A DNA stretch of 64,000 nucleotides from Azospirillum lipoferum 4B. Its GTDB lineage: Bacteria > Pseudomonadota > Alphaproteobacteria > Azospirillales > Azospirillaceae. The DNA lies in NCBI RefSeq assembly GCF_000283655.1, contig NC_016585.1, positions 315,001 through 379,000 of the forward strand. The letters are read 5' to 3'. The notes beneath the pieces were generated by a model. That model was given only the letters and a program-made list of their open reading frames with translations, had not been told where the DNA came from and did not search any database. The position numbers and the translations under genes were made by a program. This document shows, one piece after another, positions 1 through 64,000 of this stretch (positions are counted from its first letter, which is position 1; each line of letters opens with the position of its first letter).

Positions 1-350
1 GCCGCATGCCCGGCCACATGAACGTGCTGCTGGCCGAAGCCAACGTCCCCTATGACGAGGTGTTCGAGCTGGAGGACATCAACCGCGACTTCGGCACGGC
101 GGATGTCGCCTTCGTCATCGGTGCCAACGACGTGACCAACCCGGCCGCCAAGACCGACCCGACGAGCGCCATCTACGGCATGCCGATCCTGGACGTGGAG
201 AAGGCCAAGACGGTGTTCTTCATCAAGCGCGGCATGGCGGCGGGCTATGCCGGCGTGGAGAACGAGCTGTTCTTCCGGCCGAACACCATGATGCTGTTCG
301 GAGATGCCAAGAAGGTCACCGAAGAGGTCGTGAAGGCGATGGAGGCGTGA
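1..350 (+). CDS. pntB: NAD(P) transhydrogenase subunit beta, C-terminal part (5' end outside window)
   Basis: Only the last 115 codons are visible; the frame runs in from the left edge. The visible part is the NADP(H)-binding domain III of the proton-translocating transhydrogenase, which makes NADPH from NADH at the inner membrane. It begins with the family sequence [13 protein letters not shown] and contains [12 protein letters not shown], the GMPIL stretch, [13 protein letters not shown] and the terminal LFGDAKK motif, all nearly identical in order to E. coli PntB. It converges on uraD with a repeat-bearing spacer between them. Identity is certain from these motifs; the upstream pntA is not in view. 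Confidence 0.96.
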
Positions 351-423
351 CGGGGGCTGTTCTATGAGAAGGCGCGTCGCTCCGGTTGGGGCGGCGCACT
401 TTCTGTTTTTTAGGGGTATCGCC

Positions 424-542
424 TTCGAGTGCCCCCACCCTACCCCTCCCCCGCTGGGCGGGGGAGAGGATAAGTGCTTGATCGGGAAGGCAGCGGCAGT
501 ACCTCCCCCGCCCAGCGGGGGAGGTTAGGAGGGGGCATTCGC
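424..542. repeat. GC-rich palindromic intergenic repeat, type P, copy 1
   Basis: Two hairpins built on CCTCCCCCGC and its complement face each other, and the outer ends (GTGCCCCCACC and GGAGGGGGCATTCG) are inverted. The same arrangement recurs at 2175-2289 and 13772-13876. It lies between the convergent pntB and uraD and could fold in either transcript, so it may serve as a bidirectional transcription end. That role is an inference. Confidence 0.7.
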
Positions 543-551
543 CAGCGGACG

Positions 552-1064
552 CTATCCCACCACCAGATCGTCCAGCCGGAACCCGGCAATATTGTAGATC
601 TCCTCCAGCGCCCGGCCGAACTCCACCTCAGGCTCGTTCGCCACGCGCTCGCGCATTGCCGCCAGGATCTCCTGCTTGCTGCTGAAGCGCACCGCCATGA
701 TGAAGGGAAAACCGAAACGCTTGCGATAAGCGCGGTTCAGGTCGCGCTGCTCCTCCGCCTCCGCCTCGGTCAGCTCGTTCAAGCCGGCCTTCGCCTGTTC
801 GGTCTGCGAGAAGGCGGTCAGATTGGCCGGGCGGCTGGCGCGGTCGGCGAGGTCGGGGTGGGACAGGATCAGCGCCCGCTGCCGCTCCGTTCCCGCATCG
901 CGCACGATGCCGGTCATCGCCGCGCGCAAACCCGCGGCATCGGCGAAGGGTCGCTGGTCCCAGGCGGCCTCGGCCACCCAGGGGCTTTCCTCGAACACCG
1001 CGCCCAGCGCCGCGACGAAGGCGGCGCGGTCCATACGGTTCAGATCGTCGAGACTGTAGGGCAT
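552..1064 (-). CDS. uraD: 2-oxo-4-hydroxy-4-carboxy-5-ureidoimidazoline (OHCU) decarboxylase
   Basis: This 170-residue protein carries out the last step of urate to S-allantoin conversion, decarboxylating OHCU in the cytosol. The family signatures are present: the HPDLA motif with the catalytic histidine, the ESPWVAEAAW segment near the N-terminus, and RFGFPFIMAVR near the C-terminus. I chose the ATG at 1064 because it gives the family start (MPYSLDDLN) and sits 8 nt after the puuE stop. An upstream in-frame ATG would overlap puuE and add unrelated residues. It is co-transcribed with puuE; uraH lies divergently at 2324. Confidence 0.93.
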   Translation of the reverse strand: MPYSLDDLNRMDRAAFVAALGAVFEESPWVAEAAWDQRPFADAAGLRAAMTGIVRDAGTERQRALILSHPDLADRASRPANLTAFSQTEQAKAGLNELTEAEAEEQRDLNRAYRKRFGFPFIMAVRFSSKQEILAAMRERVANEPEVEFGRALEEIYNIAGFRLDDLVVG

Positions 1065-1072
1065 CGGAAGCC

Positions 1073-2002
1073 TCACTTCGGGGCGTAGGGGTGTTCGGCG
1101 ATCCAATGGCGGGCGATGTCCAGCCGGGTCGCCACCCAGACCTTGTCATGGCCCTGCACATAATCGAGGAAGCGGGCCAGCGACGCGGCGCGGCCGGGCC
1201 GGCCGACCAGACGGCAATGCAGGCCGACCGACATCATCTTCGGCGCGCTGTCGCCCTCCGCATAGAGCGTGTCGAAGCTGTCCTTCAGATAGGCGAAGAA
1301 CTGGTCGCCGCTGTTGAAGCCCTGGTTCGTCGCAAAGCGCATGTCGTTGGCGTCGAGCGTGTAGGGCACGATCAGCTGCGGCCGGCCATGGCTGTCGTCC
1401 CAATAGGGCAGGTCGTCGGCGTAGGAATCGGCGTTGTAGACGAAGCCGCCTTCCTCGGCGACCAGTCGCCAGGTGTTGGGGCTGCAGCGGCCGAGATACC
1501 AGCCAAGCGGACGCTCGCCGGTCACGCGGGTGTGCACCTCGATGGCGCGCAGCATGTGATCGCGCTCGACCTCCGCCGGCAGATGCTGGTAGTCGATCCA
1601 GCGCCAGCCATGGGTGGCGATCTCCCACCCCGCGGCCTTCATGGCGGCGACGATTTCCGGGTTGCGCTCCAGCGCCATGGCGACGCCATAGACGGTGACC
1701 GGCAGGTTGCGCTCCGTGAACATGCGGTGCAGCCGCCAGAAGCCGGCGCGCGAGCCGTATTCGTAGATCGATTCCATGTTCATGTGGCGGGCGCCGGGGA
1801 TCGGCTGGGCGCCGACGATCTCCGACAGGAAGGTTTCCGACGCCGCGTCGCCGTGGAGGACGCAGTTCTCGCCGCCCTCCTCGTAATTGATGACGAACTG
1901 CACCGCCACCCGGGCGCCGCCCGGCCAGTTGGCCTGCGGCGGGGTGGCGCCATAGCCGATCATGTCGCGGGGGTAGCCCTGGGGATGGGCGGTCTCGGTC
2001 AT
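1073..2002 (-). CDS. puuE: Allantoinase, polysaccharide-deacetylase family (PuuE type)
   Basis: A 309-residue protein of the PuuE family, which opens the allantoin ring to allantoate and is unrelated to the amidohydrolase allantoinase AllB. Recognisable features are YPRDMIGYG at the N-terminus, VINYEEGGE, the substrate-pocket stretch SIYEYGSRAGFWR, and the deacetylase-fold motif EIATHGWRWIDY. The characterised Pseudomonas PuuE works without a metal, and the same may hold here. It is the first gene of a puuE-uraD operon, divergent from uraH-gcl across a 321-bp region that contains a type P repeat. Confidence 0.93.
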   Translation of the reverse strand: MTETAHPQGYPRDMIGYGATPPQANWPGGARVAVQFVINYEEGGENCVLHGDAASETFLSEIVGAQPIPGARHMNMESIYEYGSRAGFWRLHRMFTERNLPVTVYGVAMALERNPEIVAAMKAAGWEIATHGWRWIDYQHLPAEVERDHMLRAIEVHTRVTGERPLGWYLGRCSPNTWRLVAEEGGFVYNADSYADDLPYWDDSHGRPQLIVPYTLDANDMRFATNQGFNSGDQFFAYLKDSFDTLYAEGDSAPKMMSVGLHCRLVGRPGRAASLARFLDYVQGHDKVWVATRLDIARHWIAEHPYAPK

Positions 2003-2323
2003 CGTCGTCTCGCTCTTAACGCTGCGGTCGAAGCGGGGACTACGCTAAGCCATTGGCGGCAGGGGGTTCAATCGGGCGATTGGGCGCGGGGCTGAAGACA
2101 GTTTCCGGATTTCCGCGGGTGGGCAGGGGCGGGTGGTTGGGCTTAAGCTGTGGGGTGTGAAATGTCGTCGGCTGACGATGCCCCCACCTAACCTCCCCCG
2201 CTGGGCGGGGGAGGGACTGCCGCCGAACACCGACAAAGGTCCGATTCCCTCCCCCGCCCAGCGGGGGAGGGTCAGGGTGGGGGCATTCGAAGCCGATGCC
2301 TGAAAAATGGAGACCACCCACCC
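2003..2323. other. Divergent promoter region between puuE and uraH, containing repeat P
   Basis: This 321-bp spacer separates the puuE-uraD and uraH-gcl transcription units, so both promoters must lie here. About a third is occupied by a type P palindromic repeat (2175-2289). I see no convincing operator or -35/-10 pair in the rest. Confidence 0.5.
2175..2289. repeat. GC-rich palindromic intergenic repeat, type P, copy 2
   Basis: Same layout as 424-542: outer inverted ends (GATGCCCCCACC and GGTGGGGGCATTCG) around two hairpins made from CTCCCCCGCTGGGCGGGGGAG-like halves. It lies in the spacer shared by the divergent ureide-degradation operons, where a strong hairpin could affect the 5' leader of uraH. 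Confidence 0.7.
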
Positions 2324-2674
2324 ATGGGCCGCCTGACCACCCACGTCCTCGACATTGCCGCCGGGCGTCCGGCGCCGGGCATGCGCATCCGGCTGACCGC
2401 ACTCGACAGCGGCACCGTGCTGGGCGAGTTCACCACCAACGCCGACGGCCGGCTCGACGCCCCGGCGCTGCAGGGCGACGCCTTCCAGCCCGGCCGCTAC
2501 GAGCTGCTGTTCATGGCCGGCGAGTATTTCCGCCGCATCGGCACGATCACCGGCGACGGCCCCGACTTCATCGACGAGGTGCCGCTGCGCTTCGGCATCA
2601 GGGACGCCTCACAGCACTATCACGTGCCGCTGCTGGTCTCGCCCTGGGCCTATTCGACCTACCGCGGCAGCTGA
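2324..2674 (+). CDS. uraH: 5-hydroxyisourate hydrolase (transthyretin-like)
   Basis: This 116-residue transthyretin-like protein hydrolyses 5-hydroxyisourate to OHCU, the step before UraD. It begins with the family motif [17 protein letters not shown], which has the active-site histidine, and contains the second histidine in SQHYHVPLL. It ends with the diagnostic C-terminal tetrapeptide YRGS, which distinguishes HIU hydrolases from true transthyretins. Length is typical. It lies just upstream of gcl on the same strand. No urate oxidase gene is seen in this window, so the first step must be encoded elsewhere. Confidence 0.95.
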
Positions 2675-2792
2675 TTCCCCTTTCGGTGCCGCTTTCCAGC
2701 CTGTGGAAAAGGCAACCCATTGGTTTGCCGCACACACCATTGGCGCGCTTAGCTGTCCTCACGAACAATCGCGTTTGGTGAGGAGTCGAGCG

Positions 2793-4562
<1,770 letters not shown>

Positions 4563-4584
4563 CGGCCCCATCCCGTCCGACCGG

Positions 4585-4623
4585 AAAGCCGCCGGGGCGC
4601 CGATGCGCTCCGGCGGCTTTTGC
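4585..4623 (+). terminator. Rho-independent terminator after gcl
   Basis: The inverted halves AAAGCCGCCGG and CCGGCGGCTTTT enclose a short GC-rich loop 20-60 nt after the gcl stop and end in a T run. This closes the uraH-gcl unit. Confidence 0.85.
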
Positions 4624-4717
4624 GTTCGGGACGCAGCGCAATCGGGGCGCAGACCGCCGCTCCGGCGGAATCGACGGGGTGCTGCTGCATGTCATGTAAA
4701 CGACGCGTGGTCGTAAC

Positions 4718-6841
4718 ATGGCTTCATTATCGTCCCCGGCAAGGCAGTCGAGCAGCTTCACGGGGCTAGTCATGAAGTGGGTGGATGTATCGATCGGCAG
4801 CAAGCTGCTGGTTGTGGCCGGTCCGATCGCCTTCGCCGCCTTGGCGGGGGTGTCGTGGATCGGCTCCAACGCGATGGAGAGCGAAGCGGAGCGGAGCGCG
4901 TCCCGCGAGATGACGGCGCTGGCCGAGGGTGTGGCCGAGCGGGCGGGTGCCCAGATCGGTGCGCCGGTCGCTGCGGCCGAGGGCGCCGCGTCGGCCGTCC
5001 AGGGACTGCTGAATGCCGGGCACACCAGCCGCGACCTGCTCGGCGATCTGACGAAGGGGGCGCTGGGTGCCCGCAAGGACGTGGTCGGCATGGCGCTGGC
5101 CTTCGAGCCGAACGGGCTGGAGGGACGCGACGCCGATTTCAAGGACCATCCTTATTCCGGTGCGGGCGGGCGCATGCTGCCCTACTTCTTCCATGGGCCG
5201 GCGGGCGTGGAGGTCGAAAAGCTCGTCATGACCAAGGAGGCGGGCACCGAGGAATGGTATGACAAGCCGATCCGCGAGAACCGCAGCCTGATGACGCCGC
5301 CCTACACCTATCCGGTGAACGGCAAGGACGTGCTGATGACGACGGCCAGCATCGTGCTGCGCCATGGCGGCAAGCCGGTCGGCATCTATACCGTCGATCA
5401 GTCGCTTGCCGCACTCGGCGAACAGTCGGCCGCCCTGCGTCCCTTCGGCGTCGGCAGGGTATCGCTGGTTGGCGGCGGCCTGTGGGTGGTCAATGCCGAC
5501 GAGGGGAAGCTTGGCAAGCCGGTCGAGGACCGCGCGCTGCTCGATGCCGTCACGCGCGTCGCGACGGAGGGGAGCCTGTCGCTCCGTACCGTCGCGGCGG
5601 ATGGCAGCGACCTGTTGCGCAGCGTGGCGCCGGTGCGCTTCCCGGGCATGAAGGAAAGCTGGGCGGTCGTGGTGGACGTGCCGCTGGATGTGGTGATGAG
5701 CGCGGCGGAGCGGATACGGCTGGTCATGCTCGCCGCATCCGGCGCCGGCTTCCTGCTGCTGTGCGCGGGGCTTTGGGCGGCGGCCCGGTCCGTCGGCCGT
5801 CCGCTCGGCCGGCTGACCGGCACGATGACCCGCTTGGCCGAAGGTGACCTGACCCCCGCGGTCGAGGGGGCGGAGCGCGGCGACGAGGTCGGATCGATGG
5901 CCCGCGCCGTGGAAATCCTCAAGCGGAACTCGCTGGAAGCCCGCCGGCTGGAGGCGGAGCAGAAGCGCCTGGAGGAGGAGGCCGAACGCCGCCGCCGCGA
6001 GGGCATCGTCGAGGTCGCCGGCGAGTTCGAGCGCACGGTGCGCGGAGTGATCGCGACATTGACCGATGCATCCTCCCGCCTGCTTTCGGAATCCGAAGCG
6101 ATGCATGGCCTTGCCACCGACGGGCACAACCGGACGGCGGCGGCCTCCGATGCGACCGCGCGGGCAAACGCCAATGTCCAGGCGGTGTCCTCGGCCGCTG
6201 ACGAGCTGTCCGCATCGGTGGCCGAGATCGCCCGGCTGGTGACCCGGTCCATCGCCATCGCCCGCGATGCCGAAAACGAGGTCGCGGCCACCGGCGTGAC
6301 CGTAGAGCGGCTGGCCGAAAGCTCCCGCCGCATCGGCGAAGTGACCGGGCTGATCCAGAACATCGCCGGCCAGACGAATCTGCTGGCGCTGAACGCCACC
6401 ATCGAGGCGGCGCGGGCCGGGGAGGCGGGAAAGGGCTTCGCCGTCGTCGCCAGCGAGGTGAAGGCGCTCGCCACCCAGACCGCGCGGGCGACGGAGGAGA
6501 TCGCCGCCCAGATCGCCGTCATCCAGCAGGTCTCCTCGGAAACGGTCGAGGCAACCGCCCGGATCTCCAAGACGATTTCCGAGATGAGCGGTTTCGGCAC
6601 CACCATCGCCGCCGCCGTCGAGGAGCAGGAGGCCGCCACCCGCGAGATCGCCCACAATGTCCAGCAGGTGGCCGTCGGATCGGATGAGGTGGCCCGCAAT
6701 GTCGCCAGCCTGTCGGAATCGGCGCGGATGATCGGCGAGGCATCCGGCGTAACGAAGGGGGCGGCCGGCAACGTCGCCATCCGCACGGAGGAGCTGGAAC
6801 GGGCGACCGGCGAACTGATGCGGAAGATGGGGACGGCGTGA
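4718..6841 (+). CDS. Methyl-accepting chemotaxis protein with periplasmic Cache sensor
   Basis: A 707-residue transmembrane chemoreceptor. One membrane helix lies near residues 28-50, followed by a roughly 280-residue periplasmic domain of dCache type ([20 protein letters not shown], then [20 protein letters not shown]). A second helix lies near residues 335-360, then a HAMP domain and a coiled cytoplasmic signalling domain. The kinase-control hairpin [20 protein letters not shown] followed by [18 protein letters not shown] is intact. There is no C-terminal CheR-binding pentapeptide. The ligand cannot be read from sequence. The start could also be the ATG at 4772 ([11 protein letters not shown]). 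It stands alone, with no che genes beside it. Confidence 0.93.
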
Positions 6842-6879
6842 TCCCCCATCCCAGCCGGTCGGGCCGGGCGTCCATCGGT

Positions 6880-6984
6880 CTACGGCGTCGTGCGTTTACT
6901 ATGAAACGCACGATGCCGTAGCCTTATGATTGGCGATCGGATTCACGCTCCAAACCGATTCCGATTTTACGCGATCCGATCTAG
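6880..6984 (+). repeat. RIME-like double-palindrome element, copy 1
   Basis: About 105 bp in two parts. The first is a perfect-type hairpin (TACGGCGTCGTGCGTTT, loop, AAACGCACGATGCCGTA). The second is an imperfect palindrome beginning GATCGGATTCACGCTCC and ending GCGATCCGATCTAG. Near-identical copies lie at 24321-24424 (reverse orientation) and 25925-26029. The size and two-palindrome layout match the Rhizobium intergenic mosaic elements (RIME) as I know them. It sits between the mcp stop and the lysR promoter. Confidence 0.85.
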
Positions 6985-7077
6985 GCATGTTGCGATGCGC
7001 AATTCCCCGTCCGCGGGGGGCGTGCTAGCGTTCCCGCCGTCCCGTAACCAACGGTCCGGCAGGGAGTCCGCGTCAGA

Positions 7078-7998
7078 ATGGCGTTGCTAGAGAACATGCG
7101 CATCTTCGTCCGCGTCGTCGAGCTGGGCAGCCTGTCGGCCGCCGGACGGAACCTGCGCATGTCGCCGGCCATGGTCAGCCACCGCATCCAGCAGCTGGAA
7201 GCCCATCTCGGCGTCCGGCTGCTGAACCGCACGACCCGGCAGCTGCAGGCGACAGAGACCGGTATGGATTTCTACCAGAGCTGCCTGGAGGTTCTTGAGG
7301 CGGTGGAGCGCGCCCACAGCAGCATCGCCGCCGGATCCGGCGTGCCGTCGGGCAGCGTGCGGGTCACGGCGCCGCTCGGCTTCGGCCGCCGCATCCTGTC
7401 GCCGCTGGTGCCGGATTTCTGCGCCGCCCACCCGCTGGTGGAGGTGCGGCTGCGCCTGTCCGACCATCTGCTCGATCTGCTGCGCGAGGCGGTGGACGTG
7501 GCGGTGCGGATGGCGGCGCTGAAGGATTCCAGCTTCGTCGTGCGCAAGATCGCGGACGTGCGGCGCGTTCTGGTGGCCGCTCCCTCCTACCTGTCGGAGC
7601 GCGGCCGGCCATCGGTGCCGGCGGATTTGTCCGGGCACAACTGCCTGCTTCTGCGCTTCCCCGGCACCCAGCAATATCAATGGAGCGTGCTGGAGGGTGG
7701 CGAGCCGGTGAAGCTGCCGGTGTCGGGCCGCTTCGATGCCGACGATGGCGACGTGCTGACCGGCTGGGCGCTGGATGGCCGCGGCATCGCCATGAAGCCG
7801 CTGTGGGAGGTGGCCGAGCATCTCGCCAGCGGTGCCCTGGTGCCGGTGCTGCCGGAGTTTCCGCCGGAGCCGGTGACGCTGGCGGTGCTCTACCCCCACC
7901 GCGCGCTGGTGCCGGCCAAGGTGCGTGCCTTCGCCGACCATATGGTGCCGAAGATCAAGGCTGCGCTGACGGCGATTTCGCCGGATACGATCGTCTGA
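7078..7998 (+). CDS. LysR-family transcriptional regulator
   Basis: A 306-residue LysR-type regulator. Residues 1-65 form the winged helix-turn-helix (ENMRIFVRVVELGSLSAAGR through LEAHLGVRLLNRTTRQLQAT), and the rest is the periplasmic-binding-like effector domain with the usual FGRRILSPLVPDFCAAHPLVEVRL core. It resembles the large subgroup of small-molecule responsive regulators whose targets are usually divergent neighbours, but no divergent enzyme gene is present here. Target and effector are unknown. The ATG at 7078 follows GGGAGTCC at a usable distance. Confidence 0.9.
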   Translation: MALLENMRIFVRVVELGSLSAAGRNLRMSPAMVSHRIQQLEAHLGVRLLNRTTRQLQATETGMDFYQSCLEVLEAVERAHSSIAAGSGVPSGSVRVTAPLGFGRRILSPLVPDFCAAHPLVEVRLRLSDHLLDLLREAVDVAVRMAALKDSSFVVRKIADVRRVLVAAPSYLSERGRPSVPADLSGHNCLLLRFPGTQQYQWSVLEGGEPVKLPVSGRFDADDGDVLTGWALDGRGIAMKPLWEVAEHLASGALVPVLPEFPPEPVTLAVLYPHRALVPAKVRAFADHMVPKIKAALTAISPDTIV

Positions 7999-8028
7999 CC
8001 GCATCCCCCGTTGCCGGATCGGGCATTG

Positions 8029-8055
8029 GAGTCCGGAGGGGAGCCTCCCGGACTC
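8029..8055 (+). terminator. Hairpin downstream of the lysR gene
   Basis: GAGTCCGG and CCGGACTC flank a short GC-rich loop 30 nt after the stop. There is no clear T run, so it is a weak terminator or only an mRNA-end structure. Confidence 0.4.
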
Positions 8056-8117
8056 GACGTGATCCCTTGCCCTGCGACAGCCGGTCTTGCCAGCCGTGGC
8101 CGAACTGTGCAGAGTAG

Positions 8118-8140
8118 AAAATGTAACGATATAACGTTTC
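8118..8140 (+). promoter_or_regulatory. Zur/Fur-like inverted-repeat operator
   Basis: The 23-nt site AAAATGTAACG-A-TATAACGTTTC agrees at 17 of 22 specified positions with the Zur box GAAATGTTATA-N-TATAACATTTC. It lies 23 nt upstream of the start codon at 8164, where a repressor would block transcription. The match is my own alignment, and the regulator is inferred. Confidence 0.45.
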
Positions 8141-8163
8141 ATATTCTGCCCTGAGGACAGGCG

Positions 8164-8406
8164 ATGGCTGGAAGTGCCGACGATCCCTTCAGCGTTCCCG
8201 AAGACTTCATGCGTGCGGTCGCCATCGTGCGCACCCTGTGGTGCAATGACGACGTGCCGGAACGCTCCCTGGCCTGGGCTATGGTGGTGGAGGCGGTCAA
8301 TCGCCTCGCCACCCTTAACGGTCCCGTCAGCACCAGCCGCTTGCTGGCGCGCCTGGGTGAGGCGGTCGGCGAAACCTCCACGCCGTCGTCGCTGACCCTG
8401 CAATGA
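8164..8406 (+). CDS. Hypothetical 80-residue protein behind a Zur-like box
   Basis: A small soluble protein with no family I recognise and no membrane segment or cysteine motif. The frame has the GC-rich third positions of its neighbours and a mixed composition (Trp, Met, Asp, Glu), which supports real coding. A ribosome site (GAGGACAGG) precedes the ATG. The stop overlaps the next gene's start as ATGA, so the two are translationally coupled. The Zur-like operator just upstream suggests metal-responsive expression, which would be the only clue to function. Confidence 0.6.
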   Translation: MAGSADDPFSVPEDFMRAVAIVRTLWCNDDVPERSLAWAMVVEAVNRLATLNGPVSTSRLLARLGEAVGETSTPSSLTLQ

Positions 8407-8891
8407 GCGGCGTGACCAACAACCGCATCCACGGTGCGCGGTCCTGGCGCCAGGCCAAGCCGGTCCTGCTTCACCCCAAGCTTTTCCAAGGATTCATAGA
8501 CTTTCAGGCGGGGCAGCCGTTCGATTACCGCCGGCTCGATTGCTGGCCGATGCTGGATCAGCACCGCTACGAGAATGGGCGGGAGCTCGCCGCCGAATGC
8601 AAGGCCGCCGGCATCACCGTGGTCTGGATCGACCGCACCCGCATTCCGCGCCCCTTGAAGACATTGGTGGTGGAGCGGGCGCTGGCCCGCTGCCCGGTCG
8701 CAGTCGGGGAATCCATCCCGGAACAGGCGACGAGAGGGGGAGCGATCAGGGTTGGGCGATCCGCGTCGTCGGTCGATATCCGCCGCGGCACCTTCCTCAC
8801 ACCCCGCGCGACCGCACCAGCAGGACCCGTGCATCCTCCGCCGCCCGGTGCAGGTGGGGGAGGAACTGCACCTCCATCTCCGGGCAGGTGA
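8403..8891 (+). CDS. Hypothetical protein, coupled to the preceding gene; 3' part probably degraded
   Basis: The ATG at 8403 overlaps the upstream stop by 4 nt. Codons up to about 8730 look truly coding (for example RRLDCWPMLDQHRYENG and AAGITVVWIDRTRIP, with GC-rich third positions). The remaining frame turns into proline- and glycine-rich sequence and runs about 95 nt antisense into the 3' end of the iclR gene. That pattern suggests a lost or frameshifted original C-terminus near 8730-8760. No family is recognised. Confidence 0.42.
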   Translation: MSGVTNNRIHGARSWRQAKPVLLHPKLFQGFIDFQAGQPFDYRRLDCWPMLDQHRYENGRELAAECKAAGITVVWIDRTRIPRPLKTLVVERALARCPVAVGESIPEQATRGGAIRVGRSASSVDIRRGTFLTPRATAPAGPVHPPPPGAGGGGTAPPSPGR

Positions 8892-9630
8892 CTCGGGCGG
8901 CCTGGGCGCTGATGTTCATCGCCGCGACCACGCCGCCGGCAGCGGTGCGGATCGGCACGGCGATGGAGCGCAGGCCCAGTTCCAGCTCCTGGTCCACCAG
9001 TGAGAATCCGCGGTCGCGCACCCGTTCCAACTCGCGCTTCAGCGCATCCGCCGCGGTGATGGTGCGTTCCGTGTAGGGCTTCAACGGGACGCGCGACAGG
9101 TAGGCGTCCAATTCCGGCTCCGGCAAGGCCGCCAGCAGGACACGCCCCATCGACGTGCAATAGGCCGGCAGGCGGCTGCCGACATTCAGCCCGACCGACA
9201 TGATCCGCTTGGTCGCCGCGCGGGCGATATAGACCACGTCATCCTCGTCCAGCACGGCGGCGGAGCAGGATTCCTGCACGGCCCCGCTGACCTGTTCGAT
9301 CAGCGGATCCAGGATCGTCGCGAGCGGGGCCGAGGACAGGAAGGAATAGCCCAGCGCCAGGATCTTCGGCTTCAGATAGAAGGTCCGGCCGTCCGACCCG
9401 GCATAGCCCAGCTGCATCAGCGTCAGCAGGCAACGCCGCGCCGCCGCCCGCGGCAGGCCGGTGATCTTCGCGATGTCGGCGATGGTCAGGTTCGGCTCGC
9501 GTTCGGTAAAGGCACGAATCACCGACAGGCCGCGCGCCAGCGAGGTCATGAAGTTCGGGTCGGACGCCTCTTCCGCCGCAGCGGACGGCGTCTTGTCTGC
9601 GGCCCCGGCCAGATGCTGGGTTTCGGCCAT
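8797..9630 (-). CDS. IclR-family transcriptional regulator (PcaR/PobR-like)
   Basis: A 277-residue IclR-type regulator. The winged helix-turn-helix spans about residues 25-90 (MTSLARGLSVIRAF, LTIADIAKITGLPRAAARRCLLTL). The effector domain follows, with SVGLNVGSRLPAYCTSMGRVLLA and the C-terminal SIAVPIRTAAGGVVAAMNIS, typical of the PcaR/PcaU branch that senses aromatic or organic acids. I chose the ATG at 9630 (MAETQHLAG) because GGGAAGGGA precedes it; a longer frame to 9783 lacks homology. It is divergent from the gntR-oxc-frc operon and may co-regulate it. Confidence 0.92.
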   Translation of the reverse strand: MAETQHLAGAADKTPSAAAEEASDPNFMTSLARGLSVIRAFTEREPNLTIADIAKITGLPRAAARRCLLTLMQLGYAGSDGRTFYLKPKILALGYSFLSSAPLATILDPLIEQVSGAVQESCSAAVLDEDDVVYIARAATKRIMSVGLNVGSRLPAYCTSMGRVLLAALPEPELDAYLSRVPLKPYTERTITAADALKRELERVRDRGFSLVDQELELGLRSIAVPIRTAAGGVVAAMNISAQAARVTCPEMEVQFLPHLHRAAEDARVLLVRSRGV

Positions 9631-9785
9631 GCGCGGGTCCCTTCCCCGAGAAACGATCCTGAAGCGCCAAAATAGGGCGATTATCGCGCATTGACCAGAA
9701 AAAACGAACGAAACTGCCCCCAACTCCGTCGGCGACGGAAATAGTTCGATGTTCCCGCAATTGGCCTTGCGGGTGTCTGGCATCT

Positions 9786-9793
9786 GGTATACC
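9786..9793. promoter_or_regulatory. GGTATACC palindrome between divergent iclR and gntR
   Basis: A perfect 8-bp palindrome in the 294-bp divergent spacer. FadR/FCD-type GntR regulators commonly bind short palindromes with a central TATA, so this is a candidate autoregulatory operator for the gntR-oxc-frc unit. The assignment is inferential. Confidence 0.35.
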
Positions 9794-9924
9794 GTATCGA
9801 TAATTCAAAACGACGCGCCGCTCCAAACGACGCACCAGAGGGCGATCATCCGAACGCTCGCACAAGAACGCTCACGACAACAAGCGGCGCCGCCGGCGTC
9901 GGCGCGCAAAGGGTCGGAACCGTG

Positions 9925-10614
9925 ATGAACCGCGATAGATTCAGTGTCGAACCCCTGGAACAGGGGATGAGCTTCAAGGCCAAGGCCTACCAGTCGCTGC
10001 GCCAGGCCATCACGCAGATGAACATCTACGGCCAGAGCAGCGAGATCAGGTTGGACGAACGCCGGCTGTGCGAAGCGTTGGGTGTCAGCCGCACCCCGGT
10101 GCGCGAGGCGATGGCGCTGCTGGAACAGGAGGGGTTCATCCGCTCCCAACCGCGGCGCGGGATCTTCGTGGTGCGCAAGACGAAGGCCGAACTGGTGGAG
10201 ATGATCACGGTGTGTGCCGCCCTGGAAGGCATGGCGGCGCGCCTGTTCGTCGAAAACGCCACCACGGAAAAGCTGGAACTCCTGCATGCCGCCTTCGACA
10301 AATACACGAAAGCCGAGTTGGCGGAACATGTCGCCGAGTATTCCGACGCCAACATCGTCTTCCATCAAAGCATCGTCCAGGCTTCGGGCTCCGCGCTGAT
10401 CTCGGATCTGACCGATCGCTTCTTCATCCATATGCGTGCGATCCGCCGCGCGACCATGGGCCTCGGCGACCGTGCCGACCAGTCCATCCACGAGCATCGG
10501 GACATCATCGAGGCGCTGGCCGCCCGCGATGCCGATCTCGCGGAACGTCGGGTGCGGGAACACACGCTCGGTCTCGCACAGTACGTGGAACGGCATTGCG
10601 CCTTCCTCGACTAA
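9925..10614 (+). CDS. GntR-family regulator, FCD (FadR) subfamily
   Basis: A 229-residue regulator. Its N-terminal GntR winged helix ([28 protein letters not shown], residues about 40-70) is followed by an all-helical FCD ligand domain. The metal/ligand-type histidines of that domain are visible in NIVFHQSIV and [12 protein letters not shown]. Only 44 nt separate its stop from oxc and there is no terminator, so it probably heads the oxalate operon and senses a dicarboxylate such as oxalate. An in-frame GTG lies one codon upstream of the chosen ATG. Confidence 0.92.
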
Positions 10615-10658
10615 CCAACTTTGAACCTTTTTCGGAGCCTCGGGGAGGAGTCACCCAT

Positions 10659-12422
10659 ATGTCTACTGCGGCTGCAACGATCACTAAGAACCAGGCCACG
10701 GAAGCATCTGTTGTCGAAGACGCGCCGGCGCTGACCGACGGCTTCCAGCTCGTCATCGACGCGCTCAAGCTCAACGACATCAACAATCTGTATGTCGTCC
10801 CCGGCATTCCGATTTCCGACCTGCTGCGCATGGCGCAGGCCGAGGGCATGCGCGTCGTCTCGTTCCGGCACGAACAGAATGCCGGCAACGCCGCCGCCAT
10901 CGCCGGTTTCATGACCAGGAAGCCGGGCGTCTGCATGACGGTGTCGGCGCCGGGCTTCCTGAACGGCCTGACCGCGCTGGCGAACGCCACCACCAACTGC
11001 TTCCCGATGATCCTCATCAGCGGCTCGTCGGAGCGCGAGATCGTCGACCTGCAGCAGGGCGACTATGAGGAGATGGACCAGCTCGCCATCGCCAAGCCGC
11101 TGTGCAAGGCCGCCTTCCGCATCCTGCACGCCCAGGACATCGGCATCGGCGTGGCGCGTGCCATCCGCGCCGCGGTGTCGGGCCGTCCGGGCGGCGTCTA
11201 CCTCGACCTGCCGGCCAAGCTGTTCTCGCAGGTCATGGATGCGGCCGAGGGCGCCAAGTCGCTGGTCAAGGTGGTCGATCCGACCCCGGCGCAATATCCC
11301 TCGGCCGAGGCGGTGAACCGCGCGCTCGACCTGCTGAAGGGGGCCAAGCGTCCGCTGGTGATCTTCGGCAAGGGCGCCGCCTATGCCCAGGCCGACGACA
11401 CCATCCGCGCCTTCGTCGAGAAGAGCGGCATCCCCTTCCTGCAGATGAGCATGGCCAAGGGCCTGCTGCCCGACACCCACCCGCAATCGGCCGGCGCCGC
11501 CCGCTCGCTGGTGCTGCAGGAAGCCGACGTGGTCATGCTGGTCGGCGCGCGGCTGAACTGGCTGCTGTCGCACGGCAAGGGCAAGACCTGGGGCAAGCCC
11601 GGCTCCAAGAAGTTCATCCAGATCGACATCGAGCCGAAGGAGATGGACAGCAACGTCGAAATCCATGCTCCGCTGGTCGGCGACATCGCGTCCGTCATGG
11701 AAGTGCTGCTGAAGGGGATCGAGGGCGGGCTGACCCCGCCGACCGACTGGATGGCCACCGTCGCCGCCAAGCGTGAGCAGAACGTCGCCAAGATGGCGCC
11801 GAAGCTGATGAGCAACGCGTCGCCGATGAACTTCCACGGTGCGCTCGGCGCTCTGCGCCGCGTCATCAAGGAGCGGCCCGACGCCATGCTGGTCAATGAG
11901 GGCGCCAACACCCTCGACCTCGCCCGCGGCATCATCGACATGTACGAGCCGCGCAAGCGGCTGGACGTCGGCACCTGGGGCGTGATGGGCGTCGGCATGG
12001 GCTATGCCGTCGCCGCCGCGGTGGAAAGCGGCAAGCCGGTTCTGGCGGTGGAAGGCGACAGCGCCTTCGGCTTCTCCGGCATGGAGGTGGAGACGATCTG
12101 CCGCTACAACCTGCCGGTCTGCATCGTCATCTTCAACAACAACGGCATCTATCGCGGGACCGACGTCAATCCGACCGGCGGGGCCGACCCGTCGCCGATG
12201 GTCTTCGTCCCCGGCTCGCGCTACGACAAGATGATGGAGGCCTTCGGCGGCGTCGGTGTGCATGTCACCAATCCCGACGAGCTGTACCGCGCCGTGACCG
12301 AGGCGATGGACAGCGGCCGTCCGACCCTGATCAACGCCGTCATCGATCCGGCCGCCGGCACGGAAAGCGGCAACATCGGCAGCCTGAACCCGACCAGCTC
12401 GGTCCGCAAGATGCCGTCCTAA
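10659..12422 (+). CDS. oxc: Oxalyl-CoA decarboxylase
   Basis: A 587-residue thiamine-diphosphate enzyme converting oxalyl-CoA to formyl-CoA and CO2. Diagnostic stretches include [15 protein letters not shown], the ThDP-activating glutamate in [12 protein letters not shown] (Glu72), [19 protein letters not shown], and the cofactor motif from [15 protein letters not shown] to FNNNGIYRG. The first 25 residues are a longer N-terminal extension than in Oxalobacter. The ATG at 10659 is preceded by GGGGAGGAG; the frame extends upstream inside gntR without homology. It works in series with frc downstream to degrade oxalate. Confidence 0.96.
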
Positions 12423-12484
12423 GAAAGACGGCTCCAAAAATCAGGCCGACCATCACGACTTTGAAAAGCAGGGGGGAGAAATAC

Positions 12485-13759
12485 ATGGGCAAGGCACTTC
12501 AGGGCGTGCGGATTCTCGACTTCACGCATGTGCAGTCGGGGCCGACCTGCACCCAGTTGCTGGCCTGGTTCGGCGCCGACGTCATCAAGGTGGAGCGGCC
12601 GGGCGAGGGTGACATCACCCGCAGCCAGCTGCGCGACCTGCCGGACGCCGACAGCCTGTATTTCACCATGCTGAACCACAACAAACGGTCCATCACCCTC
12701 GACACCAAGACGCCCAAGGGCAAGGAGGTGCTGGAGGCTCTGATCAAGACCTGCGACGTGATGGTCGAAAACTTCGCCCCCGGCGTACTCGATCGCATGG
12801 GGTTCACCTGGGAACGCATCCAGGAGCTGAACCCCGCGATGATCGTCGCGTCGGTCAAGGGCTTCGGCCCCGGGCCGTTCGAGAACTGCAAGGTGTACGA
12901 GAATGTCGCCCAGTGTGCGGGCGGCGCGGCCTCGACCACCGGTTTCGACGACGGCCCGCCGATGGTCACCGGCGCCCAGATCGGCGACAGCGGCACCGGC
13001 CTGCATCTGGCGCTCGGCATCGTCACCGCCCTCTACCAGCGCCGGGAGACCGGCCGGGGCCAGAAGGTGCTGGCCGCCATGCAGGACGCCGTGCTGAACC
13101 TGTGCCGCGTCAAGCTGCGCGACCAGCAGCGTCTGGCCCACGGGCCGATGAAGGAATACCCGCAATACCCGAACGGCGAGTTCGGCGACACGGTGCCGCG
13201 CGCCGGCAACGCGTCGGGCGGCGGCCAGCCGGGCTGGATCCTGAAGTGCAAGGGCTGGGAGACGGATCCCAACGCCTACATCTACTTCATCGCCCAGGCC
13301 CCGGTGTGGAAGTCGATCTGCAAGGTCATCGGCAAGGAGGAGTGGATCACCGATCCCGATTACGCCACCCCGGTCGCCCGCCTGCCGCGCCTGATGGAGA
13401 TCTTCGGCACGGTGGAGGAATGGACCAAGACCCTGACCAAGTTCGAGGTCATGGACATCCTCAACAAGTACGACATCCCCTGCGGCCCGATCCTGTCGAT
13501 GAAGGAGATTGCCGAGGACAAGTCGCTCTACGAGACCGGCACGCTGGTGGAGGTGGAGCACCCGACCCGCGGCAGTTACCTGACGGTCGGCAACCCGATC
13601 AAGCTGTCCGACAGCCCGACAGAGGTCACCCGCTCCCCCCTGCTGGGCGAGCATACCGACGAGATCCTGCGCGACGTGCTGGGCTTCAGCGAGCGCGAGA
13701 TCATGGACATCCGCGACAGCGGCGCCATCGGCGTAGTGGAGCGGTTAGCGGCGGAGTAA
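12485..13759 (+). CDS. frc: Formyl-CoA:oxalate CoA-transferase
   Basis: A 424-residue class III CoA-transferase that moves CoA from formyl-CoA (or succinyl-CoA) to oxalate. It aligns along its whole length with Oxalobacter Frc: [28 protein letters not shown], and the catalytic aspartate in [10 protein letters not shown] (Asp168, equivalent to Asp169 of Oxalobacter). The glycine-loop [11 protein letters not shown] and the closing motif [12 protein letters not shown] are also present. AGGGGGGAGAAA precedes the ATG. Together with oxc it makes a complete oxalate-decarboxylating cycle; no oxalate carrier gene is adjacent. Confidence 0.96.
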
Positions 13760-13771
13760 GTTTCGCTCCGC

Positions 13772-13876
13772 TGCCCCCTCCCTAACCCTCCCCCGCTTCG
13801 CGGGAGATGGAACTGCCGCCGACCTTGCACTTACTCCCTCTCCCGCGAAGCGGGGGAGGGTCGGGGAGGGGGCAAA
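13772..13876. repeat. GC-rich palindromic intergenic repeat, type P, copy 3
   Basis: Two facing hairpins, here with the core CCCGCTTCGCGGG, bounded by CTGCCCCCTCCC and GGGGAGGGGGCA. It follows the frc stop by 13 nt, so it probably marks the end of the oxc-frc transcript before sucC. Confidence 0.65.
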
Positions 13877-14058
13877 ACGCCACCACGCATAGTGCCTTCA
13901 AAATACTACCCCGCTTCCCCGCTTCCCCTCTTCCCCGACCGTCCCCTTCCCGGTCGCCTGAGAGCCGAAGCCCGGACTTTCAAAAAATCCGCCGCCCGTC
14001 AGCCGATGCATTTCCGGCTCCCCGCGGCCTCCAAAAGACAAATTCAGAGACGCAAGCC

Positions 14059-15258
<1,200 letters not shown>

Positions 15259-15259
15259 C

Positions 15260-16150
15260 ATGGCCGTTCTCGTCGATAAGAACACGAAGGTGATCTGCCA
15301 GGGCTTCACCGGAGCCCAGGGCACCTTCCACTCCGAGCAGGCCATCGCCTACGGCACCAGGATGGTCGGCGGCGTGACCCCGGGAAAGGGCGGCGCCAAG
15401 CATCTCGACCTGCCGATCTTCGACACCGTGTCCGAAGCGGTGGAGAAGACCGGTGCCAACGCCAGCGTGATCTACGTGCCGCCGCCCTTCGCCGCGGACG
15501 CGATCCTGGAAGCCATCGACGCCGGGATCCCGCTGGTGGTCTGCATCACCGAAGGCATCCCGGTGCTGGACATGGTCCGCGTCAAGCGCGCGCTCGACGG
15601 CTCCCGGAAAAATGGAGTTGGGACCCGCCTGATCGGCCCGAACTGCCCCGGCATCATCACGCCGGACGAGTGCAAGATCGGCATCATGCCGGGCCACATC
15701 CACAAGCGCGGCAAGATCGGCATCGTCTCGCGCTCCGGCACGCTGACCTATGAGGCCGTCGCGCAGACCACGGCGGCCGGCCTCGGCCAGACCACCTGCA
15801 TCGGCATCGGCGGCGACCCGGTCAACGGCACCAACTTCGTCGACAGCCTGGAGCTGTTCGTGAAGGATCCGGAGACCGAGGGCATCATCATGATCGGCGA
15901 GATCGGCGGCGACGCCGAAGTCCGCGGCGCCGAGTTCATCAAGGCGTCGGGCACGAAGAAGCCGGTCGTCGGCTTCATCGCCGGCCGCACGGCTCCTCCG
16001 GGCCGCCGCATGGGCCATGCCGGCGCGGTGATCTCCGGCGGCAACGACACCGCCGACTTCAAGATCGACTTCATGAAGTCGGTCGGCATCGCCGTCGCCG
16101 ACAGCCCCGCCAGCCTGGGCTCCACCATGCAGTCGATTTTCAAGAACTGA
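15260..16150 (+). CDS. sucD: Succinyl-CoA synthetase alpha subunit, probable paralogue, with small insertion
   Basis: A 296-residue CoA-binding subunit, one nucleotide after the sucC stop. It has the CoA-site motifs ([38 protein letters not shown]) and the phosphohistidine His253 in [11 protein letters not shown]. Residues 116-121 (RKNGVG) form a short insertion between ALDGS and TRLIGPN, a place where related SucD proteins usually have only one or two residues. Its codons (CGG AAA AAT GGA GTT GGG) are poorer in GC than the surroundings. The loop resembles the longer segment seen in malate-CoA ligases, so substrate choice is not certain. Confidence 0.88.
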
Positions 16151-16273
16151 CCGGTACGCCGCGGGGCCGCCGTCCGCGACGGTCCCGCGGTTCAAGCGAA
16201 GCTTCTGTCACTCACGCCATCAGCCGCAACAGACAGGCGCAACCAACGCGCCGGACCCCGAGGGAGATGGGAC

Positions 16274-17209
16274 ATGAAAGCGCAAGCCCACACCAACAGC
16301 ATGACCGCCGCCGCCATCGCACGCCGGATCATCCACGACGACCCCAGCGAGGGCGCCGCGGCGATCATCAAGACGGCGATCATCGAGGCGCCGCGCGAGA
16401 AGAACGACAACGGCAAGGCCGACGCCAAGGCCGAGCGCGGTCAGGTGGTGCAGTCGCTCTGCCGCGCGCTGAACATTCTGACCATCCTTGGCGCCAATGA
16501 CGGTCCGATGACCCTGACCGAGCTGGCGGAGGCCGCACACCTGTCGCCCTCCACCACCCACCGCCTGCTGACGACCCTGCAGTATGAGCGCTATGTCCGC
16601 TTCGACCAGAGCGCGCGCGGCTGGGTGGTCGGCGTCCAGGCCTACATGACCGGGGCCAACTTCCTGAAGACCCGCAATCTGGTCGACGTCGCCCGTCCGC
16701 GCATGCGCCGCCTGATGGAGGAGAGCAGCGAGATCGTCAATCTGGCGGTCGAGGAGAATGGCGAGGCGATCTATCTGGCCCGCGTCGGCGGCCCCCGTGC
16801 CGCCCAGGTCGCGGTGCCGCAGACCGACCGCACGCTGCTGCACTGCTCCGCCGTGGGCAAGGCCCTGCTGGCCGGCATGACCGAGACCAAGGTGCAGACC
16901 ATCGTGACCCAGCGCGGCATGCGCCAGTTCACCCGCAGCACCCTGTCCTCGCTGCCGGCGCTGTACCGCGACCTGACGCTGGTGCGGACCCGCGGCTATG
17001 CCCTGGACCAGGAGGAGCGGGTGTCGGGCCTGCGCTGCGTCGCCGCCCCGATCTTCGACGAGAATTCCCGTGTGATGGGCGCCCTGTCGCTGTCCGGCTC
17101 CAGCCGGCGCATCGAGGACGCGCGGCTGCGCGCCCTGGGCGAGATGGTCAAGCGCGCCGCCGCCGCGGTGACGCAGGAACTGGGCGGACGCGTCCCGGTC
17201 CCGAACTGA
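16274..17209 (+). CDS. IclR-family transcriptional regulator with long N-terminal tail
   Basis: A 311-residue regulator. The first 55 residues are a hydrophilic tail rich in Ala, Lys and Asp. The winged helix follows (LCRALNILTILGANDGPMTLTELAE, LSPSTTHRLLTTLQ, residues about 60-115), then the effector domain with LLHCSAVGKALLAGM and GLRCVAAPIFDENSRVMGALSLSG. The ATG at 16274 has GGGAGATGGG upstream. It follows sucD by 123 nt and closes the oxalate/succinyl-CoA region, so it is the likely regulator of sucCD. Confidence 0.92.
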   Translation: MKAQAHTNSMTAAAIARRIIHDDPSEGAAAIIKTAIIEAPREKNDNGKADAKAERGQVVQSLCRALNILTILGANDGPMTLTELAEAAHLSPSTTHRLLTTLQYERYVRFDQSARGWVVGVQAYMTGANFLKTRNLVDVARPRMRRLMEESSEIVNLAVEENGEAIYLARVGGPRAAQVAVPQTDRTLLHCSAVGKALLAGMTETKVQTIVTQRGMRQFTRSTLSSLPALYRDLTLVRTRGYALDQEERVSGLRCVAAPIFDENSRVMGALSLSGSSRRIEDARLRALGEMVKRAAAAVTQELGGRVPVPN

Positions 17210-17297
17210 TCCAGCCTGCACACGGTCAAGCAATTTACGAGACGCCAAGAGCTGACGGCAGGTGGTGCACGTCAGAATATCCTCCCTGGCGCACTAG

Positions 17298-17333
17298 AGG
17301 CCGCGTTCCCGATGGAGTGCGGCCTTCTTTCTT
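17298..17333 (+). terminator. Rho-independent terminator of the iclR gene
   Basis: AGGCCGC and GCGGCCT pair around a 14-nt loop and are followed by TTCTTTCTT. Confidence 0.8.
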
Positions 17334-17334
17334 G

Positions 17335-17520
17335 CCTAAAAAGCCGTTTCCACGGAATGGAAAAGAGGTCGAATTCTCGGGAATTGGCGCCGGTTTGGTG
17401 CGATTGTCTGTCTCGGGAAAGGCGTTCCTTTCTCATCGGGCGGATGTGTTGTTTTGCATGTTCGCGCTTCTCTCGGAGACTGGCCGTGCTGTGTGCAGCA
17501 CGGCCATTTTTTTGTTTTTT
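17335..17520 (+). ncRNA. Candidate structured small RNA ending in an orphan terminator
   Basis: This stretch is less GC-rich than its surroundings and has no credible ORF. It contains several short hairpins, for example TTTCCA-CGGAA-TGGAAA and GAAAGG-CGTT-CCTTTC. It ends in the very strong terminator at 17481-17520, although the iclR gene already has its own terminator upstream. No known RNA family is recognised, and the promoter is not evident. Confidence 0.35.
17481..17520 (+). terminator. Strong orphan rho-independent terminator
   Basis: An 11-bp stem (TGGCCGTGCTG with CAGCACGGCCA) and a 4-nt loop are followed by T7-G-T6. No coding sequence directly precedes it on this strand. Confidence 0.85.
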
Positions 17521-17639
17521 CCGCAGGACGAAATCGGATCCATCGCCGCGTGGACGGGCCGTCCGCCACGGCGACAGAGTGCCCTCGCAATAACTTTCAG
17601 CGGGCCCAATCACGACGACAGGGCAGGGGAGCGATCCGA

Positions 17640-18638
17640 ATGACAGACACCATAAGCATGACGGCAATTGAGGTGAGCCAGCCCGGCAAGCCGGAGGTGC
17701 TGGTCCCGGCGCGCCGCCCGGTTCCCGATCCGGCGCCGGGCGAGATCCGCATCGCGGTGAAGGCGGCCGGCGTCAACCGGCCGGACGTGCTCCAGCGGCT
17801 CGGCAAATACAACCCGCCGCCGGGCGTCAGCGACATTCCCGGCCTGGAGGTCGCCGGCACTGTCGATGCGCTGGGCGAGGGGGTGGAGGGCTGGTCCATC
17901 GGCGATCCCGTCTGCGCCCTGCTGGCCGGCGGTGGCTATGCCGAATTCTGCGTCGTGCCCGCCGCCCAGTGCCTGCCGATCCCGGCCGGCCTGTCGATGG
18001 CAGAGGCGGCGGCCCTGCCGGAAACCTTCTTCACCGTCTGGTCGAACGTGTTCGAGCGCGGCGCGCTCCAGCCCGGCGAGGCGCTGCTGGTCCATGGCGG
18101 CACGTCCGGCATCGGCACCACGGCGATCCAGTTGGGCGCCGCCTTCGGCGCGCGGGTCTTCGCCACCGCACGCGGGCCGGAGAAATGTGCGGCCTGCGTC
18201 CGGCTGGGCGCCGAACGCGCCATCGACTATGGCACGGAGGATTTCGTCGCGGTGGTCAAGGACGCGACCGGCGGGGCGGGCGTGAATGTCGTGCTCGACA
18301 TCGTCGGCGGCGATTACGTCGCCCGCAGCATCGACGCGCTGGCGGTCGAGGGGCGCTATGTCTGCATCGGCTTCGTCCGCGGGGCGACGGCGACGGTGAA
18401 CTTCTTCCCCGTCATGACCAAGCGGCTGGTGCTGACCGGCTCCACCCTGCGGGCGCGCCCGGTCGCCTACAAACAGGCGGTGGCCGAGCAGTTGAAGGCC
18501 CGCGTCTGGCCGCTGATCGTCGAGGGGCGGATCAAGCCGGTCGTCCACGAGGTGTTTCCGCTGGAACGGGCCGCCGACGCCCACCGGCTGATGGAGAGCA
18601 ACCAGCATGTCGGCAAGCTGGTGCTGGCGGTGGGGTGA
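17640..18638 (+). CDS. NAD(P)H quinone oxidoreductase, zinc-independent MDR family (PIG3-like)
   Basis: A 332-residue medium-chain reductase of the quinone oxidoreductase / TP53I3 subfamily that reduces quinones with NADPH. The N-terminal substrate domain has AAGVNRPDVLQRLGKYNPPPG, which lacks the catalytic-zinc ligands of alcohol dehydrogenases. The Rossmann domain carries VHGGTSGIGTTAIQLG and the family-typical LVLTGSTLRARP. CAGGGGAGCG precedes the ATG; a second possible start is 17658. It stands alone, and its physiological substrate cannot be told from context. Confidence 0.9.
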   Translation: MTDTISMTAIEVSQPGKPEVLVPARRPVPDPAPGEIRIAVKAAGVNRPDVLQRLGKYNPPPGVSDIPGLEVAGTVDALGEGVEGWSIGDPVCALLAGGGYAEFCVVPAAQCLPIPAGLSMAEAAALPETFFTVWSNVFERGALQPGEALLVHGGTSGIGTTAIQLGAAFGARVFATARGPEKCAACVRLGAERAIDYGTEDFVAVVKDATGGAGVNVVLDIVGGDYVARSIDALAVEGRYVCIGFVRGATATVNFFPVMTKRLVLTGSTLRARPVAYKQAVAEQLKARVWPLIVEGRIKPVVHEVFPLERAADAHRLMESNQHVGKLVLAVG

Positions 18639-18975
18639 TGCGGTCCCTCTCCGCCCCAAACATCCCCTCTCCCCCCCGGCTTTTGCATTCACACATCTCG
18701 CCTCCGCGAAATGGCGGCAACCACAGGTGGTGAAAAGCCCTTCTCCCCTTGCGGGGCGGGATCGGCCAAACGCCAACGGCGTTTTGCCGACCCGCGGGTT
18801 GGGATGAGGGGTGCGACCGGCTGAAAGCCCGTGGAAATCAAGTTTCCGCCCCTCACCCCAACCCCTCTCCCGCGAGGGGAGAGGGGCTGTCCTCAATGCC
18901 AAGCTGCACGTCCTTTCGCAAATGCGAGATCTGTGCATCCCATAGCCCCTGGGGGAAGAGGGGGAATCCGCCCCC
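18639..18975. repeat. Nested repeat region: terminal inverted repeats around a G/C-rich palindrome
   Basis: The outer parts (18663-18715 and 18908-18967) are imperfect inverted repeats of each other, sharing a GGCTATGG/GATTCACACATCTCGC-like core and GCGAAA. Between them lies a CCCCTCTCCC/GGGAGAGGGG hairpin mosaic (about 18735-18895). The same terminal core bounds the region at 50441-50653, which carries a different repeat inside. No gene is visible. Confidence 0.55.
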
Positions 18976-20412
18976 TCAATCCAGCATCGGCAGGCCGGTT
19001 TCGATCCGGACCAGCGCGGCCAGCAGCGGGGCGCCGATGTCGCGGCGGACGAAGTTGCTGGCCTTTTCCGCGGCGTTGATCGCCAGCTGGAAGCTGCGGC
19101 GCCAGCGGTCGTCGTTGTAGAAGGCCTTTTCCGCCTTGGCCCGCTGCGCCAGCAACCCCGGCCGGCGGCCGGCGGCATCGTCGACCAGCTTGTTCAGGCG
19201 GTTCATCAGGTCGTTGGCCGCGGCCGGCTCGCCGCGTTTCATCGCGGCCTCGACCAGTTCGGCAAAGGCCTCGCCGCGGGTGTCGATGTCCGCCACCTGC
19301 TCGGCATAGGCGACGGCCATGCCGGTCTCGCCGCGCTTGGCCAGCCGCCCCAGCACGGCCGGGATCGTCCAGGGATTCTCGTCCTGCACGGTGCTGAGCA
19401 GGCCCAGCGCCAGCTTCGGCTCGCCGATGTCGGCGGCGGCCACCGCCAGCTCCGGCGGACAGCAGTCGCCGAGGGTTTCCTTGAACTTGGAAAACTGCGT
19501 CTCGACCGTGTTCAGGAACAGGGTGCGGGCCTGCGCCTCCTTGCCGGCGCGCAGCAGCGACTGGGCGACCAGCCCCAGCTCCCAGGCGCAGTTGTGGCTG
19601 GAGGCGTAGCTCTTGGCCTCGTCCGCCAGCGCGTTGGTCAGCGCGGCGTCGCCGCGCCAGGACGCCGCCTTGGCGATGTCGGCGAGGTTGTAGATGCGGG
19701 TGGAGCAGTCGTTGATCTGCCGGGTGATGTCGAGCGCCAGCGGCGTCTGCCCCATCAGCGACAGCGCGCGGGCGACGAACAGGTCCTGGCCGGAGCTGTC
19801 GGCGACGCCGCCGCGGCGCACCGCACTGACGAAGGGCGCCATGATCTCCTTGGCGCGGCCGGGATCGCCCAGCTGCTGGTAGGCGACGGCCAGCGACAGC
19901 CAGTCCCAGCGCGCGGCGTTGATCGGCGTTTCCACCGGCGGCAGCATCTCGCCGATGCGGTGGAGGAAGCACAGGCTGCCGAGCGCGTCGTTGCAGACCA
20001 GCGCCCGGATGCGCGACCGGAATTCGTAGAAGTCGAAGTCGCCGACGAACTGGTTGGTGACGAGCTGCACCGCCAGCGAGCTGTCGGGGTATTTCGTCAC
20101 GATCTCGTTGAACAGCTTGTCCGCCTCCTTCAGCAGGCGGGACTCCTCGGCGACGTCGAAGGTGTTGTCGGCCTGCCGGATCAGCTGCAGCGCCTGGACG
20201 AACATGCGGTTGGCCGGGCCGGGCGTTCCGGCGGTCGGGTTGTCCGCCCCGCCGCCTTCCTCCGTCGCGGTGCCCGCCGTCACGGCCTCGGCCGTCGCCG
20301 CGTCCTGCGCCGGAACGGGACCGGCCACGGCCGCCGCCGCCGGAAGGATCAGGGCGGCGGCGACGGTGGCGGTGCGGAGTGCGGCGAGGAGGCGGGAAAG
20401 GGCGGAGGCCAT
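18976..20412 (-). CDS. Secreted alpha-helical repeat (TPR-like) protein of unknown function
   Basis: A 478-residue protein with a Sec-type signal peptide (charged start, then TATVAAALILPAAAAVAG), so probably periplasmic. A low-complexity linker follows (residues 35-65). The rest is made of paired amphipathic helices with TPR-like spacing (ALQLIRQADNTFDVAEESRL, LAVAYQQLGDPGRAKEIM, LARALSLMGQTPLALDIT-type segments). Five cysteines in the mature part (in LVCNDALGSLCF, NDCSTR, LGDCCPP) suggest disulfides. It starts 12 nt after the BON lipoprotein gene, so the two are co-transcribed and may act together at the envelope. Confidence 0.75.
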   Translation of the reverse strand: MASALSRLLAALRTATVAAALILPAAAAVAGPVPAQDAATAEAVTAGTATEEGGGADNPTAGTPGPANRMFVQALQLIRQADNTFDVAEESRLLKEADKLFNEIVTKYPDSSLAVQLVTNQFVGDFDFYEFRSRIRALVCNDALGSLCFLHRIGEMLPPVETPINAARWDWLSLAVAYQQLGDPGRAKEIMAPFVSAVRRGGVADSSGQDLFVARALSLMGQTPLALDITRQINDCSTRIYNLADIAKAASWRGDAALTNALADEAKSYASSHNCAWELGLVAQSLLRAGKEAQARTLFLNTVETQFSKFKETLGDCCPPELAVAAADIGEPKLALGLLSTVQDENPWTIPAVLGRLAKRGETGMAVAYAEQVADIDTRGEAFAELVEAAMKRGEPAAANDLMNRLNKLVDDAAGRRPGLLAQRAKAEKAFYNDDRWRRSFQLAINAAEKASNFVRRDIGAPLLAALVRIETGLPMLD

Positions 20413-20424
20413 GGCGGTCGGGTT

Positions 20425-21024
20425 TCAACCCTGGAGGTTTGAGAGCAGACGGACGTAGCTGACGACGCGTTGAACGTTGGGAACCGAACGGGCGTGCTGG
20501 ATTGCGCGGTCCAGCTCCTCCTGTGAACTGGCGACACCCATCAGATAGACAACGCCATCGACGGTATCGATGCTGTAGTTCTGGCTATGTATATCCGCAT
20601 CGAACGTGATCCGGCTGCGAATCTGGGTTGAAATCCAGGTGTCGCGCGCGGTGTCGACGATGCTGGAGCCGTTGTCGATCTGGATCTCGTTGATGACTTC
20701 CTTGACGCCCTGGGCCTGCCAGGCGAGGCGCACCGCGTCGAGCCGCATCTGCGGGTCGGCGGCGCGGCCGGTCAGCAGCACGTGGCCCTGGTCGATCGTC
20801 AACCCGATCCGGTTGGTCATGTCGACCGAATGCTGCAGCCACAGCGAGTTGATGCGGGCACGGATTTCGGTGTCGCTGACGAACCCGCCGAACCCGCGCT
20901 CCTGCGACGCCACGACCGCGGCGCTGCCGGCGGTGCCGAGCAGCAGGGGGCCGCAGCCGGCCAGCGAAAAACCGGCCGTGCAGGCGAGCGCGAACAATGT
21001 CCCAAGGCGGCTCAAACCCGTCAC
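20425..21024 (-). CDS. Outer-membrane-type lipoprotein with two BON domains (OsmY/DolP-like)
   Basis: A 199-residue protein started from GTG at 21024, chosen because GGGAGGCAC sits 8 nt upstream and the following residues form a lipoprotein signal ending in FSLAGC (lipobox). Two BON repeats follow, about residues 45-115 (SDTEIRARINSLWLQ, ILTG-type strand VLLTGRAADPQ) and 120-195 (ISTQIRSRITFDADI, VVYLMGVASSQEEL). BON proteins bind phospholipid or maintain outer-membrane integrity. It is first in an operon with the TPR-like secreted protein, and the neighbouring amidase also acts on the envelope. Confidence 0.88.
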   Translation of the reverse strand: MTGLSRLGTLFALACTAGFSLAGCGPLLLGTAGSAAVVASQERGFGGFVSDTEIRARINSLWLQHSVDMTNRIGLTIDQGHVLLTGRAADPQMRLDAVRLAWQAQGVKEVINEIQIDNGSSIVDTARDTWISTQIRSRITFDADIHSQNYSIDTVDGVVYLMGVASSQEELDRAIQHARSVPNVQRVVSYVRLLSNLQG

Positions 21025-21232
21025 AGCGTGCCTCCCTTCGCCAGCGTGCCGAGCGCCGGGCGGATGCGGCGCGCGGCCGGAAAAAGTCACGGCGGAACGG
21101 CGTTTGCAATGGGGAAATTCGGAGCCTTCAGCAGTCATCGTCACTTTGTCCCCAGGTGATGCACGGATGTTGCAGTCGCTGCGGCTGCGAAGGGATGATT
21201 GCCGCAACGCCTCGGGCAGTCTCAGGGCAGAA

Positions 21233-22087
21233 TCAGGCGAAAGCTGGGCTGGACAGCACGCTCGCGATCTCTCGCGCCAGGACGCTAGAAACCACCCGTC
21301 GCGCCGTGGGGTCTCTCAGGATTTCCTCGTCCTTGGGGTTGGACAGGAAGCCGGTCTCCACCAGCACCGACGGCACGTCCGGCGCCTTCAGCACGGCGAA
21401 ATTCGCCGCGCGCATCGGGTTGTCGAGCAGGCGAAGCTCCTTTCCCGCTCCCTCCACCAGAAGCTGGCGGGCGGCGAGCGAGGCATGGCGGGTGTGGCGC
21501 GCCGTCAGGTCCAGCAGGATATCCTTGACGATGCGGTTGGCGTTGCCCGTCCCCCGCTTGCCGAATCGGTCCGCCTCGTTCTCCTGCTGGGCAAGGCGGG
21601 AGGCGAAGGCATCGGACGCCTTTTCGGACAGGATATAGGCCGACATGCCGCGGGCGTCGGCATTGGGGGCGCTGTCGGCGTGGATCGACACGAACAGGTC
21701 CGCTCCCGCCTTGCGCGTCAATGCCACCCGTTCGTCCAGCGCCAGGAAGCGGTCGTCGCGCCGCGTCAGCTTCGCCGTTATGCCGTGCCGCTGGGCCAGC
21801 AGGCGGGCGACCTCGCGGGCGATGTCCAGAGTCACCGCCTTCTCGTGGGTGCCGCGGGTGCCGATGGCGCCGGGGTCGGCGCCGCCATGACCGGGATCGA
21901 GCATGACCAGCCGCGATCTCGGGGCGGTCTGCGGCGAAGTGCCGCCGGACGGCTTGCGCTCCGGCCGCTGCTGGCCGGCAAGGGCGGAGCCGGACGAAAG
22001 AGGCTGCGCCAGCGCCAGCCCCGCCGTGCCGAATGCGGTTAACCAAAGCTTGCTCAGTCCGAGCCCAAGCAGCTGTCGACGATCCAT
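21233..22087 (-). CDS. amiC: N-acetylmuramoyl-L-alanine amidase (AmiC type) with Tat-like signal
   Basis: A 284-residue zinc amidase of the Amidase_3 family that cuts peptide stems from peptidoglycan during cell separation. The N-terminus MDRRQLLGLGLSKLWL has a twin-arginine motif and a hydrophobic stretch, as expected for Tat export. The catalytic core contains the metal histidine in LDPGHGGADPGA, the glutamate in THEKAVTLD, SIHADSAPN, and the catalytic glutamate in VETGFLSNPKDE. There is no separate AMIN domain, so septum targeting must differ from E. coli AmiC. The gene faces a 257-bp spacer shared with a small divergent gene. Confidence 0.92.
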   Translation of the reverse strand: MDRRQLLGLGLSKLWLTAFGTAGLALAQPLSSGSALAGQQRPERKPSGGTSPQTAPRSRLVMLDPGHGGADPGAIGTRGTHEKAVTLDIAREVARLLAQRHGITAKLTRRDDRFLALDERVALTRKAGADLFVSIHADSAPNADARGMSAYILSEKASDAFASRLAQQENEADRFGKRGTGNANRIVKDILLDLTARHTRHASLAARQLLVEGAGKELRLLDNPMRAANFAVLKAPDVPSVLVETGFLSNPKDEEILRDPTARRVVSSVLAREIASVLSSPAFA

Positions 22088-22309
22088 GGCGAAATATACC
22101 GTGCTGCAAGTGGAGGAAGGCTGCGACGTGCGATCGCCCTGTCCGTTGCTCTACCCCGATTCGTTAACCAATGCGGGCACGATTAAGTGTTGTCAAGGCC
22201 GGGCAGGTTACCATTCCTGAATATTTGTGGGCGTCCCGCCATCCGGGCAGACTTGACGGATCGAGGATTCGACAGATGTGAATGGTTGCTTGATGGCGGT
22301 CTGGGAAAG

Positions 22310-22325
22310 CGCTAAAATTTTAGCG
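22310..22325. promoter_or_regulatory. Perfect 16-bp AT-rich palindrome upstream of the small DUF465-like gene
   Basis: CGCTAAAA directly followed by TTTTAGCG lies 19 nt before the start codon at 22345 in otherwise GC-rich DNA. Its position between promoter and ribosome site suits a repressor operator. The cognate factor is unknown. Confidence 0.45.
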
Positions 22326-22344
22326 ATCAGCTCGGGAGGTGTCG

Positions 22345-22512
22345 ATGTTGAGGAAAGCCCTGTTCAACATCATCCGGCAAGAGCAGCGCGAAGTCGAGGG
22401 TGAGCTCGAACGCGAGGAACAGCAGCCGAGGCCTGATGCACGCCGGATCGTCGGCCTGCGGCAGGAGGCAACCAGCCTGCGACGTGAGTTGGAGCATTTC
22501 CAAGACGTCTGA
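22345..22512 (+). CDS. Small charged helical protein, YdcH/DUF465-like (55 residues)
   Basis: ATG at 22345, stop TGA at 22510-22512, with GGGAGGTG 5 nt upstream. The product (starting MLRKALFNIIRQEQREVEGE, ending RRELEHFQDV) is almost entirely helical and highly charged. The central pattern, acidic helix, then PRPDARRIVGLRQEATSLRR, matches the DUF465 layout in which a Pro-Asp turn separates two antiparallel helices. DUF465 proteins are abundant small proteins of unknown role. The gene lies behind a perfect 16-bp palindrome. Confidence 0.62.
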   Translation: MLRKALFNIIRQEQREVEGELEREEQQPRPDARRIVGLRQEATSLRRELEHFQDV

Positions 22513-22833
22513 CCCCGGTTCCCGGCCGCTTCTCCGGCCGCCGGGCATCGCTGTGGAGGTTGCCACCGAATTCGACGTGACCGATTTCTAGATCGATCCG
22601 TCGCCCCCCCTTCTCCGCAAGACCGCGGGGGAGGGGTTTTTGTTTTCGGACATTCCGATAGAAGACGGGCATTCGGGCCGTGCCCTTCCTGTTCAGGCCG
22701 ATCCGTTTCTCGGCCGTCATCCCCGCGAAGGCGGGGAACCAGGAAACTCCGCAATCAAGCGGCTGAAACGGATGGATCCCAGCTTTCGCGGGAATGACGG
22801 CTGAGGGTGTTCTCCTCAAGATACTCGTGAGAC
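22513..22833. other. Intergenic region with an 85-bp type R repeat
   Basis: This 321-bp stretch has no credible gene. It contains a C/G-rich segment near 22600-22635 and the type R repeat at 22715-22799. ORFs across it have repeat-derived composition. Confidence 0.5.
22715..22799. repeat. 85-bp palindromic repeat, type R, copy 1
   Basis: It opens with CGTCATCCCCGCGAAGGCGG and closes with its inverted counterpart (CTTTCGCGGGAATGACG). Copies of exactly the same length lie at 32831-32915 and 50503-50587. The centre is variable and the ends conserved, as in a mobile REP-like element. Confidence 0.8.
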
Positions 22834-23220
22834 TCACCCCAGCTTGGCGTAGCCACGTTCGATCACCCGCTCTGCCGCCTCGTAGACCGCCAGCATCTCC
22901 TCGTAAGCGGTACGCAGGCGGGCCAGTTCGGCGACGGACGACGGTTCCGGATGGCGGGCCTCCGACATGTGCAGGCCGGCGCGGATATAGTCGGCGCGCA
23001 GTTCGGCGACCCGCACCGCCATCCGCAGGAAGGAGTCCCGGTCCAGGTTCGGCAGCTCGCGTCCGATGACCTCGCAATTGGCCTCCAGGATGGCGGCATC
23101 CATGTTTTCCAGGAAGCGGCGGATGCGCTGGCTCCGGCTGCTGTCCGCGGCATCGGCCGTCAGCAGCTTGTCGACCTTGCCCTTGCTGTATTCGCCGATG
23201 ATCTTGCCGCCGGATGCCAT
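22834..23220 (-). CDS. Conserved-looking hypothetical protein, 128 residues, helical
   Basis: A soluble, mostly helical protein beginning MASGGKIIGEYSKGKVDKLL. Charged heptad-like helices span residues 25-125 (SQRIRRFLENMDAAILEANC, RMAVRVAELRADYIRAGLHM). I do not recognise a family. I chose the ATG at 23220 because upstream residues are low-complexity Arg/Ala/Pro sequence. It is divergent from purU with 221 nt between their starts. Coding is supported by composition and GC-rich third positions. Confidence 0.68.
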   Translation of the reverse strand: MASGGKIIGEYSKGKVDKLLTADAADSSRSQRIRRFLENMDAAILEANCEVIGRELPNLDRDSFLRMAVRVAELRADYIRAGLHMSEARHPEPSSVAELARLRTAYEEMLAVYEAAERVIERGYAKLG

Positions 23221-23441
23221 GGGGTGACCCCGCCCTGTTGCTGCCGCGCGTTGCGCGCCCGGTCGATTGTCGCACCGCCGGGCGGCCGGCGCCAGAGCGG
23301 CGTGGGCCGCCCGATATCGGGGACAATCCCGCTTGACGGTGCAGCCATGTGCGGGACCGCTCATGAAGCGGGTGCAACATCGTGGCGTTCGTGCTAGGGA
23401 AGCCTCCCCCTTTTCATGCTGTACGTCATGGTGGACGCGCG

Positions 23442-24308
23442 ATGTCTGAGACCGGCTCCGACTATATCCTCACCGTTTCCTGCCCCGACACCGTCGGCAT
23501 CGTCTTCGCGGTGTCCGGCTTCCTGGCGGAGCGGAGCTGCAACATCATCGACAGCGCGCAGTTCGGCGACCGCATCTCCGGCCTGTTCTTCATGCGCGTC
23601 AGCTTCAACGGCAGCGACGCCGGGCCGACGAGGGAGCAGCTGGAGGCCGATTTCGCCGCCCAGGTGGCGGAACGTTTCGGCATGACCTGGAAGATCCACG
23701 ACGCCCGGCGCCGCCCGCGCGTGCTGATCATGGTGTCGAAGTTCGGACACTGCCTGAACGACCTGCTGTACCGCTACCGCACCGGCTACCTGCCGATCGA
23801 GATCCCGGCCATCGTTTCCAACCACCGGGACTTCTACCAGCTGGCGGCCTGGCACAACATTCCCTTCCACCACCTGCCGGTCGGCCCCGACAACAAGGCG
23901 CAGCAGGAATCCCGCCTGCTGGAGATCGTGGAGGAGGAGAAGGTCGACCTGGTCGTGCTCGCCCGCTACATGCAGGTGCTGTCGGGTGCCCTGTGCGAGC
24001 GGATGGCCGGCCGGGTCATCAACATCCACCACAGCTTCCTGCCCAGCTTCAAGGGCGCCAAGCCCTACCATCAGGCGCATGCGAGAGGCGTGAAGCTGAT
24101 CGGCGCCACGGCGCACTATGTCACCTCGAACCTCGACGAAGGCCCGATCATCGAGCAGGAGGCCGAGCGAGTCGACCATACGATGACGCCCGACGACCTG
24201 GTGGCCATCGGGCGCGACATCGAGAACATCGTGCTGGCCCGCGCCGTCCGCTACCACGTGGAGCACCGCGTGCTGCTGAACGGCAACAAGACCGTCGTTT
24301 TCCGCTGA
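23442..24308 (+). CDS. purU: Formyltetrahydrofolate deformylase
   Basis: A 288-residue enzyme hydrolysing 10-formyl-THF to formate and THF, which balances one-carbon pools and supplies formate for purine synthesis. An N-terminal ACT domain (YILTVSCPDTVGIVFAVSGFLAE, residues 7-85) precedes the formyltransferase-fold hydrolase domain. The catalytic Asn/His (NIHHSFLPSFKGAKPYHQA) and Asp (AHYVTSNLDEGPIIEQ) regions are intact. The ATG at 23442 gives the family N-terminus. It converges on phyR across a RIME-like element. Confidence 0.96.
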   Translation: MSETGSDYILTVSCPDTVGIVFAVSGFLAERSCNIIDSAQFGDRISGLFFMRVSFNGSDAGPTREQLEADFAAQVAERFGMTWKIHDARRRPRVLIMVSKFGHCLNDLLYRYRTGYLPIEIPAIVSNHRDFYQLAAWHNIPFHHLPVGPDNKAQQESRLLEIVEEEKVDLVVLARYMQVLSGALCERMAGRVINIHHSFLPSFKGAKPYHQAHARGVKLIGATAHYVTSNLDEGPIIEQEAERVDHTMTPDDLVAIGRDIENIVLARAVRYHVEHRVLLNGNKTVVFR

Positions 24309-24320
24309 GCCTCTTCCGCG

Positions 24321-24424
24321 AGATCGGATCGCGTAAAATCGGAATCGATTTGGAGCGTGAATCCGATCGCCAAACATAAAGTTACAGCGTCGTGCGTTTC
24401 ATATTAAACGCACGACGCTGTAAG
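24321..24424 (-). repeat. RIME-like double-palindrome element, copy 2
   Basis: Same element as 6880-6984 in the opposite orientation: imperfect palindrome first (AGATCGGATCGCG to CGATCGCC), then the hairpin TTACAGCGTCGTGCGTTT / AAACGCACGACGCTGTAA. It sits 12 nt after the purU stop and just before the phyR stop, where it probably forms the shared 3' end of two converging transcripts. Confidence 0.85.
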
Positions 24425-24450
24425 CCACCCTGGTCATGCGGCGCCGCCCC

Positions 24451-25254
24451 TCAGTGGGGCTGCGCCGTCTCGCGGGCGTCCTCCGGCTGCGGCATGAACA
24501 CCGCGCGGGTGATCGCCTGTTCGATCTGGTCGCGGGTGAAGGGCTTGGGGATGACCGGCCCCAGATGCTCCAGCCCGTGCTTTGCCAGATCGTCGGGGAA
24601 GGCGGTGACGAAGATCACAGGCAGGAAACGGCGGGCCCGCAGCGCGCGTGCCACCTCCAGCCCGTTGTCGCCGTCGGCCAGCCGGATATCCATCAGCGCC
24701 AGCGTAGGCCGATGCTCCGCCGCCAGGGCCAGCGCCTCGTCCATCGTCGCCGCGTTGCCGCAGACGATGTGGCCCATGCCGCGCACCGTCTCCGCCAGAT
24801 CATAGGCGATGATCGCGTCGTCCTCGACGATCAGGATGGTGGCGGTCAGGCGGGCGCGGACGCGCTCGCGGGCGTGGGTCAGCCGTTCCAGCGCGTCTTC
24901 CGGGGCAAGCTCCAGGACGGCGGCGGCGTCACCCACCGGCAGATCCTCCAGATTGACCAGCAGGTAAAGCCGCCGGTCGGTCTCGTCCAGCGTCATCAGC
25001 GCGGATTCGACCGGATGGTAGGGGGCGACCGCCGGCACCGCGCCTTCTTCATCCTGAAGCTTGTTCAGATGGCGGTAGAGCGCACCGCGCGACAGACCCT
25101 CGCCACGGCCGGTCTCATCCTCGTCCGCCTCCAGATACCATTCCAGGGTGCGGGTCACCAAGGCGTCCCCCCGCCCGTTCGTCCCGGTCAGCGCGCGGGC
25201 ATAGCGGCGCAGGTAGGGCAAATGCTGCATGAAGTGACCGGTGTACTGCTCCAT
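24451..25254 (-). CDS. phyR: PhyR-type response regulator of the general stress response
   Basis: A 267-residue protein with the PhyR architecture: a sigma-factor-like domain (residues 1-130, HLPYLRRYARALTG and LYLLVNLEDLPVGDAA), then a receiver domain. The receiver has Asp145/Asp146, the phosphorylated Asp189 in LALMDIRL, and the PKPF lysine. When phosphorylated, PhyR sequesters the anti-sigma factor NepR and frees the ECF sigma EcfG. The usual partners nepR and ecfG, which are usually adjacent to phyR, are absent from the flanks here. Three EcfG-type promoter sites occur elsewhere in the window. Confidence 0.94.
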   Translation of the reverse strand: MEQYTGHFMQHLPYLRRYARALTGTNGRGDALVTRTLEWYLEADEDETGRGEGLSRGALYRHLNKLQDEEGAVPAVAPYHPVESALMTLDETDRRLYLLVNLEDLPVGDAAAVLELAPEDALERLTHARERVRARLTATILIVEDDAIIAYDLAETVRGMGHIVCGNAATMDEALALAAEHRPTLALMDIRLADGDNGLEVARALRARRFLPVIFVTAFPDDLAKHGLEHLGPVIPKPFTRDQIEQAITRAVFMPQPEDARETAQPH

Positions 25255-25713
25255 CTCTCTCCCCGTGCCTTTCTGCGGCGCGTGTTCCTGGCGTCCTGAC
25301 CGTTGTGCCGCCCCCGGTTACCCGGCTGTAGCGGCGCCTTACCCGGTTTGCGTGTCCGACGGCGAATGCGGCGGGCGGTGCCGGTGATGGCCCCGCTGCC
25401 GTTGACGTTGTTTCGATGCACAGACTGACGCATCCCGGCCTGCAACGGTCAAATTCATATGGCGCAGTCCACGGCCTAACGGGAGTGAACCCGAAAGATT
25501 TATTCGAGATACCGATAACGAATTACTCTCTATGCATAGTATGAAAGCCGGCAGGGTATGTTCCGACGGCTTGGAAAGGCGGCCTATGACCACCCCCGCA
25601 TAGGGGGTGGCGGAGTGGGAGTTTTAACCGTTCTGAAAGACTTAGCCGGCTACTTTGACATTGCCCTCAGGCGATGTGCGTATTGAGGGCAAGGCGAGTG
25701 TTCCCGATCCTCG

Positions 25714-25748
25714 AAAGCGCCGGCCATCCCCCAGGCCGGCGCTTTTTT
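25714..25748 (+). terminator. Orphan rho-independent terminator 1
   Basis: AAAGCGCCGGCC and GGCCGGCGCTTT enclose ATCCCCCA and are followed by a T run. No plus-strand gene precedes it, so it implies a short transcript. A TTGACA hexamer lies at 25655-25660, but the -10 spacing is poor. Confidence 0.78.
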
Positions 25749-25791
25749 CTTTGCAACAGATGCGCGGGTGGAAATCCGACTGAAACAGGTG

Positions 25792-25816
25792 GGAACCAAC
25801 CGCCGGTAGTCCTGTT
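25792..25816 (+). promoter_or_regulatory. EcfG-type general stress promoter
   Basis: GGAACC, 16 nt, then GTT preceded by T. This is one base from the usual GGAAC-N16-CGTT consensus. Two other sites in the window (51233-51257, 53944-53968, both minus strand) have the same hexamer, spacing and T. Transcription would begin near 25822. Confidence 0.55.
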
Positions 25817-25819
25817 TGA

Positions 25820-25912
25820 ACGATCAATGGTGTGATTCCTCCCTGAATCGCCAGTCCTTATCGCCGCCGGGCGCTGCCGCAGCATGCGGGCTGGTGCCGG
25901 CGGCGATTTTTT
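25820..25912 (+). ncRNA. Candidate stress-induced small RNA next to phyR
   Basis: Bounded by the EcfG-type promoter and a terminator, the predicted RNA is about 90 nt. It has a first hairpin GATTC-CUCCCU-GAATC (25834-25849), whose loop is complementary to Shine-Dalgarno sequences, then a linker and the long terminator hairpin. The layout resembles alphaproteobacterial C-rich-loop stress sRNAs such as GsrN, but no sequence homology is claimed. No ORF of credible composition overlaps it. Confidence 0.42.
25860..25912 (+). terminator. Orphan rho-independent terminator 2
   Basis: ATCGCCGCCGG pairs with CCGGCGGCGAT around an inner CCGCA-GCA-TGCGG hairpin and is followed by six Ts. No gene lies directly upstream on this strand. 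Confidence 0.82.
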
Positions 25913-25924
25913 GTGCCCGGCCGG

Positions 25925-26029
25925 CTACAGCGTCGTGCGTTTACTATGAAACGCACGACGCTGTAGCTTTATGTTTGGCGATCGGATTCACGCTCCAAAT
26001 CGATTCGGATTTTGCGCGATCCGATCTAG
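25925..26029 (+). repeat. RIME-like double-palindrome element, copy 3
   Basis: CTACAGCGTCGTGCGTTT / AAACGCACGACGCTGTAG hairpin followed by the GATCGGATTCACGCTCC to GCGATCCGATCTAG imperfect palindrome. It differs from copies 1 and 2 at only a few positions. Confidence 0.87.
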
Positions 26030-26236
26030 TCCACCGTTTCCGCACGTCAATAGGGGGCTTTCGCAACCCGATGCTTGCAACGCGCTTAATCCAACGTTAA
26101 GGACATCGCTTCACCGTTGAAGCGTGCCGTCGGTGTGGAAGAGCGGCCGATCCGTGCCGGTCTCCCGGCCTGAGCATCGCGCCGAAACACTGCGCCAGAG
26201 CACCGCTTAGCTGCCGCATCGGGTCCGGGTTTGTGC

Positions 26237-26770
26237 ATGGAAGACCAAGAGTTGGATCGGTCCCTGATGGACGGCATTCCGCCGGATGAACTGGCCGATT
26301 TCGGCCGGTGGCGGGATCGCGTGCGCGGAACCAACATCTCCGAAAAGACTCTGCTCGCGACCGATTATCTCAATCACTTCAACGAAATCGTGATGCTGAT
26401 CGAGATGATCCCGGACATGCCGGACATGCTGGAGGAATGCCGCATCTGGCAACCCAAGAGCTACGCCGAACATTTCCGCGACAGCGGCTTTTCCGACAAG
26501 GAACTGGCCATCGAAGCCTACGGCCATGTGCCGTCCAAGTTCCGCCGCCCCTTCGAGGACACCATCGTCCAGGCCCATCAGGTGATCGCCCACACGCTGG
26601 AGCGGATCGGAACCGACATCGACAGCGGCGACCCCGACAAGCTCCGGATGGACTGCCAGACCTCCGTCGCGATGATCCACCGCATCATTCAGGTGGCGAA
26701 CGGTATCATCCACGGCACCGCCCATGTCATGGAACAGGGCGAGATCGATCTTTATCTGCAGAACGGATGA
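26237..26770 (+). CDS. Hypothetical 177-residue soluble protein
   Basis: An acidic, helical protein starting MEDQELDRSLMDGIPPDELA. It contains a Met/Pro-rich segment (MLIEMIPDMPDMLEECRIW) and a helical C-terminal half with several His residues (AHQVIAHTLERIG, AMIHRIIQVANGIIHGTAHVME). I know no family for it. The regular His spacing could form a helical-bundle metal site, but this is speculation. A TTG two codons upstream is a possible alternative start. It lies alone between the phyR spacer and the acyl-CoA ligase gene. Confidence 0.72.
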   Translation: MEDQELDRSLMDGIPPDELADFGRWRDRVRGTNISEKTLLATDYLNHFNEIVMLIEMIPDMPDMLEECRIWQPKSYAEHFRDSGFSDKELAIEAYGHVPSKFRRPFEDTIVQAHQVIAHTLERIGTDIDSGDPDKLRMDCQTSVAMIHRIIQVANGIIHGTAHVMEQGEIDLYLQNG

Positions 26771-27125
26771 GTTTTTCTGGGCGGCCCCATACTTTCGTTG
26801 CGAAACGTGCGTCTTACCAACGGAAAACCGGCGTTTTCGACCATTTGTCCCAGCATGAATGGCGATTGATGGTGCACCCACCATTCGTTCGTTGCATGGC
26901 TCACATCCGCTCCCTGGCACTATAGTCGGATCATAAAAGATAAGACGGAGGCGTGTTCATGCGTCCTCTGCGGGGGGAGATGGAGCATTGCCCATGAAGG
27001 GATGCGCTTTTGCGCCGGCCGACGGCATGGCCGTGTCTGAACCGCGCGTGTGGCGGGTCAACCCGTCCACCGATCACGCCGGCCCCGTTCCTCCCGTGAT
27101 CCAACGGGTGGAGGCATCCCAGCGC
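26771..27125. other. Leader region of the acyl-CoA ligase gene with a 12-codon upstream ORF
   Basis: A possible -10 (TATAGT, 26921-26926) is followed by a strong ribosome site (GGAGG, 26947-26951) and a 12-codon ORF, MRPLRGEMEHCP (26959-26997). Its TGA overlaps an in-frame ATG of the ligase frame at 26994 as ATGA. No other gene is visible in this stretch. Confidence 0.4.
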
Positions 27126-28760
27126 ATGGCGCCCTCAGGACATATCGACAGCTTCACTCGCGACCGGTTGCCGGCTCCGTCCCAGCGCCCCGACCTGATT
27201 CTCGAACGCCCGGAACTCCAGTATCCCGAACGTCTCAACGCCGCCTCCGTCCTGATCGACGGCTGGCGCGAGCGCGGCTGGGACGGCCGCCCCTGCCTGA
27301 TCGGCGGCGATGGCGAGGTGTGGAGCTACGGCCGGATGCGCGACACCGTCGACCGCATCGCCCGTGTCCTGACGGAGGATTACGGGCTGGTCACCGGCAA
27401 CCGGGTGCTGCTGCGCGGCCCCAACACGCCGATGCTGGCCGCCTGCTGGCTGGCGGTAATCAAGGCCGGCGGCGTGCTGGTGCCGACCATGCCGCTGCTG
27501 CGCGCGCCCGAACTTGCCGACGTGCTGAAGCGCGCCGCCATCGACATGGCGCTGTGCGACACCCATTTCCTCGACGATCTGGAAGAGGCGGCGCTGCCGT
27601 CGCTGCGCATCGTCGGCTTCCGCGACGGCGAGCTGGAACACCGCATCGCCACAAAGCCGGCGGGCTTCGACGCTGCCGACACGGCGCAGGACGACGTCGC
27701 GCTGATCGCCTTCACCTCCGGCACCACCGGCACGCCGAAGGCGGCGGCCCACCTGCACCGCCATCTGCTGGCGATCACCGACCTGTCGCCGCGCTCGGTG
27801 CTGGGGACTGGGCCGGACGACGTGTTCTGCGGCTCGCCGACGCTGGCCTTCGCCTATGGGCTGGGCGGGTTGCTGCTGTTCCCGCTGCGCATCGGCGCCT
27901 CCGTGATCCTGCTGGAGCGCGGAACCGCGGACCGGCTGCTGGAGGCGGCGACCCGGCACAGGGCGACGGTGATGTTCACCGTGCCGACCGTCTACCGTGG
28001 CATGATCGGCCGCATGGCCGCCGATCCGGCGCTGGCCAAGGGGCTGGCGTCCCTGCGGCTCTGCGTTTCCGCCGGGGAGCCGCTGCCCCGGCAGACCTTC
28101 GAGGGCTGGCGCGATGCGACCGGGCTGGAGATCCTCGACAGCCTGGGCACCACCGAGCTGCTGAACGCGGTCCTCCATGCCGTGCCCGGCGATGTCCGGC
28201 CCGGCTCGACCGGGAAGCCGGTGCCGGGATACGAGGCGATGGTCGTCGACGACCAGTTCCGCCGGCTGCCGCCGGGACAGGTCGGCCGGCTGGCCGTGCG
28301 CGGTGCGACCGGTTGTCTCTATCTCGACGACCCGCGGCAGGAAAGCTATGTCCAGCAGGGCTGGAACCTGACCGGCGACGCCTTCCACGTCGATGAGGAC
28401 GGCTTCTTCTGGTATCACGCCCGCACCGACGACCTGATCGTCTCGGCCGGCTACAAGATCTCCGGCCTGGAGGTCGAGAACATCCTGCTCAGCCATGACG
28501 CGGTGCAGGAATGCGCGGTGATCGCGGCGCCCGATCCCGTGCGCGGCACCATCCCGAAGGCCTTTGTCGTGCTCCGCGACGGCGTCTATCCCGACGAGCG
28601 TCTGGCCGAGGAGCTGCAGAGCTTCGTCAAGGACCACATCGCGCCCTACAAATACCCGCGCGCGGTGGAGTTTCTCGACGCGCTGCCGCGGACGGAGACC
28701 GGCAAGGTCCAGCGCTTCAAGCTGCGCCGCCGTGCCTGGCAGCCGGACGAGGCCGAGTAG
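27126..28760 (+). CDS. Acyl-CoA ligase of the benzoate/2-aminobenzoate-CoA ligase family
   Basis: A 544-residue adenylate-forming enzyme. Its N-terminus MAPSGHIDSFTRDRLPAPSQ and LQYPERLNAASVLID match the benzoate-CoA ligase family. The AMP motif FTSGTTGTPKAAAH, the A5 motif LDSLGTTEL, the hinge DDLIVSAGYKISGLEVE and the catalytic lysine in RTETGKVQRFKLR are all present. It activates an aromatic or related carboxylic acid to its CoA thioester. An in-frame ATG at 26994 would add 44 unrelated residues, so I prefer 27126 (GGAGG 11 nt upstream). No ring-degradation genes are adjacent, so the substrate is open. Confidence 0.87.
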   Translation: MAPSGHIDSFTRDRLPAPSQRPDLILERPELQYPERLNAASVLIDGWRERGWDGRPCLIGGDGEVWSYGRMRDTVDRIARVLTEDYGLVTGNRVLLRGPNTPMLAACWLAVIKAGGVLVPTMPLLRAPELADVLKRAAIDMALCDTHFLDDLEEAALPSLRIVGFRDGELEHRIATKPAGFDAADTAQDDVALIAFTSGTTGTPKAAAHLHRHLLAITDLSPRSVLGTGPDDVFCGSPTLAFAYGLGGLLLFPLRIGASVILLERGTADRLLEAATRHRATVMFTVPTVYRGMIGRMAADPALAKGLASLRLCVSAGEPLPRQTFEGWRDATGLEILDSLGTTELLNAVLHAVPGDVRPGSTGKPVPGYEAMVVDDQFRRLPPGQVGRLAVRGATGCLYLDDPRQESYVQQGWNLTGDAFHVDEDGFFWYHARTDDLIVSAGYKISGLEVENILLSHDAVQECAVIAAPDPVRGTIPKAFVVLRDGVYPDERLAEELQSFVKDHIAPYKYPRAVEFLDALPRTETGKVQRFKLRRRAWQPDEAE

Positions 28761-28766
28761 GGGGGC

Positions 28767-29633
28767 CTACCCGGCGCACAGGCCGGCGAAGCGGGTCAGC
28801 CGGATGTTGCGCCGTTCCAGCAGGGCGGCGAACTCCGGCCCGCGGAGATAGTCGTATTCGGTGCGCCGCGGCTCGACCAGACTGTCGACCCGGCGCAACT
28901 CCTCGTCGGGCAGGCCGGGGTGGACCATCACCAGGGTCCGGCCACCCATACCCTCCAGGAAGCGCGCCATCAGTTCGGCGAAGGGGCGGCTGCCGGCGAA
29001 GTCGTAGACTCCGGCGAAGCGGTCGTTGGCCGGAATGCCGCGCTCCCGCACCATGCGGGCCAGCCCGCCGCCGAGCCCGCCGATCAGCAGGGTCTTCGGC
29101 ACCGCGACACGGCGACGCAGGACCGCCGCCACCGGCTCCCCGCACAGGCGGACATAGGCGCCGGGCAATGCTGCCAGCGCCTCCACCACCGCGTCGCGCA
29201 CGCCGGGCAGCTGGTGGACATGCTGGTGGCCGTCGATGTAGTCGGGGGCGGCGCCCCAGGCGTCGGTGAAGGCGGCGATCTGGCGCGACAGTTCGTCACG
29301 GATCTCGGCCCGCGCGGCCGGTGCATTCAATTTCCCGCGATAGGCCCATCCCATCAGCCGACCCAGCGGCGGCAGCCGTCCGTCCGGCGCCAGCGTCGGC
29401 ATCGGTCCCAGCGGCGGCTGGTCGGTCAGGGTGAAGTGCAGCCCGACATCCGCCTTGTCCTTCAACGCGCAGAGGGCCGCGGCGTCGGTCCGCCAATGCG
29501 GGCAGAGGCTCATCACCGACGTGGCGGTGAGCCGCCCGCGGGCGATCAGGTCGCGGATGGCGGTGTTGACGCCGGGCGCCAGCCCGTAATCGTCGGCACA
29601 GAGCAGGAGCGGGGTCGGGGCGTTCTGGGGCAT
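28767..29633 (-). CDS. YdjC/ChbG/HpnK-family carbohydrate deacetylase-like protein
   Basis: A 288-residue protein with the family metal-site motifs: CADDYGLAPGVN at the N-terminus, DVGLHFTLTDQPPLGP with the metal histidine, and DGHQHVHQLPGVRDAV in the middle. Members remove acetyl groups from chito-oligosaccharides (ChbG) or act in hopanoid side-chain assembly (HpnK). The ATG at 29633 gives the family start; residues further upstream are Pro/Gly-rich. It converges on the acyl-CoA ligase with 6 nt between stops and lies downstream of a DMT exporter gene. The substrate is unknown. Confidence 0.88.
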   Translation of the reverse strand: MPQNAPTPLLLCADDYGLAPGVNTAIRDLIARGRLTATSVMSLCPHWRTDAAALCALKDKADVGLHFTLTDQPPLGPMPTLAPDGRLPPLGRLMGWAYRGKLNAPAARAEIRDELSRQIAAFTDAWGAAPDYIDGHQHVHQLPGVRDAVVEALAALPGAYVRLCGEPVAAVLRRRVAVPKTLLIGGLGGGLARMVRERGIPANDRFAGVYDFAGSRPFAELMARFLEGMGGRTLVMVHPGLPDEELRRVDSLVEPRRTEYDYLRGPEFAALLERRNIRLTRFAGLCAG

Positions 29634-29708
29634 GGCCGGATGGGCTTGGGGACAGGGGAGTCCGGCCAGGATGGGCGGGCCGGCGATGCCGATCAAGCGA
29701 CTTGCCGA

Positions 29709-30689
29709 TCAAGCGGCTTCGGACGCGGCCTGCGCTCGCGGTTTGCGGGCGGGCAGGGTGGCCAGCATCACGCCCGGCAGCACCAGCAGCACCCCCATCA
29801 GGTGGAAGCCCTGCAGCGGTTCCGCCAGCAGAAGCCAGGACGCCAGCGCCGCCCACAGCGGCGAGACATACAGTGCGGTGGAGGCGCGGGCAGCCCCCAT
29901 CATCGCGATGGTCTTCTGATAGGCCAGAAGTGCCAGGACCGAGGCGAACAGCGCCACCGCCACGATCGACAGGATGGTGGAGGCCGAGAAGGGCACCGGC
30001 CGCACCGCCACCGTTTCCCACGCATAGAAGGGCGCCAGCACCAGGACGCCGGCCAGCGCGTTGGCGGCGAAGGCGGTGACCACCGGCAGGGGTGTGCCCG
30101 ATTGCCGCAGCAGGATGGTGTAGACCGACCAGGACACCGCCCCCGTCAGCACCAGAAGATCGCCGACATTGAAGGACAGGTGCCGCAGAGCCTCCAAATC
30201 GCCGCGGGTCAGGATCACCAGAACCCCGGCCATTGCCAGCAGAATGCCGAGGATCTGCCGCGGCCGGATCGCGTCGCCCAGCCAGACGGCGGCCAGCGCC
30301 AGGATCATCGCCGGGCTGGTGGCATAGATCAGGCTGGCGTTGGTGGCGCTGGTCCGTTCCAGCCCGTAATAGACGATGGCACCGGAAATCCCCTGTCCCA
30401 GCACGCCCAGCAGCAGGTAACGGCGCCACTCCTCCCTCAGCCGGTGGCGATGGGCCAGCAGGCCGGACAGGGCGAAGGGCAGCACGATCAGGAAGGCGAT
30501 CAGCCAGCGCCAGAAGGCCAGTCCGATCGGCGGCACCACATGCGCCGCCGCCCGGCCGACCACCGGGTTGGAGGCGAGCAGAGCCGATCCGACGATGTAA
30601 AGGCTGTAGGCGGCCAGCGGGCCGGAACGCAGGGAGGACGTCAGGGACTGGAAGGGCATCGACGGATCGGTGTCCGAAAGGGGTTCCAT
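29709..30689 (-). CDS. EamA/DMT-superfamily membrane transporter
   Basis: A 326-residue inner-membrane protein with ten predicted hydrophobic helices in two EamA repeats. Typical landmarks are SNPVVGRAAA, FWRWLIAFLIVLPF, GLERTSATNASLIYATSPAMILALAAVWLGD and, in the second repeat, GAARASTALYVSPLWAALASWLLLAEPL. Such proteins usually export amino acids or metabolites. The start is uncertain; ATGs at 30713, 30689 and 30659 are in frame, and none has a strong ribosome site. It is probably co-transcribed with the deacetylase gene 75 nt downstream. Confidence 0.88.
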   Translation of the reverse strand: MEPLSDTDPSMPFQSLTSSLRSGPLAAYSLYIVGSALLASNPVVGRAAAHVVPPIGLAFWRWLIAFLIVLPFALSGLLAHRHRLREEWRRYLLLGVLGQGISGAIVYYGLERTSATNASLIYATSPAMILALAAVWLGDAIRPRQILGILLAMAGVLVILTRGDLEALRHLSFNVGDLLVLTGAVSWSVYTILLRQSGTPLPVVTAFAANALAGVLVLAPFYAWETVAVRPVPFSASTILSIVAVALFASVLALLAYQKTIAMMGAARASTALYVSPLWAALASWLLLAEPLQGFHLMGVLLVLPGVMLATLPARKPRAQAASEAA

Positions 30690-31060
30690 GGATGGTGCAA
30701 CCCAGCCTAGCATGGCGGCCGGGGCCGGGATTCACGGCGGGTGTGCATGGCAGCCGGCCGGATCCCGTCGGCTGCGGGTAAAGCCGCGGCTGCCCACCCG
30801 GATAACCTGATTCGCAGGGTAAGAGACCTGTCGATTCGGTCAACCGGATGGTTGGCTTTGCAACTGTTTCAATTTTGGCGTCGAAACTGTGTCCATGCGG
30901 ACGTATTGATGGCACAAATTGAGCTCTGCGCCACGGTATAGCCACGTATGCATGTTGACGTTGACAGGTGCCGTGGGCACGCGCCAAATGTCGACGCTAT
31001 TTCCAAAGGCGTTCTGGCAAATTTTCCGTACGCTCCAACCGGAATCGGGAGGCAAGACGA
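30690..31060. other. Spacer upstream of the dipeptide-type ABC operon
   Basis: A 371-bp divergent spacer with an AT-richer middle (30850-31020). It carries possible -35 hexamers TTGACG and TTGACA at 30955-30966 without a good -10 partner. The ribosome site GGGAGGCAAG before dppA is clear. I see no repeat or RNA gene. Confidence 0.4.
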
Positions 31061-32659
31061 ATGAAGCGCATCCTGCTGGGTGCCGGGCTTGGTATGGCCG
31101 CGGCGCTGGCGCTGTCGGCGCCGGCCCAGGCGGCGAAGACCCTTGTTTACTGCTCCGAGGGCAGCCCCGAAAACTTCAACCCCATGTTGAACACGACCGG
31201 CACCAGCTTCGACGTGGCCCTCCCGGTCTACAACAATCTGGTCCAGTTCGAGCATGGCGGCACGAAGGTCGTTCCCGGCCTGGCCGAGTCCTGGACCATC
31301 TCAGACGATGGCCTGGTCTACACCTTCAAGCTGCGCGCCGGTGCCAAGTGGCACAGCGTCGGCGATTTCAAGCCGACCCGCGACGCCAACGCCGACGACG
31401 TGATCTTCTCGTTCGAGCGCCAGTGGAAGACGGATCATCCCTTCCATAAGGTGTCGGGCGGCGCCTACGACTACTTCAACGACATGGCGATGCCCAAGCT
31501 GTTGAAGTCGATCGAGAAGGTCGACGACCTGACGGTCAGGTTCACGCTGAACGCGGTCGAGGCGCCGTTCCTGGCGAACCTCGCCATGCCGTTCGCGCCG
31601 ATCATGTCGGCCGAATATGCCGCGATGCTGCAGAAAAAGGGCACGCCGGAGAAGCTGGATCAGGTTCCGGTCGGCACCGGTCCCTTCCAGTTCGTCGCCT
31701 ACCAGAAGGACGCCGTCATTCGTTACAAGGCGTTCGAGCAATTCTGGGGCGGCAGGCAGCCGCTGGACAATCTCGTGTTCGCGATCACGCCCGACGCGGC
31801 GGTTCGTCTGGCCAAGCTGAAGGCCGGCGAGTGCCAGGTGATGCCGTATCCGAACCCGGCCGACATCGACGCAATGAAGAAGGACGGCTCGATCGTCGTT
31901 CAGGAGCAGGAAGGCCTGAATGTCGGCTACGTCTCCTTCAACGTGACGAAGAAGCCGTTCGACGATGTCCGCGTCCGCCGTGCCGTCAGCATGGCGATGG
32001 ACAAGAAGGCGATGGTCGCCGCGGTCTATCAGGCCGCCGGTGTCCCGGCCAAGAACCCGATCCCGCCGACCATGTGGTCGTACAACACCGCGATCGAGGA
32101 TTATCCGTACGACGTCGAGCGCGCCAAGAAGCTGCTGGCCGACGCCGGCTACCCCAACGGCTTCGAGACCGATCTGTGGGCGATGCCGGTGCAGCGCCCG
32201 TACAACCCCAATGCCAAGCGCATCGCCGAGATGATGCAGGCCGACCTCGCCAAGGTCGGCATCAAGGCGAAGATCGTGCAGTACGAATGGGGTGAGTACC
32301 GCAAGCGCATGCAGCAGGGCGAGCACCAGATGGGCATGCTCGGCTGGACCGGCGACAACGGCGACCCCGACAACTTCCTCTACACCCTGCTGGGTTGCGA
32401 GGCGGCGCGTCAGGGCGGCAACAACCTGTCGAAGTGGTGCAACAAGGAGTTCGACGACCTCGTCGTCCAGGCCAAGCGCACCACCGACATCGCCGCGCGC
32501 ACCAAGCTGTACGAACAGTCGCAGGTCATCTTCAAGGAAGAGGCCCCCTGGTACACCATCGCCCACTCGGTGGTTTACATGGGCCTCGCCAAGAACGTCG
32601 TCGGCTACAAGATGGATCCGTTCGGAATCCATCGTTTCGAGGGCGTCGACCTGAAGTGA
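31061..32659 (+). CDS. dppA: Dipeptide-type ABC transporter periplasmic binding protein
   Basis: A 532-residue family-5 solute-binding protein with a Sec signal (MKRILLGAGLGMAAALALSA, cleaved after AQA). The mature domain shows KTLVYCSEGSPENFNP, the VYNNLVQFE and GLAESWTISDDGLVYTFKLR strands, and the family signature around YVSFNVTKKPFDDVRVRRAV with NGDPDNFLYTLLGC. It resembles DppA more than nickel or glutathione binding proteins. It is the first gene of a dppABCDF-like importer, although 427 nt with a repeat separate it from dppB. Confidence 0.92.
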   Translation: MKRILLGAGLGMAAALALSAPAQAAKTLVYCSEGSPENFNPMLNTTGTSFDVALPVYNNLVQFEHGGTKVVPGLAESWTISDDGLVYTFKLRAGAKWHSVGDFKPTRDANADDVIFSFERQWKTDHPFHKVSGGAYDYFNDMAMPKLLKSIEKVDDLTVRFTLNAVEAPFLANLAMPFAPIMSAEYAAMLQKKGTPEKLDQVPVGTGPFQFVAYQKDAVIRYKAFEQFWGGRQPLDNLVFAITPDAAVRLAKLKAGECQVMPYPNPADIDAMKKDGSIVVQEQEGLNVGYVSFNVTKKPFDDVRVRRAVSMAMDKKAMVAAVYQAAGVPAKNPIPPTMWSYNTAIEDYPYDVERAKKLLADAGYPNGFETDLWAMPVQRPYNPNAKRIAEMMQADLAKVGIKAKIVQYEWGEYRKRMQQGEHQMGMLGWTGDNGDPDNFLYTLLGCEAARQGGNNLSKWCNKEFDDLVVQAKRTTDIAARTKLYEQSQVIFKEEAPWYTIAHSVVYMGLAKNVVGYKMDPFGIHRFEGVDLK

Positions 32660-33086
32660 TGCGTAGCGCCCTTTCCCGGAAGGGCGCGGTTTGAGTGCGG
32701 GGGCGGGAGCGTGCTCGTCATGCACCCGCCTTCCTTTGAATCGGGCGACAGTGTCTTTCCCTGCGAAAGCGCTATGGGACGCAGCATCTGAGGACCATGC
32801 AGGCCACCGGAGATCACGGGTTTCCTCGGCCGTCATTCCCGCGAAGGCGGGACTCCAGCCGGCTCGGCGGCTGATCCGCGGAGTATCCTGGATCCCCGCC
32901 TTCGCGGGGATGACGCAAGGCCCATGAAGTCCGGTGACTTGCGAGCGACCGAAGGTGTATGCGTCCGGTAGTGCCCAAACGGGGGAAGAGCCAGGGTGGG
33001 GCAAGTGCCCCTGACGGAACGGGGCGTTGTCGAGGCAGCGCTCCGTTCCAGTTTTCACCACAGTTTTAAAAAACGAGTACCCGTCG
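32660..33086. other. dppA-dppB spacer with type R repeat
   Basis: This 427-bp gap inside the transporter cluster has no credible gene. It contains the 85-bp type R repeat (32831-32915). A hairpin here could reduce read-through and explain higher expression of the binding protein than of the permeases. Confidence 0.5.
32831..32915. repeat. 85-bp palindromic repeat, type R, copy 2
   Basis: It opens CGTCATTCCCGCGAAGGCGG and closes CCGCCTTCGCGGGGATGACG, the same length as the copies at 22715 and 50503. Confidence 0.82.
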
Positions 33087-34097
33087 ATGCTTCGCTTCAT
33101 CCTGACGCGGGTGAGCTTGGTGATTCCGACCTTTCTCGGCATCACCTTTCTGACCTTCATCCTGATCCGGCTGGTTCCCGGCGACCCCATCGAGGTGCGC
33201 GTCGGCGAACGGGGCATCGCGCCCGAACGGCTGGCCGCCCTTCGCCATGAACTGGGTCTGGACCGGCCGCTCTGGCAGCAGTTCCTCGACTATGTCGGCA
33301 ACGTGCTGTCCGGTGATTTCGGCCTGTCGCTGGTCACCCACAATTCGGTGCTGAGCGAGTTCATCGCCCTGTTCCCGGCCACCCTGGAACTGGCGCTGTG
33401 CGCGATGCTGTTCGCGACGCTGGTCGGGCTGCCCGCCGGCATCCTGGCGGCGGTGAAGCGCGGATCGCTGTTCGACCACGGCGTGATGGGCATCAGCCTG
33501 ACCGGCTATTCGATGCCGATCTTCTGGTGGGGCCTGCTGCTGATCCTGTTCTTCTCGGTCGGGCTGGGCTGGACCCCGGTGTCGGGACGCCTGGACCTGA
33601 TCCATTACGTCGAGCCGGTGACCGGCTTCATGCTGATCGACACGCTGATGGCCGGCGAATACGAGGCGTTCCGCTCCGCTCTCGGCCATCTGGTTCTGCC
33701 GACCATCGTGCTGGGCACCGTGCCGCTTGCCGTGGTGGCGCGCATGACGCGCTCCGCCATGCTGGAGGTGCTGGGCGAGGATTACATCCGCACCGCCCGC
33801 GCCAAGGGTCTGGCCGACGGCCGGGTCATCGGCATGCATGCGCTGCGCAATGCGCTGATCCCGGTGGTGACCGTCATCGGCCTGCAGGTCGGCACGCTGC
33901 TGGGCGGGGCCATCCTGACCGAAACCATCTTCTCCTGGCCGGGCGTCGGCAAATGGCTGATCGAATCGATCAACCGCCGCGACTATCCGGCCCTGCAGGG
34001 CGGTGTCCTGCTGATCGCCACCTCGGTGATCCTGGTCAACCTGCTGGTGGACGTGCTCTACGGCGTCCTCAACCCCCGCATCCGTCACGCGCGGTGA
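33087..34097 (+). CDS. dppB: Dipeptide-type ABC transporter permease 1
   Basis: A 336-residue inner-membrane permease with about six helices. The N-terminal signature is MLRFILTRVSLVIPTFLGIT and LVPGDPIEVRVGERGI. The EAA-loop region that contacts the ATPases reads EDYIRTARAKGLADGRVIGM, and TETIFSWPGVGKWLIESI is the usual C-terminal motif. The start at 33087 gives the family N-terminus; frames further upstream derive from spacer sequence. It overlaps none of its neighbours and is followed 9 nt later by dppC. Confidence 0.94.
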   Translation: MLRFILTRVSLVIPTFLGITFLTFILIRLVPGDPIEVRVGERGIAPERLAALRHELGLDRPLWQQFLDYVGNVLSGDFGLSLVTHNSVLSEFIALFPATLELALCAMLFATLVGLPAGILAAVKRGSLFDHGVMGISLTGYSMPIFWWGLLLILFFSVGLGWTPVSGRLDLIHYVEPVTGFMLIDTLMAGEYEAFRSALGHLVLPTIVLGTVPLAVVARMTRSAMLEVLGEDYIRTARAKGLADGRVIGMHALRNALIPVVTVIGLQVGTLLGGAILTETIFSWPGVGKWLIESINRRDYPALQGGVLLIATSVILVNLLVDVLYGVLNPRIRHAR

Positions 34098-34106
34098 GGC
34101 CAATCC

Positions 34107-35030
34107 ATGTCCGCTGATTTCTCGACCAACGCAGAACCCGCCACCCCGGAAACGGTCGCGGTCTCGCGCCCGCCGCATCCGCTGACCGAGTTCTGGTATC
34201 ATTTCAGGCAGAACAAGGGTGCGCTGGCCGGTCTGGTGGTGATCGTGCTGATCGCGCTGATCGCCATCTTCGCCGGCGTGATCGCCCCGCACGACCCAGA
34301 CATCCAGTACCGCGACGCCATCCTGACGCCGCCGGTCTGGCAGGAGGGCGGAAGCTGGACCTACATCCTGGGCACCGACGACATCGGCCGCGATATGATG
34401 TCGCGCCTGATGTTCGGCGCCCGGCTGTCGATGATGATCGGCCTGATCGTCGTCACCCTGTCGCTGGCCGTCGGGCTGGGGTTGGGCCTGCTGGCCGGCT
34501 TCTTCGGCGGCATCGCCGACGTGCTGATCATGCGCGCCATGGACATCCTGCTGGCTCTGCCCTCGCTGCTGCTGGCGGTGGTGGTGGCCGCCATCCTCGG
34601 GCCGGGGCTGGTGAACGCCATGCTGGCGGTGTCGGTGGTGGTGATCCCGCACTATGCCCGCCTGACCCGCGCCGCCGTGCTGGCGGAGGTGAACAAGGAC
34701 TATGTCATCGCCTCGCGCGTCGCCGGGGCCGGTCCGCTGCGCCTGATGCTGATCGTGGTGCTGCCGAACTGCCTGGCGCCGCTGATCGTGCAGGCGACGC
34801 TGGGCTTTTCCACCGCCATCCTGGACGCCGCGGCGCTGGGCTTCCTCGGCCTCGGCGCGCAGCCGCCGACGCCGGAATGGGGCACCATGCTGGCCTCCTC
34901 GCTGCAGTTCCTCCAGCGCGCCCCCTGGGTCGTGACCTGGCCCGGCATCGCCATCCTGGTGACCGTGCTGGCCTTCAATCTGTTGGGCGACGGTCTTCGC
35001 GACGCGCTCGACCCCAAGCTGAAGCGTTGA
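34107..35030 (+). CDS. dppC: Dipeptide-type ABC transporter permease 2
   Basis: A 307-residue permease pairing with DppB. A cytoplasmic N-terminal tail of about 30 residues precedes [20 protein letters not shown]. The family motifs [20 protein letters not shown], the EAA loop [19 protein letters not shown] and [21 protein letters not shown] are intact. It is the third gene of the transporter cluster, with 4 nt to dppD, so the two are translated together. Confidence 0.94.
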
Positions 35031-35034
35031 CCCC

Positions 35035-36023
35035 ATGCCTCTTCTCGACATCAAGAACCTGTCGGTCGAGTTCACCACCCGCGCCGGCACCTTCCGCGCG
35101 GTGGATGGCATCGACCTGACCGTGGACGAGGGCGAGGTCGTCGGCATCGTCGGCGAATCCGGCTCCGGCAAGTCCGTGACCTCGCTGGCCGTGATGGGGC
35201 TTCTCGGCTCCAACGGCCACGTCGTCGCCGACCGGATGATGTTCGCCGGCAGGGACCTGCTGACCATGCCCGCCGCCCAGCGCCGGAAGATCACCGGCAA
35301 GGACGTCGCCATGGTTTTCCAGGAGCCGATGACCAGCCTGAACCCCTGCTTCACCGTCGGCTTCCAGATCATGGAGACCCTGCGGGTGCATGAGGGGCTG
35401 TCCGGCAAGGCGTTGCGCAACCGCGCCATCGCCCTGCTGGAGCAGGTCGGCATCCCCGCTCCGGAGACCCGCCTGTCCGCCTTCCCGCACCAGCTGTCGG
35501 GCGGCATGAACCAGCGCGTGATGATCGCCATCGCCATCGCCTGCAACCCGCGCCTGCTGGTGGCGGACGAGCCGACGACGGCGCTGGACGTCACCATCCA
35601 GAAGCAGATCCTCGACCTGCTGGTCCAGCTGCAGCGCGAGCGCGGCATGGCGCTGATCCTGATCACCCATGACATGGGCGTGGTGGCGGAGACGGCCCAG
35701 CGCGTCGTCGTGATGTATGCCGGGCAGGTGGCGGAGACGCGGCCGGTCCATTCGCTGTTCGAGCGGCCGCGCCACCCCTACACCGGCGCCCTGCTCGACG
35801 CGCTGCCGGAGCGGGCGCTGGGCAAGCGTCGGCTGCCGACCATTCCCGGCATGGTGCCGGGCATCGCCGACCGGCCGGCCGGCTGCCTGTTCAGCCCGCG
35901 CTGCCGTTTCGCCGACGACCGCTGCCGTGCCGAGCGCCCGGCCCTGTTCGACGTGGACGATGGGCGCGCCCGCTGTTTCTACCCGCTGCCGGACGGCCAT
36001 CTCGCCGCCGGGGAGGCGCTGTG

Positions 36024-36024
<1 letters not shown>
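35035..36024 (+). CDS. dppD: Dipeptide-type ABC transporter ATP-binding protein 1
   Basis: A 329-residue ABC ATPase with Walker [13 protein letters not shown]-loop [16 protein letters not shown], signature [14 protein letters not shown], Walker [13 protein letters not shown] and the H-loop ITHDMG. The C-terminal oligopeptide-transporter extension contains the cysteines CLFSPRCRF and [10 protein letters not shown], expected to bind an iron-sulfur or zinc site in this family. Its TGA overlaps the ATG of dppF by one base. Confidence 0.95.
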
Positions 36025-37037
<1,013 letters not shown>

Positions 37038-37129
37038 ACGGCGGGAAGCCGTCGACCCCGGCCGCTGTTGCGGCGGCCGGGCTATCTTTGCTCCACTGTT
37101 GCGGTCTCCTTCCCGATGGACGCCGCAGC

Positions 37130-37846
37130 ATGGCCCGCCTTTCCGCCGCCGCTCTCTTCTTCCTGCCGCTTCTGCTTGCCGGCGCCGGCCCGGTACCGGC
37201 GGCCGGCTTCACCTGTGCCCAATCCGGCAGTGCGGAAGAAGCCGAACGGCAGGCGAGGCAGCTTGCCGCCCTGCGGGCCGATCCGGCGCTCGGCGCCCGG
37301 CTATGCACCGTTCCGCTGACCGAAGGGAAGCCCGGAACCCGCCTTTACATCCGTGCCGAGCGGCCGGAGATCGCCGACCCGGCCACGCCCGGCGCGGCCT
37401 TCTTCAACGAGACACTCCGCCGCTTCGTCGAGGGCGAGCTTGCCGCGTTCCGGACGGAGGCGACCGAACTGCCCGAGGGGATGGAGGCCGAGCTGATCCT
37501 GACGGCCGATGTTTATGCCGTTTCTCCCGGTGTGCTGTCGGTCCAGTTCCTCGGCGAAGGGGTGCAAGGCAACGGCTTCCGCTATGCCGCGGGGCTGACG
37601 GTCGATCTCCAGCGGAGCCGTGTGCCGACGCTGGCGCAGATGTTCGGCGACCCGTCCTGGCCCAAGGCCGCCATCGCCGCCTGCCGGACGGCGCTGGGCC
37701 CCGATCTTTCGGCGGAGTGCGACGGTCCCGAGTTGCAGGATGCGCGCAGCTGGCGGTTCGAGCCCGACCGGGCGGTGGCGACCCTGCTGCTGCCGGGCAA
37801 GGAATTGCGGGAGATCGTCCTGCCGTTCCGCCCACCCTCGCAATGA
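37130..37846 (+). CDS. Secreted hypothetical protein, DUF3298/RsiV-like
   Basis: A 238-residue protein with a Sec signal peptide (MARLSAAALFFLPLLLAGAG, cleavage near PVPAAG). The mature part begins with a DUF1311/LprI-like stretch (FTCAQSGSAEEAERQARQLA, with C and a later RLCTVP cysteine). It ends with a region resembling the RsiV/DUF3298 fold (GNGFRYAAGLTVDLQRSRVPTLAQMFGD). It is probably periplasmic. No partner gene is evident; yajQ follows 99 nt downstream but is unrelated in role. Confidence 0.7.
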   Translation: MARLSAAALFFLPLLLAGAGPVPAAGFTCAQSGSAEEAERQARQLAALRADPALGARLCTVPLTEGKPGTRLYIRAERPEIADPATPGAAFFNETLRRFVEGELAAFRTEATELPEGMEAELILTADVYAVSPGVLSVQFLGEGVQGNGFRYAAGLTVDLQRSRVPTLAQMFGDPSWPKAAIAACRTALGPDLSAECDGPELQDARSWRFEPDRAVATLLLPGKELREIVLPFRPPSQ

Positions 37847-37945
37847 GATGTGCCGGTCGTCAGGCGGCTGTTGAGTGTGGCGCCGCTCTTCTTTACGGTG
37901 CGCCCGATTCGTTCGTGACAAGTCCTTATCCAGGAGAGAACCGCC

Positions 37946-38434
37946 ATGCCGTCCTTCGACATCGTGTCCAAGACGGACGTCCACGAGGTCGACAACGCCA
38001 TCGCCGGCGTCCGCCGCGAGATCGAGACCCGGTTCGACTTCAAGGGCTCGAAATGCACGGTCGAGCGGACCGAGAACGACATCGTTCTGCTGGCCGACGA
38101 CGCCACCAAGCTGGAACAGATGCAGGAGCTGCTGCGCGTCTATGTGACCCGCCGCAAGCTGGATGCCGCGGCGCTGGATTTCTCCGCCAAGCCGGAACGG
38201 GCGGCGGGCGACGCGCTGCGCCACACCGTGACGATCAAGCAGGGAATCGCGCAGGATCTGGCGAAGAGCATCGTCAAAGGGATCAAGGACAGCAAGATGA
38301 AGGTCCAGGTTTCGATCCAGGGCGACGAGCTGCGGGTGACCGGCAAGAAGCGCGACGATCTGCAGGATGCCATCGCCCTGGTCAAGCGGCTGGGCATTGA
38401 GCAGCCGCTGCAGTACCAGAACTTTCGCGATTGA
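37946..38434 (+). CDS. yajQ: YajQ-family nucleotide-binding protein (DUF520)
   Basis: A 162-residue protein matching the YajQ family along its length: MPSFDIVSKTDVHEVDNAI, ETRFDFKGSKCTVER, the KLDAAALDF segment, VTIKQGIAQDLAKSIVKGIK and DSKMKVQVSIQGDELRVTGK. Some homologues bind cyclic-di-GMP and act in virulence or stress signalling; others bind nucleic acid. The ATG follows CAGGAGAGAACC. A 14-bp tandem duplication (GCGATTGATTGGCC twice, 38426-38453) overlaps its stop codon. Confidence 0.95.
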   Translation: MPSFDIVSKTDVHEVDNAIAGVRREIETRFDFKGSKCTVERTENDIVLLADDATKLEQMQELLRVYVTRRKLDAAALDFSAKPERAAGDALRHTVTIKQGIAQDLAKSIVKGIKDSKMKVQVSIQGDELRVTGKKRDDLQDAIALVKRLGIEQPLQYQNFRD

Positions 38435-38645
38435 TTGGCCGCGATTGATTGGCCGCGACTGACGAGTCGCAGCGGATGGGCAAGCCTTGCCGGCCGCTGG
38501 GTAACTTCTGCCGGGCTGCTGGGAAATTTTTGCCGGTCAATTCGTCGCAGGGGCGCCCCTGACCTTTGCGATCCGCCGGTTGTGTTGATGGCGTGATTTT
38601 TGCGTGTACCCCTGCGGTTCGCCACTGACCGCAGGGGATGGTCCC

Positions 38646-39053
38646 ATGTCGATGATGGCCAACAGCGAGGCCACGCAAGCGATGCGCATCCGGGCGGAAG
38701 ACGTCCTGGAGCGCAAAGGGACGCCTGCGTCCCGGCAGGCGGGTGCGCTGGCCGGCCAGTTCGCGGCGATGCTGGAGACCCTGAACGGGGTGGGGGAGGG
38801 TGGCACCTCCGGTGCGGACGGAACGGGAGTCGTGCCGAACGCCCAGCCCGCGGTTCGCCTCGGCGTCGGTGCGGTCACCCTGTTCGCCCAGGATGTGGGG
38901 CAGGCCGACTTCGGCATGGACGCCGCAGCGGCGGTGCCCGATCCCCAGGACCCGGCCACCGCGATGCAGGTGGTGGAAAGCGCCATCCAGGCCGGCGACG
39001 GCTCCAACTTCCGTTGGCTGACCACCCTGATGACCCAGAACTCGGCGGCGTGA
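38646..39053 (+). CDS. Hypothetical 135-residue protein
   Basis: A small, Ala/Gly-rich soluble protein with no family I recognise. Residues 1-50 form helices (ATQAMRIRAEDVLERKG, ALAGQFAAMLETLNG), then a Gly-rich linker, and the C-terminus has a helical SAIQAGDGSNFRWLTTLMTQ. AGGGGATGG precedes the ATG at 38646; upstream in-frame codons lie in non-coding sequence. It converges on the S49 peptidase gene with 8 nt between stops. Confidence 0.6.
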   Translation: MSMMANSEATQAMRIRAEDVLERKGTPASRQAGALAGQFAAMLETLNGVGEGGTSGADGTGVVPNAQPAVRLGVGAVTLFAQDVGQADFGMDAAAAVPDPQDPATAMQVVESAIQAGDGSNFRWLTTLMTQNSAA

Positions 39054-39061
39054 GTTTGAGC

Positions 39062-39949
39062 CTATAGCCCCAGCCTTGCCCGCGCGGCCCAGTCGTCCAG
39101 CGAGGCGCGGGCGGCGGCAACCAGGGCGTCGGCGAAGGCTTCCGGCGCTCCCGCATCATGAAGCGGCGCGCTTCCCCCCGTCCGCAGGCCGAGTCGCCGC
39201 AGCATGCCGCGCTCCTGCTGCACCACGCGCAGCCGCACCTTCTCGCCGAAGCGGCCGCGCATGACCGAGCGCAGGTCGCCCAGCCCGTCGATCAGCCCCA
39301 GGGCCAGCGCCTTGCGTCCCGCCCAGAAGGCGCCGGAGAACAGCTCCTCCTCCGACCCGGTCAGTCGGGTGCCGCGCCGGTCGCGGACCATCGCCTTGAA
39401 CGCCTCGTGGATGTCGGCCTGCAGCGCCTTCAGATGGGCGACGCCGTCCTCGCGTTCCGGCGAGAAGGGGTCGAGCAGGACCTTCTTGTCGCCGGCGGTG
39501 TAGAGGCGCCGCTCGATGCCGTGGCGCTCGATCAGCCCATGCAGGCCGAAGCCCGACGAAACGACGCCGATGGACCCGACGATGGAGCTTTCGTCGGCCC
39601 AGATCTCGTCAGCCGCGCAGGCCAGCCAATAGCCGCCCGATGCCGCCGCATCCTCGCAGAAGGCGAAGACCGGCACCTTTTTCTCCTCCGCCAGATCGCG
39701 GATCCGCTTGGCGATCAGGGCCGATTGCACCGGCGACCCGCCCGGCGAGTTGACGATCAGCGCCACCGCCTTCTGGTCCTTGGGCGCGAAGGCGCGCTCC
39801 AGCAGCGGGGCGACGCCGGCCAGCGACAGGCCGGAGCGGAACGGGCCGCCCTGGCCGATGACGCCGGTCAGGCGGACGACGGACACCAGCGGCCCGGCCT
39901 TGCGCCAGGGGCCGAAGGGGAGTTTGGCGAGAAGGGATTTGAGGCTCAT
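39062..39949 (-). CDS. sppA: S49-family signal-peptide peptidase-like protease (SppA/SohB)
   Basis: A 295-residue serine protease of family S49. Landmarks are VVRLTGVIGQGGPFR, IVNSPGGSPVQSALIAKRI, the nucleophile serine in DAAASGGYWLACAAD, GSIGVVSSGFG, and the lysine region following it. It has one weak N-terminal hydrophobic segment and is the short, single-domain form. Such proteases degrade cleaved signal peptides or membrane fragments. The ATG at 39949 (MSLKSLLAKL) gives the family start. It follows the methyltransferase gene on the same strand. Confidence 0.9.
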   Translation of the reverse strand: MSLKSLLAKLPFGPWRKAGPLVSVVRLTGVIGQGGPFRSGLSLAGVAPLLERAFAPKDQKAVALIVNSPGGSPVQSALIAKRIRDLAEEKKVPVFAFCEDAAASGGYWLACAADEIWADESSIVGSIGVVSSGFGLHGLIERHGIERRLYTAGDKKVLLDPFSPEREDGVAHLKALQADIHEAFKAMVRDRRGTRLTGSEEELFSGAFWAGRKALALGLIDGLGDLRSVMRGRFGEKVRLRVVQQERGMLRRLGLRTGGSAPLHDAGAPEAFADALVAAARASLDDWAARARLGL

Positions 39950-39998
39950 GCCGGCAGAGATGGGATTGAAGTCTTCCGTTTGAAAGGCTCCGTCCGCG

Positions 39999-40781
39999 CT
40001 AAAAAATAAGCGCTTCCGCATCGCGCAGCACCCGCTCCGCCGCCGGGCTGTAGCCGCCTTCGGCCTTGTGGACGGTCAGGCCGGCGGTCAGCCGGGCCGG
40101 CGCCCTGCCGCCCTTGCGCGCGACCAGCAGAAGCCGCTTGGCCTCCACGCCCGGCTTCGGCCACAGCGGCACCAGCACGAGGCTGCCGAACCGGCCGCGC
40201 AGCGCCTGCAGGATGTCGTCGATGCGGTCGGCGCGATGGACCATCGTCAGCGTGCCGCGCGGCTTCAGCATCGCATCGGCGAAGCGGATCCAGTCCGGCA
40301 GCCGCGCCGCTCCCTCCATGTTCGCGGCGGCCTTCCAGTCGTCGGGCGGGCGGCTGGCCGCGCCGGCCTTCAGATAGGGCGGATTCATCATCACCCGGTC
40401 GAATCCGCCGGCGGGCAAGCCGTCGGGCGGAGCCAGCAGGTCGCCCTGCACCACCTCAACCCGCTCGGCGACCCCGCTCAGGACCGCATTGCGGCGGGCG
40501 AAGGCGCAGGCGTCGGCCCGCTGCTCCAGCCCGACGACGGCGGCGCCCGGCACCCGGACGGCGAGGCACAGTGCCGCAGCCCCGGTGCCAGTGCCGACGT
40601 CGAGCACCCGCTCGCCATCGGTCGCGGCGGTGATGGCGGCGAGGAAGACCGGGTCGATGGCGGCACGATAGCCGCCATCGGGCTGGAGCAGCCGCACCCG
40701 CCCGTTCAGCAGGTAATCCGGCTGTGCTTGCGCGTGTGGGTCCAAGGATGCTTCCGCCTGCGGAACGAGGTCGTCACTCAC
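39999..40781 (-). CDS. TrmN6-like SAM-dependent methyltransferase
   Basis: A 260-residue class I methyltransferase. The SAM loop VLDVGTGTGAAALCLA and the adenine-methyltransferase NPPY motif (RVMMNPPYLKAG) identify an N6-adenine enzyme. The N-terminal RVRLLQPDGGYRAAIDPVFLAA is typical of the YfiC/TrmN6 group that modifies A37 of tRNA-Val. The GTG start at 40781 overlaps the preceding stop as GTGA. The stop is only 49 nt from the S49 peptidase start, so all three minus-strand genes probably form one operon. Confidence 0.87.
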   Translation of the reverse strand: MSDDLVPQAEASLDPHAQAQPDYLLNGRVRLLQPDGGYRAAIDPVFLAAITAATDGERVLDVGTGTGAAALCLAVRVPGAAVVGLEQRADACAFARRNAVLSGVAERVEVVQGDLLAPPDGLPAGGFDRVMMNPPYLKAGAASRPPDDWKAAANMEGAARLPDWIRFADAMLKPRGTLTMVHRADRIDDILQALRGRFGSLVLVPLWPKPGVEAKRLLLVARKGGRAPARLTAGLTVHKAEGGYSPAAERVLRDAEALIF

Positions 40782-40984
40782 GCTTCGCCGGCCTCGCGCA
40801 GGATGCGGACGGCCCGGTCGGCATCGTCGCCGTCCACCATCAGCCGCCGCGGGATGGCGCCGATGGATCCCTCCAGGATGCTGGTATGGGTGTCCAGCAC
40901 GATGGTCTCGATCCCGGCGTCGGCCAGCAGGGCGACCAGCCAGGACAGGCGGACGGGGTCGGTGGTGCGCAGCAGCTCGATCAT
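40778..40984 (-). CDS. DUF2007-family small protein
   Basis: A 68-residue protein with the DUF2007 pattern: MIELLRTTDPVRLSWLVALL, AGIETIVLDTHTSIL and RRLMVDGDDADRAVRILREAG. Such proteins are small ferredoxin-like folds, thought to act as signal transducers with unknown partners. It overlaps the methyltransferase start by 4 nt and is divergent from the polyprenyl synthase gene with about 117 nt between starts, the arrangement I expect in this order of bacteria. Confidence 0.85.
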   Translation of the reverse strand: MIELLRTTDPVRLSWLVALLADAGIETIVLDTHTSILEGSIGAIPRRLMVDGDDADRAVRILREAGEA

Positions 40985-41101
40985 CGTGTCTCGGAGGAAT
41001 GGGCGTCTCGAAAGAACGGTCCCCTGCGGACTTGACCGAAGAGGCTAGGCCGTTATGCTCCCTAGCGCAAATTCTGGCGTCAATCACCCGTGGAGTCGAC
41101 C

Positions 41102-42118
41102 TTGGCGGTCGTGACCAACTTCGAGCCGAAACGGCGCAAGTCTACCCCGCTCGACGACCTGACCGCTTTGGTGGCCGAGGACCTCAGCGCCGTGAACCAG
41201 ATCATCCTCGACCGGATGCAGTCGCAGGTCGAGATGATTCCCCAGTTGGCCGGCTACCTGATCGCAGCCGGCGGCAAGCGCCTGCGCCCGGTGCTGACTC
41301 TGGCCGCCGCCAACATGTGCGGCTATCAGGGCGAGCATCACCGCCTGCTGGCCGCGGTGGTGGAGTTCATCCACAGCGCCACCCTGCTGCATGACGACGT
41401 CGTCGACGAAAGCGACCTGCGCCGCGGCATGGCCTCGGCCAATGCGGTGTTCGGCAACAAGGCCAGCGTGCTGGTCGGCGACTTCCTGTTCTCCCGCGCC
41501 TTCGAGATGATGGTGGAGGTGCAGTCGCTCGACGTGCTGCGCATCCTGTCGGGCGCCTCGGCCATCATCGCCGAGGGCGAGGTGCTGCAACTGCGCACCA
41601 CCAACGACACCGAAACCAGCGAGCAGGCCTATCTGGAGGTCATCAAGGGCAAGACGGCCGAGCTGTTCGCCGCCGCCTGCCGCGTCGGTGCCGTCGTCGC
41701 CAACCGCCCGCAGGCGGAGGAGCTGGCGCTCTACGATTACGGCATGAATCTGGGCATCGCCTTCCAGCTGGTCGACGACGTGCTGGATTATTCGGCCCTG
41801 CAGGCGAAGCTGGGCAAGACCGTCGGCGACGATTTCCGCGAGGGCAAGATCACCCTGCCGGTCGTGCTGGCCTTCCGCCGCGGCAACGACGAGGAACGCA
41901 CCTTCTGGCGCCGGGTGATGGAGGAGCTCGACCAGAAGGACGGCGACCTGGAACATGCCCAGGCGCTGATGGCCCGCCACAACGCCTTGAAGGATACGGT
42001 GGAGCGGGCGCGCCATTACGGCTCCATCGCGCGCGACAGCCTGGGGCTGTTCGCCGAGGGGCCGATCAAGCAGGCCCTGCTGGAAGTCATTGATTTCGTG
42101 ATCGATCGCGATTTCTGA
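41102..42118 (+). CDS. ispB: Long-chain trans-polyprenyl diphosphate synthase (octa/decaprenyl type)
   Basis: A 338-residue isoprenyl synthase that builds the ubiquinone side chain. It has the first aspartate motif LLHDDVVDESDLRRG, the chain-length region upstream, the GKTAELFAAACR motif and the second aspartate motif FQLVDDVLDY. I chose TTG at 41102 because GGAG sits 6 nt upstream; in-frame GTG codons at 41090 and 41108 are alternatives. Chain length (C40 or C50) cannot be read directly. Confidence 0.93.
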   Translation: MAVVTNFEPKRRKSTPLDDLTALVAEDLSAVNQIILDRMQSQVEMIPQLAGYLIAAGGKRLRPVLTLAAANMCGYQGEHHRLLAAVVEFIHSATLLHDDVVDESDLRRGMASANAVFGNKASVLVGDFLFSRAFEMMVEVQSLDVLRILSGASAIIAEGEVLQLRTTNDTETSEQAYLEVIKGKTAELFAAACRVGAVVANRPQAEELALYDYGMNLGIAFQLVDDVLDYSALQAKLGKTVGDDFREGKITLPVVLAFRRGNDEERTFWRRVMEELDQKDGDLEHAQALMARHNALKDTVERARHYGSIARDSLGLFAEGPIKQALLEVIDFVIDRDF

Positions 42119-42179
42119 GAGTGCGGCAAGGGGGGTGGGCGGCGGTCCGGATCTTTTTGACGATGACGCATTTTTTGCG

Positions 42180-42208
42180 TTGCGCGCCGGGGCCGGACCG
42201 TTTATACA
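42180..42208 (+). promoter_or_regulatory. Promoter of tRNA-Pro copy 1
   Basis: TTGCGC and TATACA separated by 17 nt. Transcription would start about 35 nt before the tRNA. The second copy has the same hexamers and spacing. Confidence 0.65.
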
Positions 42209-42249
42209 CCCCCTCCACCGGCGGACGACATGCCCGCCGGTGACATGAC

Positions 42250-42326
42250 CGGAGAGTAGCTCAGCCTGGTAGAGCACTGCTTTCGGGAGGCAGGGGCCGG
42301 AGGTTCGAATCCTCTCTCTCCGACCA
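42250..42326 (+). tRNA. tRNA-Pro (anticodon CGG), copy 1
   Basis: A 77-nt cloverleaf: acceptor CGGAGAG pairs with CTCTCCG, D-arm GCTC/GAGC, anticodon stem CTGCT/GGCAG with loop TTCGGGA (anticodon CGG at loop positions 3-5). The T-arm has GTTCGAATC, and the CCA end is encoded. It reads CCG codons, which are frequent in this GC-rich genome. Confidence 0.97.
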
Positions 42327-42332
42327 TAGATA

Positions 42333-42365
42333 AAGGGCTTCTGGAGAAATCCAGGAGCCCTTTTT
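42333..42365 (+). terminator. Terminator of tRNA-Pro copy 1
   Basis: GGGCTTCTGGA and TCCAGGAGCCC form a near-perfect stem with a GAAA-type loop, followed by TTTTT. Confidence 0.9.
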
Positions 42366-42458
42366 CCGTTCTGCGCCCAGGAGTCCCGGCAGCGAGAGCG
42401 CCTGACTTCATGTGTTTCGGGAATGGCAAAGATGCAGCATCCCGCCTGTGACTTTGCA

Positions 42459-42487
42459 TTGCGCGGCGGTGCGGAACCGTTTATACA
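42459..42487 (+). promoter_or_regulatory. Promoter of tRNA-Pro copy 2
   Basis: TTGCGC, 17 nt, TATACA, identical in hexamers and spacing to 42180-42208. Confidence 0.65.
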
Positions 42488-42529
42488 CCCCCTCCACCGG
42501 CGGACGGCACCGCCCGCCGGTGACCTGAT

Positions 42530-42606
42530 CGGAGAGTAGCTCAGCCTGGTAGAGCACTGCTTTCGGGAGGCAGGGGCCGGAGGTTCGAATCCTCTCTCTC
42601 CGACCA
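42530..42606 (+). tRNA. tRNA-Pro (anticodon CGG), copy 2
   Basis: Identical over all 77 nt to the gene at 42250-42326. The flanks are also similar (CCCTCCACCGGCGGACG upstream, AAAGGGCTTCTGGAGA downstream), so the whole promoter-tRNA-terminator unit was duplicated in tandem at a 280-nt period. Confidence 0.97.
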
Positions 42607-42612
42607 TCGATA

Positions 42613-42645
42613 AAGGGCTTCTGGAGATATCCGGAAGCCCTTTTT
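42613..42645 (+). terminator. Terminator of tRNA-Pro copy 2
   Basis: GGGCTTCTGGA and TCCGGAAGCCC with a short loop and T5. The compensating changes relative to copy 1 preserve pairing. Confidence 0.9.
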
Positions 42646-42657
42646 CATTTGGGGCGG

Positions 42658-43392
42658 TTACTCCAGATAGGCATCGATGATGCGCTGGGCGGTTCCGTCG
42701 GCCTTCATGCCGTCGACCGCCGCCTTCAGCCTCTCGACGATCTGCGGCGAGCATTTGAGCGAGCAGGCGAGATAGACGTCGTCCCGGTCGAGGGCCTTGC
42801 CGATCACGATCTTTTCAGGACGACCGGATTTCTTCCATTTCCACAGGGTTTCCGGCGTCCCGTTGAACCAGGCCTCGTCGCCATTCGCGCTGAGGACTTC
42901 GGTTTCCTTCTGTCCGACCCTGATGATGCGAAGCTGGCTCGGCGGGAAGCCTTTGCTTTTCAACAGCTCTTCCTGGGCGGTGCCCTGGCCGACGATGATG
43001 CTGGTCAGCTCGGTCCTGGCCTGATCGTAGCTGTCGATCGACTTGCCCACCGCGGCGAAGCTGCGATCCACGGTGAAGATGTTGGCGATCCAGGTATAGT
43101 GTGCCTCCCGTGCCGGGGACCGGGCAAGCGGGATGATCAGCAGGTTCTCGCCTTCGGCGACCTCCTGCTGCCCGCGCTTCCACGGCATGAAACTCATCTG
43201 GCTTCGATAGCCGGCGCGCTTCAGCGCTTCCAGCGTGATGTCCGCGATGAAGCCGCGCTGGTCCGGCCCGTCCGGCTTGTCCATCGTCAGCGGCGGTGCA
43301 TCGACGCTGTGGATCGTGAGCGTTTCGGCTCCGGCCGAAGCCGCGGTGGCCGACAGCACGGCGGCCACTGCGGCGAGAAGGTTGGCCCGCAT
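42658..43392 (-). CDS. Orphan periplasmic solute-binding protein, family 3-like
   Basis: A 244-residue protein with a Sec signal (MRANLLAAVAAVLSATAASA, cleaved before GAETL). The fold is that of polar amino-acid binding proteins: LTIHSVDAPPLTMDKPDGPD, GFIADITLEALKRAGY, MSFMPWKRGQQEVAEGENLL, and the TSIIVGQGTAQEELLK hinge. Many homologues with the PWKRGQ motif are not linked to permeases, and none is present here. GGGGAGGATACGC precedes the ATG. The ligand is unknown. Confidence 0.82.
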   Translation of the reverse strand: MRANLLAAVAAVLSATAASAGAETLTIHSVDAPPLTMDKPDGPDQRGFIADITLEALKRAGYRSQMSFMPWKRGQQEVAEGENLLIIPLARSPAREAHYTWIANIFTVDRSFAAVGKSIDSYDQARTELTSIIVGQGTAQEELLKSKGFPPSQLRIIRVGQKETEVLSANGDEAWFNGTPETLWKWKKSGRPEKIVIGKALDRDDVYLACSLKCSPQIVERLKAAVDGMKADGTAQRIIDAYLE

Positions 43393-43644
43393 GCGTATCC
43401 TCCCCAGCTGGCGGTGACGCACGCCCGGACTGGGATGGTGCCGGGAGACCGCGTTCCGCACAGTATCGTTTTGTATCGACACCTCGTTGACGACACCGGG
43501 CCGCCGCGGAATCCGTCGGGGTCCGGTGCATCGTGGGCGAACGTTCAACAGGTGTAGTTCGCGGGCGCTCCTGTCAAATTGCCGGGCAACCCATCGGAGG
43601 CTTAATCGTTTCTTAGCCATGCCACCCATGGGTGGCGGCGGCGA

Positions 43645-44445
43645 TCAGACGGTGCAGAGGAAGCGCCGTTCCGTCCCCTCCAGAACCAGGGCGGTCAGCC
43701 GGTTCGTGGCATAGGCGCCGGTGTCGATGCCGATGCGGTTGGGCAGCAGCTCCGGTTCGGGCGCGATGGTGTGGCCGTGGACGACGATCTTGCCGTGATC
43801 GGCGCGCGAAGCCAGGAAGGTCTCGCGGATCCACAGGCGGTCCTTGTCCTCCTGCCGGTCGAGCGGAATGCCGGGGCGGATGCCGGCATGGACGAAATGA
43901 TAGTCGCCGATGGTCAGGTGGTTGCGCAACCCGGTCAGGAAGGCGCGGTGGTGGGGCGGCAGCAGGCCGTTCAGCATCGTCTGCGCCTGCTGCAGATGCT
44001 CCGGCGGGGCGTCGGGATCGGGCGCTGGGATGCCGTAGCTTTCCAGTGTCGCGTCGCCGCCATAGGTCAGCCAGCCGGGTGCGATGCGCAGGTCGGACAG
44101 AAAGCTCAGCATGGTGTCCTCGTGGTTGCCGCGCAGGAACACGGCGCCGAAGACCGGTGGCAGACCGCAGGCGAGCCGTTCGATCACCAGCCGCGAATCC
44201 GGCCCGCGGTCGACATAGTCGCCAAGGAAGACAAGGTATTTCAGAAGGTTCGGCGCCTGACCGGCGTCGTGGGCGATCTGGCCCAGCATCTGGTCGAGCA
44301 GGTCGAGCCGGCCGTGGATGTCGCCGACCGCATAGACTCGCATGCCGCGCGGCACGGACGCGGGTCCGGCCCGGCCACCGAAGGGACCGGCCGAGGGAGC
44401 GCCCGACATGGCCTCCGCCCACAGTTTGCGTGCCAAGCTCAACAC
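43645..44445 (-). CDS. Serine/threonine protein phosphatase, metallophosphoesterase family
   Basis: A 266-residue PPP-family phosphatase with the metal-binding signatures AVGDIHGRLDLLDQML, FLGDYVDRGPDSRLVIERL and LRGNHEDTML, and later histidines in HFVHAGIRPGIPL and VVHGHTIAPEPEL. It resembles the bacterial PrpA/lambda-type enzymes that act on phosphoproteins or dinucleoside polyphosphates. A second ATG after 34 residues (MRVYAVGDIHG) is a possible start. It has no operon partner. Confidence 0.9.
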   Translation of the reverse strand: MLSLARKLWAEAMSGAPSAGPFGGRAGPASVPRGMRVYAVGDIHGRLDLLDQMLGQIAHDAGQAPNLLKYLVFLGDYVDRGPDSRLVIERLACGLPPVFGAVFLRGNHEDTMLSFLSDLRIAPGWLTYGGDATLESYGIPAPDPDAPPEHLQQAQTMLNGLLPPHHRAFLTGLRNHLTIGDYHFVHAGIRPGIPLDRQEDKDRLWIRETFLASRADHGKIVVHGHTIAPEPELLPNRIGIDTGAYATNRLTALVLEGTERRFLCTV

Positions 44446-44687
44446 GAGATCGGTCTCTAATTCGTCACAACCCGTTCCGTAACTTTTGGGCGGGCCGTGC
44501 CTCCTTCAAGTGCCTCTTCAAAAGGATCATCCTGTTGCACCGCAAAACGCCACTTGCTCTCCGTCCCGGCCATTTCCTTGCGCATTGAAGGGCTTCGGCG
44601 ATTCCACTTTGACAGGAAGGGCCGTGCCGGTGGACTCTTCGGTCGACCAAAGTCGCATCGCGTCCAGCCAAAAGGCCCCGTCGCATC

Positions 44688-45950
44688 ATGACCAACGATC
44701 ATAAGAACCGCTCCACCGGAGGACTCGCCCTTTCCCGCCGCACGCTCGGCCAGGCCGCCATCGCCGGCGGCGTGCTGGCCGGCTTCGGCCGCGCTCCGGT
44801 CTTCGCCCAGGACACCACGCTGAAGGTCGGCGTGCTGCTGCCGCGCTCCGGCCTGCTGGCCCAGGCGGGCCAGGCCTGCCAGCGCGGCGCCGACATCGCG
44901 CCGGCGGTGCTGTCCGACCTCGGCTACAAGATCGAAGTGATGTCGGCCGACACCGAATCGAACGCCGACGTCGCCCGCTCGCGCACGGAAAAGCTGATCA
45001 ACGACGGCGCCCATGTGATCGTCGGCGCCTTCGACAGCGGCCAGACCGCCGCCGCCGCCCAGGTGTGCGAGCAGCGCGGCGTGCCGCTGGTGATGAACAT
45101 CGCCGCCGCCGACAAGCTGACGGAGCAGGGCTACAAGACCGTCTTCCGCAACTTCCCGACCTCCACCATGCTGGTGTCGAACGGGATGTCGCTGATGAAG
45201 GATTTGTTCGCCGCCACCGGCACCACGCCGAAGACCGCGGTGTTCCTGCATGCCAACGACACCTTCGGCATGGCGAACAAGGCGGCCATCGACGCGCTGT
45301 TCCCCAAGCTCGACATGCCCTTCCAGATCCTGGAATCGATCGCCTACGACCCCAAGGCGCAGGATCTGGCGGTGGAGGTGGCGAAGGCCAAGGCCACCGG
45401 TGCCGAGCTTGCCATCGTCACCACCCGCGCCAACGACGCCATCATGATGGTGCGCGAGATGGTGAAGCAGCGGTGGGAACCGAAGGGCATCGTCTCGCCC
45501 GGTTCGCCCGGCCTGTATGACGAGCAGTTCTACAAGGTGCTGGGCAAATACGCCGACTACGCCATCACCAACCTGCCCTGGTACGATCCCAAGGCGGCGA
45601 TGACCAAGCGCGTCGAGGCGGCCTTCAGGAAGCAGTTCCCCAATGACCGCTTCGAGGGCTATGCCTTCAACGTCGCCTTCACCTTCGAGGCGATCCTGGT
45701 CGCCGCCGACGCCTTCAAGCGCGCCGGCACCGCGGAGTCCTCGGCCCTGCTGGCGGCGTTGCGCCAGACCAACCTGTCGGACAAGCTGATGGTCGGCCCG
45801 GCGATCACCTTCGACGACAAGGGCCAGAACACCAGCCTGGTGTCCGCCTGCATCCAGAACCACAAGCTGCGCCCGACCGTCGTTCTGCCGAAGGCCTCGG
45901 CCGAAGCCGACCCGGTCTTCCCGATGCCGGGCTGGGGCAAGCGGGGGTAA
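44688..45950 (+). CDS. Orphan ABC transporter substrate-binding protein (branched-chain amino-acid type), Tat signal
   Basis: A 420-residue periplasmic-binding (type 1) protein. The N-terminus contains the twin-arginine motif LSRRTLGQAAIAGGVLAGFG with cleavage near VFAQD, so it is probably exported folded by Tat. The mature part has KVGVLLPRSGLLAQAGQACQRGADIA, MSADTESNADVARSRTEKLI, VIVGAFDSGQTAAAAQVCEQ and NLPWYDPKAAM. Related proteins bind amino acids, amides or aromatic acids. No permease or ATPase gene is adjacent. Confidence 0.88.
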   Translation: MTNDHKNRSTGGLALSRRTLGQAAIAGGVLAGFGRAPVFAQDTTLKVGVLLPRSGLLAQAGQACQRGADIAPAVLSDLGYKIEVMSADTESNADVARSRTEKLINDGAHVIVGAFDSGQTAAAAQVCEQRGVPLVMNIAAADKLTEQGYKTVFRNFPTSTMLVSNGMSLMKDLFAATGTTPKTAVFLHANDTFGMANKAAIDALFPKLDMPFQILESIAYDPKAQDLAVEVAKAKATGAELAIVTTRANDAIMMVREMVKQRWEPKGIVSPGSPGLYDEQFYKVLGKYADYAITNLPWYDPKAAMTKRVEAAFRKQFPNDRFEGYAFNVAFTFEAILVAADAFKRAGTAESSALLAALRQTNLSDKLMVGPAITFDDKGQNTSLVSACIQNHKLRPTVVLPKASAEADPVFPMPGWGKRG

Positions 45951-45967
45951 GGTCGCGATCCCGGAGA

Positions 45968-46110
45968 ATCCCCCTCTCCCCCCCGGGGAGAGGGTCGGGG
46001 TGAGGGGAAGCGCGGCGGGATTTCAACAAACGTCCTGCCGCGCATCCCCCTCACCCTCCCCACCGCTTCGCGGCGGGTCCCCTCCCTCTCCCGGGGCGGG
46101 AGAGGGTTTC
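45968..46110. repeat. G/C-rich palindromic intergenic repeat, type Q
   Basis: A mosaic of CCCCTCTCCC and GGGAGAGGG blocks with CCCCTCACC/GGTGAGGGG arms between converging genes. Related mosaics are at 18735-18895, 50640-50790 and 53466-53642. It probably provides hairpins at the 3' ends. Confidence 0.6.
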
Positions 46111-46112
46111 CT

Positions 46113-46757
46113 TCAGCTCCCCGGCGCTCTCGGCGCGCTCCAGTTCCGCCGCACGCTGACCACGCGCAGCACGAACACGGCGAGCGCGCCGGCCACCGCG
46201 ACCGGCACCGGCGGCAGGTCCAGCTCCTGGCCGGCGATCACCACCGCGGCGCCCAGAAGCGAGGCCATGGCGTAGATCTCCTCGCGCAGCACCCGCGGAA
46301 CCTCGGCCACCAGCATGTCGCGCATCGCCCCGCCGCCGCAGGCCGTCATCACGCCCAGCAGAGCTGCCGGCAGCGGGCTGAGCCCATAGGCCAGCGCCTT
46401 GCCGCAGCCGGCGACGGTGAACAGCGCCAGCCCTGCGGCGTCCAGCACCATCACCGGCTTGCCCAGCCGGTTGATCGGCTTGTGGAACAGGAAAGCGGTC
46501 AATCCGGCGGCCAGCGCGACCATCAGATAGCGGTCATCGTGCAGGCTGGCGGGCGGCAGCGCGCCGATCAGCAGGTCGCGCATCACCCCGCCGGCGAGTG
46601 CGGCGGCCAGCGACAGCACCATCACCCCGAACAGGTCCAGCCGCTTGCGCACCGCCAGCGTGCCGCCGCTGAGCCCGAAGACGAACACGCCGACGAAATC
46701 CATCACCGTCAGCAGGATGGACAGGTCGGTCGGCATCGGAATGGGAAGCGGCGGCAT
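46113..46757 (-). CDS. TRIC-type / UPF0126 membrane protein
   Basis: A 214-residue inner-membrane protein with seven hydrophobic helices in two inverted halves, the fold of prokaryotic TRIC cation channels (YadS-like). Each half has the signature glycine-rich segment: LAGGVMRDLLIGALPP and TACGGGAMRDMLVAEVPRVLREEIYA. The second matches the family motif GGGxxRD in sequence and position. Alternative starts lie at 46790 and 46736. It may conduct potassium or another monovalent cation; context gives no further clue. Confidence 0.9.
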   Translation of the reverse strand: MPPLPIPMPTDLSILLTVMDFVGVFVFGLSGGTLAVRKRLDLFGVMVLSLAAALAGGVMRDLLIGALPPASLHDDRYLMVALAAGLTAFLFHKPINRLGKPVMVLDAAGLALFTVAGCGKALAYGLSPLPAALLGVMTACGGGAMRDMLVAEVPRVLREEIYAMASLLGAAVVIAGQELDLPPVPVAVAGALAVFVLRVVSVRRNWSAPRAPGS

Positions 46758-46833
46758 GACGGGGCTCGGATGGGGGAAGGAAATGCCCACCGATTGAGCA
46801 CGGCCGCCCCCGCGGCGCCAAGCGAAACCTGTG

Positions 46834-47394
46834 CTACACCGAATCGGGCGCCGACAGCCGGATGCCCATCCGCCGCGCTTCCAGCATGAAGGCGCGGGTC
46901 ATCTGCAGCAGGTCGGTGCGCCAATAGAGCTGAGTCAGCGGATCGTCCAGGAAGCCTTCCGGCATCATGGCGTAGCAATAGGTCTCCACCACCCGCACCT
47001 CCTGTTTCCACGGATCGACGCCGTCGCGCCAGCCGATGGTCCAGCCGGCATGGCCGGCGCCGATGGCCCAGCGTTCGAAATGCGGGGCGATGGTGTTGCT
47101 GTCGATGGGGTCCTTCACCGGCACCTGATAGATCGCGACGAAACGCCAGACATTCAGTTGAAGCCTCATCAGCAGCGAATCGCCGAAGGCGCCGATGCGA
47201 TACAGGCAGTCGGGCGAGCCGGGGGCGTGGCTGAAGGTGACCTCCGCCCGCCGCAGTTCGCAGAGCGGCGTGGCGGACGGGGCGTCGGCCAGTGGCGGCG
47301 TCTCATACTCCACGGCGCGCAGATCCTCGACGACGTCATGGGTCAGCATGCGGGAAACGCGGCTCTGCGCCTCGGCGATGGTCAGGCGGGTCAA
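46834..47394 (-). CDS. Hypothetical 186-residue protein
   Basis: A soluble protein of unknown family. Composition is balanced and rich in Trp and Tyr ([30 protein letters not shown], with [22 protein letters not shown] in the middle and [22 protein letters not shown] at the end), which suggests a stable domain. It begins [20 protein letters not shown]. It is divergent from copA, with 159 nt between starts, but the CueR-type promoter between them reads only toward copA. Confidence 0.68.
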
Positions 47395-47488
47395 GGGGCT
47401 GGTCCCTTCCTCTGGCTTGCGGTCAGGACACGAACGCCCCCGTCGGGCCTTTTGTTCATGAATCGGCGACTCTGCGTCGATCGGCCCC

Positions 47489-47519
47489 TTGACCTTCCAA
47501 TGGTTGGAAGCCCCATATC
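47489..47519 (+). promoter_or_regulatory. CueR-type promoter of copA
   Basis: -35 TTGACC and -10 CATATC are separated by 19 nt, the over-long spacer of MerR-controlled promoters. Inside the spacer is the perfect inverted repeat CTTCCAA-TGG-TTGGAAG (47494-47510), a classical CueR box. Cu(I)-CueR would twist the spacer and activate copA; the cueR gene is the next one downstream. Confidence 0.88.
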
Positions 47520-47553
47520 ACTCCATGCCGAGCGGAATCGAAGGAGAACCGGC

Positions 47554-50007
47554 ATGACCACGACCCAGACCAGCAGCAGCGCGGCGACCGCCGCCGCACC
47601 CCCGACCGACCTCGACCTCGGCGTGTCGGGCATGACCTGCGCGTCCTGCGTCCGCCGGGTGGAGAAGGCGCTGGGCCGGGTGCCGGGCGTCACCGCCGTT
47701 TCGGTCAATCTGGCGACGGAGCGGGCGCGGCTGACCTTCGCCGGCCGGCCCGACGCCAAGGCCGCGGCCGAGGCGGTGGAGGCCGCCGGCTTCCAGGCGG
47801 AACGGCGGGAATTCGACCTGTCGGTCACCGGCATGACCTGCGCCTCCTGCGCCGGCCGGGTGGAGAAGGCGCTCGGCCGGCTGCCGGGCGTCGAGTCCGC
47901 TGCGGTCAATCTGGCGACCGAGCGCGCCCATGTCGTCGCCTTTGCCGGCAGCCTCGACAGTGCCGATCTGATCGCTGCGGTGGAGAAGGTCGGCTTCGGC
48001 GCCGCCCCGGTCGTCGAGGACGGCGGCAACGCCGAGGAGGAGGCGCGGGCCGACCGTGGCCGGCGCGACCTGCGCCATGTGCTGATCGCCGCGGCCCTGT
48101 CGCTGCCGCTGCTGGCCGGCATGGTCGGTGACCTGTTCGGGGCGGACTGGATGCTGCCGGGCTCGGTGCAGCTGGTCCTGGCCAGCATCGTGCAGTTCTG
48201 GCTCGGCGCGCGCTTCTACCGCGCCGGCTGGAACGCGGTGCGGGCGGGGGCCGGCAATATGGATTTGCTGGTGGCGCTGGGCACCTCGGCGGCCTGGGGG
48301 CTCAGCCTCTACCTGATGCTGACCGCGCATGACGGGCACCAGCCGCATCTCTATTTCGAAGCCTCCTCGGTCCTCATCACCTTCGTGCTGTTCGGCAAAT
48401 GGCTGGAGGCGCGGGCGAAGGGCCAGACCGCGGCGGCGATCCGCGCCCTGATGGATTTGCGGCCGGCGACTGCCCGGCTGCGCCGCGACAGCGTGGAGAC
48501 CGAAGTGCCGGTGGAGCGCGTGCGCGTCGGCGACCATGTGGTGGTCCGGCCCGGCGAGCGGGTGCCGGTCGACGGCCGGGTGGTCGAGGGCTCCGGCGGC
48601 GTCGACGAGTCGATGCTGACCGGCGAGAGCCTGCCGGTGGACAAGGAGCCGGGAGCCCGCGTCACCGGTGGCTCGATCAACGGCGACGGCCTGCTGGTGG
48701 TGGAGACCACGGCGGTCGGCACCGAAACCATGCTGGCGCAGATCGTCCGCATGGTGGAAGGCGCCCAGGCATCGAAGGCGCCGATCCAGCGGCTGGTCGA
48801 CCGGGTCAGCGCGGTGTTCGTCCCGGCGGTGCTGGCGGTGGCGGCGCTGACGCTCGCCGGCTGGTGGATCGTCGGCGGCGATCTGGAGGCGGCCATCGTC
48901 ACCGCGGTGTCGGTGCTGGTCATCGCCTGCCCCTGCGCGCTCGGTCTGGCCACGCCGACCGCGATCATGGTCGGCACCGGCGTCGCCGCCCGCCACGGCA
49001 TCCTGATCAAGGACGCCGAGGCGCTGGAGCGCGCCCATGCCCTGACCGCCATCGCCTTCGACAAGACCGGCACCCTGACGGAGGGCAAGCCGCAGGTCAC
49101 CGACCTGCTCCCGGCCGATGGGGGGGACGGCCCGTCCCTGCTGCGTCTCGCCGCCGCGCTCCAGGCCGGCAGCGAGCATCCGCTCGCCCACGCGCTGCGG
49201 GAGCGGGCCAAGGCGGCCGGCATGGCGGCGGAGTCGGTGAGCGACTTCCGCGCGCTGCCCGGCCGCGGCGTCGCCGGTACGGTGGCGGGACGGCGCCTGC
49301 AACTCGGCAATGCCCGCGCGGTGGAGGAGGCCGGACTGCAGCCGGGCGCTCTCGCCGCCCAGGCGGAGGCGCTGGCGACGACCGGCCGCACCCTGTCCTG
49401 GCTGATCGAGGTCGGCGATGCGCCGCGCCTGCTCGGCCTCGTCGCCTTCGGCGATACGGTGAAGGACAGCGCGGTGACGGCGGTCACCTCGCTGAAGGCG
49501 CAGGGGGTGGAGCCGGTGATGGTGACCGGCGACGGCTGGGGCGCTGCCCGCTCCGTCGCTGCGGCGCTCGGCATCGAGCGGGTGTTCGCCGAGGTGCTGC
49601 CCGGCGACAAGGCCGCCGTGGTCGCGACACTGAAGGGGGAGGGCAAAATCGTCGGCATGGTCGGCGACGGCATCAACGACGCCCCGGCGCTCGCCGCGGC
49701 CGATGTCGGCATCGCCATGGCGACCGGCACCGATGTGGCGATGCACAGCGCCGGCGTCACCCTGATGCGTGGCGACCCGCGGCTGGTGGCCGGGGCCATC
49801 GACGTGTCGCGGCGGACCTATTCGAAGATCCGGCAGGGGCTGTTCTGGGCCTTCGCCTACAACGTGATCGGCATTCCGCTGGCGGCGTCGGGCAATCTCA
49901 GCCCGGTGCTGGCGGGGGCGGCGATGGCGCTCAGTTCGGTCAGCGTGGTGGTGAACGCCCTGACCCTGCGCGGCTGGGTACCGCCGAAGCGGGAGGATGC
50001 GCGATGA
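47554..50007 (+). CDS. copA: Copper-exporting P1B-type ATPase with two heavy-metal domains
   Basis: An 817-residue Cu(I) efflux ATPase. Two N-terminal HMA domains carry [16 protein letters not shown] and [16 protein letters not shown]. Membrane helices follow, with the transport motif [13 protein letters not shown] (CPC at 459-461), the TGES motif [13 protein letters not shown], the phosphorylated Asp503 in [10 protein letters not shown], and the hinge [28 protein letters not shown] precedes the ATG at 47554. It is preceded by a CueR box and overlaps cueR by ATGA, giving a self-contained copper-detoxification operon. Confidence 0.96.
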
Positions 50008-50402
50008 AGGACGGCATGACCATCGGGGACGCCGCCAAGGCATCGGGCGTCAATGCCAAGCTGATCCGCTATTACGAATCCATCGGCCTGATCCCGGAGG
50101 CCGGGCGCACGGCGTCGGGCTACCGCGTCTATAGCGGCACGGACGTCAACGTGCTGCGCTTCGTCAAGCGGGCGCGGACGCTGGGTTTCGGGATCGAGCG
50201 CATCCAGAAGCTGGTCGGGCTGTGGCAGGACCGCACTCGCTGCAGTTCGGAGGTCAAGCGGATCGCGCTGCAGCACATCGACGAACTGGAGGCGAAGATC
50301 GCCGAACTCCAGGCGATGCGCGACACGCTGCATGAGCTCGCCGACGCCTGCCACGGCGACGAACGGCCGGAATGCCCGATCCTGAAGGACTTGTCGTCGT
50401 GA
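50004..50402 (+). CDS. cueR: Copper-responsive MerR-family activator
   Basis: A 132-residue MerR protein: helix-turn-helix [20 protein letters not shown] and wing [17 protein letters not shown], then a long dimerisation helix. The metal loop has two cysteines seven residues apart (Cys116 and Cys124 in [11 protein letters not shown]), the Cu(I)/Ag(I)/Au(I) arrangement of CueR. The start overlaps the copA stop by 4 nt. It controls the 19-nt-spacer promoter at 47489 and therefore also its own transcription. Confidence 0.93.
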
Positions 50403-50809
50403 TGAACGCCACCCCCCCAACAATCCCCTCTCCCCCCCCCGGGGGCTATGGCATTCACACAACTCCAGGCATCGCTAAGCTTCTGAGACAAAAGGAACTT
50501 TGCGTCATCCCCGCGAAGGCGGGGATCCAGGAAACTCCACAGATCAGCGGCGGATGTGGCTGGATTCCCGCCTTCGCGGGAATGACGGCCGACAAAATTG
50601 CTTTATTTCAACGTTTTAAGTGACGCTGAGATGTGTGAATGCCATAGCCCCCCGGGGAGAGGGTTAGGGTGAGGGGGATGCGTGGCGTGACCTATCGAAA
50701 CTGAAGCCACGCCCCTGTCATCGAAAAATCCACCCCATGCTTCCCCCTCACCCCGACCCTCTCCCCGGGGGGGAGAGGGGGAATCCCCTTGGGGAGAGGG
50801 CTCTATCTC
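50403..50809. repeat. Composite repeat region: terminal inverted repeats enclosing a type R repeat, plus type Q mosaic
   Basis: GGGGGCTATGGCATTCACAC (50441-50460) and its inverted partner (50632-50653) bound a segment that contains a complete 85-bp type R repeat (50503-50587). Type Q G/C-rich blocks flank it (50420-50440, 50650-50790). The same terminal core bounds the 18.6-19.0 kb region. No gene is present. Confidence 0.65.
50503..50587. repeat. 85-bp palindromic repeat, type R, copy 3 (nested)
   Basis: It opens CGTCATCCCCGCGAAGGCGG and closes CCCGCCTTCGCGGGAATGACG-like sequence. It has exactly the length of the other two copies and lies inside another inverted-repeat element. Confidence 0.83.
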
Positions 50810-51007
50810 CTACCGCTTCGTCTTCGGGTCGTGCGTGTGGTGGATGTCGCGTTCGCCGCCGCCGCTGGAGCTGCCGGAATGGCGGCTGTTGGTCGGTTCA
50901 CCCGGATGCGGGTGCTTTTCCGGCGGCGATTCCGGCTTGTCGGCGTTCTGGTGGCTGCTGCCGGGACCGCCATGGTGGCGGTCGGTGGCCTCGCTGTGCT
51001 TGGTCAT
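50810..51007 (-). CDS. Small hydrophilic, probably disordered protein (65 residues)
   Basis: The product starts MTKHSEATDRHHGGPGSSHQ and continues with Pro, Gly, Ser, His and charged residues only. It has no hydrophobic core and is probably intrinsically disordered. It starts 3 nt after the stop of a similar MTKH protein gene and is co-transcribed with it from the EcfG-type promoter at 51233-51257. Such proteins often belong to general stress regulons. Function is unknown. Confidence 0.6.
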   Translation of the reverse strand: MTKHSEATDRHHGGPGSSHQNADKPESPPEKHPHPGEPTNSRHSGSSSGGGERDIHHTHDPKTKR

Positions 51008-51010
51008 GCC

Positions 51011-51196
51011 TCACCGATCCTGCTGATAGCCCTGGTGGGTGGTGTTCTGCCGGGTATTGCCGGGCTGGCCCTGTTCCTTGGTGTTGGGGGCGCCGCGGTT
51101 GCCGGCGCCGTCGTCGGGCGAGGCGCTGGTCGCCGGCTCGCCGGGACCCTTGTCGCTGCGGCCCTCGGGTGGAACGGGCGGGATGTGCTTGGTCAT
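51011..51196 (-). CDS. Small hydrophilic MTKHIPPVPP-type protein (61 residues)
   Basis: Starting MTKHIPPVPPEGRSDKGPGE, this belongs to a widespread but uncharacterised group of short alphaproteobacterial proteins with this N-terminus, rich in Pro, Gly, Asn and Gln and lacking hydrophobic segments. AAGGAGCGCC is the ribosome site for the ATG at 51196. A GGAACC-N16-GTT promoter lies 37-61 nt upstream, which places it in the PhyR-EcfG stress regulon by inference. Confidence 0.68.
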   Translation of the reverse strand: MTKHIPPVPPEGRSDKGPGEPATSASPDDGAGNRGAPNTKEQGQPGNTRQNTTHQGYQQDR

Positions 51197-51232
51197 GGTG
51201 GCGCTCCTTGATGTTGGCTCGCGTCCCATTCC

Positions 51233-51257
51233 AACAGGAGGGCGGGGGAGGGGTTCC
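51233..51257 (-). promoter_or_regulatory. EcfG-type general stress promoter of the MTKH genes
   Basis: Read on the minus strand: GGAACC, 16 nt, GTT preceded by T. The hexamer, spacing and T are identical to the site near phyR. The start codon at 51196 follows at a normal leader length. Confidence 0.65.
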
Positions 51258-51355
51258 GGTCTGACATAGTCCCACCCCTGCGCTCGGCTTCCGCAATGCT
51301 TTCATGCGAAATTGCTGCGACCGCGCAACAGCGGTCGGCCTCTATGCTGACCGGC

Positions 51356-52780
51356 ATGTCCAGTCCCCCCATGCCGACCGTCTCCGCCACCCCGTCCGCC
51401 ACCCAGTCCGCTGTCCCGAAGCCGCCGGCCGTCGCCGACGGGCTGCCGGTGCCGCAACGCTATTGGGCGATGGCGGCGATGACCGTCGCGCTGATCATGG
51501 CGGTGCTGGACGGCGTGGTCGCCAACATCGCCCTGCCGACCATCCAGCGCGAGTTCGGCGTCGATGCCGCCGGTGCCATCTGGGTGGTCAACGCCTATCA
51601 GCTGGCGGTCACCGTCTCGCTGTTCCCGCTGGCGTCGCTGGGCGACATCATCGGCTACCGCAAGGTCTACTGGGGCGGACTTGCCGTCTTCACCGTGGCC
51701 TCGCTGGCCTGCGCCCTGTCGCCCAGCCTGCCGGTGCTGACCGCCGCGCGTGTCCTGCAGGGCATCGGCGGCGCCGGGATCATGAGCGTCAATCTGGCGC
51801 TGGTCCGCCACATCTACCCGTCCTCCCATCTCGGGCGCGGGGTCGGTTACAACGCGATGATCGTCGCGGTGTCCTCCGCCGCGGGGCCGAGCTTGGCGGC
51901 ACTGATCCTGTCGGTCGCCTCCTGGCCCTGGCTGTTCGCCGTCAATGTGCCGCTGGGGCTGGCCGCGCTGGCGGTGGCGGCGCGGGCGATGCCGGTCTCC
52001 ACCCCCGCCGGCCACCGCTTCGACTGGGTGAGCGCCCTGCTGAACGCCGGCATGCTCGGCCTGCTGATCATCGGCTTCAAGGGGGTGGACGGCAGTCAGC
52101 CCGGCTGGCTGGTCGCCGCCGAACTGGCCGGTGCGGTGGTTCTGGGCGTGACGCTGGTGCGGCGGGAGCTGTCGCAAACCGCGCCGCTGCTGCCGGTGGA
52201 TTTGCTGCGCCGGCCGGTCTTCGCCCTGACCGTGGTGACCTCGGTCTGCGCCTTCGCCTCGCAGAACATCGTCTTCGTGGCGATGCCCTTCTTCTTCGAG
52301 GATGTGCTGCACCGGTCGCTGGCCGAATCCGGGCTGCTGATGACACCCTGGCCGCTGATGGTGGCGCTGGTGGCGCCGATCTCCGGCCGACTGGCCGACC
52401 GCTACGAGCCGACGCGGCTGGCCGCCGTCGGCCTGGCGCTGTTCGCCAGCGGGCTGGCGCTGATGGCGTTGCTGCCGCCCGATCCGTCGACGCTGGACGT
52501 TGTGTGGCGGATGGCGCTGGCCGGCTTCGGCTTCGGCCTGTTCCAGACCCCGAACAACAAGGTGCTGGTCACCAGCGCGCCGAAGGAGCGCAGCGGCGGG
52601 GCCAGCGGCATCCAGGCGACCGGCCGGTTGCTGGGCCAGACGCTGGGTGCTGCGACGGTAGGGCTGGTCTTCAGCGCGGTGGGCAAGGCGGACGGCAGCG
52701 TCACCGTGCTTTGGCTGGGCGCCGGGCTGTGCGCGGTGGCCTGCCTGACCGGCCTCTTCCGCCGCCGCCCGGCCGCCTGA
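51356..52780 (+). CDS. MFS multidrug exporter, DHA2 (EmrB/QacA-like) family
   Basis: A 474-residue membrane transporter with motif D1-type LDGVVANIALPTIQREFGV, the helix-2/3 loop ASLGDIIGYRKVYWGGL (motif A), VLQGIGGAGIMSVNLALVRHI (motif B), and PSLAALILSVASWPWLFAVN (motif C) in the usual order. Helices continue to the C-terminus. DHA2 proteins export lipophilic drugs by proton antiport. In-frame ATGs at 51296 and 51344 are alternatives; the first 35 residues are low-complexity. It is divergent from the MTKH genes. The substrate is not predictable. Confidence 0.9.
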   Translation: MSSPPMPTVSATPSATQSAVPKPPAVADGLPVPQRYWAMAAMTVALIMAVLDGVVANIALPTIQREFGVDAAGAIWVVNAYQLAVTVSLFPLASLGDIIGYRKVYWGGLAVFTVASLACALSPSLPVLTAARVLQGIGGAGIMSVNLALVRHIYPSSHLGRGVGYNAMIVAVSSAAGPSLAALILSVASWPWLFAVNVPLGLAALAVAARAMPVSTPAGHRFDWVSALLNAGMLGLLIIGFKGVDGSQPGWLVAAELAGAVVLGVTLVRRELSQTAPLLPVDLLRRPVFALTVVTSVCAFASQNIVFVAMPFFFEDVLHRSLAESGLLMTPWPLMVALVAPISGRLADRYEPTRLAAVGLALFASGLALMALLPPDPSTLDVVWRMALAGFGFGLFQTPNNKVLVTSAPKERSGGASGIQATGRLLGQTLGAATVGLVFSAVGKADGSVTVLWLGAGLCAVACLTGLFRRRPAA

Positions 52781-52817
52781 GCCTCTCCGGCCGTTGGGCG
52801 TTATTGGCCGTCCGGCT

Positions 52818-53384
52818 TTACCGGTTGTCGGGGCGGGTCACCGTCGGCTCGCTGCCATAGGCGAAGGTCGGTGCCTTGCCGATGTCGGCCTGTTCCATGT
52901 CCAGCATCGGCCCATTCGGCCCGTTGGTCAGGGCGCCGGCCGGCAGCGCGACCAGCGTGTCGCCCAATCCCAGCACATCGTTCGGCGCGACGACGACGCG
53001 GTCGATCCGGTCGCCCGGCTGGCTCAGGGTGAAGTCGAGGATGCGGCCGCCCGGCTGGCCGTCGCGCGTGCGCAGTTCCGTCCCCACCATCGACCGGGCC
53101 TGATCGGGGTTGAGGGAAGCAGAGGGAAGGGCGGCCACCGGCGGCGAACCTGCAGGCGGAGCCTGGTTCTGCATTTCCCGTGAGGGGGCCTCGCCGCTGA
53201 CGCCCGGCGGGGAAGCGACCGGCCCCGTGGTCGGCTGGTCGTCCGGCCGCGGCGCCGTCATCAGCGGCGGGGCGGCGCCCTGCGCCATGGTGTCGGGGGT
53301 GCCGGGAGCCGGCGCGGTCTGAGCCATGGCGGTGCCGGTCATCAGCAGCAGCGCGGCGGGCAGAAGCAAGATCGGGCGGAGCAT
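52818..53384 (-). CDS. Secreted PRC-barrel domain protein
   Basis: A 188-residue protein with a Sec signal (MLRPILLLPAALLLMTGTAM, cleaved after MAQ). A long Pro/Ala/Gly-rich linker spans residues 25-95. A C-terminal PRC-barrel follows (RSMVGTELRTRDGQPGGRIL, RIDRVVVAPNDVLGLGDTLVALP). Periplasmic PRC-barrel proteins are common in this group and often stress-induced. A weak GCAACC-N17-GTT match lies at 53424-53449 upstream, too degenerate to call an EcfG promoter. Confidence 0.82.
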   Translation of the reverse strand: MLRPILLLPAALLLMTGTAMAQTAPAPGTPDTMAQGAAPPLMTAPRPDDQPTTGPVASPPGVSGEAPSREMQNQAPPAGSPPVAALPSASLNPDQARSMVGTELRTRDGQPGGRILDFTLSQPGDRIDRVVVAPNDVLGLGDTLVALPAGALTNGPNGPMLDMEQADIGKAPTFAYGSEPTVTRPDNR

Positions 53385-53465
53385 GGGGCGACCCTTCCGT
53401 TCGGATTCGGTATCACCCTGATTAACAGCCCGACATGCCCATGGGTTGCCGGGGGGTAATTGCGG

Positions 53466-53642
53466 ATCTCTCCCTCTCCCCCCCGGGGAGAGGGTCGGGG
53501 TGAGGGGGATGCACGGCGTGGCTTTCCCAAAGGTCCCGCCGCGCGTCCCCCTCACCCTAACCCTCTCCCCGCTTGCGGCGGATCTGCGATCCGCCTGTCG
53601 CGTCAGCGCAAACGAAGTTTGCGCGTGAGCGGGGGGGGAGAG
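53466..53642. repeat. G/C-rich palindromic intergenic repeat, type Q
   Basis: CCCCCGGGGAGAGGGTCGGG and CCCCCTCACCCTAACCCTCT blocks in inverted order, with an inner GCGGATCTGCGATCCGC hairpin. It separates two minus-strand genes. Confidence 0.55.
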
Positions 53643-53658
53643 GAATACAAATCCGGGA

Positions 53659-53910
53659 TTACTTCCCGCGACCGGTCTTGTCCTGAAGCGCGTCGATCCG
53701 CTTGGACGCTTCCGCCTTGGTCAGTCCATCGTCGAAGGACTCCCCGGCCTCCTCGCTCAGCGTCTTCAGGTAGGAGGCCTGGGCGCCGGTCATCGGCTCG
53801 TCGCCGGTGGTCCAGTCGTCGGGGTTCTTGTCCCGGTTGGAGGTGTCGTCGCCGGTTTTCGGATTCTCGCGCGCTTGGTCGCGGGGATCGGCGGTGTGCT
53901 TGGCGGTCAT
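53659..53910 (-). CDS. DUF3072-family small protein
   Basis: An 83-residue hydrophilic protein. The N-terminal half is disordered and acidic (TADPRDQARENPKTGDDTSN). The C-terminal half is the DUF3072 helix-turn-helix-like segment (PMTGAQASYLKTLSEEAGES, then LTKAEASKRIDALQ). The ATG at 53910 gives the family start. An EcfG-type promoter lies 34-58 nt upstream. DUF3072 has no assigned function; this promoter suggests a role under general stress. Confidence 0.82.
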   Translation of the reverse strand: MTAKHTADPRDQARENPKTGDDTSNRDKNPDDWTTGDEPMTGAQASYLKTLSEEAGESFDDGLTKAEASKRIDALQDKTGRGK

Positions 53911-53943
53911 GATCCGTACCTCGTCAAAAAAGAACGCATCATG

Positions 53944-53968
53944 AACAGCATCGCAGGCGGAAGGTTCC
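53944..53968 (-). promoter_or_regulatory. EcfG-type general stress promoter of the DUF3072 gene
   Basis: Read on the minus strand: GGAACC, 16 nt, GTT preceded by T, the third site with the same arrangement. It lies between the metW stop and the DUF3072 start. Confidence 0.65.
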
Positions 53969-53987
53969 CGCCCGCATGCCGGAAAAC

Positions 53988-54599
53988 TCACCCGCCGTTG
54001 CGCTTCAGCAGGAAGACGCCCTGTTCACCCAACAGGTTGGCGAAACCGGAATGGGCGTGGCTGGTGACCCGGCCGGCATGGTCGAGGATGCGGGTCTGCT
54101 CGATGGTGATGCCCATCTCCTCGGTCAGCACGACGAAGTCACGCAGCGTGCAGAAATGGATGTTGGGCGTTTCCCACCACTGGTAGCCCAGCTTTTCCGT
54201 CACCGGCATACGGCCGGTCAGCAACAGCTGCAGCCGCACCCGCCAATAGCCGAAATTGGGAACCGACACGATGGCGCGGCGGCCGATGCGGCACATCATC
54301 TGCAATACGTCACGCGGCTGCCGCATCGCCTGCAGGGTCTGGCCCAGGATCACATAATCGAAGGCGTCGGCGGGATAGTCCTTCAGGTCGGTCTCGGCAT
54401 CGCCCTGGATCACCGACAGGCCGTGCGCCACGCATTGCCGCACGCCGTCCATGCTGAGTTCGATGCCGCGTCCGTCGACGTTCTTGGCGTGGGCCAGATA
54501 ATCCAGCAGGGCGCCGTCGCCGCAGCCGACGTCCAGCACGCGGCTGTTCGGCTCCACCATCTCGGCGATCAGCTTCAGGTCGTCGCGAATGTCCACCAT
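53988..54599 (-). CDS. metW: Methionine biosynthesis protein MetW
   Basis: A 203-residue SAM-dependent-methyltransferase-like protein. It shows DLKLIAEMVEPNSRVLDVGCGDGALLDYL, the RGIELSMDGVRQCVAHGLSV region, YVILGQTLQAMRQPRDVLQMMCRIG and VPNFGYWRVRLQLLL, all typical of MetW. MetW partners MetX in homoserine activation and makes the acyltransferase accept succinyl-CoA in some species. It starts 20 nt after metX. Confidence 0.95.
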   Translation of the reverse strand: MVDIRDDLKLIAEMVEPNSRVLDVGCGDGALLDYLAHAKNVDGRGIELSMDGVRQCVAHGLSVIQGDAETDLKDYPADAFDYVILGQTLQAMRQPRDVLQMMCRIGRRAIVSVPNFGYWRVRLQLLLTGRMPVTEKLGYQWWETPNIHFCTLRDFVVLTEEMGITIEQTRILDHAGRVTSHAHSGFANLLGEQGVFLLKRNGG

Positions 54600-54619
54600 G
54601 GTCGGTCGTTCTGCCCCAA

Positions 54620-55885
54620 TCAGCGCGCGCGGCGGCGGGCGGACAGGCCGCGATGCTCGGCGCAGCCCTCCAGGAAGCCGTGGATGACCTGATGGAACTC
54701 CGGCTCGTCCAGCAGGAAGGCGTCGTGGCCCTTGTCGGTTTCGATCTCCACGAAGCTGACATTGGCGGCGACGGCGTTCAGCGCATGCACGATGGCCCGC
54801 GATTCCGAGGTCGGGAACAGCCAGTCGCTGGAGAAGCTGGCAAGGCAGAAGCGCACCGGCGTCGTCCCGCCGCCCGGCCGGAAGGCGTTGGCCAGCGAAC
54901 CCCCCGCATCGGCGGCGAGATCGAAGTAATCCATCGCCCGCGTGATGTAGAGGTAGGAGTTGGCGTCGAACCGCTCGACGAAGGCCGCACCCTGGTAGCG
55001 CAGGTAGCTTTCAACCTGGAAATCGGCGTCGAAGCCGTAGGTGACCGCCTTGCGGTCCTGCAGGTTGCGGCCGAACTTGCGGTGCAGCGCCGCTTCCGAC
55101 AGGTAGGTGATGTGCGCTGCCATGCGGGCGACGGCCAGACCGGCCTCCGGCTTGGTGCCCTCCAGCAGATAGTTGCCGCCGCGCCAGTTCGGGTCGGCCA
55201 TGATCGCCTGGCGCCCGACCTCGTGGAAGGCGATGTTCTGCGCCGAATGGCGGGCGGCGGTGGCGATGGGCACCGCGGAGAACACCGAGTCGGGATAGGC
55301 CACCGCCCATTGCAGCACCTGCATGCCGCCCATCGAGCCGCCGATCACGCAGAACAGCTTCTCGATGCCCAGATGCTCGACCAGCAGCTTCTGTGCCCGC
55401 ACCATGTCGCCGATGGTCACCACCGGGAAGGACAGGCCATAGGGCTGGCCGGTGGCCGGATCGATGTCCTTCGGCCCGGTGCTGCCCAGGCAGCCGCCCA
55501 GCACGTTGGAGCAGATGACGAAATAGCGGTCGGTGTCCACCGGCTTGCCGGGGCCGACCAGCATTTCCCACCAGCCGGGCTTGCCGGTGACGGGGTGCTT
55601 TTCCACCACGAAATGGTCGCCGGTGAGGGCGTGGCAGATGAAGATCGCGTTGGATTTGTCGGCGTTCAGCGTGCCGTAGGTCTGGTAGGCGATCTGGAAG
55701 CCGCCGATCTCCACGCCGCTGTCCAGCCGCATCGGCCGGTCCACCGCCAGACGCACGCGCTTGCCCGGCATGACTTGGTCATCGGGGGCCGGGCTGTCGG
55801 CGACCGCGGGGGTGACCAGGGGATGCTGCGGCGCGGAGGGGGACGCGGACATGTCGCTTCGTGCCTTGGGAAGCGGTTCCGGCAT
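54620..55885 (-). CDS. metX: Homoserine O-acyltransferase
   Basis: A 421-residue alpha/beta-hydrolase that acylates homoserine for methionine synthesis. Landmarks are [27 protein letters not shown]-type start strands, [20 protein letters not shown], the nucleophile in [35 protein letters not shown] and the His of [14 protein letters not shown]. The acyl donor (acetyl- or succinyl-CoA) is not decided by annotation alone. A second ATG lies at 55852. I found no SAM-II riboswitch pattern in the upstream 160 nt. Confidence 0.95.
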
Positions 55886-56046
55886 TCGGATGCCTTGCGG
55901 CGCCTTGGCGGAAACCGTCGGTGAGCTTTGGCGGAACGGGAGGGTATAGCTACGAAGCCGGGCTCAAGAGTGTCAATGTTTTCTTTGATTTCGCAGCGCA
56001 TGCGGACTACTACTAACCGGCTTTGCATTCGATGGTTTCTTGACCC

Positions 56047-56943
56047 ATGGCCCCCGCCCGGACCCCGCTCGACGATTTGCGCCGCGAGATCGACCAGATC
56101 GACGACGCGATCCATGACCTGCTGATGCGCCGCGCCGCCGTGGTGGAACGCATCGGGGCGGCGAAGGGCAATGGCGCGGCCGAAAACGGGGCGCCGCCCG
56201 TCTATCTGCGCCCGGCGCGGGAGGCGACGATCCTGCGGCGCCTGATGGCCCGCCATGCCGGAACCTTCCCGGCCCAGGTCGTGGTGCGCATCTGGCGGGA
56301 GATGATCACCGCCTTCACCCGCATGCAGGGCCCCTTCGCCGTCGCCGTCTATGCGCCGGAGGACCGCCGCGGCTTCTGGGACGTCGCCCGCGACCATTTC
56401 GGCGGATTCGTGCCGATGACCGCCGTCAACACCCCGGCCGCCGCGCTCCGCGCCGTGTCGGAGGGGACGGCGACCGTCGCCGTGGTGCCCTATCCGGCCG
56501 ACGACGATTCGGATCCCTGGTGGCGCTTCCTGGTGTCCGCCGACGCCGGCCGGCCGCAGGTGGTGGCGCGGCTGCCCTTCGGCGGGCGCGGCAATGCCCG
56601 CGGCGAGAACCGCGACGCGCTCGCCATCGCCGCCGTCCCGCATGAGCCGACCGGCGACGACCGCACTCTGCTCAGCATCGAGATCGGCGGCGACCTCAGC
56701 CGCGGCCGGCTGAAGGACATGCTGGAGGCCTGCGGCCTGACTCCGGTCAGCTTCTGCACCTGGCATCCGGCCGGCCACGCCATCGGGATGAGCACCGGCG
56801 GGCCATCCGTCCATCTGGTCGAGATCGCCGACTTCGTCGGGCAGGCCGACCCCCGCCTTGCCATGCTGCTGGAACGGTCGGGCGACATCCCGGTGCGGGT
56901 CAACGTCGTCGGCGGCTATGCCGTGCCGCTCGCTCTGGGCTGA
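56047..56943 (+). CDS. Chorismate mutase fused to a degenerate prephenate-dehydratase-like region
   Basis: A 298-residue protein. Residues 6-100 form an AroQ-type chorismate mutase (LDDLRREIDQIDDAIHDLLMRRA, VYLRPAREATILRRL, WREMITAFTRMQG). Residues 100-200 resemble part of a periplasmic-binding-type dehydratase fold but lack the catalytic TRF motif, and the C-terminal 95 residues resemble an ACT-like regulatory domain. Full P-proteins are about 360-390 residues. It is likely a mutase feeding phenylalanine and tyrosine synthesis, with hisC downstream supplying an aromatic aminotransferase. Confidence 0.82.
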   Translation: MAPARTPLDDLRREIDQIDDAIHDLLMRRAAVVERIGAAKGNGAAENGAPPVYLRPAREATILRRLMARHAGTFPAQVVVRIWREMITAFTRMQGPFAVAVYAPEDRRGFWDVARDHFGGFVPMTAVNTPAAALRAVSEGTATVAVVPYPADDDSDPWWRFLVSADAGRPQVVARLPFGGRGNARGENRDALAIAAVPHEPTGDDRTLLSIEIGGDLSRGRLKDMLEACGLTPVSFCTWHPAGHAIGMSTGGPSVHLVEIADFVGQADPRLAMLLERSGDIPVRVNVVGGYAVPLALG

Positions 56944-57091
56944 TGCGCGCGAAAGGGGCGAGCCGGCGGGGCGGATCCTGCCTTATCCTGCATCGCCGTG
57001 TCCTGAAACTGAACAGCGGCGCCAGGACTGTTCCAAACCGTTCCAAACGTTCCATTAACGCCCATCCAATCTGTCGGAAGGTAAGCAGACC

Positions 57092-58183
57092 ATGACCCAG
57101 CCGAACGGCCCGCAGCCGCGTCCGGGGATTCTCGACATCGCCGCCTATGTCGGCGGCGAGCATCAGGGTCATATCCGCCTCGCCTCCAACGAAGGGGCGC
57201 TGGGGCCGAGCCCGAAGGCGATGGACGCCTATGCGGCGGCGGCCGCGACCCTGCACCGTTACCCCGACGGCGCCTCGGCGGCGTTGCGCGGTGCCATCGC
57301 CAAGCGCTTCAACCTGGATGCCGACCGCATCGTCTGCGGCGCCGGGTCGGACGAAATCATCAGCCTGCTGATCCGCTCCTATGCCGGGCCGGGCGACGAG
57401 GTGCTGTATTCGCAATACGGCTTCCTGATGTACCCGATCGGCGCCAAGTCGGTCGGCGCCACCCCGGTGACGGCGCCGGAGGACGGGCTGACCGCCAGCG
57501 TCGACAACCTGCTGGCCCGCGTCACCCCGCGCACCCGTCTGGTCTTCCTCGCCAACCCGAACAACCCGACCGGCACCTATCTGCCGGCGTCGGAGGTGGC
57601 GCGGCTGCATGCCGGCCTGCCGCCCGACGTCATCCTGGTCATCGACGCGGCCTATGCCGAATACATGAACAAGGACGACTACACCGCCGGCGAGGAGCTG
57701 GTGGAGAAGTTCCCCAACGTGGTGATGACCCGCACCTTCTCGAAGATCTTCGCGCTGGGGTCGCTGCGCATCGGCTGGTGCTATGGTCCGGCCGGGATCG
57801 TCGACGTGCTGAACCGGGTGCGTGGTCCCTTCAACGTGTCGACCGCCGCCCATGTCGCCGGCATCGCCGCGGTGGAGGATGCCGAGTTCCTCGACCGCTC
57901 CCGCCGCCACAATGAGCAGTGGCGCGAGTGGTTCTCCGCCACCGTGCGGCAGCTGGGCCTGACGGTTCACCCCAGCGTCACCAACTTCGTCCTGGTCGAC
58001 TTCAAGGGCCAGCCCGCCGGCAAGGACGATGCCGAGGCCGCCCGCCAGTTCCTGAAGGCCCGCGGCATCCTGGTCCGCCAGATGCCCTCCTACGGCCTGC
58101 CGAGCTGCCTGCGCGTCACCATCGGCACCGAGCAGGAAATGCGCGCGGTGGCCGACGCGCTGCGGGACTTTTTGAAGGGGTAA
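57092..58183 (+). CDS. hisC: Histidinol-phosphate / aromatic aminotransferase
   Basis: A 363-residue fold-type I PLP enzyme. It has RLASNEGALGPSPKAMDA, the VCGAGSDEIISLLIRSY region, FLANPNNPTGTYLPASEV, DAAYAEYM and the PLP lysine in TRTFSKIFALGSLRIGW. HisC makes histidinol phosphate, but the copy next to chorismate mutase often transaminates aromatic keto acids. The tyrosine dehydrogenase gene often found next in alphaproteobacteria is missing; a terminator follows instead. Confidence 0.93.
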   Translation: MTQPNGPQPRPGILDIAAYVGGEHQGHIRLASNEGALGPSPKAMDAYAAAAATLHRYPDGASAALRGAIAKRFNLDADRIVCGAGSDEIISLLIRSYAGPGDEVLYSQYGFLMYPIGAKSVGATPVTAPEDGLTASVDNLLARVTPRTRLVFLANPNNPTGTYLPASEVARLHAGLPPDVILVIDAAYAEYMNKDDYTAGEELVEKFPNVVMTRTFSKIFALGSLRIGWCYGPAGIVDVLNRVRGPFNVSTAAHVAGIAAVEDAEFLDRSRRHNEQWREWFSATVRQLGLTVHPSVTNFVLVDFKGQPAGKDDAEAARQFLKARGILVRQMPSYGLPSCLRVTIGTEQEMRAVADALRDFLKG

Positions 58184-58200
58184 TGGGCCTTCCGACAAGG

Positions 58201-58237
58201 AAAAGCCCACCGGAACGACCGTTCCGGTGGGCTTTTT
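58201..58237. terminator. Bidirectional rho-independent terminator
   Basis: AAAAGCCCACCGGAACG and CGTTCCGGTGGGCTTTTT form a 16-bp stem with A and T tracts on both sides. It therefore serves both hisC (plus) and the DUF2283 gene (minus), which converge here. Confidence 0.92.
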
Positions 58238-58246
58238 GCTGGATTC

Positions 58247-58438
58247 TCACTCCGCGGCGATTGGTATCGCTCCGGCTGCCATCTTCTCCTTGGCATTGAG
58301 CACCTCCAGAGCAACGATCCGGTTCTGATCGTCGAAGTCCAGAATGATGCCCGGGGCAACCTCCTGGGAATCGATGATGGTGCCCTCTGAAAAGCGCACG
58401 AACAGCGCGTCGGCTTCGGGATCGTATCGCGAGTTCAT
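58247..58438 (-). CDS. DUF2283-family protein, possible antitoxin
   Basis: A 63-residue protein matching DUF2283: MNSRYDPEADALFVRFSEGT, SQEVAPGIILDFDDQNRIVALEVLNA. Its start overlaps the stop of the DUF4258 gene by 4 nt (ATGA). DUF2283/DUF4258 pairs look like toxin-antitoxin modules, with DUF4258 as the RelE/BrnT-like partner. The role here is inferred. It ends at the bidirectional terminator. Confidence 0.82.
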   Translation of the reverse strand: MNSRYDPEADALFVRFSEGTIIDSQEVAPGIILDFDDQNRIVALEVLNAKEKMAAGAIPIAAE

Positions 58439-58680
58439 AGCTTGGCTCCCCGGTCTAGAAAGGCCGTGATGACCAGTATATCCGCACCGTCCCGCCGATG
58501 AACAACCCGGATGATCCGGTTGCCGGCTTCCGGGATGATCTTGAACGACCGCCATACGTCCGGTCCGCTGGGATCGGCTTCGATCCGGTCGGGGATTTCG
58601 ATGGCGCGTTCGATCCATTCCAGAGCCAAACCCCGCTCTTGGATCGTCAAACGGGCGTGAGCGGTAAGGCTGAGCGTCAT
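58435..58680 (-). CDS. DUF4258-family protein, possible RelE/BrnT-fold toxin
   Basis: An 81-residue protein: MTLSLTAHARLTIQERGLAL, EWIERAIEIPDRIEADPSGPDVWRSFKIIP, NRIIRVVHRRDGADILVITAFLDRG. The N-terminal TxHAxxRxxxRG pattern and the terminal VITAFLDR strand are the DUF4258 signature. The gene starts 16 nt after the CodA-like stop on the same strand, so the pair may be expressed from the nucleoside-salvage operon. No separate promoter is obvious in the gap. Confidence 0.83.
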   Translation of the reverse strand: MTLSLTAHARLTIQERGLALEWIERAIEIPDRIEADPSGPDVWRSFKIIPEAGNRIIRVVHRRDGADILVITAFLDRGAKL

Positions 58681-58696
58681 TGGCGCTGTCTCGCTC

Positions 58697-59989
58697 TCAC
58701 CCCCGGTTCAGCAGGAAATCGACCGTCTCCGGCCGGCCCGGCAGGTCGAGCCTCGCCTGCACCGGCTCGCAGCGGCTGACGATCCGGCCGCGGCGCAGGA
58801 CGAACAGGCGGGCGGCGCGGGTGCGGATCGCCTCCACCGCGCTGCCGGCTTGCAGAACCACCAGATCGGCGTTGCAGCCCGGCTCCAGCCCGTAGCCCTC
58901 CAGATGCAGCAGGCGGGCAGGGTTGACCGTCACCGCGTCGAAGGCGGCCTTGATGCCGTCCTGGCCGGTCATCTGGCCGACATGCAGGCCCATATGCGCC
59001 ACCTCCAGCATGTCGCCGGAGCCCAGCGGATACCAGGGGTCCATCACGCAGTCATGGCCGAAGGCGACCGTCAGGCCGGCGGCCATCAGCTCCGGCACGC
59101 GGGTCATGCCACGGCGTTTGGGATAGCTGTCGTGACGGCCCTGGAGGACGATGTTGATCAGCGGATTGGCGATCACCCCCAGCCGCGCCTCCGCCATCAG
59201 CGGGATCAGCTTGGAGACATAGTAGTTGTCCATGGAATGCATGGAGGTCAGGTGGGACCCGGTCACCCGGCCGTGCAGTCCCAGCCGCTGCGTCTCATAG
59301 GCCAAGGTTTCGACATGGCGGGACAGCGGGTCGTCGGTCTCGTCGCAATGCATGTCGACCAGCAGCCCGCGCTCCGCCGCGATCTCGCAGAGCAGGCGGA
59401 CCGACGCGGCGCCGTCGGCCATGGTGCGCTCGAAATGCGGAATGCCGCCGACCACGTCGACGCCCATGTCCAGCGCCTGGACCAGCAACTCCTTGGCACC
59501 CGGCGCACGGAGAACGCCATCCTGCGGGAAGGCGACCAGCTGCAGGTCGAGATACGGAGCGACGCGCTTCTTGACATCCAGCAGGGCTTCCACCGCCAGC
59601 AGGCGCGGGTCGCAGATGTCGACATGGCTGCGGATCGCCAGCAGGCCGCGCCCGACCGCCCAGTCGCAATAGGCGAGCGCCCGCTCGACGATGGCGTCCT
59701 GGGTCAGCTGCGGCTTCAGCTCCCCCCACAGCGCGATGCCTTCCAGCAGCGTGCCGCTCCGGTTCACCCGCGGCAGGCCGTAGCTCAGCGTGCTGTCCAT
59801 GTGGAAATGGGCATCGACGAAGGGCGGGCTGACCAGCCGGCCGGTGGCGTCGATCTCCGCCACCGTCTCGCCCGCCAGATTCGCTTCGACCGCGGCGATG
59901 CGGCCGTCGCGGATGCCGATGTCGATGCCGCCATCAATGCTGCCACGGCCAACCGGCAGGGTGGCGCGGCGCAGGATCAGGTCGAACAT
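58697..59989 (-). CDS. codA: CodA-type amidohydrolase; probable 5-methylcytosine (or cytosine) deaminase
   Basis: A 430-residue amidohydrolase that aligns residue-for-residue with E. coli cytosine deaminase: metal ligands His61/His63 (AHFHMD), His214 and general acid Glu217 (DMHCDETDD), His246 (TGSHLTSMHS), Asp313 (FGHDCVMDPWYPLG). Position 314, Asp in CodA, is Cys. In the published family study, replacement of Asp314 marks enzymes that deaminate 5-methylcytosine to thymine. GGAGAACGCTG precedes the ATG at 59989. It follows the permease gene with a TGATG overlap in a BMP-ABC importer operon, consistent with nucleobase salvage. Confidence 0.9.
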   Translation of the reverse strand: MFDLILRRATLPVGRGSIDGGIDIGIRDGRIAAVEANLAGETVAEIDATGRLVSPPFVDAHFHMDSTLSYGLPRVNRSGTLLEGIALWGELKPQLTQDAIVERALAYCDWAVGRGLLAIRSHVDICDPRLLAVEALLDVKKRVAPYLDLQLVAFPQDGVLRAPGAKELLVQALDMGVDVVGGIPHFERTMADGAASVRLLCEIAAERGLLVDMHCDETDDPLSRHVETLAYETQRLGLHGRVTGSHLTSMHSMDNYYVSKLIPLMAEARLGVIANPLINIVLQGRHDSYPKRRGMTRVPELMAAGLTVAFGHDCVMDPWYPLGSGDMLEVAHMGLHVGQMTGQDGIKAAFDAVTVNPARLLHLEGYGLEPGCNADLVVLQAGSAVEAIRTRAARLFVLRRGRIVSRCEPVQARLDLPGRPETVDFLLNRG

Positions 59990-60912
59990 CAGCGTTCTCC
60001 TTTGCGGTACGGGATCATCAGGGCGCGCGGGTAGGAGGCCCGGCGGGCCACCAGAACCAGCGCCAGGATGCTCAACAGATAGGGCATCATCAGGAACAGC
60101 TGGTAGGGCAGGACGCCGCCGCTCGCCTGCTGCAGCCGCAGTTGCAGCGCGTCGAACACCGCGAACAGCAGGGCACCCAGCATCGCCTTGCCCGGCCTCC
60201 ACGAGGCGAAGACCACCAGCGCGATGCAGATCCAGCCGCGCCCGTTGACCATGTTGAAGAAGAAGGCGTTGAAGGCCGACAGGGTCAGGAAGGCGCCGGC
60301 CAGCGCCATCAGCGCGCTGCCCGCCATCACCGCGCCGATGCGGATGGCGGTGACGTTCAGCCCCTGCGCCTCGGCAGCGGCCGGATTCTCGCCGACCATC
60401 CGCACCGCCAGCCCGACCGGCGTGCGGTACAGCACATAGGCGACCACCGCCACCAGAAGAAAGGCGAGGTAGGTCAGCGGCGTCTGGGCCAGGGCGCCCG
60501 GCAGGCCCAGCGGCTGGAACGGCTCGACGGTCGGCGGGGTGCTGGCCTGCGGCAGGACGAGGCGGTAGACGAAATAGGACAGGCTGGTCCCCAGCAACGT
60601 CACGCCGATGCCGGTCACATGTTGCGATAGGCCGAGCGGTACGGTCAGCGCCGCATGCAGCAGGCCGAGCAGCGCGCCGCAGGATGCCGCCACCAGCACG
60701 CCGGTCCACAGATCGGCCCCCTGATAGACCGCCATCCAGCCGGCCATGGCGCCCAGCGTCATGATGCCTTCAATACCGAGATTCAGCACGCCGGCCCGCT
60801 CGCACAGCAGCTCGCCCAGCGTGCCCAGCACATAGGGGGTGGCGATGCGCAGCACCGCGGTCCAGAAGGCGGCGGATAGCAGTATGTCGAGGATGATCGA
60901 CAGGAAATCCAT
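59989..60912 (-). CDS. Nucleoside-type ABC transporter permease 2
   Basis: A 307-residue membrane permease of the BPD_transp_2 family (NupQ/YufQ-like). It has about eight helices and the motifs TPYVLGTLGELLCERAGVLNLGIEGIM, GAMAGWMAVYQGADLWTG and VRMVGENPAAAEAQGLNVTAI, typical of purine or nucleoside importers that use a BMP lipoprotein or binding protein. Its stop shares a base with the start of the CodA-like gene, and it starts 6 nt after permease 1. Confidence 0.92.
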   Translation of the reverse strand: MDFLSIILDILLSAAFWTAVLRIATPYVLGTLGELLCERAGVLNLGIEGIMTLGAMAGWMAVYQGADLWTGVLVAASCGALLGLLHAALTVPLGLSQHVTGIGVTLLGTSLSYFVYRLVLPQASTPPTVEPFQPLGLPGALAQTPLTYLAFLLVAVVAYVLYRTPVGLAVRMVGENPAAAEAQGLNVTAIRIGAVMAGSALMALAGAFLTLSAFNAFFFNMVNGRGWICIALVVFASWRPGKAMLGALLFAVFDALQLRLQQASGGVLPYQLFLMMPYLLSILALVLVARRASYPRALMIPYRKGER

Positions 60913-60918
60913 GACCCC

Positions 60919-61971
60919 CTACCCCCGCCGCAGCCGGTAGCGCGCCAGCAGCCCGGCGACCAGCATGCACAAGAGGCTGGCGGCGACCAGGACGTCGGCG
61001 ATGTAGTTGGGAACCGGCATGGCGCGGCTCATGGCGTCGGCGCCGACGAAGATGCCGGCGATGAACAGCGCCGCACCCACCACGCCGATGGGATGCAGCT
61101 GCGCCAGCATGGCGACGACGATCCCGCTGTAGCCGAAGCCCGGCGACAGGTCGAGCGTCAGATAGCCCTTCAAGCCGCAGACCTCCGCCGCCCCGGCAAG
61201 CCCGGCGAGACCGCCCGACAGCAGGGCGGTGCGCAGCATGACCCGCGTCACCGGCATGCCGGCGAAGGCGGCGGCGCGCGGGTTGGCGCCGACCGCGCGG
61301 TTCTCGTAGCCCCAGATGGTCCGGGTATCGACCAGCCACAGCAGCACCGACAGGCCGAGCGCGATGGCGAGCCCGGCATGCAGGCGGGTGCGCTCCACCA
61401 GCTTGGGCAGTTCCGCCGTCTCGACCACCGGCGCCGACTGCGGCCAGCCCATGCCCATCGGGTCCTTCAAGGCGCCTTCCAGCAGCATCGACACCAGCAG
61501 CAGCACGACGAAGTTCAAGAGCAGGGTCGTCACCACCTCGTCGACGCCGAAGCGGACCTTCAGCACCGCAGGGCCGAGCAGGGTGACGCCGCCGGCCGCC
61601 ATGCCGGCGATCATCACCACCGGGATCAGCGCCCAAGCCGGCAGGTCGAGCATACCGCCGCCGACCACAACGGCGGCCAGCGCGCCCATGTAGAGCTGTC
61701 CTTCCGCCCCGATGTTCCACAGCTTGGCGCGGAAGGCGACGGCGGCGGCGAGGCCGGTCAGGATCAGCGGGGTGGCGCGGTTCAGCGTCTCGGTCAGGGC
61801 GAAGCGGGAGCCGACCGCGCCCTCGAACAGCAGCCCATAGGCGCGCAGCACCGGGGCGCCGGTCCAGGCGACCAGCAGAGCGCAGAGCGCCAGCGCCGCG
61901 ACCACGGCGCCCACCGGCGCCAGCAGCCGCAGGGCGAGCGGGGTATCGGTGCGCGGTTCAAGCCGCATCAA
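60919..61971 (-). CDS. Nucleoside-type ABC transporter permease 1
   Basis: A 350-residue membrane permease of the same family (NupP/YufP-like): LTETLNRATPLILTGLAAAVAFRAKLWNIGAEGQ, VDEVVTTLLLNFVVLLLVSMLLEG, GANPRAAAFAGMPVTRVML and FGYSGIVVAMLAQLHPIGVV. It overlaps the ATPase gene by 14 nt, a sign of coupled translation. With permease 2 it forms the heterodimeric channel. Confidence 0.92.
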   Translation of the reverse strand: MMRLEPRTDTPLALRLLAPVGAVVAALALCALLVAWTGAPVLRAYGLLFEGAVGSRFALTETLNRATPLILTGLAAAVAFRAKLWNIGAEGQLYMGALAAVVVGGGMLDLPAWALIPVVMIAGMAAGGVTLLGPAVLKVRFGVDEVVTTLLLNFVVLLLVSMLLEGALKDPMGMGWPQSAPVVETAELPKLVERTRLHAGLAIALGLSVLLWLVDTRTIWGYENRAVGANPRAAAFAGMPVTRVMLRTALLSGGLAGLAGAAEVCGLKGYLTLDLSPGFGYSGIVVAMLAQLHPIGVVGAALFIAGIFVGADAMSRAMPVPNYIADVLVAASLLCMLVAGLLARYRLRRG

Positions 61972-63526
61972 CAGTCTCCGGCAGAATGTCGCGCAAAACG
62001 TCCCAATGCCCAGCCATCAGCAGGCCGAGCTGGCTGACCGTCACCCGGTCATGGGGCAGCAGCGGGGTGAGGCGCCCGTGATAGGCGACGGTGACGCAGT
62101 CGGCCAGCGCCAGGATTTCGTCCAGATCCTCGGAGATCAGCAGCACGCCGGCCCCGGCGGCGCGGGCGTCAAGCAGCCGGCTGTGGACATAGGACACCGC
62201 GCCGATATCGAGCCCGCGCGTCGGCTGGCTCGCCAGGATCAGGTCCGGCCCATGGGCCAGCGTGCGGCCCAGGATCAGCTTCTGCATGTTGCCACCCGAC
62301 AGCAGCTGCGTGCGGGCATCCGGTCCGGGGCAGCGGACGTCGAACTCCTCGATCACCTCGCGGGCGTAGGCCCGCGCCGCCCCCCGCCGCAGCACGCCGA
62401 AGCGGGAAAAGGCGCGGTCGTGATAGCGCTCGGCGATCAGGTTCTCCCAAACCGCCATGGCGCCGACGAGGCCGGCGCTGTGCCGGTCCTCTGGGATGCG
62501 GGCGACGCCGCGCCGCACCATGTCGGCCGGTTCGCCATGCTCCACCACGCTGCCTTTCAGCGACAGCCAGCCGGAGTCGGGACGGATCAGGCCGCTGACC
62601 AGCTCGGCGAGCGCGGTCTGGCCGTTGCCGGACACACCGGCGATGCCGACCACCTGATGGCGCCGCACCGTCAGGTCGACCCCGTCCAGCAGCGGGCGGC
62701 CATGGCCGGAGGCGACGGTGACGCCCGACAGTTCCAGCACCGGCTCGCCAGGGCTGAGCGGGGTCGGGGCAGGCGGCTTGACGCTGCGGCCAACCATCAA
62801 CTCGGCCAGTTTGGCGCGGTCGGTGGAGGCGGTGGCGTGGGTGGCGACCAGCTTTCCGCTGCGCAGGACGGCGACGGTGTCGCTGGCGGCAAAGACCTCG
62901 TTCATCTTGTGGCTGATGAAGACCACGGCGAGCCCGTCGGCGGTCAGCTTGCGCAGCGTGTCGAACAGCCCGGCCGATTCCTGCGGCGTCAGCACCGCGG
63001 TCGGCTCGTCCAGGATCAGGATGCGGGCGTCGCGGTAGAGCGCCTTCAGGATTTCCGCCCGCTGCCGCTCGCCGACCGACAGGTCGCCGACCGGCGCGTC
63101 CGGCCGAACCTCCAGCCCGAATCTCTGGGAGAGGTCGAGCAGCCGGCGGCGGGCCGCACCCCGGTCGGAGCGCCAGCGCCAAAGCGATTCGGTGCCGACG
63201 GCGATGTTGTCCAGCACCGACAGATTGTCCGCCAGGGTGAAATGCTGGTGGACCATGCCGATGCCGGCCTCCAGCGCCGCGCGGGGCGAGCCCGGCAGCA
63301 GGGGGCGGCCGAACGCCTCGATGCTGCCCTCGTCGGCGACGTAATGGCCGAACAGGATGTTCATCAGGGTGGTCTTGCCGGCGCCATTCTCGCCAAGCAG
63401 CGCCAGCACCTCGCCGGCGCGGAGCGTCAGCGAGATGCCGTCGTTGGCAAGCAGCGGACCGAAGCGCTTGGATATGCCGGCGAGCCGGAGGACGACCTCC
63501 GGCCCGCCCTTCACGGGTGATGACAT
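61958..63526 (-). CDS. Nucleoside-type ABC transporter ATP-binding protein, tandem domains
   Basis: A 522-residue protein with two ABC domains. The first is canonical: GENGAGKTTLMNILFG, the DLSVGERQRAEILKAL signature and LILDEPTAVLTP. The second has a degenerate Walker A (GVSGNGQTALAELVSG, no Lys-Thr pair), the signature LLSGGNMQKLILGRTLA and LASQPTRGLD, as usual for RbsA/NupO-like proteins. The ATG at 63526 gives the family start. It energises the two permeases downstream. Confidence 0.93.
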   Translation of the reverse strand: MSSPVKGGPEVVLRLAGISKRFGPLLANDGISLTLRAGEVLALLGENGAGKTTLMNILFGHYVADEGSIEAFGRPLLPGSPRAALEAGIGMVHQHFTLADNLSVLDNIAVGTESLWRWRSDRGAARRRLLDLSQRFGLEVRPDAPVGDLSVGERQRAEILKALYRDARILILDEPTAVLTPQESAGLFDTLRKLTADGLAVVFISHKMNEVFAASDTVAVLRSGKLVATHATASTDRAKLAELMVGRSVKPPAPTPLSPGEPVLELSGVTVASGHGRPLLDGVDLTVRRHQVVGIAGVSGNGQTALAELVSGLIRPDSGWLSLKGSVVEHGEPADMVRRGVARIPEDRHSAGLVGAMAVWENLIAERYHDRAFSRFGVLRRGAARAYAREVIEEFDVRCPGPDARTQLLSGGNMQKLILGRTLAHGPDLILASQPTRGLDIGAVSYVHSRLLDARAAGAGVLLISEDLDEILALADCVTVAYHGRLTPLLPHDRVTVSQLGLLMAGHWDVLRDILPETVDAA

Positions 63527-63543
63527 CGGGAATGCGCCGGGCG

Positions 63544-64000
63544 TCACATCGTCGACTTCGGCTCGGCGTCGTTGACCTTCACGGTGAACTTGCCGTCGCG
63601 GATCTGCTGCTCGCGCTCCTTGACCTTCGCCTTGATCGCGTCGGGAACCTTCGACTCGAAGGTGCCGAGCGGCGCCAGGCTGGAGCCCTTGTGCGCCATC
63701 ATGCTGTAGGGGCCGTAATCCTCGGCCTTGTAGCTGCCGGCCTTCACCGCGGCGATGGCGCGCTCCACCGACGGCTCCATGTGCCACAGGGCGCTGGCGA
63801 CAACGGTGTCCGGATATTGCGGCTGGGTGTCGATGACGTTGCCGATGGCGAGCACCTTGCGCTCCTTGGCCGCGTCCGACACGCCGAAGCGTTCGGCATA
63901 CATCACGTCGGCGCCGCGGTCGATCATGGCGAAGGCGGCTTCCTTGGCCTTCGGCGGGTCGAACCAGGAGCCGATGAAGCTGACCGAGAACTTGACCTGC
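63544..64000 (-). CDS. BMP-family nucleoside-binding protein, C-terminal part (5' end outside window)
   Basis: The last 151 residues of a BMP (basic membrane protein / Med) family periplasmic binding protein; the frame continues past the right edge. Visible motifs are VSFIGSWFDPPKAKEAA, AMIDRGADVMYAERFGV, LAIGNVIDTQPQYPDTVVAS and ALWHMEPSVERAI. It is the first visible gene of the importer operon, 17 nt before the ATPase gene. BMP proteins of this type bind purine nucleosides or bases. Confidence 0.92.
   Translation of the reverse strand, partial: QVKFSVSFIGSWFDPPKAKEAAFAMIDRGADVMYAERFGVSDAAKERKVLAIGNVIDTQPQYPDTVVASALWHMEPSVERAIAAVKAGSYKAEDYGPYSMMAHKGSSLAPLGTFESKVPDAIKAKVKEREQQIRDGKFTVKVNDAEPKSTM

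Follow-up and report, generated by a model that had tools for sequence, protein, structure and literature searches.

What base does a CodA-type deaminase act on when Asp314 of the Escherichia coli enzyme is replaced by cysteine and the gene lies at the end of an ABC-transporter operon? The question is raised by one end of a 64,000-nucleotide stretch of Azospirillum lipoferum 4B (contig NC_016585.1, positions 315,001 to 379,000 of the forward strand; this whole stretch is hereafter called the window), for which an initial annotation had proposed a probable 5-methylcytosine deaminase. We find that the operon probably serves the uptake and deamination of pyrimidine bases, with cytosine as the main substrate and 5-methylcytosine also accepted, and that its products would feed catabolism. 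The proposed activity is acceptable as a capability, given that clade, Cys314 and operon are common to this protein and the Rhodobacter sphaeroides enzyme, but it is too narrow as a function, since gene linkage points to uracil-yielding catabolism and hence to cytosine.

Table 1. Genes of the putative pyrimidine-base operon, with their positions in the window.
Feature	Coordinates	Strand	Evidence
CodA-type amidohydrolase (PRK07572), Cys at position 314	58697..59989	-	Translation, NCBIfam, residues, tree
ABC transporter permease 2 (BPD_transp_2)	59989..60912	-	Pfam PF02653; junction TGATG
ABC transporter permease 1 (BPD_transp_2), start at ATG of MRLEP	60919..61968	-	Pfam PF02653; ORF list
ATP-binding protein, two ATPase domains, start at ATG of MSSPVKGG	61958..63526	-	PF00005, two stretches; ORF list
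BMP-family (PnrA-like) solute-binding protein, C-terminal 151 residues	63544..64000	-	Pfam PF02608; 89% identity to the BMP protein of the A. brasilense operon

The deaminase gene (Table 1) translates into 430 amino acids with no internal stops, and its ATG, which lies downstream of an AAAGGAG, overlaps the stop codon of the upstream permease gene by one base. The protein scored 803.6 bits against the NCBIfam model PRK07572 (NF005748, "cytosine deaminase"; cut-off 438, which is loose by itself, E. coli CodA scoring 483.8) and 439.6 against the E. coli-type model PRK09230, below the cut-off of 483. Aligned to E. coli CodA, whose numbering matches that of the window protein here, it retains H61, H63, Q156, H214, E217, H246 and D313, so that the PRK07572 residue set (HxH, His214 and Asp313 as metal ligands, with Glu217, His246 and Gln156) is complete, and it carries Cys at position 314. 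The alignment bears out the earlier statement that the metal ligands and Glu217 are retained; the reported GHDC in place of GHDD is likewise real, although the motif occupies positions 311-314 and not 312-314. E. coli CodA and its variants were the top PDB matches of the protein, followed by Klebsiella 4r7w. The best structural matches of an AlphaFold model (mean pLDDT 82.6, 29 sequences) were again E. coli CodA structures and the Klebsiella 5-methylcytosine deaminase 4r7w, the titles of the matched entries naming D314 mutants of CodA and, for 4r7w, "5-methylcytosine deaminase". This comparison of a predicted model supports the fold alone. Pocket loops 279-292 and 316-322 were poorly modelled (pLDDT below 50), and an argument from pocket volume or docking was dropped for this reason.

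Cys314 is the state of the whole PRK07572 family and is not peculiar to the window gene. Every one of the 80 loci kept from a contig scan (the best 80 of 594 confirmed, at least 72% identity) carried Cys at this position, which argues against chance as the source of the residue in the window. Across 128 family rows, among them two pairs of identical rows (L081/L095 and L032/L106) and further near-duplicates, residue 314 was Cys in 126 and Ser in two, and Q156, E217, H246, N275, D313 and W319 were invariant; loci L165-L167, which are wide copies of loci in the set or lie close to them, were removed from both the residue survey and the tree. A less biased set of 337 alphaproteobacterial genomes, assembled from three class searches taken as one, contained 35 genomes above the PRK07572 cut-off, with best scores of at least 707 bits; among the 30 loci retrieved from these, 28 had Cys314 and two had Ser314. 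Two deaminase copies (L121 and L126, in genomes G055 and G182) are interrupted by an in-frame stop within the matched region and are possible pseudogenes.

For the phylogeny, 137 rows were thinned to 91 by removing those at least 88% identical to a row already kept, with the named outgroups and two Azospirillum rows exempt from this removal. All family members (82 of the 91 rows), including the window deaminase and the R. sphaeroides protein, formed one clade with support of 100/99. The window gene therefore falls inside, and not outside, a clade without Asp314, as a 5-methylcytosine deaminase of the kind first proposed should. Outside this clade lay Asp314 proteins of E. coli, Vibrio, L. brevis and Embleya and Ser314 proteins comprising Klebsiella-type rows, L. 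sakei and Haloarcula. Their branching order is unsure, since the tree is midpoint-rooted and the outgroup branches are long (Haloarcula, next to the clade, is itself a long branch), and for the same reasons the number of Asp314 losses is unsure. One member of the family, L067, comes from an Opitutae MAG (Verrucomicrobiota) that carries the entire operon; its deaminase branches among those of Burkholderiales, which suggests horizontal transfer or mis-binning. Residue 314 has reportedly been used in a published survey as a marker for 5-methylcytosine deaminases. Because a single residue state spans this family, some members of which lie in uracil-catabolism clusters, Cys314 is insufficient as such a signature: alone, it does not tell whether a protein is a methylcytosine enzyme or the cytosine deaminase ordinarily found in these bacteria.

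Comparison with characterised enzymes gave a similarly mixed picture. The reaction-centre H chain of genome G400 agrees along 260 residues, without a mismatch, with PDB chain 1e14_H and with the entries sharing its sequence; the genome contains only one member of the deaminase family (searched to an E value of 1e-20), which scores 754 bits and lies about 50 kb from puhA. We take puhA to be RSP_0291, in which case the distance fits locus number 0341, and we infer that this protein is Rsp0341 of R. sphaeroides. This protein and the window deaminase share 66% identity, membership of PRK07572, Cys314 and the order of their operons (BMP, ATPase, permease, permease, deaminase), but the site of the R. 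sphaeroides protein reads GWGQDC, with Trp310 and Gln312 in place of the Phe310 and His312 of the window protein. In work from 2014 attributed to Hitchcock, Rsp0341, Kpn00632 of Klebsiella pneumoniae and NCgl0075 of Corynebacterium are said to have been published as 5-methylcytosine deaminases. Kpn00632 (4r7w, 4r85, 4r88) resembles the window deaminase in fold, in catalytic residues and in its non-Asp residue 314, but its signature of Ser314, Ala311, Gln312 and a CPTES strand is absent from the window protein, which instead has Cys314, Gly311, His312 and NPLIN, and the Klebsiella-type group (with the close relative L087 from Enterobacter standing for Kpn00632) and the window's clade were not sisters in the midpoint-rooted tree. 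Lined up with the Klebsiella and Rhodobacter enzymes, the window protein thus has the loss of Asp314 in common with both but differs from the Klebsiella enzyme at positions 311 and 312 and from the Rhodobacter enzyme at positions 310 and 312. E. coli CodA (1k6w, 3o7u; a cytosine/isoguanine deaminase) shares with it the fold, the catalytic residues and a large part of the pocket, including N275-P276-L277, W319, Phe310 and His312; it differs in having Asp314 in place of Cys, in its partner, which is the permease CodB and not an ABC transporter, and in lying outside the 82-row clade. According to excerpts of PMC6186785, Kpn00632 carries Ser at the residue-314 site, and replacing this Asp by Ala in E. 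coli CodA (where it is numbered Asp315) renders the enzyme active on 5-methylcytosine. Residue 312, which is His in the window protein and Gln in the R. sphaeroides enzyme, was considered as a second discriminator and rejected: URC or PreA genes were linked to 22 of 93 loci with His312, one of these rows being a duplicate, and to two of 17 without it (Fisher p 0.35).

The transporter genes offer a second view of the substrate. The initial annotation had described a complete BMP-type nucleoside importer; the ATPase and both permeases are indeed present, but the BMP gene runs off the end of the window, and its full-length form is visible in relatives only. In G001, the nearest relative among the genomes examined, an IclR-type regulator (best match BhcR, below cut-off) lies directly upstream of the BMP gene. 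The description as a nucleoside importer is doubtful, since adenine and guanine bases are the ligands of the nearest solved binding proteins: with the A. brasilense BMP protein as query, the closest were Brucella 3s99, which has adenine modelled in its binding site, and AtzT (6pi5), both at E values of about 3e-32, with 7x0r, 4p98, 6yab and BmpA 9q1u lower. The AtzT site was mapped by pairwise alignments onto 48 BMP rows (matches of at least 200 residues; 47 distinct, four of them, L101-L104, from loci with no deaminase). An aromatic sandwich is kept, Trp48, near Tyr45 of AtzT, occurring in 48/48 rows and Trp194 in 42/48, with Phe in the others, and Glu165 of AtzT is matched by an invariant Glu166 (48/48). 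In contrast, the guanine-contacting Asn218 is Glu in all 48 rows, Asn220 is retained in none (Phe, Ala or Ile), and Ser97 is Ala or Val in 38. This pattern suggests a base-binding site that may have been retuned away from guanine. The part of PMC6834077 on which we rely describes AtzT as carrying guanine when purified (Kd 0.11 uM) and as binding cytosine only at 800 uM, the latter counting against a reading in which cytosine is taken up. The closest NCBIfam names for the transporter were "putative B6 ABC transporter" subunits, at scores far below the cut-offs. The operon suggests a pyrimidine base as the substrate of this BMP-type importer, which by name comes closest to a nucleoside (PnrA-like) or a "B6" transporter. 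Two variations of the gene order were seen: in three rhizobial loci (L083, L086 and L088) an amidase gene, perhaps for a later step of pyrimidine breakdown, is inserted between the BMP and ATPase genes, and on a plasmid of Rhodovulum sp. P5 (L084) the ABC transporter that precedes the deaminase (7917-9158) is of the polyamine type and not of the BMP type.

Neighbouring genes bear on the product. The orthologous region of A. brasilense (L081) has the order URC1-URC4-upp-BMP-ATPase-permeases-deaminase, in which the URC1-like gene is a GTP cyclohydrolase II. Among 110 loci, 109 of them distinct, 16 had URC genes (URC1, URC4 and uracil phosphoribosyltransferase) adjoining the deaminase; the set leaves out 45 short loci (L089-L133, among which L099-L104 lack a deaminase) and 10 others (L087, L164 and L176-L183; outgroups and a short copy). 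Fifteen of the 16 combine His312 with Cys314, and the remaining one has Asn312 with Cys314; in six the examined flank showed no transporter, which argues that the URC link belongs to the deaminase itself. Uracil phosphoribosyltransferase does not use thymine, and an orthologue embedded in a URC cluster should make uracil and hence deaminate cytosine. Since the A. brasilense gene order needs uracil as the product, cytosine is probably the main substrate. In the passages available from PMC7530994, uracil is degraded by URC1 and URC6 and then by URC4. PreA/PreT genes of the reductive pathway were found near the deaminase in eight of the 110 loci (7/109 distinct, L032 and L185 being one place), and in 20 alphaproteobacterial regions PreA was nearby in five and URC genes in one.

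Several observations temper this argument. URC1, URC4 and upp were not found beside the operon within the window, and URC4 was not found in its nearest kin (G001, G003, G005, G008 and G010), which carry the reductive pathway, G001 with PreT, PreA and a hydrolase read as PydC. Across the 337 genomes URC4 was not associated with the deaminase (2/35 with the deaminase versus 27/302 without it, p 0.75). The absence of URC4 from the window's own lineage and the lack of a genome-wide association both count against the URC argument; we therefore set genome-wide co-occurrence of URC4 aside, and the URC case is one of adjacency, taken without a chance control. PreA, on the other hand, occurred in 27 of 35 deaminase-positive versus 29 of 302 deaminase-negative Alphaproteobacteria (p ~1e-17, with kinship and genome size uncontrolled). 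The reductive pathway takes thymine as well as uracil, and the PreA link does not discriminate between cytosine and 5-methylcytosine. Within the best 80 of the 594 loci, 50 showed neither transporter nor URC/PreA genes in the flank examined, 16 of the 80 being shorter than 15 kb, and this counts against the picture of uptake coupled to catabolism. Among 13 Azospirillum genomes (G001-G013; the locus in G009 has the same coordinates as the plasmid hit from A. brasilense), URC4 was found in six and PreA in six, never together, with neither in one; the deaminase was present in 10, five with URC4 and five with PreA. A fourteenth genome (G064) had PreA, while URC4 and the deaminase were absent from it in the class searches. 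This mutual exclusion has the appearance of a swap of the uracil-degradation route within one genus.

By homology, a pathway in which a free pyrimidine base is imported and deaminated by the products of the five-gene operon (BMP protein, two-domain ATPase, two permeases and deaminase) can be proposed. The binding protein would hold the base sandwiched between aromatic residues, and the ABC transporter would carry it inward, where the metal-dependent deaminase would release the exocyclic amine as ammonia. The roles assigned to CodA-type residues are partly general background. Others are drawn from excerpts of PMC12828455 and PMC6186785. D313 and H246 would activate the metal-bound water, E217 would shuttle protons at N3 and at the leaving amine, and Q156 would grip the 2-oxo group. 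Conversion of cytosine to uracil would be the main physiological reaction; 5-methylcytosine would also be accepted, giving thymine, since the window protein has Cys in place of the Asp that crowds C5 in E. coli CodA. Turnover of 5-methylcytosine by the window deaminase is indeed likely on sequence grounds, as it shares clade, Cys314 and operon with the R. sphaeroides enzyme. Product and ammonia would then enter nitrogen and carbon catabolism, through the reductive (Pre/Pyd) pathway in the close kin of the window and, in A. brasilense and its relatives, through the URC pathway.

The same clade, Cys314 and operon could also speak for an enzyme dedicated to 5-methylcytosine, with cytosine as a side substrate, in an operon that, in line with the salvage route of the initial annotation, would recover or degrade methylated bases set free from DNA and yield thymine. 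The R. sphaeroides enzyme reportedly has a kcat/Km of about 2.9e4 per M per s for 5-methylcytosine, a published activity of a characterised orthologue that counts against a cytosine-first reading, and the reductive pathway is found both in the R. sphaeroides genome and in the nearest kin of the window. We nevertheless consider such dedication unlikely, in view of the URC-linked orthologues with GHDC (15/16 loci) that need uracil as their product, of the family-wide occurrence of Cys314, which nothing here connects to DNA methylation, and of the missing Trp310 and Gln312 of the R. sphaeroides enzyme. Rather unlikely, too, is the broader proposal that the operon is a dedicated route for importing and deaminating 5-methylcytosine from methylated DNA in the soil or root zone, coupled to thymine catabolism, and that Cys314 marks a large, unrecognised clade of environmental 5-methylcytosine users among Alpha- and Betaproteobacteria.

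Two other substrates deserve mention. The space opened at C5 is not methyl-specific, and the operon is common to plant-associated hosts (Azospirillum, rhizobia), so that another C5-substituted cytosine, such as 5-hydroxymethylcytosine, or a plant-derived pyrimidine might be the main substrate; we regard this as improbable, as no positive evidence speaks for it and the pocket loops are poorly modelled. Isoguanine or another oxidised purine base, entering through a purine-base binding protein, is a very improbable physiological substrate. The nearest solved binding proteins do hold purine bases, E. coli CodA is annotated as acting on isoguanine, and uric-acid degradation genes lie at the opposite end of the window, but the AtzT residues Asn218 and Asn220 are replaced throughout the BMP rows, the purine genes are remote from the operon, and the linkage found is to pyrimidine catabolism, the neighbourhood searches of relatives having covered pyrimidine and not purine genes. 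Cytosine, with 5-methylcytosine as an additional substrate, thus remains the preferred reading.

Elsewhere in the window, at a distance of about 54 kb from the deaminase gene, positions 552-4562 encode uric-acid and allantoin degradation (OHCU decarboxylase, allantoinase PuuE, hydroxyisourate hydrolase and glyoxylate carboligase). Genes for oxalate use (oxalyl-CoA decarboxylase and formyl-CoA transferase) occupy 10068-13759, with an IclR-type regulator at 16274-17209, and oxalate genes also occur near the deaminase in A. brasilense L081. Finally, two tRNA-Pro (CGG) genes of identical sequence lie at 42250-42326 and 42530-42606, each followed by a similar terminator-like stretch.
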